This document shows positions 1 to 64,000 of a DNA stretch of 64,000 bases, one piece after another. Position numbers and translations under genes: made by a program. The notes beneath the pieces are model-generated. The model was not told where the DNA came from. It saw only the letters and a list, made by a program, of their open reading frames with translations, and did no database searches. The stretch's first letter is position 1. Each line of letters opens with the position of its first letter. This stretch comes from Thiorhodococcus drewsii AZ1 (GTDB lineage Bacteria; Pseudomonadota; Gammaproteobacteria; Chromatiales; Chromatiaceae). The stretch lies in assembly GCF_000224065.1 (NCBI RefSeq), contig NZ_AFWT01000020.1, positions 1 to 64,000 of the forward strand, in the 5' to 3' direction.

Positions 1-235
1 CTCGCTGTAGAGGCGCTCCGGCGCACTCTGATCATCCGCAGGTTTCGCGCCCCCGTTTGGTCTCGAACAGCGTGCCGGCGTGCTCCAAGATCTCCTTCTT
101 CCATTGCCCAACTTGAACCGGGTGCACACCGTGCTCCTGGCCAATCTCGTTGACGGTTTTCACCCCACGGATGGCCTCCAAGGCCACTTTGGCTTTGAAC
201 GCGGCGGCGTAGGTTTTGCGCTTTGCTTCACCCAT
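1..235 (-). pseudogene. IS3-family transposase OrfA, frameshifted and partial
   Basis: From ATG 235 the product begins MGEAKRKTYAAAFKAKVAL and contains VNEIGQEHGVHPVQVGQWKK, the helix-turn-helix DNA-binding module of IS3-family OrfA proteins. After KRG the frame goes out of register and stops at 32. Moving one base within the G-run near position 50-56 restores AKPADDQSAPERLYSE, the usual continuation of this family. One extra G therefore appears to have broken the gene, or it is a sequencing error in the homopolymer. The C-terminal leucine-zipper part and OrfB would lie beyond the left edge. Confidence 0.7.
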
Positions 236-298
236 TGTGATCAACCCTTTCGTGCCGGCCTGACAACTTAAATGACTGTCCGATTTTTAGGGTCCACT
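1..298 (-). mobile_element. IS3-family element, one end only (continues off the left edge)
   Basis: The stretch reads on the minus strand as the 5' end of an IS3-type element. It has an AT-rich terminal segment (about 262-298), then a short leader, then an OrfA-like reading frame. The outer end is placed near 298 because the flanking frame (299-595) runs into a stop codon exactly there and the sequence character changes. The exact terminal inverted repeat cannot be confirmed because the other end lies outside the window. Confidence 0.6.
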
Positions 299-595
299 TT
301 ACGCAACCTGCAAGCCATGGAGGCCAGGTAAAGCGATCCAACCCATTGCTTGGGGCACCGCGAACAGCAGCACCTCGAGAAACGGTAGCAGTAAGAAGCG
401 GGCCGGATGCGCTGTTGCCCAATTCAAAGCGACTGTGAAGAGGGGATAAGCCCTGCTAGCGCGGGCCGGATTGGTGCGATTCCAATCGTGGATCCAGTGA
501 TCCGCACGAACGGAGAGTCGATCAAAGGGATAGGTCCGGAATCTTTCCCAAGCCTTGCGCAGCCAAGATTTTCTATAGGAGACTTCTATCGTCAT
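299..595 (-). CDS. Small hypothetical membrane protein, probably truncated by the IS
   Basis: A 98-residue frame starts at ATG 595 (MTIEVSYRKSW). It has a basic N-terminal half and a hydrophobic segment at about residues 60-85 (PARFLLLPFLEVLLFAVPQA), suggesting one membrane helix. I do not recognise the family. The stop codon TAA is formed at 299-301, right at the apparent junction with the IS3 element, so the original protein was probably longer and lost its C-terminus to the insertion. No strong ribosome-binding site is visible. It could instead be a chance frame. Confidence 0.4.
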   Translation of the reverse strand: MTIEVSYRKSWLRKAWERFRTYPFDRLSVRADHWIHDWNRTNPARASRAYPLFTVALNWATAHPARFLLLPFLEVLLFAVPQAMGWIALPGLHGLQVA

Positions 596-749
596 CGCTA
601 GCTTTCAGTCAGAACCCGGTTGAACCGCAAGTCCGAGCGGTGGTTTACGGACCGATTGGTGCGAAAAACGGGGTGACTAAGGTCAACCCGGGGCCGACGA
701 GCTGCCCGTGCGGCAAGTCCCAGGGCGATCGCTCTGGGATGTTTGCCTC

Positions 750-1352
750 TCACTGAATGCCAAAATGATCGCAATAGGCGTCCAGGTAACACCTGATGGC
801 CTCGAATGTCGACACCGCACTCGCCGCAGCAACCTCCTGCTCATCGCCCGAACACTGCGCGTCGGCAAACTCCAGGAACTCGTCCCAGCGCTGGCGCGAC
901 AGCGGTCCGTAGCCCCTGAAAAATGCGGTCGGCACATTTGCTAGCGGGCCTTCCCGGAGGACGCGTGCGATGACTTGACCACCCTGCGACGCACCTTCGA
1001 TGGTATAGAGTATCCCCACGAGTTCGGCCACGGATTGCGGCACGGGGACATGCGCGGCGAGCAGCACGGGCGTACGCCCGAGCACCGCCAAGTCCGCTTC
1101 CAGCGCCGGCAATTTGCGCCGTGCGCGGTAGTCGAACAGCCCTGGATGTTGGTCGAGAAACGTCAGAATGGCGGCTTCGGTATCGGTATGGATACCATGC
1201 AGTGCGTCGAGGGCGTTGGAATACTGATCCACCGACAGGTCCGGTCTGACCAGAGGAGCAAGCACCGGATGGTGATCGAGGACATGGTGGGACGATTTCG
1301 TTGCCTGTCGTAAACGGCGATGCAATGCAGAAGGTGGTGCTTCGTTCTTCAT
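750..1352 (-). CDS. bphO: Biliverdin-producing heme oxygenase (BphO/HemO type)
   Basis: This 200-residue protein matches the normal length of bacterial heme oxygenases, which cleave heme to biliverdin, CO and iron in the cytoplasm. The N-terminus reads LHRRLRQATKSSHHVLDHHP, with histidines where the heme-ligating residue sits in this family. The distal helix carries TIEGASQGGQVIARVL, corresponding to the conserved Gly-rich segment over the heme. ATG 1352 (MKNEAPPSAL) is chosen because family similarity begins at once, while upstream codons look non-coding. It is divergent from the bacteriophytochrome gene at 1561, the usual bphO-bphP pairing, so its main job is probably supplying the biliverdin chromophore rather than harvesting iron. 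Confidence 0.88.
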   Translation of the reverse strand: MKNEAPPSALHRRLRQATKSSHHVLDHHPVLAPLVRPDLSVDQYSNALDALHGIHTDTEAAILTFLDQHPGLFDYRARRKLPALEADLAVLGRTPVLLAAHVPVPQSVAELVGILYTIEGASQGGQVIARVLREGPLANVPTAFFRGYGPLSRQRWDEFLEFADAQCSGDEQEVAAASAVSTFEAIRCYLDAYCDHFGIQ

Positions 1353-1560
1353 CGGCAACCCGTTATTGTGGTGACCGGCAGCGGCGCCGCTCCCGGTCAT
1401 CGTTCGCGCGAACCATCGCCAGACAGCGATGAATCCACACATCAGGCTAACGCCAGGCGCGGGTCCCAGCAAGGGGCTGAAGTCATGAGTCGGCTGACCG
1501 CCGCCAGCCTCCTCGCCGTTCGCTGGCGAGCCTCTTTACAAGCCATTGAAGGTGTGCGCT

Positions 1561-4500
1561 ATGGATCCCGAACCGGTAACGCCCCTTGACCTGTTAAGCT
1601 GTGAAAATGAGCCGATCCGCTTTACCGGTGCCGTGCAGCCGCACGGTGCGCTCCTGGTGCTCCAGCGCGAATGCGGACGCATCGAGGCCGCCAGTCAATC
1701 GTGCGAGGAACTGCTCGGGCTGTCGGCCGAGCGCCTGCTTGGGCGCCCGATCGGCCAGGTGTTCGGCGCAGAGGCTGAAACAGCCCTACTGGCTGAGCCC
1801 GTCGATGACTCGCCCCCGCTCCTGACCCTATCGCTGAACGGCCAGTCGTTCGCCGCCCGCGCCTGGCTCAATCAGGATGGGCAGGTGCTGGTCGACATCG
1901 AGCCCTGCGGACCGAAACCATCGGTCTTTCAGGGGTTGATCGAGCGCTATCGACGCGGGATCGATGGCTTGCGCCGGCTCGACGGCGTACCAGAGATCAC
2001 GCAAGCCGCATCAGAGTTGGTGCGTACCCTCACCGGGCTCGATCAGGTGATGATCTATCGCTTCGACCCCGCCTGGAACGGCGAGGTGATCGCCGAAGCG
2101 CGGGCGCCCTGGGTCGAGTCCTATCTGGGGCTCAATTTCCCCGCTAGCGACATTCCCAAGCAGGCGCGAGAGTTGTTCCAACTCTGCAAGGTGCGCCAGA
2201 TTCCCGATGCACTCTATACCCCGTCGGCGCTTCTGACGAACATGGATGCGCAAGGCATCGATCTGGGTCGTTCGACCCTGCGCAGCGTTTCGCCGATCCA
2301 TCTCGAATACTTGAAAAACATGGGCGCGCGCGCCACGCTGGTGGGCGCACTGGTCGTCGAGGACCGCCTGTGGGGTCTGCTGTCCTGCCACCAAAAACAC
2401 GAACCCAAGTGTTTCGCTCCAGCCGAGCGCGACCTCCTCGGCTGGCTCTGCGACGACCTCTCAGCGTTGATCGAGGCGCGACTGATCCGCGAGCGCCGCG
2501 CACATGAGCGCGATCTCGCCGCCCGCCGCCAGACGCTGATCGCGTCGATCCGCACGCTCGGTTTCAAAGCACTCATGCATACGGAGCACAATCCCGCTCT
2601 GCTCGGTGTCGTCAGCGCCGATGGCTTTGCTCTGATGGTCGAAGAGGCGATTCAGACCTGCGGCCATACCCCCAGTATCGACCGTATCCGTGAACTCTAT
2701 CGACGTCGTCTCGCGCGTGAGCCTGACTCCACACTGTTTGCCACCAGCGCCCTGAACCACGATCTTGGTCTAGAGGCGGTTGACGACGGTGTCGCCGGGG
2801 CCTTGTTCATGTCTGTGTTGCGCAAACCACGGGTCACGATGATCTGGTTTCGCCGCGAGCGACACTGCTCAGTGAGCTGGGGTGGCAACCCGGATCGTCC
2901 ACATCTCACCGACGATGCTGGACGCATCTCCCCGCGCCAGTCATTCGAGCGCTTTCTGCAAGAGATCCGTGGCCAGTCGCTACCCTGGTCGGCGGAGGAG
3001 TTGGAGTCGGCCGTCGAACTGCCCTCCTTGGTCGAGATCGAGGCGTTGCGCGAACGCGAAGCCTTCTCGCAGACCATTCTCGACTCGATGTCCGAGCACA
3101 TCTCCGTGCTCGACGCGCACGGTGTCATCGTCACGGTCAACAGCTCCTGGAAACACGTTACCGAAGCCAACGCGACGTCAAACGTGGCCGAGACCCCGGT
3201 TGGAGTCCGCTACCGGGACGCCTGCTCGGCAGCAGGATTGCCCAGCGGAGACGAAGCCATCACGGCTTGGGCGGGAATCGAAGCGGTCCTGAAGGGTCAG
3301 CGCGACACCTTCACGCTCGACTACCGTTGTGACTCATCGAGCGAGCGACGATGGTTTCGGATGCACGTCTATCCGATGCTGCCACCAAGCGAAGGGGTGG
3401 TGGTGGTCCACGAAAATGTCACGCCACGCAAACTTGCCGAACAGGCACTGATCGCCAGCGAGGAACGCTATCGCGCCTTGCTCGAAGACCAGACCGAGCT
3501 GATCTACCGGTTCAAGACGGACGGCACCATCCTTTACGTCAACGACGCCTTTTGCCGGTTCTTTGGCAAACCGGCCGACACCCTGATCGGAAACCATTGG
3601 CAACCCACCGTCTGGGCCGAGGATCTGCCACTGATCAACGAGAAGCTGAAAACCCTATCGCCAACGAACCCCCTGGTCACGATCGAAAACCGTGTCCTCG
3701 ACGCCAGCGGTGCAGTGCGTTGGGGACAGTTCGTCAATCGAGCCTTCTTCGATGACCAAGGCAACCTGACCGAAACTCAGGTCGTCGCGCGCGACATCAC
3801 CGAGCGCAAGCAGGCCGAAAACAGACTCGCCAAGGTCTTGGAGGAACAACGTTCCATTTTGCAAAGTGAAGTGGTCGGCTTTGCCATGATTGCGAACCGC
3901 ACGATCATCTGGGCGAACCGCGCCATAGCCAAGATGTTCGGATACAGCGAAGACGAACTCGTCAACCGCCCCACGCGCTGCTTCTATCAAGACGATGAAT
4001 CCTACGAGGAGCTGGGCCGTCAGGGCTATGCGATCGTCACGGCCGGGCACGTCTTTCGCAGCCAGGTTCGCTGGCGGCGTAAAGATGGCTCTCTCGGTTG
4101 GTTCAACCTATCGGCCGCTCAATTGCGAGCCAATGACGAGACGTCGATCTGGGCCCTCGTTGATATATCGACGCAGAAACAAGCAGAATCGGAGCTGATT
4201 GAAGCAAAGCTCGCCGCCGAAGCGGCCAACATCGCCAAGAGCCGCTTCCTGGCCACCATGAGCCACGAGATCCGCACCCCCATGAACGGTATCCTCGGCA
4301 TGGCGCAGTTGCTGATGATTCCTGCGTTGACCGAAACCAAGCGACAGGAGTACGCGCGCACCGTCCTCCAATCCGGACAAACGCTGCTGGCCCTACTCAA
4401 CGACATACTGGACCTATCCAAGATCGAGGCCGGCCGCGTCGAGTTGGAATCTCTGGCCATGGACCCCGCTCAGATCCTGGACGAAACGCAGACGCTGTTT

Positions 4501-5424
4501 GCAGAACCGGCGCGCTGCAAAGGCTTACGCCTGACGTCAACGTGGCGAGGTCGCGTCGGACAACACTATCTGAGCGACCCCTATCGGTTGCGCCAGATGC
4601 TGTCGAATCTCGTGGGCAACGCCATCAAGTTCACCCATCAGGGCGAGATCCAGATCAGCGCGCACGAAGTCGAGCGCGCCGACGACTCGGCCGTGATCGA
4701 ATTCAGCGTCTCAGACACGGGGATCGGCATTGCCGACGATCACCGTTCATCGCTGTTTCAGCCGTTCTCGCAAGTCGACAGCTCGACGACCCGCCACTAT
4801 GGGGGAACGGGGCTCGGACTTTCGATCGTGCGCAGACTGGCCACCTTGATGGGCGGCGAGGTCGGCGTCGAAAGCGAGGTCGACTGCGGTTCGCGATTCT
4901 GGTTCCGTATTCGAGCCGGTCTGCTGGCATCCGGCATGGAGCGTCGAGCTGTGGAACCCCTCAAGGTCGACGATCGGCCCACCACGAGGCTGCCGCAATT
5001 GACGGGGCGGATCCTGGTGATCGAAGACACACCGATCAGCCGCCAGGTCTTAGAGGACATCTTGAACCGACTCGGTTTGACCGTGGTGTCAGTCGAGGAT
5101 GGGCAACAGGGTGTCAAGGCGATCATGGACGGCGATACGGCCGATCTGGTGCTGATGGACCTGCGCACACCGGTCATGAACGGGTATGAGGCGACCAAGC
5201 GCATCCGCCAGTGGGAGGCTCATGAGCGCCGGGCACGCCGTCCGATCATTGCCTTGACCGCAGATGCAGGCGAGGACAGTCGTCAGCATTGCCTTGCCGC
5301 CGGTATGGATGGGTTTCTGACGAAACCCATCAGCATCAAGACGCTCGCGGCGACGCTGAGCCAGTATTTTCGCCCTGCCGCAGAGGATCATCCAGTGACT
5401 GCGGCAAATGCAGAAAGACCCTGA
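1561..5424 (+). CDS. bphP: Bacteriophytochrome hybrid histidine kinase
   Basis: This is a red/far-red photoreceptor kinase of 1287 residues. The order is a PAS-2 domain with the biliverdin-binding Cys14 (SCENEPIRFTGAVQPHG), GAF with the PASDIP chromophore motif (194-199) and histidines in SPIHLEYLKNMG and SCHQKH, and PHY with the tongue motif PRQSF (458-462). Three PAS/PAC repeats follow (about 510-890), then HisKA with phospho-acceptor His902 (MSHEIRTPMNG), an ATPase with GTGLGLSIV, and a C-terminal receiver whose acceptor should be Asp1200 (LMDLRTPVMNG). ATG 1561 is preferred over TTG 1546 because GAAGG lies 7 bases upstream. The three PAS domains between photosensory core and kinase are extra; standard bacteriophytochromes have none. 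Output partners are not encoded nearby. Confidence 0.93.
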   Translation: MDPEPVTPLDLLSCENEPIRFTGAVQPHGALLVLQRECGRIEAASQSCEELLGLSAERLLGRPIGQVFGAEAETALLAEPVDDSPPLLTLSLNGQSFAARAWLNQDGQVLVDIEPCGPKPSVFQGLIERYRRGIDGLRRLDGVPEITQAASELVRTLTGLDQVMIYRFDPAWNGEVIAEARAPWVESYLGLNFPASDIPKQARELFQLCKVRQIPDALYTPSALLTNMDAQGIDLGRSTLRSVSPIHLEYLKNMGARATLVGALVVEDRLWGLLSCHQKHEPKCFAPAERDLLGWLCDDLSALIEARLIRERRAHERDLAARRQTLIASIRTLGFKALMHTEHNPALLGVVSADGFALMVEEAIQTCGHTPSIDRIRELYRRRLAREPDSTLFATSALNHDLGLEAVDDGVAGALFMSVLRKPRVTMIWFRRERHCSVSWGGNPDRPHLTDDAGRISPRQSFERFLQEIRGQSLPWSAEELESAVELPSLVEIEALREREAFSQTILDSMSEHISVLDAHGVIVTVNSSWKHVTEANATSNVAETPVGVRYRDACSAAGLPSGDEAITAWAGIEAVLKGQRDTFTLDYRCDSSSERRWFRMHVYPMLPPSEGVVVVHENVTPRKLAEQALIASEERYRALLEDQTELIYRFKTDGTILYVNDAFCRFFGKPADTLIGNHWQPTVWAEDLPLINEKLKTLSPTNPLVTIENRVLDASGAVRWGQFVNRAFFDDQGNLTETQVVARDITERKQAENRLAKVLEEQRSILQSEVVGFAMIANRTIIWANRAIAKMFGYSEDELVNRPTRCFYQDDESYEELGRQGYAIVTAGHVFRSQVRWRRKDGSLGWFNLSAAQLRANDETSIWALVDISTQKQAESELIEAKLAAEAANIAKSRFLATMSHEIRTPMNGILGMAQLLMIPALTETKRQEYARTVLQSGQTLLALLNDILDLSKIEAGRVELESLAMDPAQILDETQTLFAEPARCKGLRLTSTWRGRVGQHYLSDPYRLRQMLSNLVGNAIKFTHQGEIQISAHEVERADDSAVIEFSVSDTGIGIADDHRSSLFQPFSQVDSSTTRHYGGTGLGLSIVRRLATLMGGEVGVESEVDCGSRFWFRIRAGLLASGMERRAVEPLKVDDRPTTRLPQLTGRILVIEDTPISRQVLEDILNRLGLTVVSVEDGQQGVKAIMDGDTADLVLMDLRTPVMNGYEATKRIRQWEAHERRARRPIIALTADAGEDSRQHCLAAGMDGFLTKPISIKTLAATLSQYFRPAAEDHPVTAANAERP

Positions 5425-5457
5425 TTACATCGGACCATCCTCTTGATTTCGTGATCG

Positions 5458-5483
5458 GCTCGAGGCGGAATTCGCCGTCGAGC
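5458..5483. repeat. Imperfect palindrome after bphP
   Basis: Arms GCTCGA and TCGAGC flank a GAATTC core with near-complementary GGCG/CGCC bases. It lies in the 177-base convergent gap between bphP and the ATPase gene and could act as a bidirectional terminator, but no T-tract follows. A smaller ATCCCG/CGGGAT hairpin lies at 5493-5510. Confidence 0.3.
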
Positions 5484-5601
5484 AGATGCAAAATCCCGCT
5501 GTGCCGGGATGATGAACAGACGTTCCATGATCAACTCCACCGGGACCTTGGTGGAGCGGGAAGGATCTCGTGGAGGTGGGTCGCAACGGCTCGCAGGTGA
5601 T

Positions 5602-7716
5602 TCAGGATTTCGCGATGAGCCTTGCGCGATCATCCCCCACGACACGCGCGCCACGGAGCGCATTCACGAGCACCGCCAGTGTCGTACCGTTGTGCAGAAG
5701 CGCGCTGGCGGCGGGTGAGAGCCGCCCCATCAAGGCGCCAGCCATTATGGCGGTATTGATACCGACGGTGGCGTTGAAGTTGGTACGGATGACGCTCAGG
5801 GTTCCTAGGGCGATTTCGCGGGCATCGGCAAGCGCGAGCAATCGGTCGTCGGTCAGCACGATATCGGCGCTGGCACGGGCGAGGTCCGCACCGCCCGACA
5901 TGGCAATGCCAATGTCTGCCGCAACGAGCGCGGGGCCGTCGTTGATGCCATCGCCAACGAAGCCGACCCGCCGGCCGTCACGCTGCAGCGCCTTGATGAG
6001 TTCGGCCTTTTCCTCGGGCCGAACCTCGGCGTGGATGTCATCGAGCCGAAGCTCTCGCCCGAGGGAGTCCGCCTTCTCGCGGCGATCGCCGGAGATCATG
6101 ACCAGCCGGTCAATGCCAAGCGTGCGCAGCTTGGAGAGGGCCGCCGCCGCATCGGTGCGCAGGGTGTCGCGCAGGGCGATCAGCCCTATGGGGCCACGCT
6201 CGTTCGCGATATAGAGCAAGATTTTGCCGTCGTTGATGAGCGAGGCAAGACGCGACTCATAGGCGTTGAAGTGAATACCCTCGTGCTCTTCGATGTAGTG
6301 CCGACTGCCGACGATGATCCGCCCGCCTTGGATCTCGGCCGAGAGGCCGTGCGCGACCAGATAGTCGACCTCGCCATGGGAGATATGCTGCAAGTCGCGC
6401 TCGCGCGCGGCCTCAACCACGGCCTGAGACAGCGGGTGACTGGCATGCTCCTCGACCGAGGCGACGAGCGCGAGCAGGGCCTCCTCGGAGTAGTCGCAAC
6501 TGCGGTTCAGGACCACCACGTCGGTGACCTCAAGCGCGCTATAGGTCAGGGTTCCCGTCTTGTCGAAGACCAGGGTATCGATCTCGGCCAGACGCTCCAT
6601 CGCCTCACCGCCCTTGATGAGGATGCCGCGTCTAGCCGCCTCGTAGAGACCAGACTTGAACGCCACTGGCGTGCCGAGCTTGAGCGCGCAGGAATAATCG
6701 ACCAAGAACACCGACTGAACGCGCGTCAGATCGCGCGTCACCGCGTAGACCGCGCCAGCGGCCCCAAGCGTGAGATAGACGCGATTGTCCGCCAGGACAT
6801 CCGCGAGGCGCTGCGTCTCCGAAGCTTGGTCGAGCGAGCTGCGGATGAAGCGCGAAATACGTGCGGCGGTGGTGTCCTCCCCCACTCGGATGGCTTTGAT
6901 GCGCAGACGCCCCTCGACCAGCACCGAGCCGGCAACGACACGTTTGGGCGCCTCGCACGCAACGGGCACGTCCTCGCCGGTCACGGCGGCCTGATTGACC
7001 AGGGCGACCCCAGCGACGACCTGGCCGTCGACCGAGATGGTTTCACCGACACCAACGACGATGATCTCGCCCGTTCGGACCTGATCGCTGGCGACCTGGA
7101 TGAGTTCACCGCCGCGCTCGACCCAGGCGGCCGTAGGCTGGGGACGCAGTAAGCGCCGGAGCATGCGATCGGACTGCTGTTGGGTACGAACTTCAAAATA
7201 CTCGCCGAGCGTGAGCAGGAAATCCGTAACGTTCGCCGTATAAAGCTTACCCCGGCCCGCCGAGAGGCCGACGGCCAAGGCATCCAGGACCTCGACTTTG
7301 ACCCCTTGATTGATGAGGGTATCGGCCCCCTTGAGAAGCTTGGTACCAATGTTCAAGAAGGTGGCGACCCGCTGAGCCGAGCTCGGCAGCAGAGGCAACA
7401 GCAGCAGGGTCAGCACGCTCCTCACAAGCGGTGTAATAGATGGATCATCCGACTCGGGGTGGAGATTTTGTTCCGTTGCGCTCTGAGGGCGGAAGGCGAC
7501 CAGCCGATCCAGGATCCGCTCGCGCGGAACCTGCTGCGGATCGAACTGAATCACGAGGGTGCACGCACGCACATTGATACGAGCCTCCTCCACGCCGTCC
7601 AACATCTCCAGCCAGGAACGCAGGGTCTCGGTTAGACCGCCGCAAACGGTCGGCTGCACACGCACCCGCATCCGCCCGGGCAACTCGTGGAGGATACGAT
7701 AGGGCATTGACGACAT
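5602..7716 (-). CDS. fezB: P1B-type heavy-metal ATPase, ferrosome FezB-like (P1B-6 type)
   Basis: This 704-residue P-type ATPase would pump a metal ion, probably iron, across a membrane. The N-terminal HMA-like fold lacks CxxC and instead has HELPGRMRVRV (residues 10-20). The actuator TGE is near 246, phosphorylation motif DKTGTLT starts at Asp385, the HP dipeptide of P1B pumps is near 427, and GDGINDGPA is near 588. The membrane metal-site motif is YSCALKLGTP (about 341-350) instead of CPC, so it is not a Cu, Zn or Cd pump. An SC-type site with an Arg-rich N-terminus is what I recall for the P1B-6 pumps of ferrosome clusters. ATG 7716 is preferred to TTG 7755. It is the last gene of a minus-strand run starting at 10745. 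Metal specificity is inferred. Confidence 0.8.
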   Translation of the reverse strand: MSSMPYRILHELPGRMRVRVQPTVCGGLTETLRSWLEMLDGVEEARINVRACTLVIQFDPQQVPRERILDRLVAFRPQSATEQNLHPESDDPSITPLVRSVLTLLLLPLLPSSAQRVATFLNIGTKLLKGADTLINQGVKVEVLDALAVGLSAGRGKLYTANVTDFLLTLGEYFEVRTQQQSDRMLRRLLRPQPTAAWVERGGELIQVASDQVRTGEIIVVGVGETISVDGQVVAGVALVNQAAVTGEDVPVACEAPKRVVAGSVLVEGRLRIKAIRVGEDTTAARISRFIRSSLDQASETQRLADVLADNRVYLTLGAAGAVYAVTRDLTRVQSVFLVDYSCALKLGTPVAFKSGLYEAARRGILIKGGEAMERLAEIDTLVFDKTGTLTYSALEVTDVVVLNRSCDYSEEALLALVASVEEHASHPLSQAVVEAARERDLQHISHGEVDYLVAHGLSAEIQGGRIIVGSRHYIEEHEGIHFNAYESRLASLINDGKILLYIANERGPIGLIALRDTLRTDAAAALSKLRTLGIDRLVMISGDRREKADSLGRELRLDDIHAEVRPEEKAELIKALQRDGRRVGFVGDGINDGPALVAADIGIAMSGGADLARASADIVLTDDRLLALADAREIALGTLSVIRTNFNATVGINTAIMAGALMGRLSPAASALLHNGTTLAVLVNALRGARVVGDDRARLIAKS

Positions 7717-7858
7717 ACTCGATTCCACGGTCAGCGGCCAAGGCTGCCGAATCAAAGGCTGCGAAAAGATGGTTCAACGCACACGACGTGGCAGCGCCAC
7801 GTCGAAGTCCGCAGAACCATCAACTCAAACTGGAAATGGGGTGCTGGTCGCTCGCGGC

Positions 7859-8236
7859 TCAGCCGCCTTTTTTCTCGCTCGCGTGATGCAGCTCGGCGGC
7901 CGCGTCACCGAACTTTTCCTTCACTTCCTCGACCCCGCCCTGCAAAAGCGACCACACCTTGACGGCCCCCTTGATAGCCGTGCGCTGCACCTGCTCGTTG
8001 GTCAACAGATAGGTCGCTGCGGCACCAATCAGCATTCCTTTCAGGAACCGATCGTTGGGCAGACCGAGCGCGGAGCGGTTGGGCTGCTGATTGAACTGCT
8101 GACTGAACTGCTGGTTGGACGGATAGGCGGTGTGGTAGGGCATTCCGGGCTGAGCCTGACCGGAATAACCGCCGCCGACCGAACCACCGGGATATTGGCT
8201 TGCCCTTTGGCCCTGCTGATAATCGTTCTGGCTCAT
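7859..8236 (-). CDS. Small glycine-zipper membrane protein of the ferrosome-like cluster
   Basis: The protein has 125 residues. The N-terminal half (1-62) is a disordered Gln/Gly/Tyr/Pro-rich tail with NQQFSQQFNQQ. It is followed by a short hydrophobic segment with small-residue spacing, RFLKGMLIGAAATYLLTN (about 63-80), and then an amphipathic C-terminal region rich in Lys, Glu and Ala, reminiscent of YtxH-type proteins. It has no enzymatic motif. Its start overlaps the upstream gene by ATGA, so translation is coupled, and 142 bases separate it from the ATPase gene. The same layout (low-complexity tail plus glycine-rich helix) is shared by the gene at 8785, pointing to a common role such as lining a membrane compartment. 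That role is inferred. Confidence 0.75.
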   Translation of the reverse strand: MSQNDYQQGQRASQYPGGSVGGGYSGQAQPGMPYHTAYPSNQQFSQQFNQQPNRSALGLPNDRFLKGMLIGAAATYLLTNEQVQRTAIKGAVKVWSLLQGGVEEVKEKFGDAAAELHHASEKKGG

Positions 8237-8418
8237 GCTGAGTCTCTCGTCGTTGCTTGAGTTGAGGGTTTGGTTTGAGGGGTCGTCGAAGCGCGTCGAC
8301 CGAAAAGCCCGCGTAGAAAGAGTACCAGTGCGGCTCCAGCCAGGAAGCCACCAGCACCCTCGACCAGGTTCTTCGTCACACCGTGGCGGTGAGCCTGCCC
8401 CTGTGCAGTGTTACTCAT
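8233..8418 (-). CDS. Very small single-helix membrane protein of the ferrosome-like cluster
   Basis: This 61-residue protein starts at ATG 8418 (MSNTAQGQAHRHGV), which has a strong GAGGTGGA ribosome-binding site just upstream; longer starts lack one. The single hydrophobic helix is GAGGFLAGAALVLFLRGLFG with Gly/Ala spacing, followed by an RR pair and a Thr/Pro/Gln tail. It overlaps the gene upstream by 8 bases and the gene downstream by 4 (ATGA), so it is embedded in a tightly coupled operon. The helix end LFLRGLFGR resembles SGSLQGLFGRAG in the 8785 protein, suggesting common ancestry. No function can be assigned from sequence alone. Confidence 0.7.
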   Translation of the reverse strand: MSNTAQGQAHRHGVTKNLVEGAGGFLAGAALVLFLRGLFGRRASTTPQTKPSTQATTRDSA

Positions 8419-8788
8419 AATCCACCTCGCCGCCGCCAAATCGGTCCTGGATGCCATAAACCACGACCGAGCCAATCAGGAACATGAGCCCTAGCCGCAT
8501 CGCACCCTGCTCGGCCACACTGGAGGCAATGGCCCCAGCCGCTAAGGTCGCCAACCCAGCCGTAACGGCCGCCTTCCCGGTCTCCGCCAGCGCGGCATTC
8601 GGCATCTGTTCGCCCGCTCGAAATCGGCGGAACTGCTGCGCAGCAGCCGCACTGCCACCCACGACGGCGCCCATGGTCGCTAGGCGCATCATCGCCGAAC
8701 AATCCGGTCCGGCGACCTGTTGCGGTTGAGCCGGATAGCTGGGATGGTATGGAATCAATTGGCTTTGCGCTTCATAGGCACCGCTCAT
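8411..8788 (-). CDS. Ala/Gly-rich membrane protein of the ferrosome-like cluster
   Basis: A 125-residue protein with a short Tyr/Pro/Gln-rich head (LIPYHPSYPAQPQQV) followed by two or three hydrophobic, small-residue helices: MGAVVGGSAAAA (about 39-50), VTAGLATLAAGAIASSVAE (about 75-93) and LGLMFLIGSVVVYGI (about 99-113). It ends in an acidic GGGEVDYE tail. The repeated small-xxx-small spacing is typical of glycine-zipper packing. The start ATG 8788 overlaps the upstream stop as ATGA, so it is translationally coupled. I do not recognise a named family. Its position between other zipper proteins and the ATPase suggests a structural role in the same membrane compartment. Confidence 0.72.
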   Translation of the reverse strand: MSGAYEAQSQLIPYHPSYPAQPQQVAGPDCSAMMRLATMGAVVGGSAAAAQQFRRFRAGEQMPNAALAETGKAAVTAGLATLAAGAIASSVAEQGAMRLGLMFLIGSVVVYGIQDRFGGGEVDYE

Positions 8789-9456
8789 TTCTCGGACTCC
8801 GCATCACCTGCCCCCTTTCCCGTCGACGCACCCGCTCGCCCGAACAGGCCCTGAAGCGAACCGCTGCTCAACACCAGCACGGCCGCCGCACCGACCAAAG
8901 CACCCTTCCAAAAATCCGGATCTTCGAAATTCAGCATCTTGGAGATCGTGGATAGACCGTTGCCGCCGTTCGCAACCTCGTTCATGAGGTCGCTCATAAC
9001 CGGTCCACGGCCTGCTTCGGCCCCTGCACCAGGTCCATAACCCGGCGGATAGGAGGGAGGCTGTGCCCAATAAGGCACCTGCCCCGGAGGCATGCCAGGC
9101 ACAAAGTGCGGCGGATAGGCGTGTTGGGCATAGGAGGGACCAGCCCAAGGTCCAAACTCTGGAGGCATGGGGGGCGTGTATCCATAACCGTAAGCAGCCC
9201 CCCCTTGAGCGAAAGACGGATGGGGCGATTGGTACCCGTTGACTCCGCCAGGTTGACCACTCCAAGCGCCATCATGACCCTGAGCAGCGGACGGGCCATG
9301 CCCCATACCTTCAGCTGAGGCAGAGACGCTCTCGCCATAACCGCTAGCATCACCCTGTTGTCCTGGTGCCGCGCCCCTGGCATCACGCGAATCGCCCGGT
9401 CCCTGAGAGGTAGGCCCGAGACCTGTATCTGGGGCGCTTCCTGGATGCTCACTCAT
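8785..9456 (-). CDS. Pro/Gly/Tyr-rich protein with C-terminal glycine-zipper helix
   Basis: The protein has 223 residues. Residues 1-145 are strongly biased to Gly, Pro, Ser, Ala, Gln and Tyr (segments such as AAYGYGYTPPMPPEFGPW), predicting disorder and possible self-association. The C-terminal part has a polar linker, then FWKGALVGAAAVLVLSSGSL, a hydrophobic helix with Gly/Ala spacing, and a charged tail. ATG 9456 is chosen for the GGAG 9-13 bases upstream; the longer frame reads into IS-derived DNA. It is the first gene after the IS256 remnant. Soft low-complexity domains joined to zipper helices are known from magnetosome-associated proteins; here that is only an architectural analogy. 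Confidence 0.72.
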   Translation of the reverse strand: MSEHPGSAPDTGLGPTSQGPGDSRDARGAAPGQQGDASGYGESVSASAEGMGHGPSAAQGHDGAWSGQPGGVNGYQSPHPSFAQGGAAYGYGYTPPMPPEFGPWAGPSYAQHAYPPHFVPGMPPGQVPYWAQPPSYPPGYGPGAGAEAGRGPVMSDLMNEVANGGNGLSTISKMLNFEDPDFWKGALVGAAAVLVLSSGSLQGLFGRAGASTGKGAGDAESEK

Positions 9457-9536
9457 TCGAAAATATCTCCAATACAGTTCAAATTGCTGGGATGGTTTTG
9501 CACGCAGAGGACTTCCAGGAAGCCCTCTTGCGGGTG

Positions 9537-9591
9537 CAACTGAAATGCTCCTCCTGGGCGACAAGCCTTGCTGGCTTGGCCATTTCAGTTG
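9537..9591. repeat. Nested inverted repeat
   Basis: CAACTGAAATG (9537-9547) pairs perfectly with CATTTCAGTTG (9581-9591). Inside the loop CAAGCC (9562-9567) pairs with GGCTTG (9573-9578). The structure lies between the IS256 remnant and the 9456 start codon, so it may be a relic of the mobile element's end or affect expression of the downstream genes. Confidence 0.6.
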
Positions 9592-9646
9592 TCTGACGAT
9601 TTAATGTCAAACCTGGGGTATGACCTCCATCAAGCGGCGATCCGAT

Positions 9647-10022
9647 CCGATCTGACTGATCGTTCACTTGCGCTCCATCGCGGAACGGAACCTTGTTGAC
9701 GACCAGTTCCAGTTTTCCAAATCCCTTGATGCGTCTCCAGTTCTCCTGCGCCGACTGGAGCAGCTTGAAAACCATCGCCAGCGTGGTCTCGCGCGCCCCG
9801 CAATTGCGGGTGCGGTTGGTGCGCAGGCGCACGGTGGTGTTGGCCGACCGCCCATCGGCCCGATCGCCGAGCTGCGTACCACCGCTCGGCGCCCATCCTC
9901 AAGACGCTGATCGGCATACCCAGCCAGAAAGCTCAGGCCAACTCTGCCTCGACGGCCTGAGCGATGAGTTCGCGCACCCAATTCCTGAGCGACGCATGCA
10001 GCGGGTTGTGCTCCTCGGTCAT
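9647..10022 (-). pseudogene. IS256-family transposase remnant, internally deleted
   Basis: From ATG 10022 the N-terminus reads MTEEHNPLHASLRNWVRELI and continues to EAELA, as in IS256-type (mutator-like) transposases, then stops. A second frame continues FLAGYADQRLEDGRRAVVR. A third frame joins directly to the family's C-terminal part, RTNRTRNCGARETTLAMVF through NWRRIKGFGKLELVVNKV. The whole central DDE catalytic region is missing and there are at least two frame changes, so the element is dead. It interrupts the minus-strand gene run between the HMA-like gene (10745) and the 9456 gene. No gene is visible at 10114-10376. Confidence 0.75.
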
Positions 10023-10376
10023 GGCGTATCCACCTCTGTCGTCTGTGATCTTGGTCGTGACCAGTCGACAGGATACGCCATCCCTCCTCGGGCGCCTGTA
10101 CACCAGAAATCACAAGAATTCTTGACTGGCCGGTATCGCTTCGCAGGCACGGCTATTAGGCCGCAAGACCTTAAACTGCGACTGCGGGCGCGACACGGAT
10201 CGGGATGATTGGCAACCATGCGGACGGTCCAAAGGGCGAACCCTTCGGTCATTGCAAGTGCTTGCCGCCACGACGCTCCGGCTTCGGCTTCTGTTGCGAG
10301 ACCGAGCGACGATGGGATGTCGGAATCCAGACTCCGAGCGCACCCAAACGTCTAGCGCGGGTCCGGCGGCTCGTCG

Positions 10377-10745
10377 CTACAGGAAGGCGCCGACCAGTTT
10401 GAACGCCGAGCGCTCGACGGCTTTATTGATGACGGCCCCAACGAGCGCTTTCCCAAACATGGCGCCGGCCTTGCCCGCAACCGCCGACCGATTTGTCACA
10501 TCGCGCTCCAGATCTGGAGTAGGACAGCCGAGCCCCTTCATCGCAGCCAGCAACTCCAGATGCGTGAGCTGCTCCGGGCTGTAGTGGACTGTAATGCTGC
10601 CGGCATGGGTGTTCAGCCGAACCTGGCGAACGCCTTCAAGACCAAGCAAAAACATCTGCGCTGCGCGCGCCTCCGCAGGTTGACAGCGAAAAGCAGCGGA
10701 GCGAACACGCAAACGTCCCGGAACGTGATGAATCGAGTGGCTCAT
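10377..10745 (-). CDS. HMA-like protein with hydrophobic glycine-zipper tail (FezC-like)
   Basis: The first ~75 of 122 residues form an HMA-type ferredoxin-like fold (VRQVRLNTHAGSITVHYSP), without the metal-binding CxxC. In its place is HHVPGRLRVR (residues 6-15), the same H-x-x-P/S-G-R-x-R-x-R signature as the ATPase N-terminus and the divergent gene at 10960. The C-terminus is a small-residue hydrophobic helix (AGAMFGKALVGAVINKAVE). HMA domain plus hydrophobic tail is a combination I associate with ferrosome clusters. The ATG at 10745 faces Fur-box candidates at 10774-10835, so this is probably the first gene of an iron-repressed operon. Read-through to the genes beyond the IS256 remnant is uncertain. 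Confidence 0.75.
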   Translation of the reverse strand: MSHSIHHVPGRLRVRSAAFRCQPAEARAAQMFLLGLEGVRQVRLNTHAGSITVHYSPEQLTHLELLAAMKGLGCPTPDLERDVTNRSAVAGKAGAMFGKALVGAVINKAVERSAFKLVGAFL

Positions 10746-10773
10746 GGCATTTTCTCGTGGTCGTGAAGCGAAA

Positions 10774-10797
10774 AATAATGCAACTGTTTCTCATTAT
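10774..10797. promoter_or_regulatory. Fur-box candidate 1
   Basis: The bottom strand reads ATAATGAGAAACAGTTGCAT, close to Fur operators of the ATAATGAGAATNATTNGCAT form. It sits 29 bases upstream of the 10745 start codon, inside the divergent 214-base gap, which is AT-rich compared with its surroundings. The assignment is by eye against the consensus. Confidence 0.65.
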
Positions 10798-10811
10798 ATT
10801 TTTCGCCGAAC

Positions 10812-10835
10812 GATAAATGCAACCAATTCTTATTA
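10812..10835. promoter_or_regulatory. Fur-box candidate 2
   Basis: The bottom strand reads TAATAAGAATTGGTTGCATT, a second Fur-like operator in the same orientation as candidate 1. Two boxes between divergent HMA-like genes suggest iron-dependent repression of both. A weaker related motif (GAACGATTAGCATTAGC) lies at about 10872-10888. Confidence 0.6.
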
Positions 10836-10959
10836 CTTTGTCGAGACGGGAGATAAGCGAGAGCTTTTAGAGAACGATTAGCATTAGCAACAAAACCGAA
10901 AGTCACGTATCTTTACACCTCCAGGTACACCCTAACGAGTTGATTGAAGAGGCGAGGCG

Positions 10960-11532
10960 ATGCTGTACTTACTAGGACAGTCCAGAGATACGCACTTGTT
11001 TACTGTCTGTCACCAGGTTTCCGGAAGAACCCGTCTGCGCGTGCCTGCCGTGATGCAGGATCCCAGTCTGGCGGCGCGGGCCGCCGCAGCTCTGCGTGAG
11101 TTGGAGGGGGTCTGTGAAGTGCGCGCTAACGCCGCCTGCGCGAGCCTCGTCTTGCGGCATCACCACGCATTTGCACCCTCGGCCACACGACTCGCACAAG
11201 CATTGCGGCCGGTACTCAACCAGTCGCTGCCTGAGGTCTGGAGCGACTCGGAACGATCAAAGCAACCGCCACCCATGAAGTCTGTGCAGCGCTCGAAGCA
11301 ACCGCCACCCGTGAAGTCTGTGCAACGCTCGAAGCAACTGCTACCCGTGAAGTCTGTGCAGCGCTCGACCAGTGCCAGCTCGCAGCGCAAGACGCCGCCC
11401 TGTGCAATTTGCCAGCTGAAGCTTAAGGCCGTGCGCTGGCTCTTGGCAGATGTTTGGCAGTGCTGGCGCAAGTCTTGGACGCAACGCCTGCGCGAACGGA
11501 CGGCCATGATCGTCGCAATGCGTAGCTCTTGA
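10960..11532 (+). CDS. HMA-like protein with repeat linker and C-terminal CxxC
   Basis: This 190-residue protein is read from ATG 10960 with GAGGCGAGG just upstream. Residues 12-90 resemble an HMA-type fold with the signature CHQVSGRTRLRV (17-28) in place of GMxCxxC. Residues ~99-134 are three 12-residue repeats of the type RSKQPPPVKSVQ, strongly basic and Pro-rich. A CAICQLKLK motif with CxxC and a basic, Trp/Arg-rich C-terminus follow. It is divergent from the 10745 operon and shares its Fur-box region, so it probably belongs to the same iron system. The C-terminal CxxC could replace the metal site lost from the HMA fold. Function is not known. Confidence 0.7.
   Translation: MLYLLGQSRDTHLFTVCHQVSGRTRLRVPAVMQDPSLAARAAAALRELEGVCEVRANAACASLVLRHHHAFAPSATRLAQALRPVLNQSLPEVWSDSERSKQPPPMKSVQRSKQPPPVKSVQRSKQLLPVKSVQRSTSASSQRKTPPCAICQLKLKAVRWLLADVWQCWRKSWTQRLRERTAMIVAMRSS
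11254..11361 (+). repeat. Three 36-bp in-frame tandem repeats
   Basis: Units at 11254-11289, 11290-11325 and 11326-11361 differ by only a few bases, and a partial fourth start follows. Each encodes 12 residues of a Ser/Lys/Gln/Pro-rich linker. The unit length is a multiple of three, so copy-number change would lengthen the linker without breaking the gene. Confidence 0.9.
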
Positions 11533-12119
11533 GTTCGAGTCCTGCCCGGCCCCCTGCCCGGCCCGATCGAACTGCTGGTCTATATCCGCCGCCAGAACCG
11601 GATGGCCTTGCCCGCCTTTTCCACAGAACGGCGGAACGGCCGAAACACCTGGCTCAGCGCTGACGAGACGCACGGACTCGGGCTGCGCACGATCCTCGCC
11701 CCCCTATCGGTAGCCTGATTCAACGACACCCTTCGGTGCTCGATTGACCTCGCAAGTATTACGGATTAACTTTACGTGTGATGTGGTCATTGCGAGACAC
11801 TCGTGGCTTTACAGCCAAGATGCTTTTCGGTATAAATAACAACAATTATCGTTAACATCCACAGCGAGACTTGATACTTGGTTTCGAGACATCACTCGAT
11901 CATGTCGGCCCTATCCCACATCCATAGGCTGACAAGTCGAGTCTCGACTGCAGGCATAAGACCCATCGCCAGTTATAACCGCTAGGCACCCGTCGCGGAC
12001 GGCTGTTGCCCGATCTATTCGCGTCTTTTATACAACAAGATCCCAAACCCATCTCGTGGCAGCACCAAGCATCACGAGACCACCTGACACCAATCCTACG
12101 CATGCAGGAGTACGAAACC
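11533..12119. other. 587-base gap with no confirmed gene
   Basis: The first part (11533-11718) is an open stretch of 61 codons in frame with the preceding gene after its TGA (for example PIELLVYIRRQNRMALPAF), which may be a decayed extension or chance. The rest is AT-richer and probably carries the promoter of the 12120 gene. Confidence 0.5.
11832..11850. promoter_or_regulatory. Weak Fur-box-like site upstream of the siderophore porin
   Basis: ATAAATAACAACAATTATC matches 12 of 19 bases of the classical Fur consensus, with the right half-site intact. It lies 270 bases before the 12120 start codon, so a long leader would be required. Plausible because LbtU-type porins serve iron uptake. Confidence 0.3.
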
Positions 12120-13382
12120 ATGAGAATGCTGATGCTGCCAACGGCCATCGCGCTCGCGCTCGCCACCCAAAGCCCGGCTCATGCCGAAAGCGTCGAAACC
12201 CGGCTGGAACGGCTGGAGACCCAAAACAGCGCCTTGGAGGCACAGCTCAAGCGTCAGGAGGCACGGATCGCCGAACAGCAAGCCCAGTTGCAGGGCGCCC
12301 CTGGACGCGTAAAGGCGATCGAGGAGGACATGGAAGACAAGCGTCTCGCAGCCGCTCAGAGCGGCGCAAGCGCCTGGTTCCGTAACATCGAGATCGCAGG
12401 TCTGATCGAGGTCGAAGGCGCCTATATGTCGCCCTACGAGGGCGACAACGAGAGCGATTTCACCCTCGCGACCGTCGAGCTCGGCATCAGCTCCCAGGTC
12501 AACGACTGGGTCGAGGCGGGCATCTCCTTTCTCTACGAAGAGGACGACACCGACCTTGAGGTCGACACCGGCTACATCACCATCGCCAATGCCGACGTAA
12601 CGCCCCTCTTCCTGACCGCCGGTCAGATCTACGTCCCCTTTGGCGCCTACGAGACCAACCTGGTTTCGGATCCGCTCACGCTGGAGATCGGCGAAACGCG
12701 CGAGAGCGCACTCCAGATCGGCTTCGCCCACGGCGATTTCTCGGGAAGTGCCTATGCCTTCAACGGCGACAACAAGGTCAAGGGCAAGAACCAGATCGAC
12801 AGCTGGGGCGCAAACCTCGCCTACGCACATGAGGAGGCGGATCGAGCCTGGGCATTCGGCGTCGGCTACATCAACGATCTGGGCGATTCGGACACACTGC
12901 AGGACAGCATCAACGACAACCGCGTCGCAGCACTGGATGAAGCCATCGGGACCGGCATCGATACCAGCCACTACAGCGTCGATCCGACCGAGCGCACCGG
13001 CGGCTGGACCATCAATGCCGGGGCGAATTTCGGCCCCTTCAACCTCATCGGCGAATACCTCTCCGCTACCGAGGAGTACGACCCCATCAGTCTGAGCTTC
13101 AAGGACGGGGGCGCCAAACCCTCGGCCTGGAATGTTGAGGCCGGTTACAGCTTCTCGATCATGGGCCGCGAATCGACCGCTGCCATCGCCTATCAGGGCA
13201 CGGACGAGGCCCTAGCGCTCGAACTGCCCAAGGAACGCTGGCTGATCGGCTGGTCGGTCGAGGTCTTCGACAACACCGCACTCTCACTCGAATGGGCGCA
13301 TGACAAGGATTACTCCGGCAAGGACGGTGGAACTGGCGAGTCCGCCAACAGCGTCGTCGCACAGCTCGCAGTCGAATTCTGA
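12120..13382 (+). CDS. LbtU-family siderophore porin (outer membrane)
   Basis: The protein has 420 residues. A signal peptide ([22 protein letters not shown]) is followed by a coiled-coil segment at about 22-65 ([20 protein letters not shown]) and then a beta-rich barrel with aromatic/acidic strands, ending in VVAQLAVEF with the terminal Phe typical of outer-membrane proteins. This layout matches LbtU-type porins that take up siderophores without TonB. Start ATG 12120 has AGGAG at 12106-12110; the longer upstream frame is not a signal peptide. It lies next to the iron-linked HMA/ATPase island, which supports an iron role. The substrate cannot be read from sequence. Confidence 0.75.
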
Positions 13383-13390
13383 TGCCTGCC

Positions 13391-13415
13391 GCTGGGCGCC
13401 ACCCAGGCGCCCAGC
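13391..13415 (+). terminator. GC-rich hairpin after the siderophore porin
   Basis: GCTGGGCGC (13391-13399) and GCGCCCAGC (13407-13415) form a perfect 9-bp stem with a 7-base loop, 8 bases after the stop codon. No T-tract follows. The 3' arm runs directly into the heptamer array, so its CCAGC may have been the seed of that array. Confidence 0.45.
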
Positions 13416-13542
13416 TCCCAGCTCCCAGCTCCCAGCTCCCAGCTCCCAGCTCCCAGCTCCCAGCTCCCAGCTCCCAGCTCCCAGCTCCCAGCTCCCAGCT
13501 CCCAGCTCCCAGCTCCCAGCTCCCAGCTCCCAGCTCCCAGCT
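13411..13542 (+). repeat. Heptanucleotide tandem array CCAGCTC, about 19 copies
   Basis: A perfect 7-bp tandem repeat of 132 bases lies between the siderophore porin stop and the Zur box. Any translation through it is artefactual (a LPAPSSQ periodic peptide). Compare the arrays at 25541 and 43587. Confidence 0.95.
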
Positions 13543-13555
13543 GATTGTGATCGAG

Positions 13556-13574
13556 AATGTTATGTCATAACATT
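13556..13574. promoter_or_regulatory. Zur box upstream of znuA
   Basis: AATGTTATG-T-CATAACATT is a perfect 9-bp inverted repeat around one base and matches the enterobacterial Zur operator core (TGTTATANTATAACA) closely. It lies 77 bases before the znuA start, so zinc-dependent repression is expected. Confidence 0.85.
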
Positions 13575-13650
13575 TGCCACGTTCAGAGAGCTCAAATCAT
13601 CCATTCCAGGCGCGGCGATCCGAGTGTCGCGCTCCGCCAAGGGCAAACAG

Positions 13651-14592
<942 letters not shown>

Positions 14593-14615
14593 ACGCAAGC
14601 GCGTACCATGAACCG

Positions 14616-15935
14616 ATGAATCCCAATCGCGCATTCGTCGGGCTCGACATCGGCACATCCGGTTGCCGGGCCGTGGCGATCGACGACCAGGGCAACGAGA
14701 TAGCCCAGGCCAGCGCCGCCATACCGGAGCCGCTGCGTCCTCGGTCTGGCGCGGTCGAGCAGGATCCCGAATGCTGGTGGCGAGCCGTCTGCCAGGTGCT
14801 GCGAACACTCGCCGACCCGCTGAAGGACTGCCCGGCAGCAGCCATAGGTCTGGACGCCACCTCGGGCACCCTGCTCCTCGCGAACAGTTGCGGGCTGCCG
14901 CTCGGACCGGCGCTCATGTACGACGACCGCAGCGCGGTCAAGGCGGCCGAGCGGATCGCCGAATTCGCGCCAGCCGACTCGCCGGCCAGAGGCCCGGGAT
15001 CCAGCCTCGCCAAGGTCCTGGCGCTGGTCGAGCGGACCGAACCAACCTCGGAAGCGCTCGCGCTCCATCAAGCGGACTGGATCATCGGCCGACTCACCGG
15101 CCACCATGGCCTCAGCGACTGGAACAATGCGCTGAAGCTGGGATACGAAACGGAGCGTCTGCTCTGGCCCGACTGGGTCCATGCATGCATCCCGAACGGC
15201 ATCCGGCTACCCCAGGTCCTGGCGCCCGGAAGCCCCATCGGCACCCTGGATCCCGCCATCGCAGAAGAGATCGGTTTCCCGGCCACAACCCAGGTACTCG
15301 CCGGCACCACGGACAGTACGGCGGCCGTCATCGCGGCAGGAGCGGCGAACCCCGGCGATGCCGTGACCTCGCTCGGCAGCACCCTGGTGATCAAAATCCT
15401 CTCCGAACGCCCGGTGACCGCCAGCCGCTATGGGATCTACAGCCACCGCTTCGGAGATCATTGGCTGGTCGGCGGCGCCTCGAACAGCGGCGGACGGGTG
15501 CTGCGCCAGTTCTTCACCGACGCCGAGATCGCCGCGCTCAGCCAGCGGATCGATCCGGAGACGAACTCGGGTCTCGACTTCTATCCGCTACCCGGCCCAG
15601 GCGAACGCTTCCCGCATCAGGACCCCCATCTGCGTCCCCGGCTGAATCCGCGTCCCTCCGACCCCGCCCGATTTCTCCAAGGGCTCCTTGAAGGGATCGC
15701 CGCGATCGAGGCCGAGGGATACGCGCGTCTGGCCGAACTGGGCGCCCCCGCGCCCACCCGTATCCTCAGCGTCGGCGGAGGTGCCCGGAATCCAACCTGG
15801 ACCCGTCTGCGAGCACGTCGACTGGGCATCCCGGTCATCGCCGCCCAGCACAGGGAGGCCGCCTTCGGCGCAGCCCGACTCGCACTCGACTCGACCGCCA
15901 AGCTCGAACTGGCCAGCCATTCGGATCCCACCTAG
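14616..15935 (+). CDS. FGGY-family sugar kinase, D-ribulokinase type
   Basis: This 439-residue cytoplasmic kinase has the N-terminal phosphate-binding strand FVGLDIGTSGCRAVAI, the family segment SSLAKVLALVE, a DWNNALKLGYE loop, the catalytic-Asp motif AGTTDSTAAVIAAGA, and C-terminal SVGGGARNPTW and REAAFGAARLAL adenosine-binding motifs. From memory the whole chain resembles the cyanobacterial/plant D-ribulose kinase group (SePSK/XK-1) more than glycerol kinase or xylulokinase, including GASNSGGRVLRQFF and GLDFYPLPGPGERFP. The likely reaction is ATP-dependent phosphorylation of D-ribulose to ribulose 5-phosphate, a salvage feed into the Calvin cycle. It follows znuA by 24 bases, but a functional link is not obvious. 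Confidence 0.82.
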   Translation: MNPNRAFVGLDIGTSGCRAVAIDDQGNEIAQASAAIPEPLRPRSGAVEQDPECWWRAVCQVLRTLADPLKDCPAAAIGLDATSGTLLLANSCGLPLGPALMYDDRSAVKAAERIAEFAPADSPARGPGSSLAKVLALVERTEPTSEALALHQADWIIGRLTGHHGLSDWNNALKLGYETERLLWPDWVHACIPNGIRLPQVLAPGSPIGTLDPAIAEEIGFPATTQVLAGTTDSTAAVIAAGAANPGDAVTSLGSTLVIKILSERPVTASRYGIYSHRFGDHWLVGGASNSGGRVLRQFFTDAEIAALSQRIDPETNSGLDFYPLPGPGERFPHQDPHLRPRLNPRPSDPARFLQGLLEGIAAIEAEGYARLAELGAPAPTRILSVGGGARNPTWTRLRARRLGIPVIAAQHREAAFGAARLALDSTAKLELASHSDPT

Positions 15936-15971
15936 AATCGCGTGACCAGCAGTCAATCAGGAGACAGGGGC

Positions 15972-17258
15972 ATGGCGGTTTCTTTCACTCTGGATCGGGC
16001 ACGAATCGGGATTATCGGTCTTGGCTACGTAGGACTCCCGCTTGCCGTCGAATTCGGCAAGGTCTATCCGACGCTAGGCTTCGACATCAGCAAGCCCCGC
16101 GTGGACGAACTACGCTCCGGGCGAGATTCATCGCTGGAGGTGGAGCCGGCTGACCTGATCGCCGCCACCCAACTCAGCTACAGCCTGGATGCGCAGGACC
16201 TGGCGGACTGCAATTGCTATATCGTCACTGTCCCCACCCCCATCAACGAGCACAAGCAGCCTGACCTCACCCCGCTCGAATCGGCCAGCCGCACGCTCGG
16301 CGGCATCCTGTCCGCAGGCGATGTCGTCATCTTCGAATCGACCGTCTATCCGGGTGCGACTGAGGAGGTCTGTATCCCCATCATCGAGTCGATTTCGGGA
16401 CTGGTCTACAACCAGGACTTCTTCGCCGGCTACAGCCCGGAGCGCATCAATCCGGGCGACCGCGCGCATCGTCTGCCGACCATCAAGAAGGTCACCTCCG
16501 GCTCGACACCCGAGGCCGCGCGCTTCGTCGACGCGCTCTATGCCTCCATCATCACCGCCGGCACCCATCTGGCGAGCAGCATCCGCGTCGCCGAAGCGGC
16601 CAAGGTGATCGAGAACACCCAGCGCGACCTCAATATCGCGCTCATCAACGAGCTGGCGCTCATCTTCAACCGCTTAGGCATCGACACCCAGGAGGTGCTG
16701 GAGGCGGCCGGGACCAAGTGGAACTTCCTGCCCTTCCGCCCTGGACTGGTCGGAGGACACTGCATCGGCGTCGATCCCTACTACCTGACCCACAAGGCGC
16801 AGCAGATCGGCTATAACCCCGAGATCATCCTCGCCGGGCGACGTCTGAACGACGGCATGGGCGCCTATGTCGCCGGACAGGTCATCAAACTGATGACGCG
16901 CCGAGGCCGTCTCGGACCTGACTCCCGCATCCTAATTCTGGGTCTGACCTTCAAGGAAAACTGCCCGGATCTGCGCAACACTCGGGTGGTCGACATCATT
17001 GCCGAACTTCAGGACTACGGCATCCGCTGCGACGTTCACGACCCTTGGGCCAACCCGGCCGAGGCCGAGCACGAATATGGCATTCGGCCGATCGCCGAGC
17101 CCCAGGAGGCCTGCTACGACGCCATCGTCCTGGCGGTCGCCCACCACCAGTTCGCCGAGATGGGCGTCGAGCGGGTCCGTGCCCTCGGCAAGACGGATGC
17201 GATACTCTACGACGTCAAACAGCTCTTCCAGCGCGACGCGGTCGACGGGCGCCTCTGA
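15972..17258 (+). CDS. tviB: UDP-N-acetylglucosamine/UDP-sugar 6-dehydrogenase (TviB/WbpA-like)
   Basis: A 428-residue NAD-dependent nucleotide-sugar dehydrogenase. It has the Rossmann motif [14 protein letters not shown] near the N-terminus, the substrate segment [12 protein letters not shown], the central helix region [18 protein letters not shown], the catalytic-Cys motif [12 protein letters not shown] and the C-terminal NAD-fold segment [16 protein letters not shown]. The length and ENCPDLRNT segment favour the TviB/WbpA branch, which makes uronic acids from UDP-HexNAc for surface polysaccharide, over UDP-glucose dehydrogenase proper. ATG 15972 is chosen because AGGAG lies at 15959-15963; GTG 15942 has no such site. 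It is followed by an epimerase gene 178 bases downstream. Confidence 0.87.
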
Positions 17259-17281
17259 TCCTTCGTGCAGAGCATTTCGAA

Positions 17282-17414
17282 CCGAAAAGGCGCCAAGAGC
17301 GCAAAGACACCGAAAATCAGGTAGAGCCACTCGAATGGGTCATGGTTTGGCCGAGCGGCTCATGTCCTCTCATCATCCTTCGCGTCCTTTGCGGTTCATC
17401 GCCATATCCTTCGC
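17282..17414. repeat. Imperfect inverted GCGCAAAG/CTTTGCG intergenic repeat
   Basis: AGAGCGCAAAGACACCGAAA (about 17297-17316) is roughly complementary to TTCGCGTCCTTTGCGGTTCA (about 17379-17398), with a further partial copy beyond. It fills most of the tviB-epimerase gap and looks like a dispersed REP-type sequence. No gene is present. Confidence 0.4.
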
Positions 17415-17436
17415 GATCAAAATCTACGGAGTCTCC

Positions 17437-18444
17437 ATGAAAGTCCTCGTAACCGGCAGTGCCGGATTCATCGGATCGGCCCTGTCGCTGCGCCTCTTGG
17501 AACGGGGTGATGAGGTCATCGGTGTCGACAACCTCAACGACTACTATGACGTCAACCTCAAGCTGGCGCGGCTCGCCCGCACCCAGGATCACCCGAATTT
17601 CACCGATGCCCGGATCGACATCGAGGACGAGCAGGCGCTGAGCGAACTGTTCGCCACCCACAAGCCGGATCGCGTGGTCAATCTGGCAGCCCAGGCCGGG
17701 GTGCGCTATTCGATCGAGAATCCCATGGCCTACGTCCGCACCAATCTGGTCGGATTCGCCAACATCCTGGAGGCCTGCCGCCACAACGGCGTCGAGCATC
17801 TGGCCTACGCCTCCAGCAGCTCGGTCTACGGCTCCAACACCGAGATGCCCTTCTCGGTCCACCATAACGTCGACCATCCTCTGAGCCTCTATGCCGCGAG
17901 CAAGAAGGCCAACGAGCTGATGGCTCACACCTACAGCCATCTCTATCGCCTGCCGACCACCGGACTGCGCTTCTTCACCGTCTACGGCCCCTGGGGCCGT
18001 CCGGACATGGCGCTGTTCAAGTTCACCCGCGCCATCCTCGCCGGCGAACCCATCCAGGTCTTCAACTACGGCAAGCACCGACGCGACTTCACCTATATCG
18101 ACGACATCGTCGAGGGTGTCATCCGGGTGCTGGATCGAGTCCCCCAGGGCAACCCGGAGTGGTCGGGAGCGGTGCCCGACCCGGCGACCAGCCAGGCGCC
18201 CTATCGGGTCTACAACATCGGCAACAACGCACCGGTCGAGCTGATGGAATACATCCGGGTGCTGGAACAGAGCCTGGGCCGCAAGGCCGAGATGGAGATG
18301 CTTCCGCTGCAGCCAGGCGATGTCCCGGACACCTTCGCCGACGTCGAGGATCTGGTGCGCGACGTCGACTACCAGCCGAGCACCCAGGTCGCGGTTGGCG
18401 TAGCACGGTTCGTCGATTGGTACCGAGATTTCTACAAGGTCTGA
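17437..18444 (+). CDS. UDP-glucuronate 4-epimerase (CapI-like, SDR family)
   Basis: A 335-residue extended short-chain dehydrogenase/epimerase. It shows the NAD motif [14 protein letters not shown] at the N-terminus, [15 protein letters not shown] (typical of CapI/GAE-type epimerases), [15 protein letters not shown], the Ser and YxxxK catalytic motifs ([17 protein letters not shown]) and [14 protein letters not shown] substrate-binding residues. It interconverts UDP-glucuronate and UDP-galacturonate, or the N-acetyl forms if it takes the TviB product, for capsule or LPS. ATG 17437 follows GGAG at 17428-17431. It is the last gene before the convergent rdgC. Confidence 0.88.
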
Positions 18445-18549
18445 TCGTCTGCGGATCGATTTCCGACCCAAGGATTCCCCGGATGAAGCGACAGCCGAAT
18501 CCGGGGACTACGGAACCGGCGACCGGAAAGCCACCGCCGAACGGCGCTC

Positions 18550-19527
18550 TCAGAAAGGCGCATCCTGGCGGGTCGTCACAGCACTCGGCTCGGTCGGACT
18601 GGATTCGGTCGCACTGGCCGCAGCCAGACTCGCCGCAGACAGGACGAACAGCTCGTCGAAGCGGGCGATCAACTGGCGCAGCTGCAGGGCCAGGATGGCG
18701 AACTCGGCATCCAGACGCATCGCCGGGTCCAGATCATCGTCGTCGAGCTCCTCCAGCAGCGAGTCGCCAACCCGCAGACGCTTGAGCGACAGATCCTCGG
18801 CCAGAGTGAAGCTCAGACGCTCGTCCCATTCGAGGGCCAGCTTGGTCGCCCGCTTGCCGGCACGCAAATGGTTCAGGATCTCCTCGCTCGCCAGATCCTG
18901 CTTGCTGCAGCGGATCACCCCGGCATTGTCTTCCGCATCGCGCAGCTCGCAGGAATCACCCGCAACGAAATCGTCGGGCGCGGAGTCTTCCAGCAGCCAG
19001 TTCGTCATGATGGAGGTCGGAGTCTTGCTCGGGGCGGGAAGTTTCGCGGGGAGCGACTCCAGAGTCTCGCGCAGCAATGACACGATATCCTCGGCCTGTT
19101 TCTCGCTCGCAGCGTCGACCACCAGCCAGCCGGCCTCGGTGTCCACATAGAGCTGGGTGCGGCGCGAACGGGTAAAGGCCCGAGGCAGCATCTCGTTGAT
19201 GACCTGCTCGCGCAGACGTCGGCGCTCGGCACGACCGATATCGCGCGCCTCGCCGGACTCCAGCTCGGCGACACGCTCATCCAAAGCCTCGGCCACCGCA
19301 GCGGACGGCAGCAACCGCTCCTGCTTACGCGCGCACATCAGGAAACAGCCGCCCACCGCATGCACCAACGCGGAGGTTTCCTCGCCGAGCGGCGAGGCCC
19401 AGCCCATCGTCGCTGTCTCGATGGGACCGCAGGGGCGGAAGCGCCGGGTCGCCAGACGCTCCTCCAGTTCGGTGGCATCCAGGCCGAAGGAGGTATCCAG
19501 ACGGAAGAATCGAGCGTTCTTGAACAT
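18550..19527 (-). CDS. rdgC: Recombination-associated protein RdgC
   Basis: A 325-residue member of the RdgC family, a ring-shaped nucleoid protein that binds DNA without sequence preference and restrains RecA. Family features are the start MFKNARFFRLDTSFGLD, GWASPLG followed by HAVGGCFLMCARKQERLLP, VINEMLPRAFTRSRRTQLYVD and the C-terminal FDELFVL. The final ~25 residues (Ser/Ala/Thr-rich) are an extra tail. ATG 19527 is directly supported by the family N-terminus. It is monocistronic in appearance, convergent with the epimerase gene. Confidence 0.93.
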   Translation of the reverse strand: MFKNARFFRLDTSFGLDATELEERLATRRFRPCGPIETATMGWASPLGEETSALVHAVGGCFLMCARKQERLLPSAAVAEALDERVAELESGEARDIGRAERRRLREQVINEMLPRAFTRSRRTQLYVDTEAGWLVVDAASEKQAEDIVSLLRETLESLPAKLPAPSKTPTSIMTNWLLEDSAPDDFVAGDSCELRDAEDNAGVIRCSKQDLASEEILNHLRAGKRATKLALEWDERLSFTLAEDLSLKRLRVGDSLLEELDDDDLDPAMRLDAEFAILALQLRQLIARFDELFVLSAASLAAASATESSPTEPSAVTTRQDAPF

Positions 19528-19622
19528 GGTCAGCCCCTGTCGAAAAAGGGCCGGAGTATGCCCGACTCGGCGCGAACTGCAAGGGGAAGTCGATCGAGCG
19601 CCCGCTCAATGCCGCACGAAAC

Positions 19623-22600
19623 TCAGCGATCCAGCATCCGACGCAGCTCGATCTCCAGGGATTCGACCATGTCCGCCAGCTCGGCTGCCTGAGCGAAGGC
19701 GGCCTCCTGCCCCGCTTTGGCGGACCGTTCGGTCAAGGCGGCCTGCTCGACAATCCGGGCCGCCTCCAAATTGGCCGCCGTACCCTTGATGGAATGGGCG
19801 ACGAAATCGATCTCGCCGAGATTTCCCGACGCGATTGCGGCGCGCAAGCGTCCGGGCGACTCGACAGTGACGCTCAGGGAGACACGAATCAGTTTCTCGA
19901 CGAAGCCAGGCCGGCCCTCGAACCGGCGTGTCAGCCTATCCCAGTCGACACAGGCGCGCCCTGAGTCAAGCACGCATCCAGCTTCCGAATCCGGCATGCC
20001 TGCATCTTCCTGCTCGATCGCTCTGTCCGGCTGGGTCCGCGCGACATGGCCTAAAATAGCGGCCACAAGCGCATCCGGCTCGATTGGCTTGGAGACATGA
20101 TCCACCATGCCGGCGCTCATGCACTTGGCACGCTCTTCGGGCAAGGCGTGTGCAGTCAGGGCAATCACCGGCAGATCGGGGGCCAGCGCGTGGATCCGAC
20201 GGGTCGCCTCGTAGCCGTCCATCTCGGGCATCTGCACATCCATCAGCACCAGATCGAACCCTTGAGGTCCAGCCTTTCTCACGGATTCAACCGCCAGGCG
20301 ACCGTTCTCGACCAATCGGCACCGAGCCCCCTCGTGCTCCAACAGATCCTCCAGGATCACCCTGTTCAGCTCCACGTCCTCGGCCGCGAGCACATGAATT
20401 CCGGCGAGCCGGCGTCCGGCCATTTCCGATTCGAACTTCGTCCGATCTTGAACTGGCTCGGCGATCGGCAACGACAGGCTCAACGTAAAGCGGCTCCCCT
20501 GACCCGGGGCACTCTCCACCAAGATTTCGCCCCCCATGAGCCGCGCCAGATTGCGGCTGATCGCAAGCCCCAGCCCGGTGCCGCCAAATCGGCGAGTGGT
20601 CGAGCCATCCGCCTGCTCGAACGGCGTGAAGAGACGTGCAATCTGTTCATCGCGCATCCCGACCCCCGTGTCCGTCACGTTGAATCGAATACAGGGACCG
20701 GCCACCTCAACGCGCAGACACACCTCGCCCCGCTCGGTGAATTTGACGGCATTGGAGAGCAGATTGACCAGAATTTGCCGCAGCCGTTGGGCATCGCCCA
20801 TGACCCAACCGGGCAGATCGGGTGAGCACTCGATACGGTAATCCAACCCCTTGTCGCGTGCCACGCCGACTTGCAGATCCGCAGCTTTGGAGATTAGATC
20901 GACCAGCCGAAAGGCGTGAGACTCGAGCACGAAACGCCCTGCTTCGATCTTGGAATAATCCAGGATGTCGTTGATGACGCCAAGCAGATGCTCGCCGGCC
21001 ATCAGGATACGCTCGAAGGTCGACCGAACCTTGAGGCCGAGGCTATCGCGCGCCCCGATTCGGGCCAACCCCAGAACCGCGTTGAGCGGGGTTCTGATCT
21101 CATGACTCATGTTGGCGAGGAACGCGCTCTTGATCCGCGCCAGGCGCTCGGCCTCGTTGCGCGCGGCGGCCAGTTCTGAGGTGCGGACCTCGACCAGCTC
21201 TTCCAAATGCAACCGATACTGCTCCAGCTCCGCGACCAAATGCTTCTGGTCCGTCACATCCATGTTGATACCGAACAGCCGCGGCAGACCCGAAGCGTCT
21301 CGCACCAGATGCCCCTTGGTGAAGATCCAACGCACCTCGCCATGCTCACGAAAGATACGGAACTCATCCTCGAAGAAGGGACTGGCGTCCGGATTCGCTA
21401 GCCAGCCCGAACGCAGACGCTTGAAATCCTCGGGATGCAGACAGGCGCCCCAATCGTCGATCCTGGAGAAACTATCCGGTGGCAAACCATAGAGCCTGTG
21501 GCACTCGGGCGAGCAATAGAGCCGATCCTCGGCCGGATCCCACTCCCAGATCCCAACCTGCGCCCCCTCCTGCGCCAACAGCAGACGCTGCTCGCTCTCG
21601 CGCAGCGACGCGAAGGCAGTCTCGGCCCGCTCGCGAGCGGCGATGGCCTCCTCCATCAAGCTGAGAGCGGCGATCTGAGCGCGTCGCTGTTCCTCGAGCG
21701 CCGCCGTTTGCTGCTCGAACAAGACGCGGTTGGCCCTCTTGCGCTCGCCGATATCGCGGATGAACACGAAGAGCCGGCCACCGGACGCAGGACTGAATGA
21801 GACGCTGACCTCCACCGGCCAAACCACCCCATCCTTGGTCCGGTGGCGGGACTCGAAGAGATCGTGACCAGAACGCTTGATGCGTGCGATACGCGGCGCG
21901 ACATGTTCGGAGGTTTCCATCGCCTCAAGGTCGGCGACCCGCATCCCGAGCATTTCCTCGCGCCCATAGCCGGACCGCTTCAGATAGGCATCATTCGTCG
22001 CCAGGATGCGCCCCTCGGGATCGAGCATCCAGAAACCGTCGATTGACGTCGCGATCATGGCCTCGTAATGCAGGGTCTGCTCGGCCAGGGCGAGCTCGGC
22101 CTGCTTGCGGAAGGTGACGTCCTGCAAGGTGCCGCGCAGCGCCACGACCTCGCCCGAGCCATTGCGCAACGCCTCTCCGCGCATCGTAGCCCAACGCTGG
22201 TCGCCGTCGTGACACAGGATGCGCAGATCGCATTCGCATGCGACCCCTTCCACACGCACGCGCCTTAGCGCTTCGGAAAGAACGCCCCAACTCTCTGGAT
22301 CGAAGAGATGCCGGAGCTCCACCAGCCGGGGTGCCGGAGAGGTCGGATCGAGCCCGCAGATCTCGTAAATCTCTTCGGACCAGACTGGATGCTTCCGATC
22401 CAGACTCCAGTGCCAATGGCCCAATCGAGCCAATCGCTTGGCCTCCCTCAGGTTCGACTCGCTCTCCCTGAGCGCGGCATCGCTCTGCTGGCGTGCCTGC
22501 AACCAGAGATGTTGGCGACGCACCGCCAGAATCACGATGCCGATCGTAATCATCAAGGCCAGAACCGCACCGGTCAGGGTAACGACGAAATTACGCTCGA

Positions 22601-23099
22601 TCAGCCCATTGAGCGCGACCATGCCTTGCTCAACGGCCGCATCGGACTCCTCGGCCCGGCGCTCTAAATCACCATAGGCAACCCGTAGCGCGACCATGCG
22701 CGATGGATCGGGGGACGGATCCAGACGCCAACGATCCAGCAGATGCTCGAACTCGGAGGCGGCACGCTCGAAGGACTCCAAGGAATCTGTCGACGCGCTC
22801 CCGCGCGCCGCGAGTGCCCGTTCGAATGAGTCGATCGACTGATGCAGCAAGACGATCCCGGCATCGCGACTGAAAGGGGCGCCGGGACTGCCGGACAGGG
22901 ACACCTGCAGAAAGCCCTTAGCGAGATCGATCTGGGCCTGACGCATCTCAGCGAGGCCCTGCACGACGCGCTGCATAGCCAGACGATGTTCCCAGTGCTG
23001 CCAAAAGAGAAGCACGCAGACCCCGATGGAGAGCAGAACCACAATAGGCACCGATCGGCTAAGACCGGCAGCAAAGGGTCTTGAGTGATTCGGTATCAT
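19623..23099 (-). CDS. Membrane hybrid sensor histidine kinase with PAS domains, receiver and HPt
   Basis: A 1158-residue sensor. TM helix 1 (17-33) and TM helix 2 (171-193) bracket a ~135-residue periplasmic helical domain. Then come three PAS/PAC units (about 215-640, including SPEELP-like turns), a coiled-coil linker, HisKA with MSHEIRTPLNAVLGLARIG, an ATPase with NLLSNAVKFTERGEV and GTGLGLAISRNLARL, a receiver with VLMDVQMPEMDG as acceptor region, and a C-terminal HPt domain with AHSIKGTAANLE. It is therefore a complete His-Asp-His phosphorelay lacking only a terminal regulator. The start overlaps the stop of the upstream solute-binding protein by ATGA, so the two are translationally coupled and probably work together. 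Confidence 0.9.
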   Translation of the reverse strand: MIPNHSRPFAAGLSRSVPIVVLLSIGVCVLLFWQHWEHRLAMQRVVQGLAEMRQAQIDLAKGFLQVSLSGSPGAPFSRDAGIVLLHQSIDSFERALAARGSASTDSLESFERAASEFEHLLDRWRLDPSPDPSRMVALRVAYGDLERRAEESDAAVEQGMVALNGLIERNFVVTLTGAVLALMITIGIVILAVRRQHLWLQARQQSDAALRESESNLREAKRLARLGHWHWSLDRKHPVWSEEIYEICGLDPTSPAPRLVELRHLFDPESWGVLSEALRRVRVEGVACECDLRILCHDGDQRWATMRGEALRNGSGEVVALRGTLQDVTFRKQAELALAEQTLHYEAMIATSIDGFWMLDPEGRILATNDAYLKRSGYGREEMLGMRVADLEAMETSEHVAPRIARIKRSGHDLFESRHRTKDGVVWPVEVSVSFSPASGGRLFVFIRDIGERKRANRVLFEQQTAALEEQRRAQIAALSLMEEAIAARERAETAFASLRESEQRLLLAQEGAQVGIWEWDPAEDRLYCSPECHRLYGLPPDSFSRIDDWGACLHPEDFKRLRSGWLANPDASPFFEDEFRIFREHGEVRWIFTKGHLVRDASGLPRLFGINMDVTDQKHLVAELEQYRLHLEELVEVRTSELAAARNEAERLARIKSAFLANMSHEIRTPLNAVLGLARIGARDSLGLKVRSTFERILMAGEHLLGVINDILDYSKIEAGRFVLESHAFRLVDLISKAADLQVGVARDKGLDYRIECSPDLPGWVMGDAQRLRQILVNLLSNAVKFTERGEVCLRVEVAGPCIRFNVTDTGVGMRDEQIARLFTPFEQADGSTTRRFGGTGLGLAISRNLARLMGGEILVESAPGQGSRFTLSLSLPIAEPVQDRTKFESEMAGRRLAGIHVLAAEDVELNRVILEDLLEHEGARCRLVENGRLAVESVRKAGPQGFDLVLMDVQMPEMDGYEATRRIHALAPDLPVIALTAHALPEERAKCMSAGMVDHVSKPIEPDALVAAILGHVARTQPDRAIEQEDAGMPDSEAGCVLDSGRACVDWDRLTRRFEGRPGFVEKLIRVSLSVTVESPGRLRAAIASGNLGEIDFVAHSIKGTAANLEAARIVEQAALTERSAKAGQEAAFAQAAELADMVESLEIELRRMLDR

Positions 23100-23941
23100 C
23101 GGCGCGAATGAACCTCCGTATTCTGGAAACCGAATCCAAGCAGTAGACGACGATGGGCCTCGCTACCGATAAAAAAACGCTGCGCGGCATTCCAGGCCGA
23201 AACAAGCGCCCGATCCTCGAGTCTGAAGGCGAAGGCACCGACGCCATACGTATCTCCGAGCGCCAGAGTGGCGTCCTCGGCAGGAATGCACAATTGAGTC
23301 AGCCCCAATCGATGCGCGTTGGTCATCCAGCGCAACGTCGGCGCAGAAAGCATCAGGGCATCCGCAAAACCCGATTCGACGGCAACCCGTCCGGTGAGCG
23401 CATCCGGAACCCGGACGAGACGTTCCGGATCGACACCCAGTCGCTGAGACAACGACTCTTCCACCGAACCCGAGAGAACGGCCAGTCGCACGCTAGGGTC
23501 CTCGGCGATCTGACGAAATGAGTGCAGCCCGCGCGGATTGCCCTTGTAGACCAACAGATCAGGATGAACACGGAAGGTTGGGGTGGAAAACCGCACCCGA
23601 CGCGCACGCTCCGGGGTGAAAAAGAGTCCGGCCGCGATCACATCAATCCGCCCGGCCTCCAACTCCGGGATCAGACTGCCGAACTCCATCTGACGCCATT
23701 GGATACGGCCGATACCCAGCGAATCCACGATCCGCTTCGCCACCTCGGGCGACTCTCCGGTGACCCGCCCGCGCGCGTCGATGAAGGCATAGGGCGGCTC
23801 GATGGCGTAACCGATACGGATGACGCCCGAACCGCGCAGACGCGACAGTGAGTCATCGCGTAGATAGGCGGCTCCGAGAAACACCAGGATGACGACCGCA
23901 GCCAGCAGGATCGCACACCAGACCCGTCCGTTCGTACTCAC
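23096..23941 (-). CDS. Membrane-anchored periplasmic solute-binding protein (SBP family 3)
   Basis: A 281-residue protein with an N-terminal membrane segment (ILLAAVVILVFLGAAYL, about 11-27) lacking a clear lipobox, then a family-3 bilobal domain: VIRIGYAIEPPYAFIDARG, ELEAGRIDVIAAGLFFTPERARRV (the usual amino-acid-binder hinge region) and FADALMLSAPTLRWM. These proteins normally bind amino acids or related polar solutes. Start GTG 23941 has GAGG 8-11 bases upstream. No ABC permease or ATPase genes are nearby. Instead its stop overlaps the kinase start by ATGA, so it likely feeds ligand information to the kinase, as with detached BvgS/VFT-type sensors. Confidence 0.82.
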   Translation of the reverse strand: MSTNGRVWCAILLAAVVILVFLGAAYLRDDSLSRLRGSGVIRIGYAIEPPYAFIDARGRVTGESPEVAKRIVDSLGIGRIQWRQMEFGSLIPELEAGRIDVIAAGLFFTPERARRVRFSTPTFRVHPDLLVYKGNPRGLHSFRQIAEDPSVRLAVLSGSVEESLSQRLGVDPERLVRVPDALTGRVAVESGFADALMLSAPTLRWMTNAHRLGLTQLCIPAEDATLALGDTYGVGAFAFRLEDRALVSAWNAAQRFFIGSEAHRRLLLGFGFQNTEVHSRR

Positions 23942-24220
23942 GCCACGACCTCGTCAGCATCGTGCGCCCGAGCGGCGGTTTTCTGGCCGATGGAGACCGG
24001 CACTCCCGTTGCTTCACCCAACGCGTCGCGACCAGAGATAACCATCGAATGCGAACCCTCGCGATGCCATCCAGAAGACTGCAGGATGTCAATATCGATC
24101 CCTACGTTCTACAAATGTAGCGTCAAACAGGGCCTCGAACCTGTGATGGCCTTGATATACCCGTCACACGCCAAAGACCTCCCCCCGCCCGATTCGCGGG
24201 CCACCGGGAGTTTCGCTAAA

Positions 24221-25528
24221 ATGACCCCATCTTTCGCCATTGACCGGCCCCACGTGAACGATCTCCCCCTACCCGGACTCTTCTTCGCACTCTTCATACT
24301 CATCAACCTTTCGGCCTTTTTCTCTGGCTCGGAAACTGCGCTCCTGACCATCAACCGCTACAAGCTGCGGCACATGGCCGATCAGGGACACCGAGGAGCA
24401 CGCATCGCCCGCCGACTGCTCGAACGCCCCGACCGGCTGATCGGGCTCATTCTGCTGGGAAACAACTTCGTCAACATCATGGCCTCCTCGTTGGCCACCA
24501 TCATCGCCATCCGTCTCGGCGGTGAGGCGGCGATCGGCATCGCCGCAGGCCTGCTGACGCTCGTCATTCTCATCTTTGCCGAGGTGGCGCCGAAAACCTA
24601 TGCCACGCTCCACCCAGAGCGTCTCGCCTTTCCGGCAGCCTATCTCTATCGGCCGCTGCTCAAGCTGCTCTACCCTATCGTTTGGTCCGTGAACTTTTTC
24701 ACCAACGGGCTGCTACGCATGGTCGGTATCGTCCCGGAGGGCGCGCCGCCGACGGATCTGAGCCGAGAGGAGCTGCGCACCGTGGTCAGCGAGGCCGGTG
24801 CCATGATCCCGGAGCGCAGCCGTTCCATGCTGCTGGCGATCCTCGATCTGGAGCACGCGACCGTGCGAGACATCATGATCCCGCGCAACGAGGTCGAGGG
24901 CATCGACATCCAGGACGACGAAGAGGACATCATCAAGACGATCCGCAACGCGGGGTATACGCGTCTACCACTCTATGACGGCAGCATAGACAACGTCATC
25001 GGCATCTTCCACGCCCGCCACGCACTGCATGCGCTGCTGGAGAAGGGCCTGAGCAAGGAGCATCTGCGCAATTTGGCGCAGGAACCCTACTACGTGCCGG
25101 AGGGAACGCCGCTCTACCAGCAGCTGCTCAACTTCCAGCGCGGACGCCAGCAGATCGGACTGGTCGTGGACGAATATGGGGACTGTCTCGGACTCATCAC
25201 CCTGACCGACCTCCTGGAGGAGATCGTCGGCGAGTTCACCACCGACCCCTCGGACCACACCGAAGAGATTCACCGCACCGAGGACGGCAGCCTCTTGGTC
25301 GACAGCAGCATCAGTCTGCGCGCGCTCAATCGGGCGCTACGCTGGGAGCTGCCGACCACCGGACCCAAGACGCTCAACGGACTCATCCTGGAATATCTGG
25401 AGACCATCCCTGAAACCGGCACCAGCCTCAAGCTGCACGACCATCCGATCGAGATCATCCAGACCTCGGACAACGCCGTGAAGACCGTCAAGATCATCCC
25501 GCGCCCCGTGCGCAAGGTAAGGCGCTGA
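24221..25528 (+). CDS. CNNM/CorC-HlyC family membrane transporter (YfjD-like)
   Basis: A 435-residue inner-membrane protein. The N-terminal DUF21 part has about four hydrophobic helices (LPGLFFALFILINLSAFFSG, GLILLGNNFVNIMASSLATI, AAGLLTLVILIFAEVAPK). A CBS pair follows (DIMIPRNEVEGIDIQDDEED, QQIGLVVDEYGDCLGLITL), then the CorC/HlyC C-terminal domain. The family is linked to magnesium/cobalt or sodium-coupled Mg efflux; the substrate here is unproven. ATG 24221 is used because GGGAG lies 11-15 bases upstream; the longer frame from 23990 has no signal or family similarity. A heptamer array begins 13 bases after the stop. Confidence 0.88.
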   Translation: MTPSFAIDRPHVNDLPLPGLFFALFILINLSAFFSGSETALLTINRYKLRHMADQGHRGARIARRLLERPDRLIGLILLGNNFVNIMASSLATIIAIRLGGEAAIGIAAGLLTLVILIFAEVAPKTYATLHPERLAFPAAYLYRPLLKLLYPIVWSVNFFTNGLLRMVGIVPEGAPPTDLSREELRTVVSEAGAMIPERSRSMLLAILDLEHATVRDIMIPRNEVEGIDIQDDEEDIIKTIRNAGYTRLPLYDGSIDNVIGIFHARHALHALLEKGLSKEHLRNLAQEPYYVPEGTPLYQQLLNFQRGRQQIGLVVDEYGDCLGLITLTDLLEEIVGEFTTDPSDHTEEIHRTEDGSLLVDSSISLRALNRALRWELPTTGPKTLNGLILEYLETIPETGTSLKLHDHPIEIIQTSDNAVKTVKIIPRPVRKVRR

Positions 25529-25540
25529 GTTGGGGAGAGA

Positions 25541-25598
25541 GCCGCCAGCCGCCAGCCGCCAGCCGCCAGCCGCCAGCCGCCAGCCGCCAGCCGCCAGC
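25541..25598 (+). repeat. Heptanucleotide tandem array CCAGCCG, about 8 copies
   Basis: A perfect 7-bp repeat of 58 bases in the convergent gap between the CorC-type gene and radA. The reverse strand translates to a meaningless AAGGWRL periodic peptide. Same CCAGCNN form as arrays at 13411 and 43587. Confidence 0.95.
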
Positions 25599-25673
25599 GG
25601 AGAGTGTGCTGGAGTTGGGTGCGTCAGTCCCGGGCAATCGGTTGAAACCGACCTGCTCCTTGCCATTCAATCG

Positions 25674-27044
25674 TCAAGATACGGCGTCTAGCGCCTCGGC
25701 TAGGGTCCGCACGGCGGTGATCTCCAACCCCTCGACTCCCTCCTTGGGCACGTTGCCCTTGGGGACCACGGCCCGGCGGATGCCGTGCTTGACCGCCTCG
25801 CGCAGCCGGTCCGGACCGTTCGGCACCGGACGCACCTCGCCCGAGAGCCCCACCTCGCCGAAGACGGCCAGATCCAGCGGCAGCGGACGATCGCGATAAC
25901 TCGACAGCACGGCCATGATGACCGGTAGATCGGCGGCGGTCTCGGCAATGCGCACGCCGCCGACGACGTTGACGAAGACGTCCTGATTGAACATCCCCAC
26001 CCCGCCATGACGGTGCAGCACGGCCAGCAGCATCGACAACCGATTCTGATCCAACCCCAGCGCGACCCGGCGTGGATTGGCCAGCGGGCTCTCGTCGACC
26101 AGCGCCTGGACCTCGACCAACAGCGGCCGGGTCCCCTCGCGGGTGACCATGACCAGGCTCCCGGAGACCGGCGTGTCGTGACGCGAGAGAAAGATGGCGG
26201 ATGGATTCTTGACCTCGCGCAGACCCTGATCGCCCATGGAAAAGACGCCCAGTTCGTTGACCGCGCCGAAACGGTTCTTGATCGAGCGTACGATGCGAAA
26301 TGGACCGCCGTGCTCACCCTCGAAATAGAGCACTGTATCGACCATGTGCTCCAATACGCGCGGTCCGGCCAGCGATCCGTCCTTGGTCACGTGCCCGACC
26401 AGGAACACGACGGTTTCCTGCTGCTTGGCGAAGCGCACCAGCTGGGCTGCGGCCTCGCGCACCTGGGAAACCGAGCCCGGCGCAGACTGGAGCGCATCGG
26501 TGAAGAGTGTCTGAATCGAGTCCACGACCATGACGCGCGGACGCTCCCGAACCGCCTGTGCCAGTATCTGTTCGACGCAGGTCTCGGCCAACAGCCGGAT
26601 ACCACCACCGGAGAGACCCAGGCGGTGCGCGCGCAAACCAATCTGTTGCGGCGATTCCTCGCCGCTGACATAGAGGACGGACTGATCGCTCGCGAGCGCA
26701 GCGCAAGCCTGGAGCAGAAGGGTCGATTTGCCGATCCCCGGATCGCCGCCGAGCAGCACCACTGACCCCGTCACCAGGCCACCGCCCAGCACCCGGTCCA
26801 GCTCGCCGATCCCGCTCAGGATGCGCGTGCGTTCCTCTGGGCTGACCTCGGCCAGAACCTCGACCTTCGAGTCGATGACGACACCGGCATAACCACCGCC
26901 GCGATCCGAGGGACGACGCCGGATCTCGGCCGCCTCGGTCAGACTGTTCCAGGCACCGCAATCCGGGCACTGGCCAGCCCACTTGGGCTGACGCGCGCCG
27001 CAGGCATTGCAGACATAGGAGGTTCGGGTCTTGGTGGCGGCCAT
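25674..27044 (-). CDS. radA: DNA repair protein RadA (Sms)
   Basis: A 456-residue RecA-like helicase/branch-migration protein. It has an N-terminal four-Cys zinc finger (Cys12, Cys15, Cys26, Cys29; YVCNACGARQPKWAGQCPDC), Walker A GGDPGIGKSTLL, Walker B-type VMVVDSIQTL, the RadA signature KNRFGAVNELGVF and a C-terminal Lon-protease-like domain (FVNVVGGVRI, ENPLPLDLAVFGE-type segment read as RPLPLDLAVFGE). ATG 27044 is selected as the family start; an in-frame extension to 27173 has no similarity. It is the last gene of a minus-strand series running from 28137, though gaps are modest. Confidence 0.95.
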   Translation of the reverse strand: MAATKTRTSYVCNACGARQPKWAGQCPDCGAWNSLTEAAEIRRRPSDRGGGYAGVVIDSKVEVLAEVSPEERTRILSGIGELDRVLGGGLVTGSVVLLGGDPGIGKSTLLLQACAALASDQSVLYVSGEESPQQIGLRAHRLGLSGGGIRLLAETCVEQILAQAVRERPRVMVVDSIQTLFTDALQSAPGSVSQVREAAAQLVRFAKQQETVVFLVGHVTKDGSLAGPRVLEHMVDTVLYFEGEHGGPFRIVRSIKNRFGAVNELGVFSMGDQGLREVKNPSAIFLSRHDTPVSGSLVMVTREGTRPLLVEVQALVDESPLANPRRVALGLDQNRLSMLLAVLHRHGGVGMFNQDVFVNVVGGVRIAETAADLPVIMAVLSSYRDRPLPLDLAVFGEVGLSGEVRPVPNGPDRLREAVKHGIRRAVVPKGNVPKEGVEGLEITAVRTLAEALDAVS

Positions 27045-27147
27045 GGTCGTAATTACCTCTGGCCCATCGATGCGAACCACAACGACGCCAAAGACACCTT
27101 GATGCTTCGATCGGTCCGCGGCCGCACCGACCAGCACTCGCCTCCCA

Positions 27148-27603
27148 TCAACATGGCTGGGGCACCACCTCAAGCTCGATCAGACCCTTGAGATTGACCA
27201 TCATACGTTCGGAGGTCTCCTGGATCGCGCGTCGGACCATGCCCTCGAATGGTCGCAACGCACCGCTCAGATGCTCCAGCTCGAAGGTGAAGGCGATCTG
27301 GGTGCCACAGTCCAAAGGCTCGAAGCGATAGTCGATCAGATAGGAATCCGTGATCCCCTTGAAGGTGATCCGGCGGCCCGCCTCGAAGGTGGTGACACGA
27401 AACTGGCTATCGCTGCGTCGTCCGCGATCGAAGCGGATCTGACGACCGATCCAGCCGACCTGCATTGGCCCCTCGGTCACCGCCTCCAAGGAGCGGACCT
27501 CGGGCGACCAGCGTGGATAGTTACGCAGAAAATCCTCGGCGACGAACTGGAACACCAGCTCCGGTGGACGTGCGACATAGGTTTCCGCTTGGCTCGTCAA
27601 CAT
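27148..27603 (-). CDS. SRPBCC-fold (polyketide cyclase/START-like) protein
   Basis: A 151-residue protein with the helix-grip pattern of SRPBCC proteins: an N-terminal beta strand with ARPPELVFQFVAED (the typical helix after strand 1), a central series of strands (RVTTFEAGRRITFKG, IDYRFEPLDCGTQIAFTFEL), and a long C-terminal helix (GMVRRAIQETSERMMVNLKGLIE). The cavity of such proteins holds small hydrophobic ligands, but none can be named. ATG 27603 lies six bases after the stop of the J-domain gene, so the two are probably co-transcribed. Confidence 0.8.
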   Translation of the reverse strand: MLTSQAETYVARPPELVFQFVAEDFLRNYPRWSPEVRSLEAVTEGPMQVGWIGRQIRFDRGRRSDSQFRVTTFEAGRRITFKGITDSYLIDYRFEPLDCGTQIAFTFELEHLSGALRPFEGMVRRAIQETSERMMVNLKGLIELEVVPQPC

Positions 27604-27609
27604 GCGTTC

Positions 27610-28137
27610 TCATTCTCCCAGCAGCTGGCGTTTGGCTGCGTTGATCTTGGCTGCAAGATAATCGGATCCACCCCGGTCGGGGTGCAATCGCTGCATCAAC
27701 CGTCGATGGGCAGCGCGGATGGTCTCGACCTCGGCGCCCGGCTCGACGCCCAGGATGGATCGGGCCTCGACGTCCGTCATACGTCCGTCACGACTCGACG
27801 AGGAACCGCCGGCGGATTGTTGCCCGGCACCGGCACCAGCAGCGGCCTCGCCGTTCGCCCAAGCCCCCAATCCCAGGCCGTTCAGCAGCTCGCGCAGCCC
27901 GGACACCGTGCGCAGCAGATAGACCACGCGCATCAGCGCCGGAACGGCTGCGGCCACGGCGGCGAGCAACGGATTCAGATGACCGAAAAGCACCGCGATC
28001 ACCAGCAGTCCGAGGCCGCCCCACAACAGTGACTGGCGCAGCAGACGTCTGCGTCGCTCGATCGGCATGCGACGCCAGGCCTGGAACACGAAGAACATGA
28101 CGGCGACCAGGATGAGCAGAATCAATACACGTGACAT
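27610..28137 (-). CDS. Membrane-anchored J-domain protein
   Basis: A 175-residue protein with two hydrophobic helices (residues ~4-19 and ~38-55), a basic linker, a Gly/Ser/Ala-rich spacer (about 105-120) and a C-terminal truncated J-domain carrying the essential HPD motif ([20 protein letters not shown]). The architecture resembles Tim14/DnaJ-type membrane co-chaperones, which stimulate an Hsp70 ATPase near a membrane. ATG 28137 follows AGGA at 9-12 bases upstream. The neighbouring SRPBCC gene follows immediately; no dnaK is nearby, so it presumably recruits the housekeeping chaperone. Confidence 0.85.
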
Positions 28138-28219
28138 GGAGAGAATTCCTGAAAACCGTAACGCAAGGATTTGGACATCGAATCAGGCCGCGTCTTGAAG
28201 CGCGCCCAGGCGCACCGGA

Positions 28220-30175
28220 TCACGGCCCAGCGGATGCCCCATGATCCAGAGACTGGGATGCGTCCGCCGAGTTCATCTCGAAGAACGCCCGCACATCCTC
28301 GATTTTGCGGGTGCGCGCCATCGGCGGCAGGCTGTCGAGAAAGGTGTAGCCGTAGGAGCGCGACAAGAGACGCGGATCGCAGACCACCAGCACGCCGCGA
28401 TCCTCCACGCCACGAATGAGACGCCCTGCCCCCTGTTTGAGCGCGATCACCGCGCGCGGCAGCTGATAGTCGCGGAACGGATTGCCGCCGCGCTGACGCA
28501 ACGCGTCGATGCGAGCCGAGAGCACCGGATCTCCCGGAGAAGCGAAAGGCAGACGATCGATCAGCACGCAGGATAGTGCCTCGCCGCGTACGTCCACCCC
28601 TTCCCAGAAGCTGGAGCTGCCGAGTAGCACCGCATTGCCGAGGGAGCGAAAGCGCTCCAGCAGCTCGGCGCGCGGCGCCGCCCCCTGGACCAGGATTGGA
28701 TAGGGAATGCGCCCCTCCAACCCCTTCGCCGTCTCGCGCAACGCGCGGTGGCTGGTGAAGAGCAGAAAGGCGCGACCACGGCTGTAACCGATGATCTCGC
28801 AGGCCAGCTCCAGCACCTGGCGATTGTAGTCCGGCTCCGAGGGCTGAGGCAGACCGCGCGGAACGAACCAGAGCGCCTGGGTCGGATAGTCGAATGGACT
28901 GTCCCAGCGCGCAGTTTCAGCGTCCTGGATACCGAGCTGATGCGAGAAGTGCTCGAACCCCTTCCCCACCGCCAGAGTCGCCGAAGTAAAAATCCAGGCG
29001 CTGTCGTCGCGCCCGATCTGGTCGCGAAAGAGCTCCGCAACCTCCAATGGCGTCTGATGGAAGCGAAATCCGCGCCCCTGGATCTCGAACCAGCGCACCG
29101 CGTTCTCGGACTCGGGTGCGGTGAGGACATGCAGTCGTCCGAGCAAATCATTGGAACGCGCCTGGCAGGCATCGAGCCCCTTGTCGCGCCCGGCCAGTGC
29201 CTTGAGCCCATCGGCAAGGGCCGCGAGACGCCGATCCAAGGTCTCCAGCGCCCGCTTGATCGCCGGATTCTCGCCCAGTTCGCGCCAGGGACCACGTCGC
29301 TCGGAGTCGCCCAATTCCAGGCGCGCATCCTGAAGCACTCGCTTCAGACGCGCGATCCGTTCGATCAGATCCGGGGCATCCGATGCGACACGGTGGGCCT
29401 CCAACTCGGTGTCGCGGATCAGATCCATGAGCTGGCGGCTACTGAGCGAGACACCGAAGAAGTTCGAGGCGGTTCCTGGAAGCTGGTGAGCCTCATCGAT
29501 GACGAAGCAATCGGCGCCGGGCAGGATCTCGCCGAACCCCTCATCCTTGAGCGCCAGGTCGGCGCAGAACAGATGGTGGTTCACCACCACCAGATCGGCG
29601 GATTGGGCCTCGCGCCGCGCGGCCACCAGATGGCAGTCCTGCAAATCGGCGCACTCCTGACCGAGACAGTTGTCGCTGCTGGAGGTCACATGAGGCCAAA
29701 TGGACGCATCCTCGGGGATGCCCAGCTCGACGATATCGCCGCACCGGGTCGCTTTGGACCAGCGGGCCACCTCATTGAGCTGGGCGCGCTGATCGGCGTC
29801 CAGCGCAGCGGGATCGTCCAGCACCAGCTTAAGACGATAGCGGCACAGGTAATTTCCCCGCCCCTTGAGCAAGGCGATGGACAGCGGGCGCCCCAGCACC
29901 TTGCGGATCAGGGGCAGGTCGCGATGGAAGAGCTGGTCCTGCAGATTGCGGGTGCCGGTGGAGACGATGACCTTACGCCCCGAAAGCAGCGCCGGAACCA
30001 GATAGGCAAAGGTCTTACCCGTTCCGGTCCCGGCCTCGCAGATGAGCACACCTCCGCTGTCCATGACGGCGGCAATCCGCTCGGACATCGCCTGCTGCTG
30101 CTCGCGGTAGACAAAACCGGGGATCTGGCTCGCCAGCAGACCCTCCGGGCCGAAAACATGGGATAGGTCTGACAT
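28220..30175 (-). CDS. yoaA: ATP-dependent DNA helicase, YoaA/DinG (XPD-like) family
   Basis: A 651-residue superfamily-2 helicase. It has Walker A EAGTGTGKTFAYLVPAL near residue 44, the iron-sulfur cluster cysteines in GNYLCRYR, CLGQECADLQDC, and the Walker B DEAH box (VIDEAHQLPG). C-terminal motifs include FLLFTSHRALRETAKGL and GAGRLIRGVEDRGVLVVCDPR. The family unwinds damaged or branched DNA during replication stress; the 4Fe-4S cluster is expected to be required. ATG 30175 gives an N-terminus in line with the family. It lies 39 bases after the TPR lipoprotein gene on the same strand. DinG itself is longer, so YoaA is the better fit. Confidence 0.9.
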   Translation of the reverse strand: MSDLSHVFGPEGLLASQIPGFVYREQQQAMSERIAAVMDSGGVLICEAGTGTGKTFAYLVPALLSGRKVIVSTGTRNLQDQLFHRDLPLIRKVLGRPLSIALLKGRGNYLCRYRLKLVLDDPAALDADQRAQLNEVARWSKATRCGDIVELGIPEDASIWPHVTSSSDNCLGQECADLQDCHLVAARREAQSADLVVVNHHLFCADLALKDEGFGEILPGADCFVIDEAHQLPGTASNFFGVSLSSRQLMDLIRDTELEAHRVASDAPDLIERIARLKRVLQDARLELGDSERRGPWRELGENPAIKRALETLDRRLAALADGLKALAGRDKGLDACQARSNDLLGRLHVLTAPESENAVRWFEIQGRGFRFHQTPLEVAELFRDQIGRDDSAWIFTSATLAVGKGFEHFSHQLGIQDAETARWDSPFDYPTQALWFVPRGLPQPSEPDYNRQVLELACEIIGYSRGRAFLLFTSHRALRETAKGLEGRIPYPILVQGAAPRAELLERFRSLGNAVLLGSSSFWEGVDVRGEALSCVLIDRLPFASPGDPVLSARIDALRQRGGNPFRDYQLPRAVIALKQGAGRLIRGVEDRGVLVVCDPRLLSRSYGYTFLDSLPPMARTRKIEDVRAFFEMNSADASQSLDHGASAGP

Positions 30176-30214
30176 TGAGTCTGTAACGGATCGATCGAGG
30201 TCGCGCGCCAGCGA

Positions 30215-31105
30215 TCAGTTGGCGTTCGCACGCTGCTCGGCGGCGCTGGCACCGGCCGCGTCGCCGGCACGCCGCTTGGCCTCGGCGATCATGCGCCAAT
30301 TATCCCGCTTGACGTCCGCATCGCCACCGGCCAAGTCGTTGGAGCGCGACGCCAGATTACCCGCCTGAACCGCCTGCCCCTGCTCCATGCGTACCCGGGC
30401 CAGTCGATTCCAGAGATAGGCCTCACGCGGTGCAATGCGCAGCGAGCGTTCGAGCGAAGCGGCCGCGCCCGCGTAATCACCCGCCTGACGCTGCTGCTCG
30501 GCCTGGTTGGCCAGGGCTCGGGCGGCCGGGGCCAAACTCGGTGCAGCGACATTGGACGCGGGCAGCGGTGCCGGCGCGGGCTCCGCACTGGCGACCTGCA
30601 TCGGCGGTGTCGGCGCCTCGGAGGAGGGCTGCGGCATGATCGGCGGCTTGGGCTTGGGTTTAGGCTTGGGCGGCTCTGCCTTGGCAACCGCCGGCTGAGC
30701 AGGGGCGCTTTCGGGCGCGGGCGTCCGAGCCGCCGCCTTCGGGGTCTCGGAGACAGGTGCCGTGGGACTGGATGGCGTGCCCTGAGAGGCTTGAGCTGGC
30801 GACTCTGGTTGAGCAGGCTCGGGAGGGGCTCCGGGATCCCGATAGGCATAGACCTGGGTCTCTTTCTTCTCCGGCTTGGGCGGCTCTGCCGGCTTCGGCT
30901 CGGGCGCGGGTTGCGCCGGCGTGGCGGCCGAGGGCGCGGCTGAACGCGGCGTCACCTGAACCACGGGCGCGGGCGGACCCTCTCGCGACGGCAGAGCACA
31001 GGCCGCGAGGATCAGAGTCGGAAAGAGGACCGAGAGGAATCGCAGACCGGATCGCACGAGAACGATTCGAGGCGCGACAGGACACCAATGAGCGACAGCT
31101 GACAT
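30215..31105 (-). CDS. Proline-rich lipoprotein with TPR domain, coupled to PBP1b
   Basis: The protein has 296 residues. A lipobox lies in PTLILAAC near residue 37, so mature anchoring to a membrane is expected. A long Pro/Ala/Glu/Lys-rich spacer follows (about 40-205, including KPKPKPKPP), long enough to cross part of the periplasm, then a TPR-like C-terminus (YAGAAASLERSLRIAPREAYLWNRLARVRMEQGQ). ATG 31105 overlaps the stop of the PBP1b gene as TGATG, so the pair is translationally coupled. By architecture and position it could be an outer-membrane activator of PBP1b, like LpoB in enterics but with an unrelated domain. That role is inferred. Confidence 0.78.
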   Translation of the reverse strand: MSAVAHWCPVAPRIVLVRSGLRFLSVLFPTLILAACALPSREGPPAPVVQVTPRSAAPSAATPAQPAPEPKPAEPPKPEKKETQVYAYRDPGAPPEPAQPESPAQASQGTPSSPTAPVSETPKAAARTPAPESAPAQPAVAKAEPPKPKPKPKPPIMPQPSSEAPTPPMQVASAEPAPAPLPASNVAAPSLAPAARALANQAEQQRQAGDYAGAAASLERSLRIAPREAYLWNRLARVRMEQGQAVQAGNLASRSNDLAGGDADVKRDNWRMIAEAKRRAGDAAGASAAEQRANAN

Positions 31106-33510
31106 CAGTTGTAGAAATCTCTCATGAAATGGTTGACGGGTTTGGACGGTTCCACCGGCTTGGGCTTCGGCGGAGGCGGCGGCTCCGGCCGAGTCTCTTC
31201 TTCCGCCTTCTGAGCAACGCGTTTCTCACCGCCATCGGAGGTCCGCTTGCCGGAGCCACCACCACAACCGCGTGCCGCCGCAGAGGCATCGCCGATGTAG
31301 GGAACGTCGGATCGGCCGCAGGCATCGGCGATCGTCACACCATCCGGTGGCACGTCGGGCAGCGGTTCGTTCTCCATAGCTAGCATGAACTCGCCCCAGA
31401 CGCGCAGGGCTCCCGAACCGCCGGCGAGCCCCATCGGCTTGTAGTCGTCGCGACCGACCCAGACCACCGCAACCTTATCGCCCGAGAAGCCAGCGAACCA
31501 GCTATCGCGCATATCGTCGGTGGTGCCTGTCTTGCCCGCCATGGTCATGCCCTTGGGAAGCTGGCGGCCCAGCCATCTGGCCGTGCCATTGGTTACGACA
31601 CGCTTGAGCGCCCAGGTGGTGAGAAACGCAGCCTTGGGATCGACCACCGCCTCGACCGCCAACGGATAGCGGTTCAAGGGGCGACCATGGGCATCCACGA
31701 CTTCGCGAATCGCCCGCAGCGGGGCCCGGTAACCTCCGGCCGCGATGGTCTGATACACCTGCGCCACCTCCAACGGCGAGAGCGCCACTGAGCCGAGCAG
31801 CAAGGAGGGCACGACTCGAATCCGGCGCTGAGCACCGAGCCGGTAGAGCGTATCGGCCACCTTTGAGACGCCGACGCTTAGGCCCAGGTTCACCGTGGCG
31901 AGATTGAGCGACCGCATCAGGGCGTCGGACAGCATGACCGGGCCATTGACACGATGGTCGTAGTTCTTCGGCTCCCAGCGTTTGTTGCCGTCGGGCAGAC
32001 TGACCGGCTTGTCCTGGATGCTGGTCGTCAGGGTATAGCGATCGGGCTGGGAAAGCGCGGTCAGATAGACCGCCGGCTTGACCAGGGATCCGATGGAGCG
32101 AACGCTGTCGAGCGCGCGGTTGAAACCCGCGTAGCCGGGCTGACGGCCGCCCGCGATCGCCAGCACCTCGCCTTGATTCACCGAGGTTACGACCGCAGCC
32201 GTCTCCAGGGTGCCAGGCTTCATGCGGCGGGACTTTTCGAGCTCGGCAAGCTTCTTGGGCAACGCCTTCTCGACCGTGGTCTGGACCAGCGGATCCAGCG
32301 TGGTGAAGATGTTGAGTCCCTCCGAGCGCAGGTCTTCGTCGCGGTAATCGCGCTGCAACTGGCGCCGCACCAGGGTGATGAAGTCCGGATATTCGCCGGC
32401 CGGACGCCCACCACCATCCTGGATACCGAGCGGCTTGGTCTTGGCCTCCTTGGCCTGCTCCGGACTGATGACGCCATCGCGCACCATGAGGTCTAGGACC
32501 AGATTGCGGCGTTTTAAGGCCGCCTCAGGATGACGTCGCGGATCCAGACTCGAAGGCGCCTGAACCATCCCGACCAACAAGGCCGTCTGCTGGATGCTCA
32601 GCGCGCTCAGCGGCAGATCGAAGAAGAACTGGCTGGCCAGACCGAACCCGTGGATGGCACGGCTACCATCCTGGCCGAGATAGATCTCATTGGCATAGGC
32701 CTCCAGGATTTCGTCCTTGCTGTAGCGACGCTCCAACAGGAAGGCCATGTAGGCCTCCTTGATCTTGCGCTCGAAGGTCCGGTCGGCACTGAGATAGAAG
32801 TTCTTGACCAACTGCTGGGTCAAGGTACTGGCGCCCTCGACCACGGCTCCGGCCTGGAAGTTGCTGATCGCCGCGCGCAGGATGCCTTTGGGATCGATGC
32901 CGAAGTGTTGGTAGAAATTGCGATCCTCAACCGCCATCAGGGTCTTGACCAGCAGATCCGGCAACTCTTTGCGGCGCACCAGCACTCGGTCTTCGTGATG
33001 GGTCGGATAGATGCTCGCGATCAGCATGGCGTCCAGCCGCACCAGGGCCGGATCCGGGTCCCCATCGGCCCCCTTAAGACTTGCCACCTTGCCGTCGGCA
33101 AACTGGATATCGAGATGCCGGCTCGGCTCCTGTCCGTCCCAGAAGCGGAAGGCGCGGGTCCGCACCAGAAAGCGGTCCTCCTCGCGGCGGTAGGTTCCAG
33201 GCGCACTGAGATCGGACGCCGTGTGATATCCCAAACGCTTCAGCTCATCCTCAAACTGACCGGGCTCCAGACGCCGCTCGGCATAGAGCTCCAACGGACG
33301 CGCATAGACACGCGCCGGCAAGGCCCAGCGCTGCCCCTCGAACTTGCCGCGCACCACCCGGTCGAGATGGATGCCGTAAACGACGGCCACCGCGCCACCG
33401 ACGATCCCGAGCAGCAAGACCCAACCGAGGAGAAAGGGGAGAAGACGGAAACGCTTACGCCGGACCGAAGGTTTTCGGACGCGCGTGGAGGTTCGACGCT
33501 TATCGGCCAC
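31105..33510 (-). CDS. mrcB: Bifunctional penicillin-binding protein 1B (glycosyltransferase/transpeptidase)
   Basis: An 801-residue class A PBP making and cross-linking peptidoglycan. A basic cytoplasmic head is followed by one TM helix (FLLGWVLLLGIVGGAVAVVYG, about 26-46), the UB2H-type domain (about 85-175) and the GT51 domain with VEDRNFYQHFGIDPKG and GASTLTQQLVKNFYL. The transpeptidase domain has SxxK in SIGSLVKP, SLN in MRSLNLATVN and KTG in AGKTGTTDD. The tail is Gly/Lys/Pro-rich (PEPPPPPKPKPVEPSKP) and unusual in length. The start is GTG 33510 without an obvious Shine-Dalgarno. The downstream TPR lipoprotein overlaps its stop codon. Confidence 0.95.
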   Translation of the reverse strand: MADKRRTSTRVRKPSVRRKRFRLLPFLLGWVLLLGIVGGAVAVVYGIHLDRVVRGKFEGQRWALPARVYARPLELYAERRLEPGQFEDELKRLGYHTASDLSAPGTYRREEDRFLVRTRAFRFWDGQEPSRHLDIQFADGKVASLKGADGDPDPALVRLDAMLIASIYPTHHEDRVLVRRKELPDLLVKTLMAVEDRNFYQHFGIDPKGILRAAISNFQAGAVVEGASTLTQQLVKNFYLSADRTFERKIKEAYMAFLLERRYSKDEILEAYANEIYLGQDGSRAIHGFGLASQFFFDLPLSALSIQQTALLVGMVQAPSSLDPRRHPEAALKRRNLVLDLMVRDGVISPEQAKEAKTKPLGIQDGGGRPAGEYPDFITLVRRQLQRDYRDEDLRSEGLNIFTTLDPLVQTTVEKALPKKLAELEKSRRMKPGTLETAAVVTSVNQGEVLAIAGGRQPGYAGFNRALDSVRSIGSLVKPAVYLTALSQPDRYTLTTSIQDKPVSLPDGNKRWEPKNYDHRVNGPVMLSDALMRSLNLATVNLGLSVGVSKVADTLYRLGAQRRIRVVPSLLLGSVALSPLEVAQVYQTIAAGGYRAPLRAIREVVDAHGRPLNRYPLAVEAVVDPKAAFLTTWALKRVVTNGTARWLGRQLPKGMTMAGKTGTTDDMRDSWFAGFSGDKVAVVWVGRDDYKPMGLAGGSGALRVWGEFMLAMENEPLPDVPPDGVTIADACGRSDVPYIGDASAAARGCGGGSGKRTSDGGEKRVAQKAEEETRPEPPPPPKPKPVEPSKPVNHFMRDFYN

Positions 33511-33885
33511 GGGTCAGCAACCGCCCGGCAGCGTCGAAACGCCACCATCCGTGTCGGACAAGGAAGGGGAAGGGTATGGATACATCCAGGGAGCTCGATC
33601 AGCCTGATTCAAAGACGGTTCAGCGGCTTATGGTCCCATTCGCGGCGCCTGGACACAACCGCTCGCAGCCGAGCGAAGACAGTGAGATGACAGAGCCGAT
33701 CGCGGAAGGGAAAGACACGACGGGGTGGGATTATGGGGGCTCGGGGCGCGAACGGCAAAAGTCGCTGCGGTTTGTGATGACGCGGATGCAGCGTGGGGAA
33801 AAGACGGGAGAGACTTGCGGGAGGCCCAACCACCTCATCGGAATGAAGGCGGTCGGGACATGGATATCGATCGCTCAGGAACGGC
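33511..33885. other. 375-base gap, no gene recognised
   Basis: The region upstream of mrcB and downstream of the CTERM-type gene. Reading frames here are short, on both strands, and carry no recognisable motif. It should contain the mrcB promoter and the terminator of the CTERM-type gene, but neither is clear by eye. Confidence 0.5.
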
Positions 33886-34542
33886 TCAGGATACCGAAGC
33901 CACCTTCTGGCGACGCCGCCGACCGGCCCAGCCAACTAGGCCCAGACCACCGAGGAACAAAGGTGCGGCGGCCGGCACGGGAACCGAAGTGGGAGTGCAA
34001 TCAAACGAAACCTTAGCCGATTTCAACGAGAAAACATTCGAAAAAAGATTCTCGCCTGTCTCATAGAACTTGAAATTCAACCCCGTATCATAATAAGTAT
34101 TATGCTTATCGGACCAAGAATGATCTTCAGCATATGCAGCCAATGCCTCGACCACTTTCGCATCCAATTGCACAGACAACGAATTGCCAGTCAAGGCAAT
34201 CGTCTGAACGACTGAAGAGCCATAAGAGCTAACCTCAACCTTACTCCAATTCTCTTTCCAACCATCAGTAAGCCCTCTATAACTCATATCGAGAAACACG
34301 CTCATCTCGCCATTCTTCGCGCTATTCTTCGCGGATTCCGTCCAGTCCCACTTCATTGGGGTCAAGTAACTAACACCAGACCCAATCCCAAGCAAATTTT
34401 TTTCCCAAACATCCTGCTTAATTGACACCGAGTTCTCCCAAGACGTACTCGGATCGCAATCCAAACAGGCTAAAGCGGAGCTCACTGGACCGAGCATCAA
34501 CGCTACCGAACCAATAGCACCGAGAAAGAGTTTTTTCATCAT
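33886..34542 (-). CDS. Secreted protein with VPxPA/PEP-CTERM-type sorting signal
   Basis: This 218-residue exported protein has a signal peptide (KKLFLGAIGSVALMLGPVSSALA), then a beta-rich, Cys-poor domain of unknown function (Trp, Lys and Ser rich), and a C-terminal sorting signal made of VPVPAAAPLFLGGLGLVGW plus a basic RRRR cluster. This tripartite tail is recognised by exosortase-type transpeptidases in bacteria that make extracellular polysaccharide. The N-terminal mature part (CLDCD) has a CxxC. ATG 34542 follows AAGGA. Coding DNA is AT-richer than the neighbours, suggesting acquisition by transfer. No exosortase gene is in the window. Confidence 0.82.
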   Translation of the reverse strand: MMKKLFLGAIGSVALMLGPVSSALACLDCDPSTSWENSVSIKQDVWEKNLLGIGSGVSYLTPMKWDWTESAKNSAKNGEMSVFLDMSYRGLTDGWKENWSKVEVSSYGSSVVQTIALTGNSLSVQLDAKVVEALAAYAEDHSWSDKHNTYYDTGLNFKFYETGENLFSNVFSLKSAKVSFDCTPTSVPVPAAAPLFLGGLGLVGWAGRRRRQKVASVS

Positions 34543-35100
34543 CAAATTCCTTCGTTTATTAAATAAAAACTCGCAAACCAATATATTAGCGCCGAAATTC
34601 GATAAATGACCTCATTACCAATCGAATCCCGCAGCAATTGATTTCCCTGACCGGGGCACCGAGAGTCCTGTTAGCCGACGAATCTGGCGACTCTCAGCAT
34701 ATCTCAGGAACTCGAACCAGAAACCGGCTCAAAGGCAGATATCACAGGAATTCTTAAAGCAAAAAATGCACCACTTTCCATCAGCACAGTGAATCACATA
34801 TATCTTAGGGAAACGCTGATCCATCGCGTTTCCCATCTGTGCCAAGGATGACCCGGCATTTTCAAGCAGCTAAGCGATTGAAAATGGAGCGCGCTGGAAA
34901 CCGCGTTTTCGACCCGCGAGCTGATCCGATGCCAGGAAGGCATTTGATCAGCATCTCCTTATCGGCTGTTTATATCGAACACCCCAAAATCGAAGCCTCA
35001 CACAACACATCGTGAATGTGACAAAAAACAGGATCCAAGAATCGAAGTGACGCAAAAAAGTTACACCCACTGCACTCGCTTTTCCCGCCCTCGATCAACC
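34543..35100. other. 558-base AT-richer gap, no gene recognised
   Basis: No supported reading frame. It belongs to the same AT-rich island as the CTERM-type gene. It contains a perfect hairpin at 34808-34834, listed separately, and presumably the promoter of the 34542 gene. Confidence 0.5.
34808..34834. repeat. Perfect 9-bp hairpin in the AT-rich gap
   Basis: GGGAAACGC (34808-34816) pairs with GCGTTTCCC (34826-34834) around a 9-base loop. No T-tract follows. A related CTGATC/GATCAG pair lies around it (about 34815 and 34945), hinting at a larger decayed palindromic element. Confidence 0.5.
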
Positions 35101-35889
35101 TCAGGTCTTGATTCCCACACCCCGTTGCAGTAACCGCAAACTGTAGGCAACCAGCACGACGATAAAGACCAGAATCATGCCGAAGGCGGCGCCGAGCGGG
35201 ATGTCGCTCACGCCCAACAGTCCGTAGCGGAAGGCGTTGACCATGTAGAGGACGGGATTGGCCATGGAGACGGCCTGCCAAAAGTCGGGCAGCAACTGGA
35301 TGGAATAGAAGACGCCGCCGAGATAGGTCAGCGGCGTGAGGACGAAGGTCGGAACGATGGAGATGTCGTCGAAGCTGTTGGCGTAGACGGCGTTGATGAA
35401 TCCGCCAAGCGAGAAAAGCGTGGCGGTCATAAGACAGACCAGAAACATGACGCCCGGACTGTGGATATGGATATCCGTAAAGAGGAGCGCGACCGCCAGG
35501 ACGGCGCCGCCTACCACCAGTCCGCGCGCCACGCCCCCGCCGACATAGCCGGCCAAAATGACCCAATGCGGCGCGGGCGAGACCAGCAATTCCTCGATAT
35601 AGCGCGAGAACTTGCTGCTATAGAAGGACGACACCACGTTCGCATAGGAATTGGTGATGACCCCCATAAGCACCAGACCCGGGACGATGAAATCCAGATA
35701 CGCGAATCCGTCCATGGTGCCGATACGATCCCCGATCAGACGACCAAAGACCACGAAATAGAGGGTGGTTGTGATGACCGAGGGCAGCACCGTCTGCACC
35801 CAGATGCGCGAGAAACGCAAGATCTCCTTGGACAGGATGGTCTGAAAGGTGACCGCGTAGCGCGTCCAACGACGTCCCAATCCATTCAC
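35101..35889 (-). CDS. ABC-2 type exporter permease (YadH-like)
   Basis: A 262-residue inner-membrane permease with about six hydrophobic helices (SVITTTLYFVVFGRLIG, LDFIVPGLVLMGVITNSYAN, GLVVGGAVLAVALLFT, GVMFLVCLMTATLFSLGGF, LTPLTYLGGVFYSI, AAFGMILVFIVVLVAYSL). The YSSKFSRYIEELLVSPAP loop is the conserved cytoplasmic coupling region of this family. GTG 35889 overlaps the stop of the ATPase gene (GTGA), so the pair is translationally coupled. Together they form a two-component ABC-2 exporter with unknown substrate, commonly named YadGH in enterics. Confidence 0.9.
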   Translation of the reverse strand: MNGLGRRWTRYAVTFQTILSKEILRFSRIWVQTVLPSVITTTLYFVVFGRLIGDRIGTMDGFAYLDFIVPGLVLMGVITNSYANVVSSFYSSKFSRYIEELLVSPAPHWVILAGYVGGGVARGLVVGGAVLAVALLFTDIHIHSPGVMFLVCLMTATLFSLGGFINAVYANSFDDISIVPTFVLTPLTYLGGVFYSIQLLPDFWQAVSMANPVLYMVNAFRYGLLGVSDIPLGAAFGMILVFIVVLVAYSLRLLQRGVGIKT

Positions 35890-36824
35890 GCCACACCTCC
35901 TTCGGCCGCAGCGACACGCCCGTCCACCATCTCCAGAAACAGACGTTCCAGCCGGTTCTGCTTGTTGCGCAAACTGATGACCTCGATCCCGTTGCGCGAG
36001 AGTGCGTCGAAGAGTCCGTTGATGGTGTGATCCCGGTTCATCTCGACCTCCAGGGTGCAATCATCGAGATACTGGAGCACGAAGCCGCCCAACTCCGGCA
36101 GCTCAGAGACCCGCCCCTTGAGATTGAGCACGAAGGTCTCGGTATGGAGCTTGTTGAGCAGCGCCGAGATGCTGGTCCGCTCGGCGATCAGCCCCCGATT
36201 GATGATGGCGATGTTGCGACAGAGGCTCTCGGCCTCTTCCAGATAGTGCGTCGTGAGGATGATGGTCGTCCCCTCGGCGTTCAGATCCCGCAAAAAGGAC
36301 CACATGGAGCGGCGGATCTCGATGTCCACGCCGGCGGTCGGCTCGTCGAGAATCAGCAGCCTTGGCTGATGGACCAGCGCGCGCGCGATCATCAGGCGTC
36401 GCTTCATGCCGCCCGATAGCCTGCGCATCTCCTGATTGCGACGATCCCAGAGATCGAGCTGACGCAGATAGCGCTCGGCACGGATCTTGGCCTCGTGACG
36501 CGGGATACCGTAATAGCCGGCCTGATTGAGGACCACCTCGATCACCGGCAGAAAGAGATTGAAGTTGAACTCCTGCGGGACCAGACCGATGCAGGACTTG
36601 ACCGCCTCCGGATCCGCGTCCTGATCGTTCCCGAACACCCGCACCTGCCCCGTGGTCTTATTGACGAGCGACGAAACGATACCGATGAAGGTGGATTTTC
36701 CGGCCCCGTTCGGACCGAGCAGAGCGAAAAAATCGCCCTCTTCGACCTGTAGGTCGATTCCCTTCAGGGCCTGAAAACCGCCCCTGTAGGTCTTGGTGAG
36801 CTGCTGGACATCGAGTGCGAACAT
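35886..36824 (-). CDS. ABC transporter ATP-binding protein (YadG-like)
   Basis: A 312-residue ATPase subunit. Walker A is GPNGAGKSTFIG near residue 38, the Q-loop is in GLVPQEFNFNLF, the ABC signature is LSGGMKRRLMIARALVHQP, Walker B is LLILDEPTAGVDIEIR and the H-loop is ILTTHYLEEAESLC. A C-terminal extension of ~90 residues (LNLKGRVSELPELGG) resembles the accessory domain of drug/lipid ABC-2 exporters. It powers the permease encoded immediately downstream. Confidence 0.93.
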   Translation of the reverse strand: MFALDVQQLTKTYRGGFQALKGIDLQVEEGDFFALLGPNGAGKSTFIGIVSSLVNKTTGQVRVFGNDQDADPEAVKSCIGLVPQEFNFNLFLPVIEVVLNQAGYYGIPRHEAKIRAERYLRQLDLWDRRNQEMRRLSGGMKRRLMIARALVHQPRLLILDEPTAGVDIEIRRSMWSFLRDLNAEGTTIILTTHYLEEAESLCRNIAIINRGLIAERTSISALLNKLHTETFVLNLKGRVSELPELGGFVLQYLDDCTLEVEMNRDHTINGLFDALSRNGIEVISLRNKQNRLERLFLEMVDGRVAAAEGGVA

Positions 36825-36926
36825 GTGATTCTTGAGTGTCTCGAATCTGCCGGCTCGGTGCCGGAACCGGAGCCGAGCCGAAATGAGCGAGACCGGATCG
36901 ATTGGACCGTCCCTCTTGAGCGACGG

Positions 36927-37472
36927 TCAGCGCAACGAGCCGGCCATGATTTGATGCGGGTCGAGGGTACCCGAGTAGCGGTAGGGCAAGTCGATCAGTC
37001 CGCCGGCAACGGACAGGCTACCGACAACCGTCCATTGGAGCGGGGTCTCCTGGCGCGCCAGGAGCAACAACTGCGGGGCGATCGTCAGCAGGTTACTGAT
37101 GATCTCGACATCGACCGCCGCCTCGCCATGAGCCGGAATCTGGCGATCGAGTCGCGCCGACCCCTCGGCCACCTCTTGGCCCTCAAGCGCGAGCCGATAG
37201 CGCAACCCCTTCACCGGCAGCGCCCGATCGTTCGGATTCCTGACCCCCAAGGTGGCGATGAAAACCTGTCGCGCCAACCCCAATTGCTTGGGCTGCAACC
37301 CAATGAGCGACACCACCGGGGTCTGCCAAGACTGAAGAGGGCTCGCGCATGCGGCGATCAGGCCCACCAGCAAGGCGATCAGCGCGATAATGCCAACCGA
37401 TCGGGTCCACGCCAAACCATAGCGGACGCGCGCCGCGATCATCACACCTCGGTGCAAATCCGCATTCGACAT
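36927..37472 (-). CDS. LEA type 2 family lipoprotein
   Basis: A 181-residue protein starting at ATG 37472 (MSNADLHRG). A hydrophobic stretch ends in a lipobox (LIALLVGLIAAC), giving a lipidated mature N-terminus. The remaining ~130 residues form a beta-sandwich of the LEA-2/WHy type: VVSLIGLQPKQLGLARQVFI, VRNPNDRALPVKGLRYRLAL and a C-terminal NLLTIAP strand. Such proteins are linked to desiccation or envelope stress, but the function in bacteria is uncertain. It is divergent from the TSUP transporter, whose start lies only 32 bases away. Confidence 0.82.
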   Translation of the reverse strand: MSNADLHRGVMIAARVRYGLAWTRSVGIIALIALLVGLIAACASPLQSWQTPVVSLIGLQPKQLGLARQVFIATLGVRNPNDRALPVKGLRYRLALEGQEVAEGSARLDRQIPAHGEAAVDVEIISNLLTIAPQLLLLARQETPLQWTVVGSLSVAGGLIDLPYRYSGTLDPHQIMAGSLR

Positions 37473-37504
37473 AGACCCACTCCGAGAAACAGAGCCTTCC
37501 GACC

Positions 37505-38266
37505 GTGCCATCCCTCGAACTCGCCCTCTGGTTGTTTCCGGTCGCCCTCGCGGCCGGCCTCATCGACGCCATCGCCGGTGGCGGTGGACTCCTGACCATC
37601 CCCGCGCTCCTCTGGGCCGGACTCTCGCCGGTCGAGGCGCTCGCGACCAACAAGGCACAGGCGGTCTTCGGCAGCGGGATGGCGACCGCGCATTTCGTCC
37701 GCCAGGGTTACATCGAGCCGCGCACGATGAAGGTCGCCATCGGCTTCACCTTCGCCGGCGCGGCGGCCGGGGCGCTCTTGGTGCAACTGATCGACGCGGC
37801 CTTTCTGGAGCGTCTCATCCCGCTGTTGCTGATCGCCTTCGCGCTCTACTTTCTCTTCTCGCCGCGCGTCTCCGATCTGGATTCGCATCAGCGCATCAGT
37901 GAGCCGGCCTTCGCCGTCAGCGTCGGACTGGGAGTCGGTTTTTACGATGGCTTCTTCGGACCGGGAACCGGCACCTTTTTCACCATGAGCTACATCGCCC
38001 TGCTCGGCTACAACATGCGCCGGGCGACCGCCCATACCAAGACGCTCAACTTTACCAGCAATCTAGCCTCACTGCTGTTGTTCATGGTCGGAGGACACAT
38101 CGCCTGGACCATCGCGGCGGTCATGGCAGTCGGTCAGTTGGCCGGGGCCTGGATCGGTGCACATCTGGTCTTGCGGCATGGCGCGACGCTGGTACGGCCA
38201 GTCCTTGTCGTCTCCTCGCTGGCCGTCTCGGGCAAGCTGCTGTGGGACGCGATCAGCTCAGGCTAA
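37505..38266 (+). CDS. TSUP (TauE/SafE) family anion transporter, YfcA-like
   Basis: A 253-residue polytopic membrane protein with about eight helices in two homologous halves. The N-terminal repeat reads AGLIDAIAGGGGLLTIPALL and the second GFYDGFFGPGTGTFF, the two signature Gly-rich turns of the family. ATNKAQAVFGSG follows the first. TSUP proteins move sulfonates, sulfite or thiosulfate-related anions in sulfur bacteria, or other organic acids. Given soeABC in the same window a sulfur-anion role is tempting but unproven. Start GTG 37505. It is divergent from the LEA-2 gene. Confidence 0.88.
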   Translation: MPSLELALWLFPVALAAGLIDAIAGGGGLLTIPALLWAGLSPVEALATNKAQAVFGSGMATAHFVRQGYIEPRTMKVAIGFTFAGAAAGALLVQLIDAAFLERLIPLLLIAFALYFLFSPRVSDLDSHQRISEPAFAVSVGLGVGFYDGFFGPGTGTFFTMSYIALLGYNMRRATAHTKTLNFTSNLASLLLFMVGGHIAWTIAAVMAVGQLAGAWIGAHLVLRHGATLVRPVLVVSSLAVSGKLLWDAISSG

Positions 38267-38339
38267 ACGGCCGATTGCTCGCCGCCCTCGAGAATGCCAG
38301 ACTGCGCGCGGCGTTTCGATTCACTATGGAGAGGTCCTC

Positions 38340-39158
38340 GTGTCCGCCGCCCTACCCCCTTCCGTCGGCCCCACAGGGCTGACCGCGCGAGCCCTGCTGC
38401 TCGGCCGCAATCTCGATCTGAAACGGCTCGATGCGTTCGACTCATTGGCCACCAATCCGCTCCTGGTTCAGGTGAGTGGCGGTGGGCGCGCCGTGCTGCT
38501 GCGATCCGGAGCCGTCGTCCTGTTCGACGTCGACCCTCAGGCCGAGGTCGCCTTCCTGGCCTATCTGAGACCCTTCGTGCGCGAACCGCTCGATTCGCCG
38601 GAGCTGGAACAGCTCTCGATCAGCATCGACCCCGGACGCACCGAGGGGTTGGAGCACGACCGTCTGGTGATGACGGACACGGACACCGCGCGCCTGCAGG
38701 TCATCGCGGACATCCTCGGCAAGAGCGTCCTACTGGCACATCAAGAATCACGCGTCGCGCTCGCCTTCGACCGTATCGAACCGCTCGCCGATCAGCTGCG
38801 GCGATTCGGACGCGGTGCGGGCAACGCCCGCATTCTCATCCGTCACATCGGCGAGTCACTGGCGATCCAGCAGGAGATGGTGGGACGGGGCGAGGTGGGC
38901 GACAAGCCCGAGATCATCTGGGAGCGCCCGGACCTGGAGCGCCTCTTCCTGAACCTGGAGGCGGAATACGAGATTCGCGAACGACAGCTCGCGCTGGAAC
39001 GCAAACTGTCCCTGATCAACGACACGGCCAACACGCTGCTGAACCTGCTGCAGAGTAAACGCAGCCTCAGGGTCGAGTGGTACATCGTCATCCTGATCGT
39101 GGTCGAGATCGTTTTGACGCTCTATGAGCTCTTCATCGTCGACCATCCTGCGCCCTGA
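38340..39158 (+). CDS. RMD1/YagE (DUF155) family protein
   Basis: A 272-residue protein. The N-terminal part matches the DUF155 pattern (GLTARALLLGRNLDLKRL, GRAVLLRSGAVVLFDV). A central helical region (IRHIGESLAIQQEMVGR, IIWERPDLERLFLNLEAEYE, RERQLALERKLSLINDTANT) precedes a C-terminal TM helix (EWYIVILIVVEIVLTLYELFIV), so it is a tail-anchored membrane protein. GTG 38340 follows GGAGAGG. The yeast relative Rmd1 is involved in meiotic division and mitochondrial roles; bacterial function is unknown. Confidence 0.82.
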   Translation: MSAALPPSVGPTGLTARALLLGRNLDLKRLDAFDSLATNPLLVQVSGGGRAVLLRSGAVVLFDVDPQAEVAFLAYLRPFVREPLDSPELEQLSISIDPGRTEGLEHDRLVMTDTDTARLQVIADILGKSVLLAHQESRVALAFDRIEPLADQLRRFGRGAGNARILIRHIGESLAIQQEMVGRGEVGDKPEIIWERPDLERLFLNLEAEYEIRERQLALERKLSLINDTANTLLNLLQSKRSLRVEWYIVILIVVEIVLTLYELFIVDHPAP

Positions 39159-39182
39159 ACCGAACGAAGAGTGATGCCATGT

Positions 39183-39755
39183 TCAGTGCCGAGCGTCGAG
39201 CGCCGCTCGCGAGATCCAAAGAATGGCCGGCTCCTCATCCTCGCCCAGCGCCCCTTGGCGAACGAAGATCTCGCCATCGTCCACCGGGTAGATCTTGACG
39301 CCCTCCTTTGACTCGACCGCCACCGGCGGGGCCGCGCCGCGACCGCCGAGACGCCGGCCCAGCCAATCGGACAACAGGGCATGGTAGGCGTGACGATAGA
39401 CGATCTTGGCGGCGCGCAGATCCGAGCCGGCGAAGAAAAAGGTGACGCTGGAGGCGGGGATCTGGTTGAAGGAGCCGATATCGGCCTTGCACAACCGATC
39501 CCCGAACGGATTGGTCCCATCGCCGCAGCGCCAATCGAGCTTGGGGAAGACCTCGCGCAGACGCGCCTCGCTCAAAGAGCCGTTGAAGGACTCCACGGCC
39601 GGATTGAACTCGGGATGCCCGAGCAGCGCCATGAGAGCCAGATCGGTCCGACGCTGACCGTCATCGGTGAAGGCCAGCCAATAGAACGGCCCCAGCACCA
39701 GGGCCAACATCAGCAGCGTTTTGTAGGTCTTGGGAAGTTTCAGGTCCTGTTTCAT
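39183..39755 (-). CDS. Hypothetical membrane-anchored protein
   Basis: A 190-residue protein with one N-terminal hydrophobic helix (TLLMLALVLGPFYWLAF, about 13-29) and a soluble domain. Two cysteines (WRCGDGTNPFGDRLC) could form a disulfide if the domain is periplasmic. A conserved-looking ASSVTFFFAGSDLRAAKIVYRHAY segment suggests a compact alpha/beta fold. I do not recognise a family. It is convergent with the RMD1-type gene and lies just downstream of the OmpA-like gene on the same strand. Confidence 0.65.
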   Translation of the reverse strand: MKQDLKLPKTYKTLLMLALVLGPFYWLAFTDDGQRRTDLALMALLGHPEFNPAVESFNGSLSEARLREVFPKLDWRCGDGTNPFGDRLCKADIGSFNQIPASSVTFFFAGSDLRAAKIVYRHAYHALLSDWLGRRLGGRGAAPPVAVESKEGVKIYPVDDGEIFVRQGALGEDEEPAILWISRAALDARH

Positions 39756-39814
39756 GGCGGCATTCTAAGCGCGGACGCCGGACACCGCCATCACCGCCCC
39801 CATCCAGCGTTGGT

Positions 39815-40846
39815 TCAACGAGGTACCAGCTCGATTCGACGATTACGTGCACGCCCCTCGGGCGTCGCGTTGGTGGCAACGGGCGCGAGGCTGGCCACGC
39901 CTCTGGGGGTAAGCCGCTCCCCCGGAATGCCATAATTGAGAATCAGCGTCTGAACGACCTCGGTCGCGCGCCGGCGCGAAAGATCGAGATTCCCGTCCAG
40001 GTTCCCTTGATTGTCGGTGTGACCCACGATGTAGACAGACAGGTCTGGCGACTCGCTCAGCATCCTGGCCATGGCCTCGAGCTGAGGCCCGGAATCGGGC
40101 AACAAGGTGGTGCTGCGTTCTGACTCGAAACCGATGGCATAGAGGACGGCATGCCCCTCTTCGGCCATCGATCGCGCCAGCTCCTGGGCGTCGATGACAT
40201 CCCCGGTGGGCTTCGCCGTAGACCTGGCCGCCTCGACGCCCTCCACAAACACCGCGACCCGCTCACCCGCACCGGAATCGGCATAGTTGTCCTGATAGGC
40301 ACCGAAGACGAAAAGATGCGCCTCCGCACCGCCCGAGCGCCGCTCGCCGACCAGGATCCAGGGATCCTTGGCCGAATCGCCCGAAAAGGCCCGCTTCAGC
40401 AGATAGGAGTCGGTCAACCTTTTCCCTTGGGCTTCCTCGGCATAGAAGTGGGCGACGGACGTGCCGCACTCGTCCTCGCCGACACAGGCGTAGAGCATCT
40501 CGTAGCCAGCGCGCCCCAGGACCTCTCGGTAGTGCTTCATAACCTCGCGCGACCCCACGGTGCGCGGGATGAGGTAGAGGATACGCGTGCGTCGACCGGC
40601 AACCTCGAGCGATTTCTTCCAATCGCCTTTGGACCGCCCAGCCACCCAGGGGCCGAGCGGCATGCGCGTGGACTGCCCATCCTCGACGCGATAGCCGATG
40701 ATGACCGACTCCGAAAAACGCTCCACGCCCGCCGGATCCCGGGCTCCAGGCAGATCCCTGTCCAGCCCGCGCGCAAGACCCACCTGGACAGCGGCAAGCA
40801 GCAGGAGACAGAAACAGACCAGCTTGGGGCCGACATTCGGACGCAT
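39815..40846 (-). CDS. DUF4892-OmpA family protein
   Basis: A 343-residue exported protein. ATG 40846 (RBS GAGAGGAA) starts a signal peptide (VGPKLVCFCLLLLAAVQVGLA). The N-terminal ~200 residues match the DUF4892 pattern with REVMKHYREVLGRAGYEMLY and a CVGEDECG disulfide candidate. The C-terminal ~120 residues are an OmpA-like peptidoglycan-binding domain with VYIVGHTDNQGNLDGNLDLS and RRATEVVQTLILNYGI, ending ARNRRIELVPR. It probably tethers the outer membrane or an envelope complex to peptidoglycan; the DUF4892 role is unknown. Confidence 0.87.
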   Translation of the reverse strand: MRPNVGPKLVCFCLLLLAAVQVGLARGLDRDLPGARDPAGVERFSESVIIGYRVEDGQSTRMPLGPWVAGRSKGDWKKSLEVAGRRTRILYLIPRTVGSREVMKHYREVLGRAGYEMLYACVGEDECGTSVAHFYAEEAQGKRLTDSYLLKRAFSGDSAKDPWILVGERRSGGAEAHLFVFGAYQDNYADSGAGERVAVFVEGVEAARSTAKPTGDVIDAQELARSMAEEGHAVLYAIGFESERSTTLLPDSGPQLEAMARMLSESPDLSVYIVGHTDNQGNLDGNLDLSRRRATEVVQTLILNYGIPGERLTPRGVASLAPVATNATPEGRARNRRIELVPR

Positions 40847-41008
40847 CGAGTTCCTCTCGGGTGGATTCGTAATGGCCTTGGTAAGGACGGGCATTCTAGT
40901 CTGGCATCCGACCGATATCGAATCGGACCGGGCTCGGTGCCTGCACATTTGCATCCAACCGCACTAGACTAGCGACCCTTTCGGCCCTCACCAGACAGAA
41001 CGGATCGC

Positions 41009-43588
41009 ATGTCCAACGATTTTTCCCAACACACGCCCATGATGCAGCAGTACCTTCGGATCAAGGCAGACCACCCGAACATGCTGCTCTTCTACCGGAT
41101 GGGGGACTTCTACGAGCTCTTCTTCGAGGATGCCGAGCGCGCCGCACGTCTGTTAGACATCACACTGACCAAGCGCGGCCAGTCGGCCGGCCGGCCCATT
41201 CCCATGGCTGGCGTCCCCTATCATGCCGCCGAGGGCTATCTGGCCAAGCTGGTGCGCAAAGGTGTTTCGGTCGCCATCTGCGAGCAGATCGGCGATCCGA
41301 GTGCGAGCAAGGGCCCAGTCGAGCGCAAGGTGGCACGCATCGTCACGCCCGGCACCCTAACCGACGAGGCCTTGCTGGACGAGCGCCGCGAGAACCTGCT
41401 GACCGCCATCGCCGAATCGAAGGACGGGTTCGGGCTGGCCGTGCTGGAACTCTCCAGCGGCCGCTTCTCGGTATTGGAAGTGGCCAACCGGGAGGCACTG
41501 GCGAGCGAGCTGGAACGGCTCAAGCCCGCCGAGATCCTGGTCGACGAGGACAGCCGCCTGCCACTGGACCTGCGTCTGGAGCACGGCGTCACCCGCCGTC
41601 CGACCTGGCACTTCGACGCCGATTCGGCGCAACAGTCGCTGTGCGAGCAGTTCGGCACCCGCGATCTGGGCGGATTCGGCTGCGCCACCCTGCCGCTCGC
41701 CGTTGGCGCAGCCGGCTGTCTGCTGCAATACGTGCGCGACACCCAGTTCGCGGCCCTGCCCCACATCCGTGGGCTCAGCACCGAGCAGCGCGACGAGGCA
41801 CTCATCCTCGACGCCGCGACCCGCCGCAATCTGGAGCTGACCGAGAGCCTGACCGGACGCCCCGAGCACACCCTCGCCGGCATCCTCGACCGTACCGCAA
41901 CCGCCATGGGCAGCCGACTGCTGCGGCGCTGGCTCAACCGTCCGCTGCGCGACCTGCAGTCGGTGCGTGAGCGCCACGCGGCCATCCGCACCCTAACCGA
42001 CCGGCGCCGACTCGAACCCTTGCGGGAGCATCTGGCCGAAATCGGCGATCTGGAACGCATCCTCGCCCGTGTCGCGCTGGGCTCGGCCCGACCGCGCGAT
42101 CTGGCCGTGCTGCGCGACTCGCTCGCGGCGCTTCCCGCGCTGCGCGTACAGATCGGCGAACTCGACGACCCATTGCTAACGCGCCTGGATACCGAGATCG
42201 GCGAGCACCCCGAGATCCTGGATCTGCTGGTCCGCGCGATCCTCGCGCAGCCGCCGGTCCTGATCCGCGACGGCGGCGTCATCGCGCCCGGATACGATTC
42301 GGAGCTGGACCAGCTGCGCGATCTCTCGAACAACGCGGACAAATTCCTGATCGACCTGGAAACGCGCGAGCGCGAACGCACCGGCATCCCCGGACTCAAG
42401 GTCGGCTACAACCGGGTGCACGGCTATTACATCGAGCTCTCCCGTGCCCAGGCCGATCAGGTGCCGGCCGAGTACGTCCGCCGCCAGACGCTCAAAGGCG
42501 CCGAACGCTATATCACGCCCGAACTCAAACGCTTCGAGGACCAGGTACTGAGCAGTCGTGAGCGGGCGCTGGCGCGCGAAAAGGCGCTCTACGAGGAACT
42601 GCTCGGCCGGCTGACCGAACGACTGGCACCGCTACAGACGAGCGCCGCCGGAATCGCCGCGCTCGACGCCATCGCCAACTTGGCCGAGCGCGCCGAGACG
42701 CTGAATTGGTCATGCCCCACGCTGACCGAGGACAGCCGCATCGAAATCCGTGACGGCCGCCATCCGGTGGTCGAGCGGGTGATCGACGCACCCTTCGTCG
42801 CCAACGATCTGCTGATGGACGCCGAGCGCCGCATGCTGGTGATCACCGGCCCCAACATGGGCGGCAAGTCGACCTATATGCGTCAGAACGCGCTCATCGT
42901 CCTGCTCGCCCATGCCGGCAGCTATGTTCCAGCCGCATCGGCAACCATCGGCACGGTGGACCGCATCTTCTCGCGCATCGGCGCCTCGGACGACCTGGCG
43001 GGCGGGCGCTCGACCTTCATGGTCGAGATGGAGGAAACGGCCAACATCCTGAACAACGCGACCGAGCATAGCCTAGTGCTGATGGACGAGGTGGGACGCG
43101 GCACCAGCACCTTCGACGGACTCTCGCTGGCCTGGTCGTGCAGCATCGAGCTGGCGACCCGGATCGGCGCCTACAGCCTGTTCGCGACCCACTATTTCGA
43201 GCTTACGACGCTGCCCGAGGAGCATCCGGGCATCGTCAACGTGCATCTGGACGCAGTCGAGCACGACAACTCGATCGTCTTCATGCACGCACTGCGCGAA
43301 GGCCCGGCCAATCAGAGCTACGGACTGGCGGTCGCGGCCCTTGCAGGCGTTCCGTCCAAGGTAATCCAGCGTGCCCGAACGCGTCTGCGCGAGCTGGAGG
43401 CTTCGGCCCATCGTCATGCCGAGCGCGAGGCGGTTCAACTGTCGCTGTTCGCACCCGAGCCAGCGCCGGAACCGGAACCGATCCCAGACCCACCGGTGTG
43501 CGACGCGCTACGCGAGTTGGATCCAGACGCACTATCACCGCGCGAGGCACTGGCGCAGCTCTATCGTCTGAAGGAAATGGTTGATTAG
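41009..43588 (+). CDS. mutS: DNA mismatch repair protein MutS
   Basis: An 859-residue mismatch-recognition ATPase of typical length. The N-terminal mismatch-binding motif is [18 protein letters not shown], with the Phe-x-Glu (DFYELF) element. The connector and lever domains follow, and the ATPase has Walker [14 protein letters not shown] (614-626), [20 protein letters not shown] and [12 protein letters not shown] with the catalytic loop, then [10 protein letters not shown]. The C-terminus ends with an Ala/Pro/Glu-rich linker and a helical tetramerisation-type tail. The TAG stop is itself the start of a heptamer array. Confidence 0.97.
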
Positions 43589-43673
43589 CTACCAGCTACC
43601 AGCTACCAGCTACCAGCTACCAGCTACCAGCTACCAGCTACCAGCTACCAGCTACCAGCTACCAGCTACCAGC
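43587..43673 (+). repeat. Heptanucleotide tandem array CCAGCTA, about 12 copies, touching the mutS stop
   Basis: A perfect 7-bp repeat of 87 bases fills most of the convergent gap between mutS and the PP2C gene. The mutS TAG is embedded in the first unit. Translation gives a SYQLPAT periodic peptide that is not real. Confidence 0.95.
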
Positions 43674-43697
43674 AAGATTGTACGGCTGGCGGCTGAA

Positions 43698-44477
43698 TCA
43701 ACCGATACGCTCGCCGACCTTGACCAGGGCCAGTGTGATGTTGTCGGCCCCGCCGCGCTCATTGGCCATACGGATGAGGGCGTCGGCCGCTGCGTCGAGC
43801 GAGTTCTCACCAACGACCATGAGAATCTGACGCATCCAGTCCTCCGGAACCATGCCGGTCAGGCCATCGGTGCAGAAGACGAAGACATCTCCGCTTTGAA
43901 GCTCGACCAGATCGGAGGAGACCCCGACTCCGGGGGCGGAGCCGAGCGCACGTGTCAGGATATTCTCGCCGATACCGTAACGCCGGGCATCCTCGCGCGA
44001 GGTGAAGAAGCCCTGATCCACGACTTCCTGGATGAACGAATGGTCGCGCGAGAGCTGAACGAACTCGCCCTCCCTCTGCCGATAGATGCGCGAATCACCG
44101 ACATGGGCGAAGGCCATCCAATCCCAACCCAGCGACCCGACCACCACAGTCGTGCCCATTCCGGTGCACTCGGTGCGCTGCTTGCTGTGACGCCAGATGC
44201 TGATATTGGCCTCTTCGACTGCGGCCTCGACATAGAGACGTGCCTTTTCCGGGTCGGATCGTGGGGTCGTGAGGCGGCCGAAACGCTCGGAAATGGTCTC
44301 GGTCGCCAAACGACTGGCCACATCCCCGGCGCTAGCGCCGCCGACACCGTCGGCGACGACCACCAACCCCCATTCGGGGTGGACGACGACCGCATCCTCG
44401 TTACGCGATCGCACCCGCCCCTGATCCGTGCGCCAGGCGAACTCCAATTCAAATGCACTGATCGGACGACGCACCAT
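43698..44477 (-). CDS. PP2C-family serine/threonine phosphatase (Stp1/PrpC-like)
   Basis: A 259-residue metal-dependent phosphatase. It has the conserved motifs in order: RVRSRNEDAVVV, VVVADGVGGASAGDVAS (first metal site), TGMGTTVVV, FAHVGDSRIYRQREGEFVQLSRDHS, RALGSAPGVGV, VFCTDGLTGMV and GGADNITLALVKV (last metal Asp). ATG 44477 is used because upstream codons have no similarity. It would reverse phosphorylation by an Hanks-type kinase, which is not in the window. It is the last gene of the run ogt-xerD-yajQ-dsbC on the minus strand. Confidence 0.92.
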   Translation of the reverse strand: MVRRPISAFELEFAWRTDQGRVRSRNEDAVVVHPEWGLVVVADGVGGASAGDVASRLATETISERFGRLTTPRSDPEKARLYVEAAVEEANISIWRHSKQRTECTGMGTTVVVGSLGWDWMAFAHVGDSRIYRQREGEFVQLSRDHSFIQEVVDQGFFTSREDARRYGIGENILTRALGSAPGVGVSSDLVELQSGDVFVFCTDGLTGMVPEDWMRQILMVVGENSLDAAADALIRMANERGGADNITLALVKVGERIG

Positions 44478-44520
44478 GGTTCTCGACACTAAAAAGACAG
44501 AATGAGGGTTCGTTCCCGGA

Positions 44521-45255
44521 TCAACTGCCGGTCCTGCCGTCGAGTTCAGCCGCCAGGCGCTTGGGATCGACATAGCCCGGAATCAGCTGACCGTCCTCGG
44601 TCACGATGGCTGGCGTACCGCGCAACCCGATCTCCTGACCAAGCGCCATATGGGCATCGACCGGATTGTCACAGGTCTTGACCGGAATCTTTGCGCCGGT
44701 CTTGGCTTTGGTCATGGCCGCGCGACGCGCATTGGCATCGCCGGCACACCAGACCGAAACCGCTTCTTCGTAGGCCGGACTGTTCTTGCCCGCGCGCGGG
44801 AAGAAGAGATAGCGCACGCGAATGCCTTCCTTTTCGTATTCGGCAATCTGGCTATGCAGCTTGCGGCAGTAACCGCACTCGATGTCGGTGAAGACCGTCA
44901 CCGTATGTTTGGCGTCCGGCGTGCCGAAGATCACCATATTCTCCTCGCCGACCGAGTCGATCAGACGCTTGCGCGCCTCGGCCAGACGCGGCTCGGTCAG
45001 GTCCTTGCGGGTCTTCAGGTCGACGATATGGCCGCTCATGTAATAGCGCCCGTCGGCGGTCACATACATCAGCTCCGAGCCGGCCATCACCTCGTAGATA
45101 CCCTTGATGGGCGACGCCTGAATGCTGCTGATCTCGATGTCCGGGATCACCTTCTTGAGCGCGGCGCGCACAGTATCCTCGGGCGAGGCGAGCGCCAGAC
45201 TCGACACAAGGGCCAATGAACCGGCCAGTAGGGCGAAATCACGAAATCTCGGCAT
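44521..45255 (-). CDS. dsbC: Thiol:disulfide interchange protein DsbC
   Basis: A 244-residue periplasmic disulfide isomerase. The signal peptide is followed by an N-terminal dimerisation domain (SIQASPIKGIYEVMAGSELMYV), then a thioredoxin-fold catalytic domain with CGYC (Cys127, Cys130; FTDIECGYCRKLHSQ) and a second Cys pair (VWCAGD, VKTCDNP). The cis-Pro motif is RGTPAIV. ATG 45255 precedes the signal peptide. It is close to xerD as in E. coli (xerD-dsbC-recJ), with yajQ inserted between and no recJ here. Confidence 0.95.
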   Translation of the reverse strand: MPRFRDFALLAGSLALVSSLALASPEDTVRAALKKVIPDIEISSIQASPIKGIYEVMAGSELMYVTADGRYYMSGHIVDLKTRKDLTEPRLAEARKRLIDSVGEENMVIFGTPDAKHTVTVFTDIECGYCRKLHSQIAEYEKEGIRVRYLFFPRAGKNSPAYEEAVSVWCAGDANARRAAMTKAKTGAKIPVKTCDNPVDAHMALGQEIGLRGTPAIVTEDGQLIPGYVDPKRLAAELDGRTGS

Positions 45256-45265
45256 AGGAAAATCT

Positions 45266-45748
45266 CTAGTCTCTGAAATTGTTGAACTGGACCGGCAGCC
45301 CCCAATCTTGGGCGCGCAGGTGCGCGATCGCCTCCTGCAGGTCGTCACGCTTCTTACCGGTGACTCGCACCTGTTCGCCTTGGATCTGGGCTTGCACCTT
45401 GAGCTTGCTGGCCTTGATGGATTTGACCATCTTCTTGGCCGTGTCGGAATCGACACCCTGCTTGAGTAAGACCTCCTGGCGGGCGGCATTGAGCGAGGAA
45501 ACCGGCTCCTTGGGATCCAGGCAGTCGAGATCGACTTTCCGTTTGACCAGTTTCTGACGGAGGATATCCATCATCTGCTGGAGGTGGAATTCCTGTTCGC
45601 CGACCATGAGGACCTTGTCGTCGGTCAACTCGAAACTGGCATCGATCCCCTTGAAATCGAACCGCGTACCGATTTCGCGATTGGCCTGATCGACCGCGTT
45701 GCGGACCTCCTGAAGGTCGATTTCAGAGACAATATCGAAAGATGGCAT
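45266..45748 (-). CDS. yajQ: YajQ-family nucleotide-binding protein
   Basis: A 160-residue protein matching the YajQ family end to end: [52 protein letters not shown] and [20 protein letters not shown]. Family members bind nucleotides, and in some species cyclic di-GMP, and act as effectors or co-regulators. It lies 10 bases from dsbC and is probably co-transcribed. Confidence 0.95.
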
Positions 45749-45851
45749 GAATAAATCTCTCGCTGGAACGCCGAAAGCGCCTAACTATAACGCGTTCGGA
45801 CGTCCGGTGTGCTCGCAACGAATGGCATCGCGAACAGGAACAGCGCATGAC

Positions 45852-46748
45852 TCATCCTCTCGGATGGTGCCGCGCATGCAGCTGCTTCAACCGCTCACGC
45901 GCCACATGGGTATAGATCTGAGTGGTTGAAAGGTCGCTATGCCCCAGCAGCATCTGAACCACCCGGAGATCGGCGCCGTGGTTGAGGAGATGGGTCGCGA
46001 AGGCATGGCGCAACGTGTGCGGAGACAGCGGCTTCACGACCCCCGCCTGGATGGCGTAACGCTTGATCAGCAGCCAGAATGCCTGGCGCGTCATGCAGTC
46101 GCTGCGTCCGGTCGGGAAGAGATAGTCACTGACCCGCCCACCGAGCAGATCCATGCGCGGCCCCCGAAGATAGTCCTTCAGCCAGGCGCAAGCCTCCTCC
46201 CCCAAGGGAACCAGGCGCTCCTTGCCGCCCTTGCCCATGATGCGCACCACCCCTTGGGTCAGACTCACCTGACTCGGCGTCAGCGTCACCAGTTCGGTAA
46301 CGCGCAAACCGCTCGCGTAGAGCACTTCCAGCATGGTGCGGTCGCGATGACCGCGCGGATCCTGGGTATCCGGCGCGCCGAGCAGCGCCTCGACCTCGGA
46401 CTCGCTGAGACTCTTGGGTAGCGGACGACCCAGCTTGGGCGAGTCCACGCGCACGCTTGGGTCCTCCGAGATCAGACCGTGGCGCAGCAGGTGCTGATAG
46501 AACTGTCGCAGACACGAGAGCAGACGCGCCGTGGAACGGGGGTTGCGACCCTGTTCGGCGAGCAGCGCCAGATAACCCAGTAGATCGACCCGCTGCGCCT
46601 GCACCAGGCCATGCCCACGCTCGCGGACCATCCAGACCGCAAAGGCACGCAGATCCGACTGATAGGCCGACAGGGTGTTCTGACTCAAGCCACGCTCCAT
46701 CCAAAGCGCATCCGCGAACCCCTCGATCACCGCCCGATCGTCCGCCAT
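45852..46748 (-). CDS. xerD: Site-specific tyrosine recombinase XerD
   Basis: A 298-residue recombinase of standard length. The core-binding domain is followed by catalytic residues in YASGLRVTELVTLTPSQV (Arg), GKGGKERLVPLGEE (Lys), HTLRHAFATHLLNHGADLR (His, Arg) and GHSDLSTTQIYTHV (His, nucleophilic Tyr). It resolves chromosome dimers at dif with XerC. XerD is preferred to XerC by length and linkage to dsbC. It is 15 bases downstream of ogt on the same strand. No dif site was identified. Confidence 0.92.
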   Translation of the reverse strand: MADDRAVIEGFADALWMERGLSQNTLSAYQSDLRAFAVWMVRERGHGLVQAQRVDLLGYLALLAEQGRNPRSTARLLSCLRQFYQHLLRHGLISEDPSVRVDSPKLGRPLPKSLSESEVEALLGAPDTQDPRGHRDRTMLEVLYASGLRVTELVTLTPSQVSLTQGVVRIMGKGGKERLVPLGEEACAWLKDYLRGPRMDLLGGRVSDYLFPTGRSDCMTRQAFWLLIKRYAIQAGVVKPLSPHTLRHAFATHLLNHGADLRVVQMLLGHSDLSTTQIYTHVARERLKQLHARHHPRG

Positions 46749-46763
46749 CAGCGCTCACCCCGA

Positions 46764-47237
46764 TCAGACATAGGCGACACCCTCGTGACGCAACAGCCAG
46801 CGCTTCACCTCCAGCCGACGACCGCTCGTATCGCCCGCGAAGCCGCCCAAGCCCTGCTTGGCAACCACCCGATGGCAGGGCACGACGATCGGACAGGGAT
46901 TGGCGCGACAGGCCTGGCCGACCGCACGCGCGGCGCTTCCCAGCTCATGCGCCAGGTCGCCATAGGTACGGGTTTCGCCGACCGGGATCGCTCGCAGCAC
47001 CGACCAGACGCGCAGCTGATAGGGTGTTCCAGCCAGCGCCAGGGGAAGATCGAAGCGGGTTTCGGGACGCGCGAAATACGCCTCCAGCCGCCGTGAGATC
47101 CAGTCAGGCAATGACGCCAACGGACTGGAATCTGCGGGGCCGAGACCCAGTGGCTCCAGGTCGATCCCGGTCAGGGTCTCGCCCTGCCAATGGACCGAGA
47201 TAGGGCCGAGGGGTGTATCGAAAAGAGAGGATGGCAT
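46764..47237 (-). CDS. ogt: Methylated-DNA-protein-cysteine methyltransferase (Ogt-type)
   Basis: A 157-residue suicide alkyltransferase that removes O6-alkyl groups from guanine. The active-site Cys is in NPCPIVVPCHRVV; the DNA-binding helix is YGDLAHELGSAARAVGQA and the Gly-rich segment follows (GLGGFAGDTSGRRLEVKRWLL). ATG 47237 gives the family-like start MPSSLFDTPLGPISV; longer frames are non-coding. It is the first gene of the minus-strand run with xerD. Confidence 0.93.
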   Translation of the reverse strand: MPSSLFDTPLGPISVHWQGETLTGIDLEPLGLGPADSSPLASLPDWISRRLEAYFARPETRFDLPLALAGTPYQLRVWSVLRAIPVGETRTYGDLAHELGSAARAVGQACRANPCPIVVPCHRVVAKQGLGGFAGDTSGRRLEVKRWLLRHEGVAYV

Positions 47238-47433
47238 TGGACATGACCCCGGAATCGACAGAGACACCGACATTCCCGCCAGAGCCCAAATCGACCGGAC
47301 TCCGTGCGTATGGACTCCGAGTATAACCCTAGCCGCATGCTTCAGCGGCGAGCCCCACCAACGGCCTCGCCCTTCCGCTATACTCGCCCGCCTGCGATGA
47401 ACCACTGACGATGCACGGGCGGCGACAAGCGAG

Positions 47434-47868
47434 ATGAACGAACCATTCTGGGAAACGACTCCACTGACAGAGATGACGGCCGAGCAGTGGGAGTCGCTCT
47501 GCGACGGCTGCGGCAAGTGCTGCCTCGAAAAGTTCGAGGACGACGACACAGGCCGCATCATCTACTCGCGCGTTGCCTGTGCGCTGCTGGATCTGGACAG
47601 CTGCCGCTGTAGCGACTACAGCAATCGCGCCCGCTCGATGCACGACTGCGTGACGCTGACTCCGGAAACCCTCGAGACCCCCTCCTGGCTACCCGAGACC
47701 TGCGCCTACCGGCGGCTCACCGAGGGAAGACCGCTCCCGATCTGGCATCCGCTGCTGACCGGCGATCCAATGTCCGTCTTCGAGGCCGGTCAAAGCGTGC
47801 GCGGTCGCGTCATCAGCCCGGACACGGGGGCAAATCCGCTGATGAACCTGATCGACTGGGTCGAGTGA
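47434..47868 (+). CDS. ycgN: YcgN-family cysteine-cluster protein
   Basis: A 144-residue protein with the family's Cys pattern: LCDGCGKCCLEKFEDDDTG, then CALLDLDSCRCSDYSNR, HDCVTL and ETCAYRRLTEGRPL. The clustered cysteines probably bind a metal or Fe-S centre; the biochemical role is not established. The N-terminal motif WETTPLTEMTAEQWESLCDG is typical. It is convergent with trhP. Confidence 0.92.
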   Translation: MNEPFWETTPLTEMTAEQWESLCDGCGKCCLEKFEDDDTGRIIYSRVACALLDLDSCRCSDYSNRARSMHDCVTLTPETLETPSWLPETCAYRRLTEGRPLPIWHPLLTGDPMSVFEAGQSVRGRVISPDTGANPLMNLIDWVE

Positions 47869-47918
47869 CGGCTGGGGTCTCGGAATCGATAGGATCCACA
47901 GGATTCCATCCGAACCGA

Positions 47919-49223
47919 TCAAGAGGCATCGAGCACGCGCGCGAGCAGCGACATGGACGCGGGCCGCTCGGGCAGTGGAATACGGACGCGCCAGCCGGCG
48001 CCGGGGGCGACCTCCAGGGGGCCGTTTTCCAAATCCAGCATGCGATCGAGCCGAAAGCGCCGATTGCCCTCGGGAGACATGAGTTCCAGTTCGTCGCCGA
48101 CGGCAAAGCGGTTGCGGACCTCGATCTCGACCCAGTCGCCCTCGCCCGGAGCCACATCCCCGACGAACAGTAGACGCTGGTTGCGCGAGGCACCGTCGGC
48201 ATAGTTCTGCAGATCGGACGCTGCGGCATGGCGCCGGTAGAAGCCTTCCGTATAGCCGCGATTGGCGAGCCCCTCCAGATCCCCGATCAGTTCGGGACGG
48301 AACGGACGGCCGGCGAGTGCGTCATCGATGGCCGCGCGATAGACCTGCGCGGTCCGAGCGGCATAGTAATGCGACTTGGTGCGTCCCTCGATCTTGAGAC
48401 AGTCGATCCCCATCGCGACCAGACGCCCAACGTGCGCGACCGCCTGTAGGTCGCGCGAGTTCATGATGTAGGTGCCGTTCTCGTCCTCGAAGACCGGCAG
48501 ATACTCGCCCGGACGCTTGGCCTCCTCCAACAGGTAGACCTCGTCCGCCGCCGGATGGCGACCACCCTCGGATGTTTCGATAACCGGCGAGACGGCACCC
48601 AGCCGATAGTCCCAGCGACAGGCATTGGTGCAGGATCCCTGATTGGCGTCGCGGTGATTGAAATAGCCCGAAAGCAGACAGCGGCCCGAGTAGGCGACAC
48701 AGAGCGCACCATGGACGAAGACCTCCAGCTCGATATCCGGACAGGCCTCGCGGATCTCGGCGATTTCGTCGAGCGAGAGTTCGCGCGAGAGGATGACACG
48801 CGTCAGACCCTGTCGCTGCCAGAAGCGCACCGACGCGGCATTGACCGTATTGGCCTGGACCGAGAGATGGATGGGCATCTCGGGCCAGCGCTCCCGGACC
48901 AGCATGATGAGCCCTGGATCGGCCATGATGAGCGCATCCGGCCCCAGCGCCAGGATGGGCGCCATGTCGTCGAGAAAGGTACGTAGCTTGGCCCCGTGCG
49001 GCATGAGGTTCGCCGCAAGATAGAAGCGCCGGCCATGGGCGTGCGCCTCGGCGATCCCAAGCCCCAGGTTCTCCAGGTCGAAGTCGTTGTTGCGCACCCG
49101 CAGACTGTAGCGCGGGAGCCCTGCGTAGACGGCATCGGCGCCGTAGGCAAAGGCATAGCGCATGTTGAGCGGGGTTCCGGCCGGCGACAGCAGCTCCGGC
49201 CGGCGATCGAGAGACGTCGTCAA
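47919..49223 (-). CDS. trhP: tRNA 5-hydroxyuridine synthase TrhP (YegQ, U32-type)
   Basis: A 434-residue member of the U32/YegQ family that hydroxylates U34 in certain tRNAs using prephenate. Family signatures: ELLSPAGTPLNMRYAFAYGADAVYAG, VILSRELSLDEIAEIR, EVFVHGALCVAYSGRCLLSGYFNHRDANQGSCTNACRW (Cys residues for Fe-S or metal) and DCLKIEGRTKSHYYAARTAQVYR. The start is TTG 49223, overlapping the ChaN stop as TTGA, with GAGG ~11 bases upstream; the next in-frame ATG would remove core residues. Translation is therefore coupled to the ChaN-type gene. Confidence 0.92.
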   Translation of the reverse strand: MTTSLDRRPELLSPAGTPLNMRYAFAYGADAVYAGLPRYSLRVRNNDFDLENLGLGIAEAHAHGRRFYLAANLMPHGAKLRTFLDDMAPILALGPDALIMADPGLIMLVRERWPEMPIHLSVQANTVNAASVRFWQRQGLTRVILSRELSLDEIAEIREACPDIELEVFVHGALCVAYSGRCLLSGYFNHRDANQGSCTNACRWDYRLGAVSPVIETSEGGRHPAADEVYLLEEAKRPGEYLPVFEDENGTYIMNSRDLQAVAHVGRLVAMGIDCLKIEGRTKSHYYAARTAQVYRAAIDDALAGRPFRPELIGDLEGLANRGYTEGFYRRHAAASDLQNYADGASRNQRLLFVGDVAPGEGDWVEIEVRNRFAVGDELELMSPEGNRRFRLDRMLDLENGPLEVAPGAGWRVRIPLPERPASMSLLARVLDAS

Positions 49224-50398
49224 TGCAGTTCAACCTCAAGGGTCAAGCGTTGGTCGCCGCCGACCAAGCGTTTGCGCAGCACCTCAACGGAGAGACGCCG
49301 TCCAGGCGGGGCATCGAGCAGCGCGATACGGATGTCGGCGTAGCGGGCAATCGGCTGTCCCTCAATGCTCAGGATCCGATCGTCTTCCTGCATCCCGGCC
49401 AACTTGGCCCCGCTGCCCTCGCCGATACCGACCACCCGGACGCCCTCGCCCGGCGTGTCTTCGTCAAGTTGGATACCGAGCATCCCGGAGGGCGGCAGCT
49501 CGACCGGGGACGGGAATAGAAAATAGTCGGCGGCCTCTCGATCCAAGGAACGACCAGTCCCGTTGAGAACGACGGCGGCCGGCGCCGGAACGCGGCGCAG
49601 CAGACGCCTGGGAATCCCTTGTCCATATTCCAGATGCCCGGCCCCGGCCAGCACCACCAGAGTACGATCTGGATGCGATTTCAAATACTTGGCGGCGCGC
49701 TCGGCCATGCCCTCGTCCCACAACAGCTGCACTTCCAGGAAATGCTCGAAGTTGCGATGCTCGGCGCCCGGATGCTGATCGAAGACCGCGCGGAGACGGT
49801 CGCGATAGGCGGGATCCTCGCGCTCGATCTCGGCCGGAACCGACGTGCGATCGGCTGCGTCGAGTCCCTCGATTCCGACCTGGCCGACCTTGCTGGTCAG
49901 CTCGGCGGGCAGATTGAGCGCGATCAACGGAATTCCCTGGGCGCGCGCATAGCGCAGGATCGGACGGTAGAGCCGATAATCGTAGCGCCAGCGGTCGAAA
50001 TACTGGGTCCGGCGTAACAGCTCGACCTCGTCGATCCGACCGGCGACATAGTCGTTTAGGGCGTCCTGAAAGGGCTGCTGGAAGAACTCCATGCCGATCG
50101 CGAGGGTCTTACCCCGCGCGACCAACCCCTGAATGATGGCCAGCTGGTTCAGATGGTCGGCGTAACGGTCGTGGCGCTCGCCGACGAAAACCAGCCGCCG
50201 ATCGGCCAGGCGCCCGATCAGCCAGTCCATACCCAACAGTCGCGCCGACTCGACCACTCGAGTGTCGTTAGCCACCAGCGCGTCCATTGCATTGTGGGAA
50301 GAGGTCGTCCGATCCGCCATGCTCGTCGAGCAGGCCAGACCACCGAACCCAAACAATGTGGCCGCGAGGACCATGGCCGAATGTGTGTTGTGAGACAC
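49220..50398 (-). CDS. ChaN-family lipoprotein with C-terminal PDZ domain
   Basis: A 392-residue exported protein. Start GTG 50398 follows GGGAGAA. The lipobox is FGGLAC near residue 23. The ChaN (DUF399) domain covers about 60-280 with RRLVFVGERHDRYADHLNQL, GMEFFQQPFQDALNDYVAG and LVVLAGAGHLEYGQGIPRRL, histidines expected to bind heme or metal. A PDZ domain follows (about 300-385; SGMLGIQLDEDTPGEGVRV, KLAGMQEDDRILSIEGQPI). ChaN of Campylobacter is an iron-regulated heme-binding lipoprotein; the PDZ is an added module. It is divergent from an M1-type peptidase with only 133 bases between. Confidence 0.87.
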   Translation of the reverse strand: MSHNTHSAMVLAATLFGFGGLACSTSMADRTTSSHNAMDALVANDTRVVESARLLGMDWLIGRLADRRLVFVGERHDRYADHLNQLAIIQGLVARGKTLAIGMEFFQQPFQDALNDYVAGRIDEVELLRRTQYFDRWRYDYRLYRPILRYARAQGIPLIALNLPAELTSKVGQVGIEGLDAADRTSVPAEIEREDPAYRDRLRAVFDQHPGAEHRNFEHFLEVQLLWDEGMAERAAKYLKSHPDRTLVVLAGAGHLEYGQGIPRRLLRRVPAPAAVVLNGTGRSLDREAADYFLFPSPVELPPSGMLGIQLDEDTPGEGVRVVGIGEGSGAKLAGMQEDDRILSIEGQPIARYADIRIALLDAPPGRRLSVEVLRKRLVGGDQRLTLEVELH

Positions 50399-50531
50399 GC
50401 GTTCTCCCAGCCGCCGTCGAAGCGGGCGGCCTCTTTAGGTTGCGGCATCCATAGTTGGTTGCCTGTTCTTGAATCGTTCCCATCCCTCGGCCATTCTCAT
50501 CCAGAGACCGCCGACCCCGAAAGGATATTTA

Positions 50532-52625
50532 ATGTTCCCGCACAGACTCCAAGCACTCCAGTTCGCCACGCCCCTCGTCCTCATAGCGCTCGCGCTCATG
50601 CCGCCTGTCGCGCAGGCGAGCGAAGCACAGGTCATTGAACACCGGCTGAGCGTCAATCTCGACCCGGCCGCAGGTCACATCAGGGTCCAGGATCAGATGC
50701 GGTTCCCGGAGGGCCGGGACGCATGGACGCTGTTGCTCCATTCGGGGCTCGATCCAACGGTCGCATCGAACAATGCCGAGCTGATCCCAAACGGCCACTG
50801 GCGACACCTGGAACGCTTCATCCTGAAGCCAAACCAAACCGGTCCCGTCACTCTAACCTATGGGGGCACCATCCAGCACGGCCTGCAGCCGATCGGCGAC
50901 GGCATGGGTCGCGCCCGGCACGCCTCCACCGGCACTATCCAGCCGAATGGAGTCTTCCTCGACAGCAACAGCGCCTGGTATCCGCTGGTGCCGGACACAC
51001 TGCAGCGCTTCGCGCTCGACGTCGAGCTTCCGACTGGCTGGATCGCCGTCTCGCAAGGCGAGGGTCCCGGCGACCCTGCATCCGGACATTCGGTCTGGCG
51101 AGAAGCGCAGCCACAAAACGACATCTATCTGGTCGCCGGCCCCTTCAAGTTCTACCGCAAGCAATCGAACGGTCTCGACGCCCAGGTCTATCTGCGCCAC
51201 CCCGACCCCGAACTGGCTCGGCGCTATCTGGATGCGACGCTGCGCTACGTGCGTTTCTACTCCGACATGATCGGCCCCTACCCATACGCCAAGTTCGCAC
51301 TGGTCGAGAATTTCTGGGAAAGCGGCTACGGCATGCCCTCCTTCACCCTCCTCGGCCCCCAGGTCATCCGCCTGCCATTCATCATCCACACCTCATTCCC
51401 GCACGAAATCCTGCATAACTGGTGGGGCAACAGCGTCTATGTCGATTACGCGTCAGGGAATTGGAGCGAGGGCATCACCAACTATCTAGCCGACTACTGG
51501 ATGAAAGAACAGAAGGGACAGGGTACCGAGCAGCGTCGAGACATGCTCAAGGACTATGCCGACTACGTCCGCGCCAGCCAAGATTTCCCATTGACGGAAT
51601 TTCGCGCCAATCACGGATCGACCTCGCAGTCGATCGGTTACAACAAGGGGGCCATGTTGTTCCATATGCTGCGACGCCAACTGGGCGAGGAAACCTTCAA
51701 ACAGGCGCTGCGCCGCTTCTATCGCGACAACCGCTTCCGCGCCGCCAGCTATGCCGATTGGCGCCTGGCCTTCGAGTCGGTCAGCGGACGCGATCTCGGC
51801 AAGTTTTTCTCCACCTGGACGCAACGCACCGGCGCCCCGAGGCTTGAGCTGAGCGACGCCAAGAGCCGGCGGACGAACGCCGGATTCGAAGTCACCGGCA
51901 CCATCCTCCAAACACAACCTGAAACGCCCTTTCCGCTCCAGATTCCAATCCTCATCGAACAGCGCGACGGAGCGCCCGTGCGATTGAAGATCGCGAGCGA
52001 CAGTCGCGAAACGGCCTTCACCGCCACACTGGACTCGGCGCCGACCCGAGTCGCGGTCGACCCAGAGTTCGATCTTTTCCGCCAGCTGCTTGCAGGCGAA
52101 ACACCCGCGACCCTGAGCAATCTATTCGGATCCGAACAAGGCACCGTCATCCTGCCGACCAGGGCATCGAAGGCGCTCCTACAAGGCTATCGCCAGCTCG
52201 CCGAAACCTGGGTGAAAACACGCCCCGACTGGACGATCCGCAACGACGCGGAGGTCTCCGAACTGCCAAACAGTGGCCCCGTGCTGCTGCTCGGCTGGGA
52301 GAATGCCTTACTCGACAGGTTTACCGCCGATCCCAAGGGCTTCGTGCTGAATCAGGCATCGGGCCACCTCATGGTCGATGAAACACCGATCGATCCGAGT
52401 TCGGATAGTCTGGTGCTGACTCGTCTGCAACAGGGTCGCCCAGTCGCCTGGCTGGCAACCGAGGACGCGCAGACGCTACCAGCCCTCGCGCGCAAGGTGC
52501 CGCACTATGGTCGCTACAGCTATCTCGTCTTCGCCGGCCCGGAGGCCACCAACCGCCTCAAGGGGCAGTGGCCATCCGGCGACTCGGCGCTCGCCCATCG
52601 CTTCACCGCCCCCAAACCGCACTGA
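50532..52625 (+). CDS. M1-family zinc metallopeptidase, secreted
   Basis: A 697-residue exported protein (signal peptide LQFATPLVLIALALMPPVAQA). It has an N-terminal beta domain, then the gluzincin catalytic domain with zinc motif HEILHNWWGN (His291, His295) and third ligand in NWSEGITNYLADY (Glu313). The gap is HEXXH-X17-E, one shorter than in classical aminopeptidase N. The exopeptidase GxMEN motif is represented only by WESGYGMPSFTLLG, so substrate specificity is open. The C-terminal domain (about 440-697) is Gly/Ala-rich and beta-type. ATG 50532 follows AAGGA. Co-location with the ChaN-PDZ gene hints at a shared periplasmic role. Confidence 0.85.
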   Translation: MFPHRLQALQFATPLVLIALALMPPVAQASEAQVIEHRLSVNLDPAAGHIRVQDQMRFPEGRDAWTLLLHSGLDPTVASNNAELIPNGHWRHLERFILKPNQTGPVTLTYGGTIQHGLQPIGDGMGRARHASTGTIQPNGVFLDSNSAWYPLVPDTLQRFALDVELPTGWIAVSQGEGPGDPASGHSVWREAQPQNDIYLVAGPFKFYRKQSNGLDAQVYLRHPDPELARRYLDATLRYVRFYSDMIGPYPYAKFALVENFWESGYGMPSFTLLGPQVIRLPFIIHTSFPHEILHNWWGNSVYVDYASGNWSEGITNYLADYWMKEQKGQGTEQRRDMLKDYADYVRASQDFPLTEFRANHGSTSQSIGYNKGAMLFHMLRRQLGEETFKQALRRFYRDNRFRAASYADWRLAFESVSGRDLGKFFSTWTQRTGAPRLELSDAKSRRTNAGFEVTGTILQTQPETPFPLQIPILIEQRDGAPVRLKIASDSRETAFTATLDSAPTRVAVDPEFDLFRQLLAGETPATLSNLFGSEQGTVILPTRASKALLQGYRQLAETWVKTRPDWTIRNDAEVSELPNSGPVLLLGWENALLDRFTADPKGFVLNQASGHLMVDETPIDPSSDSLVLTRLQQGRPVAWLATEDAQTLPALARKVPHYGRYSYLVFAGPEATNRLKGQWPSGDSALAHRFTAPKPH

Positions 52626-52892
52626 CTCAAGGCGCTTACGCGACGCCTCAGATCGACCGATTATCCTAAACTCGGATAGGCACCCATAAGGCCACCAATC
52701 ATGCCAACTGCGACGGATGAAGACAGCACGAAACGACCTTCCGGCTGAAAGTACGGCGTCACGCGCGAGTTAAGAGCCGCTGCCACCAGACTCTAATGAA
52801 CGGCATCGAATCCGTGATCAGCATTGACACCAGCTCCAAATCATTCTGACCGAATTCAATCAAGCTATAGCGAAAAATGGGGATTATCGAAT

Positions 52893-53546
52893 ATGACCGA
52901 ACTTGATAATAATAGCCGCAAAGCACTGGAGCAAATCGCCGAGGTTAAGCGAGTGCTCGTTGCGATCGAGCATGCCTTGAAAGGGAATCGACCAACCACG
53001 ATTCTGTGCACGAGCGCAACCACCGGGGAGGGCAAGAGCCTACTCATGTCCTCTCTCGCCACCACCTCTGCACTCATGGGGCAATCCCGTGCAATTCTCA
53101 TCGACCTCAACTGGTACAGGCCCGCAATACATCGCTTTTTCGGTGTGGAGCTGATGCATCCGCTGGAACGATTCCAAAACGCAGACCTCGCGGACCTAGC
53201 CTTGCGACCCGACGGTTATGAGTTAGACGTGCTACTGGCCCCAACCGATCATGAAACGCATGAGCGTACGAGCAGCGAATTGCTTCTAATCGGACAGCGA
53301 CTGATCGAACAGGCGAAAGAGCGTTATGACCTCGTGCTGATCGACGGCGGCGCAATCTTCCCGACGAATCGGATGATGATGGACCCGGTCATGCTCGCGC
53401 GTATGGTCGACGGCGTTATCATGGTCGTCATGAGCGGAGTAACCGCACGGCAGAGCGTGAAAAAGGCGTGCAAGGCACTGGAGATTTCCGGAGTGAATAT
53501 CATCGGAGCGGTGACCAATCAGCGCGGCCTATCAAAGAACCATTAA
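52893..53546 (+). CDS. BY-kinase/CpsD-like P-loop ATPase without Tyr tail
   Basis: A 217-residue cytoplasmic protein: Walker A SATTGEGKSLLMSSLATTSA (Lys48), Walker A' ILIDLNWYRPAIHRFFGVE and Walker B YDLVLIDGGAIFP, as in the CpsD/Wzc catalytic domain controlling polysaccharide polymerisation. The C-terminus (GAVTNQRGLSKNH) lacks the tyrosine cluster that BY-kinases autophosphorylate, so it may regulate rather than signal by phosphotransfer. It is followed by a Wzz-like membrane protein (105-base gap) and a FG-GAP protein. The start is ATG 52893. Similar split kinases occur in exopolysaccharide loci linked to PEP-CTERM sorting. Confidence 0.85.
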   Translation: MTELDNNSRKALEQIAEVKRVLVAIEHALKGNRPTTILCTSATTGEGKSLLMSSLATTSALMGQSRAILIDLNWYRPAIHRFFGVELMHPLERFQNADLADLALRPDGYELDVLLAPTDHETHERTSSELLLIGQRLIEQAKERYDLVLIDGGAIFPTNRMMMDPVMLARMVDGVIMVVMSGVTARQSVKKACKALEISGVNIIGAVTNQRGLSKNH

Positions 53547-53651
53547 GGAATCGCTCACGAAATATCAGTCACGCTTCCCTGAAATTAAAATCCTCTCATA
53601 GCGCGCGAGAGCCGCATCGCTTAGGCCACACCAAATACGGATAACGACATC

Positions 53652-54383
53652 ATGCACTTCAATGTAAAACGCCTTTTGACCGCATTAAACGCCAACCGGA
53701 AATGGCTGCCCTTAGCCTTACTCCCGCCACTCATCTATTTAGCCGCAGCGGCCTTATCGGATCGCACCGTGACCGTGGCGCAATCTTTTTCGTATTCCGG
53801 GAACGTACTCATCGCGAAAAACCCAGTGATTTCGATCGATCTCAACGAGTTGATCGCGAGCCCGGACCTATTGTTTCAGGAGGGTTTCGCCCTCACGGAT
53901 TTATCAAGAAAGGCCGAACTCCTACAAAAAGCCAACTTTGCGACCGACGACACAACAGAACTCCGCCGACTCGTCTATAAATCGCTGCACCTGTCGAGCG
54001 TTGGCGATTCTGAGTTGCGACTCGCTTATCAGGGATCCCAAGAGGCGCTGGGGCGTTACTTGGTCGATTATTATAGCGATCGCCTCATGGCCAGACATCA
54101 AGAAGCCGCACAGCACACCAAGCAATCGATCGGAGCGACTCCCAGCCTCGACAAGGGCGCACTCACGATCACCTCCCGCCTGGTTATTTGGGACGCCAAC
54201 CGACTGTTACCCGCATTTTGGGTGTTGATCGTCTCGGCGTTAGCGATCATGACGGCGATCGCGATCCGCGAATTCTCGGATCCAGCATTCAAATCAGAAC
54301 GTCAAATCGCACGTTATCTCGGCTTGCCTATTCTGGGATCACTTCCAGACGCCGAGCCCCTGACAAAAAGACTGAATCATTAA
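53652..54383 (+). CDS. Wzz-like chain-length/co-polymerase membrane protein
   Basis: A 243-residue protein with TM helices near residues 19-36 (WLPLALLPPLIYLAAAAL) and ~187-206 (LLPAFWVLIVSALAIMTAIAI). A short periplasmic domain lies between (about 40-185), much smaller than in classical Wzz (300+ residues). The C-terminus has the cytoplasmic hook KSERQIARYLGLPILGSLP, matching sequences that contact BY-kinases. It would pair with the 52893 kinase to set chain length or stabilise an export complex. It starts at ATG 53652. Confidence 0.8.
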   Translation: MHFNVKRLLTALNANRKWLPLALLPPLIYLAAAALSDRTVTVAQSFSYSGNVLIAKNPVISIDLNELIASPDLLFQEGFALTDLSRKAELLQKANFATDDTTELRRLVYKSLHLSSVGDSELRLAYQGSQEALGRYLVDYYSDRLMARHQEAAQHTKQSIGATPSLDKGALTITSRLVIWDANRLLPAFWVLIVSALAIMTAIAIREFSDPAFKSERQIARYLGLPILGSLPDAEPLTKRLNH

Positions 54384-54458
54384 CACCATGATCGCGTTAC
54401 GCCAAAGCCCAGCAATCAGAGCGCGTGATCAAATCGCGATTTCTGATGGAGTTCAGAT

Positions 54459-55922
54459 ATGAACAATCGAGCGAATTACCTGCAGTTGACATGCTTCCTG
54501 ACCACCGCACTGGCATCCACCATCGCCGCAAGCCAGTCCAACTCGATTACCCTCGAATGGGATCCCGTCGATGACGCGCGCGTAACGCACTACGAACTCT
54601 ACTATGGAACGCAAACCGGCGATTACGAAAGTCCACCCATCGAATTAGACAAAAACACGACCACCTATATTTTCTCTGATCTCGATCCGTTCCAAGTCTA
54701 TTATTTTTCCATCAAAGCCACGGACGGGCAGAATGAAGCATCCGATTTCTCGAACGAAATCACATCCGGAGAATTCCGATATGTTCTTGGCGCAAAAGCC
54801 GGCGATGGAGAGGCCGGATGGGTCGAGATCGACGACAAGCACAAGGAACTGGAGCGCACACTGTCCGTCACCTCCCAGAGACCCCTTCAAATTGAAGGTG
54901 ACTCGAGAGTCGCGGTCGGCGATATCGATGGCGATGGTCGCGATGAGGTGGTTATTGGCTATGCCGCTCGGGACGGGAGAACCCCATTGGAGGGTTCATT
55001 CCAGGTTCTCGACGATGACTTTTCCGTTCTGGCCTGGGGAACAGTCTCTTGGCCAGAATACAATTCAACGAACGGCGAGACATATCCGGCGATCGGCGAC
55101 ATCGACGGCGATGGTCGCGACGAGATCGTCATCGGCCTCGGAACCGGCGGCTTGGGCATGATGGAAGTGTTCGATTATAAAAACGGCGCCTTGACGTCGA
55201 TTGGCTGGACGACGGTTGACTGGCCCGAATATTTCGCGGCTGGAGGTAAGACATTTCCAGCCCTCGGTGACATCGATGGCGATGGGAAGGACGATCTAGT
55301 CGTTGGATTTTCGGAGATTGAAGGCAACCCAGATATGATGCCTGGGGGAGTCTTCGTCGTTCAAAAGGGACTTTCACTGGACGAGAGTGCATTGACCGCC
55401 CCCGCACCGGCTCAGGGTGTCGCTCAGAATCGATTACTCCAGGCGTCAAACATGGTCAGCGGTGATCTGACCTGGAGCAGCTATGCGTCTCGGATCGGCG
55501 AAACCCGCCCCACACTCGGCGACATTGATGGCGATGGTCTCGATGAGATCATCATCGGACTCGCGCCGGCTGGAGACGGACTCGTGGAGATCTTCGACTA
55601 TCAATCCGGCACACTCGTATCCATCGGCGCGGTCGGAGTCGCCATGCCCGATTATAACCTCGTGAACGGCGAAACCCGTCCAGCGGTTGGTGATGTCGAT
55701 CTGGATGGAAGAGGCGAAATTCTCGTCGGCCTGGGAACAGGAAGCCACGGAATCATCGGGATGCTAGACGACGCCAAACAAGGCTTCGTTTCTATGGACA
55801 GCTTTCAGGGAAACTCATACTCCGTCGGGTACGAGGACGCAGGGTTCTGGCCCGTGCTCAAGCGTGAGAGGACGGAGACACCAGCAAAAACGACGACCAC
55901 CCAGCCCAAACTCCGCCAGTAA
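54459..55922 (+). CDS. Secreted Fn3 plus FG-GAP/VCBS repeat protein
   Basis: A 487-residue exported protein. The signal peptide (about 1-25) is followed by an Fn3-like domain (NSITLEWDPVDDARVTHYEL, QVYYFSIKATDGQNE) and five FG-GAP-type beta-propeller repeats, each with a calcium-binding DxDxDG loop: VAVGDIDGDGRDEVVIG, PAIGDIDGDGRDEIVIG, PALGDIDGDGKDDLVVG, PTLGDIDGDGLDEIIIG and PAVGDVDLDGRGEILVG. The C-terminus is Thr/Lys/Gln-rich. Such proteins bind carbohydrate or integrin-like ligands on the cell surface. It follows the BY-kinase/Wzz pair and completes a compact extracellular-matrix unit. RBS GGAG precedes ATG 54459. Confidence 0.83.
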   Translation: MNNRANYLQLTCFLTTALASTIAASQSNSITLEWDPVDDARVTHYELYYGTQTGDYESPPIELDKNTTTYIFSDLDPFQVYYFSIKATDGQNEASDFSNEITSGEFRYVLGAKAGDGEAGWVEIDDKHKELERTLSVTSQRPLQIEGDSRVAVGDIDGDGRDEVVIGYAARDGRTPLEGSFQVLDDDFSVLAWGTVSWPEYNSTNGETYPAIGDIDGDGRDEIVIGLGTGGLGMMEVFDYKNGALTSIGWTTVDWPEYFAAGGKTFPALGDIDGDGKDDLVVGFSEIEGNPDMMPGGVFVVQKGLSLDESALTAPAPAQGVAQNRLLQASNMVSGDLTWSSYASRIGETRPTLGDIDGDGLDEIIIGLAPAGDGLVEIFDYQSGTLVSIGAVGVAMPDYNLVNGETRPAVGDVDLDGRGEILVGLGTGSHGIIGMLDDAKQGFVSMDSFQGNSYSVGYEDAGFWPVLKRERTETPAKTTTTQPKLRQ

Positions 55923-56093
55923 CCCGTTGAGCCTGTTGATCGGCTAAGACATCCCGCCCCGCAGCCCTTCCGGACCCGGGCGAAGCGTCCGCCAACGCGA
56001 CTGAGCGAAGGCGGCCCTACCCAGCACCGAGAGAGCAGCAGGAGCGATCTCAGAACCACGACTCCGGGCGATCCTTTCGATCGGGTTCGAGAC

Positions 56094-57071
56094 TCAGGCC
56101 ACCGACTGGTAGTAAAGATTCTGCGGATGGCGCGCTTCGGCGAAAAAGGACCAGCGCTCCAGCATCAAACCGACGAACTGGATGACGAAGGCCAAAATCG
56201 GAAGCGTCGAGGATTCGGTGACATAGGCGGCGCCGATCAGCAGGATGGGAACCGGGAAGACCAGGATCAGGAAGCCATAACGGATCAGAACGAGGAGCCT
56301 GGAATCCCCGCCATGGAAGAACTCGCGGGTGTTGAAGCTCCCACCGGTCGCCCCTTGGGCTCTCTGGGTCAAGGCCGTGTGGCGCACGCCGATGGCCGTT
56401 TGAACGGTGCTTTTGTGCTTGATGCGGGCATTGCGCAGAAGATGGGCGAGACGCGAACCCAATGCGACGAGGGTCAGAATGGCCGCCCAGGTGCCGTAGA
56501 AGGTCACCAGCGGATTGCCGACGTAGGCTGAATAGGCCGCAGCCAGCATGAACCCGGAGGCCGCGCCGAAAAAGATGAAGTTGGTCACCGTCAAGGGGGT
56601 GTGCCACTCCTCAAGGAATTTGACTCCGGCATAGACCATGGCAGTGCAGACATAGAGTGCGAAACTCGCGACCGTTCCCAGCAGACCGAGCAAGAGCGTC
56701 ACATCGACATCGAGCGACTGACCGACCCGAAACAGCGGCTGCGTCCAGTCCAGCAGGTGGGCGATGCCATAGGCGAAAACCAACGCCATAACCAACGGAA
56801 GCACGATGACCTCGCGTGACAGCCAGGATGTCTTCCACTTGGCGGCGGCGCGCCAGGCGCGTTCGGGACGCCCCAAATGGAAGAAGGACGCAGCCAGGCC
56901 AGCGACCAGCAAAACCAACGCGACCAGACTGCCGATCGCGTAGAACTGCTCCTCCTGCCGTGGCAGAAAACGGGCAACCGCATACAACTGCCCCGTAACC
57001 ATGGCCAGATAAAGACCCTGACCGGCACCGATCAACGTGGTCAGGAAGATGACTGAAAAGGCTGGATGCAT
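56094..57071 (-). CDS. soeC: SoeC, membrane anchor of cytoplasmic sulfite-oxidising enzyme
   Basis: A 325-residue NrfD/DmsC-type integral membrane subunit with about eight helices (VIFLTTLIGAGQGLYLAMV, GSLVALVLLVAGLAASFFHL, VIVLPLVMALVFAYGIAHLL, TLLLGLLGTVASFALYVC, and four more). HLGRPERAWRA is a characteristic loop after helix 2. It should pass electrons from SoeB to quinone. It is downstream of soeB by 72 bases and of soeA, all on the minus strand. The absence of a signal sequence on SoeA indicates that the complex faces the cytoplasm. Confidence 0.9.
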   Translation of the reverse strand: MHPAFSVIFLTTLIGAGQGLYLAMVTGQLYAVARFLPRQEEQFYAIGSLVALVLLVAGLAASFFHLGRPERAWRAAAKWKTSWLSREVIVLPLVMALVFAYGIAHLLDWTQPLFRVGQSLDVDVTLLLGLLGTVASFALYVCTAMVYAGVKFLEEWHTPLTVTNFIFFGAASGFMLAAAYSAYVGNPLVTFYGTWAAILTLVALGSRLAHLLRNARIKHKSTVQTAIGVRHTALTQRAQGATGGSFNTREFFHGGDSRLLVLIRYGFLILVFPVPILLIGAAYVTESSTLPILAFVIQFVGLMLERWSFFAEARHPQNLYYQSVA

Positions 57072-57143
57072 GGGGATGGGTCCTGGTAAATGTCCGATGT
57101 CCGGGGTGTGCGCGGAGAAAGGCGCCGAATCGGCGACGCTGGC

Positions 57144-57866
57144 CTACCAGGCCACATCATCGAGCGTCTCCTCGCCCGTGTAGCTGGTCAGGTCTTCCTT
57201 GCGCAACGGGTTGTCGACGCGGGTAAGCTCGTCTGGATCGATATGTATCCGGGTCTTCTGCCGAGGCAGATAGTGATTCGCCGGCTTGGTCCCCCATTCA
57301 GGCATCAGTTGATAACCGCCTCGCTCGCGGATCGCCACCGAGACCTCCGAATCCGGATCGTGGACATCCCCGAAGAGCCGTGCGCTCGTCGGGCATGCCA
57401 GCACGCAAGCCGGTTTGCGATCCCGTTCGGAGAGCTTGGCGTCGGTGATGCGATCGATGCACAGCGTGCATTTCTTCATCACCTTCTGTTCGGCATCCAG
57501 TTCACGTGCGCCGTAGGGGCACGCCCATGAACAATATTTGCATCCGATGCATTTGTCGTAGTCGACCAGCACCACACCGTTATCGGCACGCTTGTAAGAG
57601 GCCCCCGTCGGGCAAACGGGAACGCAAGGCGGCTCCTCGCAATGCAGGCAGCTCTTGGGGAAATGCACCGTCTCCGTATCGGGAAACGTCCCGACCTCGA
57701 AGGTCTGCACGCGATTGAAAAAGGTGCCGTTGGGCGAGGCGCCATAGGGATTCTGGTCGACCATCGGTCCGGCCCATCCGGAGGTGTTCCACTCCTTGCA
57801 GGATGTGACGCAGGCATGGCAGCCAACACAGACGTTGAGGTCGATCACGAGCGCGAGTTGAGTCAT
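57144..57866 (-). CDS. soeB: SoeB, iron-sulfur subunit of sulfite-oxidising enzyme
   Basis: A 240-residue ferredoxin-type subunit with four Cys clusters: VCVGCHACVTSCKEWN, CLHCEEPPCVPVCPTG, CIGCKYCSWACPYG and KKCTLCIDR with RKPACVLACP, carrying four [4Fe-4S] centres. It transfers electrons from the SoeA molybdenum centre to the SoeC anchor. ATG 57866 has GGAGG 9 bases upstream. The family resembles DmsB/PsrB, but the neighbours and cytoplasmic SoeA point to sulfite oxidation. Confidence 0.92.
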   Translation of the reverse strand: MTQLALVIDLNVCVGCHACVTSCKEWNTSGWAGPMVDQNPYGASPNGTFFNRVQTFEVGTFPDTETVHFPKSCLHCEEPPCVPVCPTGASYKRADNGVVLVDYDKCIGCKYCSWACPYGARELDAEQKVMKKCTLCIDRITDAKLSERDRKPACVLACPTSARLFGDVHDPDSEVSVAIRERGGYQLMPEWGTKPANHYLPRQKTRIHIDPDELTRVDNPLRKEDLTSYTGEETLDDVAW

Positions 57867-57876
57867 TTCTTAGCCT

Positions 57877-57897
57877 CCAGCCACCAGCATCCAACCA
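57877..57897 (+). repeat. Degenerate CCAGCNN heptamers between soeB and soeA
   Basis: CCAGCCA, CCAGCAT and CCAACCA lie in tandem at 7-bp period. They look like a short, unexpanded or decayed relative of the three heptamer arrays in the window. They lie next to the soeB ribosome-binding site. Confidence 0.5.
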
Positions 57898-57951
57898 CCC
57901 GCTCGGAAAACGATTGCGGTGGTCGAAAGCGGCGGGCTGGTCGTTGGAGGT

Positions 57952-60849
57952 TCATTTCTTGCCGAAGACACCGGCCACGTAGGACTGCCATTTGCCGCGC
58001 TTTTTCTCTTGTCCAGGCAGACGCGGCATCGCCTTGAACTGCGGCGAGGTCATCTTGGTCTCGCCGTCTTCCGCCTTATAGACCCGTACCCGCACATCGA
58101 ACCAGGCCGCCTGGCCCGTCACAGGATCGGAGTTGGAGAGATGATCCCCCGACGCACTGGGCGGAAGCTCCTCGGCGATGACATGATTCAAGAGGAAACC
58201 CTTGCGCGACTCGTCCGCGTCGGCGCTCAATCCCCAGGCACCCGATGCCTTGCCGATGGCATTCCAGGTCCAGACGGTGCCAGGCTCGACCGCCTCCGAG
58301 AAGCGGCACATGCAGCGGACCTTGCCATGGGGCGACTCGACCCAGACCCAATCGCCATCCCCAAAGCCGTTCTCGAGTCCGACTCGAGGACTCATGAACA
58401 GATAATTGTGACTATGGATCTGGCGCAGCCAGGCGTTCTGGCTATCCCAGCTGTGATACATGGCCATCGGGCGCTGGGTTAGGGCATTGAGCGGATAGCG
58501 CCGGGTGTCGATCAGCTGAGACTCCAGCGGATCGTAATAGAAGGGCAAGGGATCGAAGAAGGTCTCGACCCGCTCGCGCAGACGCTCGGGCGGAATCCGT
58601 CCCGGCCACTTGCCCTGGGCGGCGAGCCGGAACTTCTGCAGTACCTCGGAATAGAGATGCAGATTGATCGGCTCGGCATAGCGGATCATGCCGTGTGCAC
58701 GCGCCCAGTGCAGATAGCCCTTGTTCCAGTTGCGCATGTACTGGTAATTGCGCGGCAGCTCATAATGGAAGACGCAGCCGTTCTGGGCATACATCTCCCA
58801 TTGGCGCGGATTGGGCTCGCCCTTGAGCACCTTGTCGCCGCTCTGACCGCGCCAGCCGGCCAGAAAACCGATACCCGAGCCGGGCGAGGTCTCGTAATTA
58901 ACCACGAAGTCGGGATAGTCGCGGTATTTACGGCTGCCGTCCTCCTTGGTGAACGCCGGCAGCTTGAGCCGCGAACCGAGCTCGACCAGCACATCCTGGA
59001 AGGGCTTGCAGTCGCCCTTGGGCGGCAAGACCGGAATCCGCACCGCATCGACCGGCCCATCGAATTCGGAAATGGGACGGTCGAGCATGGACAACGCATC
59101 GTGGCGCTCCAGATAGCTGGTGTCGGGCAGCACCAGATCGGCGAAGGCCACGGTCTCCGAGGCGAAGGTGTCGCACACCACCAGGAAAGGGATCTTGTAG
59201 TCCCCATTGGGATTCTTGTCGACCAGCATCTTGCGTACCTCGACCGTATTCATGGTCGAGTTCCAGGCCATGTTGGCCATGAAGAGGAAGAGCGTGTCGA
59301 TCGGATAGGGGTCTCCGCGCCAGGCATTGGTGATGACGTTGTGCATCAACCCATGCACCGAGAGCGGATACTCCCAGGAGAAGGCCTTGTCGAGACGCAC
59401 CGCCTCACCGTCCGCATCGACGAAGAGGTCGTCGGGCTTGGCCGGCCAACCGAGCGGCATGCCATCGAGCGGGGTGTTCGGCTGCACCGCCTCGGGACCA
59501 TGCGGCGGCTTGGGGCAAGGCGGAATGGGACGCGGAAATGGCGCCTTGTGTCGAAAGCCACCGGGACGATCGATGGTCCCGAGCAGTGTCATCAGGATGC
59601 CGAGGGTCCGGATCGTATGGAAGCCATTGGAATGCGCGGCCAGTCCGCGCATGGCATGGAAGGAAACCGGATTGCCCGTGACCGACTCGTGCTCGTTGTC
59701 CCAGCAATCGGTCCATTTGATCGGCAGCTCGATCTTCTGATCGCGCGCCGTGACGCCCATCTCGTGGGCCAGACGGCGGATGGTCTCGGCTGGAATTCCG
59801 GTGATCGGTGCCGCCCATTCCGGGGTATATTGCTCGACCCGCTCCTTCAGCAACTGGAAGGATGGCTTGACCGGCGTGCCATCCGGAAGCACGTAACTGC
59901 CCATGAGACGCGGATCGGCGCCAGGCGTATGGGTGCTGATGGGCCCGTTGATGTCGCGATCCCACCAGAGCTTGTTCTGCGGGTCAAAACAGCCCTCCTC
60001 CACGTGCATCTCGGCACGATAGAAGAGACCGTGATTCTCACGCTCCGGGTCATCCACGACCAACTCGGCCGAGTTGGTGTACTGAACCAGGAACTCGCGA
60101 TCGAACAGCCCCTTGCTGATGATTTCATGGACGATGGCCAGCAACAGGGCGCCATCGGTGCCCGGCTTGATCGGTACCCACTCGTCGGCGATCGCCGAGT
60201 AGCCGGTGCGAACCGGATTGATCGATACGAAGCGCCCGCCGCGTCGCTTGAACTCGGAGATGGCGATCTTGAGCGGGTTGGAGTGATGGTCCTCGGCGGT
60301 GCCGATCATCACGAACAGCTTGGAACGCTCGAGGTCCGGCCCGCCGAACTCCCAGAAGGAGCCACCCATGGTGTAGATGAGACCGGCGGCCATGTTGACC
60401 GAGCAGAAGCCACCATGCGCCGCATAGTTCGGCGTCCCGTACTGCTTAGCGAAGAGGCCGGTCAGGGCCTGCATCTGATCGCGACCGGTGAAGAGTGCGA
60501 ATTTCTTGGGATCCTCGGCGCGCAGCTTGGCGAGACGCTCTTCGAGCATCCCGAACGCCTCATCCCAGGAAATCACCTCGAAGGCGCTCTCGCCACGCTC
60601 GGCACCCGGCTTGCGCCGCAGCGGTTTGGTGATCCGCCCCGGCGAATACTGCTTCATGATCCCCGAGCTGCCCTTGGCGCAGATGACGCCCTTGTTCAAC
60701 GGGTGCTTGGGGTTGCCATCGATGTAGCGGACCTCGCCGTCGCGCAGATGGACACGGATGCCGCACCGACAAGCGCACATATAACACGTCGTTTCCTTGA
60801 CCTCGACCCGGCCGATCGTGCTATCCGAGTGGCTGACTGGATCCTGCAT
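57952..60849 (-). CDS. soeA: SoeA, molybdopterin subunit of cytoplasmic sulfite-oxidising enzyme
   Basis: A 965-residue DMSO-reductase-family molybdoenzyme that oxidises sulfite to sulfate during oxidation of stored sulfur. The N-terminal [4Fe-4S] motif is Cys22, Cys25, Cys29, Cys57 (TTCYMCACRCG, GVICAKG). Further family segments are TGRDQMQALTGLF, NMAAGLIYTMGGSFWEFGG, MIGTAEDHHSNP and the C-terminal GDWVWVESPHGKVRCM. There is no Tat twin-arginine signal; the N-terminus MQDPVSHSDSTIGRVEVKE is cytoplasmic, separating it from periplasmic PsrA and PhsA relatives. It is the first of soeABC. The RBS is AAGG. Confidence 0.93.
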   Translation of the reverse strand: MQDPVSHSDSTIGRVEVKETTCYMCACRCGIRVHLRDGEVRYIDGNPKHPLNKGVICAKGSSGIMKQYSPGRITKPLRRKPGAERGESAFEVISWDEAFGMLEERLAKLRAEDPKKFALFTGRDQMQALTGLFAKQYGTPNYAAHGGFCSVNMAAGLIYTMGGSFWEFGGPDLERSKLFVMIGTAEDHHSNPLKIAISEFKRRGGRFVSINPVRTGYSAIADEWVPIKPGTDGALLLAIVHEIISKGLFDREFLVQYTNSAELVVDDPERENHGLFYRAEMHVEEGCFDPQNKLWWDRDINGPISTHTPGADPRLMGSYVLPDGTPVKPSFQLLKERVEQYTPEWAAPITGIPAETIRRLAHEMGVTARDQKIELPIKWTDCWDNEHESVTGNPVSFHAMRGLAAHSNGFHTIRTLGILMTLLGTIDRPGGFRHKAPFPRPIPPCPKPPHGPEAVQPNTPLDGMPLGWPAKPDDLFVDADGEAVRLDKAFSWEYPLSVHGLMHNVITNAWRGDPYPIDTLFLFMANMAWNSTMNTVEVRKMLVDKNPNGDYKIPFLVVCDTFASETVAFADLVLPDTSYLERHDALSMLDRPISEFDGPVDAVRIPVLPPKGDCKPFQDVLVELGSRLKLPAFTKEDGSRKYRDYPDFVVNYETSPGSGIGFLAGWRGQSGDKVLKGEPNPRQWEMYAQNGCVFHYELPRNYQYMRNWNKGYLHWARAHGMIRYAEPINLHLYSEVLQKFRLAAQGKWPGRIPPERLRERVETFFDPLPFYYDPLESQLIDTRRYPLNALTQRPMAMYHSWDSQNAWLRQIHSHNYLFMSPRVGLENGFGDGDWVWVESPHGKVRCMCRFSEAVEPGTVWTWNAIGKASGAWGLSADADESRKGFLLNHVIAEELPPSASGDHLSNSDPVTGQAAWFDVRVRVYKAEDGETKMTSPQFKAMPRLPGQEKKRGKWQSYVAGVFGKK

Positions 60850-60948
60850 GGGGACACCTTCTGGCGGAATGCGGCGATAGATTTACCGCATTCTAATATT
60901 CGCGCAGTGAATGTTTCAAACCCACGCAATACTCGGCATTGATTTCGT

Positions 60949-60976
60949 AAAAAAAGAAAAGGGCCGCAAGCGGCCC
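60949..60976 (-). terminator. Intrinsic terminator of the small gene at 61005
   Basis: On the minus strand GGGCCGC-TT-GCGGCCC (60961-60976) is followed by TTTTCTTTTTTT, a textbook GC stem plus T-tract. It lies 29 bases after the stop of the 61005-61280 gene and insulates it from soeA. Confidence 0.92.
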
Positions 60977-61004
60977 TTATTCGAGATCGATGAGCGGCAT
61001 GGCC

Positions 61005-61280
61005 TTAAGCGGCAACGCGATACTCAACCGGCAGCCAGCTGCTCAAACGCTCGCGCTCCTGATTGAAATCCAAGGTGAAGAAGTGGTTCAGCACCTCCAG
61101 CGCCTCGTCCAAATCCTCGCAGGGCCACTCGTTGGTGACCGTGCGGCAATTCCAATCCTCGACGTGGAAGCAGCAGTGACCGCCCTTCGCGGCGCCTTCG
61201 GCGTCGAAGCGCAGTTTGAATCCGGTCGATGTGCGGGGATCCCATTTGTAACGGATCGCGTTTTCGGTTGCATCAAACAT
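61005..61280 (-). CDS. Small orphan protein with its own promoter and terminator
   Basis: A 91-residue protein of no family I recognise. It is rich in Cys, Trp and aromatic residues: MFDATENAIRYKWDPRTSTG, HCCFHVEDWNCRTVTNEWPC (Cys-Cys and two further Cys) and VLNHFFTLDFNQERERLSSW. No signal peptide or TM helix. Four cysteines in one segment could bind a metal. It has a good sigma-70-type promoter (61420-61449) and a strong terminator (60949-60976), so it is a real monocistronic gene. Position next to soeA and a MetA-type gene could suggest sulfur or redox involvement, but that is speculation. Confidence 0.8.
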   Translation of the reverse strand: MFDATENAIRYKWDPRTSTGFKLRFDAEGAAKGGHCCFHVEDWNCRTVTNEWPCEDLDEALEVLNHFFTLDFNQERERLSSWLPVEYRVAA

Positions 61281-61689
61281 GTCTGGACCTTCTCGGAATC
61301 TGGTTCATGAAGTCGGTAGTCCCACCCGAGACACCGCCAGAGCTGCCATCAAACCCCCGCCGAAACAAACAAACAACACGCTTGTATCATTTAGGCTGCA
61401 TGCAGCATCTCATGGTTTAATTCTAGTACCAAAACGCAACAGTTGACAACCGGGATCAGCCCCCACTCACGAAAAAAAATGTGATGGATTAAGTATTATT
61501 AAGAACCCACGCTCAAAGGCTGGATGAACGAACTGCGCATCGACCGCCCAGATACCCGTATCCATTTCACAACAAAGTGTGTGGTAAAAGCATACGCAAC
61601 CCTGACAACACAGCCCCCCCGCCCCAAAACCGAACCGACGGACTCATCGACTTCGGCCTTTCTGTTGCGAGAAAGTGTTTTTTTAGCCT
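61281..61689. other. 409-base gap with promoter; no gene recognised
   Basis: AT-rich DNA upstream of the small 61005 gene. Short frames on both strands (for example 61524-61751) have no family similarity or ribosome-binding site. A perfect 12-bp palindrome GCTGCATGCAGC lies at 61395-61406, between the promoter and the start codon. Confidence 0.5.
61420..61449 (-). promoter_or_regulatory. Sigma-70-type promoter of the 61005 gene
   Basis: On the minus strand TTGTCA (61444-61449) and TAGAAT (61420-61425) are separated by 18 bases, close to TTGACA and TATAAT. Transcription would begin about 61412, giving a leader of roughly 130 bases before ATG 61280. Confidence 0.65.
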
Positions 61690-62775
61690 TTAAAAGCAAG
61701 CACTCGGCCAATCTAAACCGAGCGGGTCATCCGGATTCACGTGCGACATGAAGTTCCGGGCGCGATCATGATGGGTGACCTTGTAGACGAGCCCCATCCA
61801 GTTTCCAAGCACCCCTTCGGCCGTGTCGTGCCAGGTATTGTGAAGTCCCTGGAGGATGAGTTCCTCCGGAAACTCGGGTATTTCGCACCCTTGACCTAGG
61901 GCCGCAAGCACATGGGCTCGGTGCTCGTCGAGAATGGCGCCTGCCTGCACTCCGAAATAATTCTCCGGGAACGGTGGGTAATCCGGTCGCGCACCGACGG
62001 CAAACCGCCGGACCTCGCGCTTATATTCCTTGAGCAGCGAGACGGTGTCGTATTCAGGATGCCCCTGAAAAAAGACCTGCCGGAAGCCGTCGGGGCTCAC
62101 CGCCAGATGAACCCCGGCCTCATCGCTTCCGGCGAGCACGCACAAACCGGCGGACTCGAACTGCTCGCGACTGACGTCGTTGAAACGCGAATGGGGTACG
62201 TCAAAAAGCGTGTTCACGTTGCCGACCAACGGATGGGTACGCGCCAAGACTCGGTGCGTAAAGACGCCCCAACGCTTCTGGGGCAACCGCCGACGACGCT
62301 GTTGATAGCGGAACTGCATGACGGCATGGGTGGCGAGACAAGAGCATAGGGTGGAACAGACGTTTTCGTAGGCCCAATCGACCACCTCGATCAACGGCTG
62401 CCAAAAGGGCTCGTCGGCGAGTTCGGGACCCGAGACATTGGCGCCCGTGATGATGAGCGCATCCAGCCCCTCCGCACGGACCTTCTCGAACGGCTCGTAG
62501 AAACGCGCGATATGGGCGCCCGCCTCCGGGCCGCGCTCGAGACCGCTCAGGGTGAATGGATGGACGTAGAACTGCGCGATCTGGTTGCTTTGCCCAATCA
62601 AGCGGAAAAACTGACGCTCGGTCGCGGCCAGGGCCGCGTCGGGCATCATATTGAGCAGGCCCACGTGCAATTCCCGAATGTCCTGCTGCAACGCCAGATC
62701 GGGAGGAAGGATCTGCTGCCCCTCCTCGCGCAGACGGGCAAAGGTGGGCAGGTCGTTGTGGGCGACGATCGGCAT
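61690..62775 (-). CDS. metA: Homoserine O-acyltransferase MetA (succinyl/acetyl type)
   Basis: A 361-residue cytoplasmic enzyme catalysing acylation of homoserine, the first step to methionine. The glutamine-amidotransferase-like fold shows LNMMPDAALAATERQFFRLIG at the N-terminus, LIITGANVSGP and EPFWQPLIEVVDWA, the nucleophile region STLCSCLATHAVMQFRY (CSCLATH is unusual; many family members have CWGAQA), and GVHLAVSPDGFRQVFFQGHPEYDT with the catalytic His. Its ~55 residues beyond the typical ~310 are at the C-terminus. Succinyl- versus acetyl-CoA use cannot be told by eye. RBS GAGGAA lies ~16 bases before ATG 62775. Confidence 0.85.
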   Translation of the reverse strand: MPIVAHNDLPTFARLREEGQQILPPDLALQQDIRELHVGLLNMMPDAALAATERQFFRLIGQSNQIAQFYVHPFTLSGLERGPEAGAHIARFYEPFEKVRAEGLDALIITGANVSGPELADEPFWQPLIEVVDWAYENVCSTLCSCLATHAVMQFRYQQRRRRLPQKRWGVFTHRVLARTHPLVGNVNTLFDVPHSRFNDVSREQFESAGLCVLAGSDEAGVHLAVSPDGFRQVFFQGHPEYDTVSLLKEYKREVRRFAVGARPDYPPFPENYFGVQAGAILDEHRAHVLAALGQGCEIPEFPEELILQGLHNTWHDTAEGVLGNWMGLVYKVTHHDRARNFMSHVNPDDPLGLDWPSACF

Positions 62776-62965
62776 AGTCTTGGCGTTCCTCTATTTTCAT
62801 GCTCTGGAACCGTCCAACAAGTGACCTCCCAAGTCTCGTGGACGCGCATGTATACGCATCGCCAAGGCTTCAGGCGCGAAAAATCGCGCGGCCACGCCGG
62901 GTCGCCCTGTTCTTGAACGCCAGCCGCACCCAGAGACCGGGAAGCAATCGATGGACACTCAAAAT

Positions 62966-62986
62966 ATAGAGAACGGCGTTCTCTAT
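62966..62986. repeat. Hairpin ATAGAGAAC-GGC-GTTCTCTAT
   Basis: A perfect 9-bp inverted repeat with a 3-base loop in the gap between the metA-type gene and the P-loop gene. Together with the hairpin at 62999 it may terminate transcription of the upstream gene. Confidence 0.6.
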
Positions 62987-62998
62987 CACAAAATAGGG

Positions 62999-63022
62999 CG
63001 CCATCGGCGATAGCCGATGGCG
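62999..63022 (-). terminator. Terminator-like hairpin after the P-loop gene
   Basis: CGCCATCGGC and GCCGATGGCG form a perfect 10-bp stem with a GATA loop, 14 bases after the stop of the 63036 gene. The following bases on the minus strand (CCCTATTTTG) are only weakly T-rich, so termination may be partial. Confidence 0.6.
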
Positions 63023-63035
63023 ATAAGGGTCACTA

Positions 63036-63887
63036 TCAGGCCGTCCCGGCCTTTCCGATCGCCGACTCGATCAAGTGCAGGAAGTCTTGCTCGTCACGGA
63101 CCTGGGCCACGTCCTCGGACGACACCGTATAACCATACGGACGTGCGATCGCCTCGTATCGAGGCACCCGCGAATGGAAGAGACGCGGAAAGACCCAGCG
63201 CGTGAAGTCGTTCGGATCGATTTCGGCGACATAGTCGAGCGACTTGAGGGCGAGATAATCCTTGACGGCGGCCTGAAGGAACTCGCGACGATAGTAAAGC
63301 GGCTTAGGGTCGGCCTGCGCACGCTGGATGAGCTTGATTTCGTCCGCCTCCGGCACCCGGATATAGAGTATCAAGCTGTGCTTGGCGAGCATCTCGATGA
63401 CCCTTGGCTCGTCGAGCTCGCACAGACTGCCGCCCACATCATTGACCAGATGGGCATAGCTGTAGATGTCCTGCGCCTTGCGCACGAAATCAGGGAGATC
63501 GAGCATGGCGGCGATCTCGGCCTCGCGATAGAGCGCCTGACGCCGGTTGAACTCGTCCAGCGGCAGGCCGCCCTGCTCCGGATTGCCGAGCTTGCCGATG
63601 AAACTCAGCACGGGCCCCAAATCGGTGACCTTGATATTGTTGCGGATTGCGATCCAGTCCCGACGCAGTAGTTCGCGCAGGAAGGGCTCGCGCATCGCCT
63701 GGGCCTTGATGAGGTCGAGGATCGGCTCATCCAGATAGCGGGTGCCGATCCGGTAGTCCCCCGAATAGTGGAACCAGTCGTTGCGACGCAGCATCGCCGA
63801 CAGATAAGTCTTGCCCACCCCGGACATGCCGAGCAGGGTCACGCATTTGTGCTTCCAGGCGCGGAATTCGTCGACCGAGAACTTCAA
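63036..63887 (-). CDS. P-loop ATP/GTP-binding protein of unknown role
   Basis: A 283-residue cytoplasmic protein with Walker A GMSGVGKTYLSAML (residues 20-33) and a following HYSGDYRIGTRYLDEP. Further patterns: NNIKVTDLGPVLSFIGKLG, DFVRKAQDIYSYAHLVNDVGGSLCELDEP, LILYIRVPEADEIKLIQRAQ and PNDFTRWVFPRLFHSRVPRYE. The central aspartate/asparagine-rich motif and the late polar segment resemble kinases acting on small molecules. Start TTG 63887 has GGAG 10-13 bases upstream. I do not recognise a named family. Confidence 0.7.
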   Translation of the reverse strand: MKFSVDEFRAWKHKCVTLLGMSGVGKTYLSAMLRRNDWFHYSGDYRIGTRYLDEPILDLIKAQAMREPFLRELLRRDWIAIRNNIKVTDLGPVLSFIGKLGNPEQGGLPLDEFNRRQALYREAEIAAMLDLPDFVRKAQDIYSYAHLVNDVGGSLCELDEPRVIEMLAKHSLILYIRVPEADEIKLIQRAQADPKPLYYRREFLQAAVKDYLALKSLDYVAEIDPNDFTRWVFPRLFHSRVPRYEAIARPYGYTVSSEDVAQVRDEQDFLHLIESAIGKAGTA

Positions 63888-64000
63888 GGATCAGGACTCC
63901 ATTAGGCGATGATTGGGATGCCGGACAAACGACCGTGAACCTCGACCGACAGTTGCCGAGCACACCGGGACCAGCCAACCCGAGAAGGATTGATGGTAAT
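63888..64000. other. Right-edge segment, no feature recognised
   Basis: Short stretch before the window edge. It holds the ribosome-binding site of the 63887 gene; no other feature can be supported. Confidence 0.5.

Follow-up and report, generated by a model that had tools for sequence, protein, structure and literature searches.

Ferrosome (fez) gene clusters are known from Desulfovibrio magneticus, Rhodopseudomonas palustris and Clostridioides difficile, and a Shewanella makes ferrosomes as well. FezB, the pump encoded in these clusters, is a P1B-6-ATPase, and P1B-6 is the pump class of ferrosomes. The FezC cytochrome is not known from every ferrosome cluster. For R. palustris six consecutive fez genes are reported (PMC12016538), and its fez gene set is described to fall together with iron genes at low light (PMC6879726). 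FezC is presented as a DUF4405-like cytochrome and FezB as a putative ferrous-iron transporter (PMC11334425), and C. difficile is reported to require FezA and FezB, with Fur acting as repressor (PMC12574912). A second system of related build is the plasma-membrane pump CtpC with PacL1, in which single-helix low-complexity PacL proteins gather a P1B6-like pump into foci (PMC9374683).

The DNA analyzed here, in the following called the window, is a 64-kb stretch of a contig of Thiorhodococcus drewsii AZ1, a member of the Chromatiaceae. An initial annotation had described four overlapping genes at 7859, 8233, 8411 and 8785, and these were confirmed as conserved open reading frames on the minus strand: A (8785-9456), M (8411-8788), S (8233-8418) and Q (7859-8236). 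The ATG starts are located at 9456, 8788, 8418 and 8236, and the overlaps between A and M, M and S, and S and Q amount to 4, 8 and 4 nt. Gene A comprises 223 codons after the initial Met, the stop included, and for S a longer form starting with TTG at 8475 is an alternative. The span of 7859 to 9456 originally assigned to the genes was too narrow, as the cluster extends to an ATPase gene (T, 704 aa, 5602-7716, minus strand, possible alternative TTG start at 7755) directly downstream of Q and to two HMA-type genes (10377-11532) upstream of A. H2 (122 aa, 10377-10745) is located on the same strand as A-M-S-Q-T and contains an HMA_2 domain (Pfam E 2e-7, 31.5 bits, above the cut-off of 30). H1 (190 aa, 10960-11532, plus strand) is divergent from the other cluster genes; it is HMA_2-like with a score slightly below the same cut-off (E 1.8e-6, 28.5 bits) and forms a profile family of its own. 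A profile-profile comparison (98.9%) indicates that H1 and H2 are related. The C-terminal half of H1 contains K-S-V-Q-R-S-K-Q repeats, which are absent from the H1 relatives inspected.

Between H2 and A lies a degenerate multi-copy repeat (9598-10134), pieces of which are 78-97% identical across 28 matches in the genome, itself included. A Pfam search with two open reading frames of this region gave no match. It is probably the remnant of an insertion element outside the system, and the position of this copy suggests that an insertion probably separated H2 from the other cluster genes. A search of positions 5000-12500 against Rfam revealed nothing at the gathering thresholds. Two further regions of the window were recorded. 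At 750-5424 a heme oxygenase (Pfam E 1.9e-8) is encoded alongside a hybrid histidine kinase of the phytochrome type, which has PAS/GAF/PHY as well as receiver domains; the two are likely a bacteriophytochrome pair neighboring the cluster. The open reading frame at 13300-14592 contains a ZnuA domain (residues 143-428) and a long His/Glu run in the middle of the protein; its N-terminal part as listed consists of S-Q-L-P-A-P-S repeats, and the true start is probably located downstream of these repeats.

The T protein scored 485.8 bits with TIGR01525 (cut-off 346.25) and is predicted to be a P1B-6-type heavy-metal ATPase. The ion-binding helix carries S-C-A, and L-H-N-G-T-T is located near the end. 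The HN motif is described as a feature of P1B6-ATPases, a class whose substrate is poorly characterized (PMC9374683); T shares the motif, and no difference from the class was found. Of 79 long open reading frames matching the T profile, 78 contain HN; the one without it is a second pump in locus L121 that is unrelated. A fixed pattern detected SCA in 65 of the 79 and the variants ACA, ACG, SCS and SCG in 12, and two did not fit. In a tree of 31 pumps, which carries a long-outgroup-branch warning and includes no reference P1B-6-ATPase of known name, 26 cluster pumps grouped together (100/100), and four other P1B pumps of the genome fell outside this clade. The pump on a Cytobacillus plasmid was rejected as a different pump without the cluster. 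The statement of the initial annotation that no enzyme motif is recognizable is correct for A, M, S and Q, but it missed their conserved partner, a P-type ATPase.

Inspection by eye revealed Gly/Ala-spaced hydrophobic helices in all four small proteins, as had been claimed, and a 19-residue hydropathy window exceeded 1.2 in A, S and three stretches of M, but never in Q. A consists of a disordered Gly/Pro/Gln/Tyr head and a DPDFWKGALVGAAA membrane helix with the motif D-x-x-F-W-K-G-A-x-x-G-A-A. In Q a disordered Gln/Gly/Tyr head precedes a NDRFLKGMLIGAAATYLLTN membrane helix with the motif K-G-x-x-x-G-A-A-x-x-Y-L-L-T-N, followed by a long amphipathic helix with E-E-x-K-E-R. S is a single-helix protein of 61 aa, and M is a membrane protein with three predicted helices. 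Disordered heads had been assigned to three proteins; the long Gly/Gln/Pro/Tyr heads of A and Q agree with this, but the head of M is short. The AF2 model of Q (pTM 0.31) showed pLDDT values below 50 for residues 14-52 and helices at 62-79 and 81-124. For M residues 1-30 reached pLDDT 53-57, and the packing of the three helices is unreliable with a mean pLDDT of 68.8 and a pTM of 0.30.

The four proteins had further been regarded as one coupled family, with duplication suggested by their helix ends. Duplication is supported for A and Q, which are paralogues as judged by profile alignment (hhalign 98.2%, E 2.8e-14, 47 columns). The kinship of S is uncertain: S and A, whose helix ends LFLRGLFGR and LQGLFGRAG the initial annotation had cited, gave an hhalign value of 85.9% over 18 columns only. 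M is separate and showed no kinship to A and Q by this test (11.3% and 41.3%). In searches of Pfam and NCBIfam none of the four proteins exceeded the cut-off of a curated family, and homology to an unrelated transporter subunit, named in the initial annotation as a finding that would speak against it, did not appear above these cut-offs either. Matches of Q and A to SARAF and YtxH were weak and below cut-off and were put down to similar composition or to a remote similarity of helices; among the plasmid relatives of Q, some carry the PGAP label YtxH. A Tectivirus minor capsid match of M reached an E value of 0.015 only and was rejected, and the best match of M in a PDB profile search had an E value of 0.25.

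A scan of a species-genome collection with the ATPase segment yielded 375 confirmed stretches; the 80 best of them were analyzed with a profile E value below 1e-4 within 6 kb as the threshold for membership. In these best 80 of the 375 loci, whose counts are not independent because selection was based on the ATPase and many near relatives (Vibrio, Photobacterium, Shewanella, Kluyvera) are included, Q and T were each detected in 79/80, M in 76/80, A in 75/80, H2 in 72/80 and H1 in 68/80, S was found in 9/80, mostly in clusters of the Chromatiaceae type, and the exact order (H2)-H1-A-M-Q-T occurred in 53/80. One locus (L132) ends inside T. The window deviates from these loci in gene orientation, with H2 on the strand of A-M-S-Q-T and H1 divergent. 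Compared with close relatives, pN was below pS in M (0.24-0.26 vs 0.60-0.63), Q (0.21-0.27 vs 0.54-0.66), A (0.36-0.38 vs 0.70-0.71) and also T, a comparison in which, due to the high dS, only the direction is meant. The gene order shared by homologues across many genera, together with pN below pS in A, M and Q, argues that the A-M-S-Q arrangement is more than chance. Three clusters of the purple-sulfur type contain two M genes each (L090, 6672-8459; L129, 7474-8504; L030, 7145-8209). At the place that A takes in the gammaproteobacterial clusters, the Azospirillum and Arcobacter loci (L167, 4529-4885; L168, 4646-4918) encode a different small single-helix protein, for which no Pfam family above cut-off was found.

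Within the window's own family 15/92 genomes, the window genome included, gave an M match. Inspection of 16 regions revealed the ATPase beside A and/or Q relatives in 12 and weak M matches without a cluster in three, and a second locus of genome G033 (L029) contains A and M but lacks the ATPase. The weak M matches in G013 and G078, which have no adjoining cluster, were regarded as chance matches or unrelated proteins. In an evenly drawn sample of the phylum Q was present in 7/398 genomes. The cluster ATPase was found at E <= 1e-170 in at least 8/398, seven of which are the Q-bearing genomes; at most two candidates per genome were scored in the matches listed, so absences in this search are soft. 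In the eighth genome (G379) the ATPase is broken and located at a contig end, and no A, M or Q was seen. The class of G379 has the ATPase in 2/190 genomes, the second being G486, with H1, M, Q, T and H2 in consecutive order.

The comparison of M with the magnetosome protein MamC was based on profiles in both directions. The M protein of the window matched the NCBIfam MamC profile (NF038051) with an E value of 3.1e-10 and 40.2 bits, and did not reach the cut-off of 100. It aligns to positions 12-87 of the 97 profile positions and shares the GAVVGGSAA...TGK core. This profile detected 62 of 67 M proteins at E <= 0.01, and conversely the M profile recovered all eight MamC proteins in MamC loci (E 6e-12 to 4e-18) and matched in Azospirillum (E 4e-6), Cereibacter (8e-7), Arcobacter (2e-13) and G486 (4e-8) as well. 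From these profiles we conclude that M is homologous to MamC. A resemblance of Gly/Ala-rich membrane helices without common ancestry is very improbable: although the low complexity of M, the distance of 40.2 bits from the cut-off of 100 and the acidic residues mostly missing from M speak for it, 62 of 67 M proteins would not be expected to match the MamC profile in this case, nor the M profile to find 8/8 MamC proteins, and the alignment also includes a loop outside the helices. In addition, the MamC profile matched 16/398 genomes, 13 above the cut-off and only three (G000, G420 and G328) below it, and all three have the cluster with Q and the ATPase.

M was nevertheless not classed as a MamC protein, since its score lies below the family cut-off, its neighbors are not those of magnetosome loci and the acidic pair is mostly absent. 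This pair of the magnetite-interacting loop is given as Glu66/Asp70 (PMC6584501) and is printed as Asp 66 and Glu 70 in PMC6206293. With columns inferred from spacing, it is present in 8/8 MamC proteins vs 6/67 M proteins, and the M protein of the window has A and E at these columns. The lack of most of the magnetite-contact acids counts against a mineral-contact role shared with MamC. The neighbors of M are T, A, Q, S, H1 and H2, whereas those of MamC differ in the eight MamC loci: profiles of A, Q, S, H1, H2 and T had no match at E <= 1 in the open reading frames around the eight MamC genes, and M alone matched. The Magnetococcales clusters L054, L055 and L057 lack M. In Magnetococcia four genomes have Q and 11/48 have MamC without overlap, which is expected by chance in about one of three cases; the MamC profile had no match in the four cluster-bearing genomes of this class (G108, G174, G190, G241), and M was not seen in their clusters either. 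In the papers found by our literature search, judged by titles and abstract openings and by parts of PMC12713370, a set that does not include the founding ferrosome papers, a MamC homologue in ferrosome clusters was not described.

Iron genes adjoin the cluster in the three cluster-bearing plasmid records from which the neighbor genes were taken. Plasmid pORIO2 of Cereibacter azotoformans encodes FeoA and TonB receptors near the cluster, and p3 of Azospirillum brasilense encodes an iron ABC transporter beside it. On the Arcobacter plasmid a DUF2202 gene lies within the cluster, and genes for TonB receptors and a ChaN lipoprotein are located next to the cluster; locus L032 contains a DUF2202-like gene between Q and T; the DUF2202/rubrerythrin-like matches in both clusters are below the Pfam cut-offs. 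A FezC-like (DUF4405) gene adjoining the Arcobacter cluster also remained below cut-off (E 6.8e-4). In the window a candidate Fur-box-like site (10870-10888) is predicted in the 214 bp that separate H2 and H1. It agrees with a Fur-box consensus in 15/19 positions and is the top-scoring 19-mer of the 64-kb window. Upstream of A no Fur-like site was detected (best 10/19, shuffle mean 10.56). Among 76 relatives the upstream Fur-like site surpassed all 50 shuffles in 19, and in 29 at least 10 of the 50 shuffles equalled it. A compartment or export system for another metal, e.g. zinc or manganese, would agree with the ZnuA-family gene at 13300-14592 and with the protection against zinc reported for the P1B6-like CtpC (PMC9374683), Fe(II) being a predicted substrate of T. 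We consider it improbable in view of the iron genes beside the three plasmid loci and the ferritin-like genes within two clusters; the Fur-like sites give a mixed picture on this point.

The explanation that we favor, with fair though not full confidence, is that the cluster is a ferrosome-type (fez) set, in which A, M, S and Q build vesicles and the pump fills them with iron. T would remove metal, most likely Fe(II), from the cytoplasm and transport it into a membrane compartment inside the cell. A, Q and S would each be held in the membrane by a single Gly-zipper helix, A and Q would expose the disordered Gly/Gln/Pro/Tyr heads, and Q in addition the long amphipathic helix. With these anchors, heads and the amphipathic helix of Q, the three proteins could assemble next to each other, give the membrane its shape or cluster it, and keep the pump in place there. 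M would share this membrane, where it may be in contact with the stored mineral or a precursor of it, and H1, H2 and the HMA_2-like N-terminus of the ATPase may deliver or sense metal. Cluster membership and conservation, the paralogy of A and Q, the homology of M and MamC, the ATPase motifs and the iron neighbors are supported directly, and from them we infer the iron cargo, the vesicle formation and the task of each protein. The vesicle lining proposed in the initial annotation fits a predicted P1B-6-type ATPase cluster of the ferrosome-linked kind with a MamC homologue, but for the condensate coat offered as an alternative we found nothing beyond the disordered heads. The relationship of M to MamC had escaped the initial annotation.

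The main rival to the ferrosome-type set is an efflux platform in the plasma membrane like CtpC-PacL1, in which A, Q and S would gather the pump and the metal would be exported without an organelle. As in the PacL1-CtpC system, small single-helix low-complexity proteins occur with a P1B6-like pump (PMC9374683): A, Q and S are of the same general build and are encoded beside T, and the DUF6110 proteins, relatives of PacL, are reported as typically encoded with P1B6 pumps (PMC9374683). We nevertheless regard such a platform as unlikely, since it leaves the conserved MamC homologue and the adjoining iron-uptake genes unexplained. No match to DUF1490 or DUF6110 was found; the search of the genomes with the DUF6110 profile had no matches in the controls likewise and is hence uninformative. 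CtpC has CPC where T has SCA (PMC9374683), and the C-terminal His/Asp metal-binding motif of PacL1, which is absent in DUF6110, was not seen by eye at the ends of A, S and Q.

With regard to the ferrosome-type set, a broader reading concerns the non-magnetotactic Gammaproteobacteria (Vibrio, Shewanella, Photobacterium, Ferrimonas, Enterobacterales, Chromatiaceae). These bacteria may carry ferrosome-type clusters with a conserved MamC homologue, ferrosomes and magnetosomes may share a membrane-protein toolkit, and MamC may derive from an older iron organelle with a general Gly-zipper membrane scaffold or may have been taken up into it; we give this reading an even chance. If it is true, a protein family of magnetosomes is also among the components of a widespread bacterial iron compartment, and ordinary laboratory bacteria would allow tests of how membranes are bent or lined for mineral storage and of whether the two iron organelles have a common origin. 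For small proteins without a curated Pfam or NCBIfam family above cut-off, motifs and a partner pump are now given.

Compared with the described fez clusters, the cluster of the window differs in the presence of a MamC homologue and in the FezC-like cytochrome, which was not found; a DUF4405 search of the seven window proteins gave no match at E <= 1. The assignment to the fez type was made from gene content and descriptions, the best 80 of the 375 loci including none from Rhodopseudomonas, Desulfovibrio or Clostridioides and hence no sequences of proven fez proteins. The number of six genes in R. palustris equals that of the Azospirillum cluster and of the order found in 53 loci, which is suggestive only. 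The combination of a P1B-6 pump with small membrane proteins, which we take as the mark of fez clusters, is present in the window. Taken together, the cluster resembles the fez clusters in its metal P-type ATPase, there FezB, encoded with small membrane proteins, and in its links to iron.
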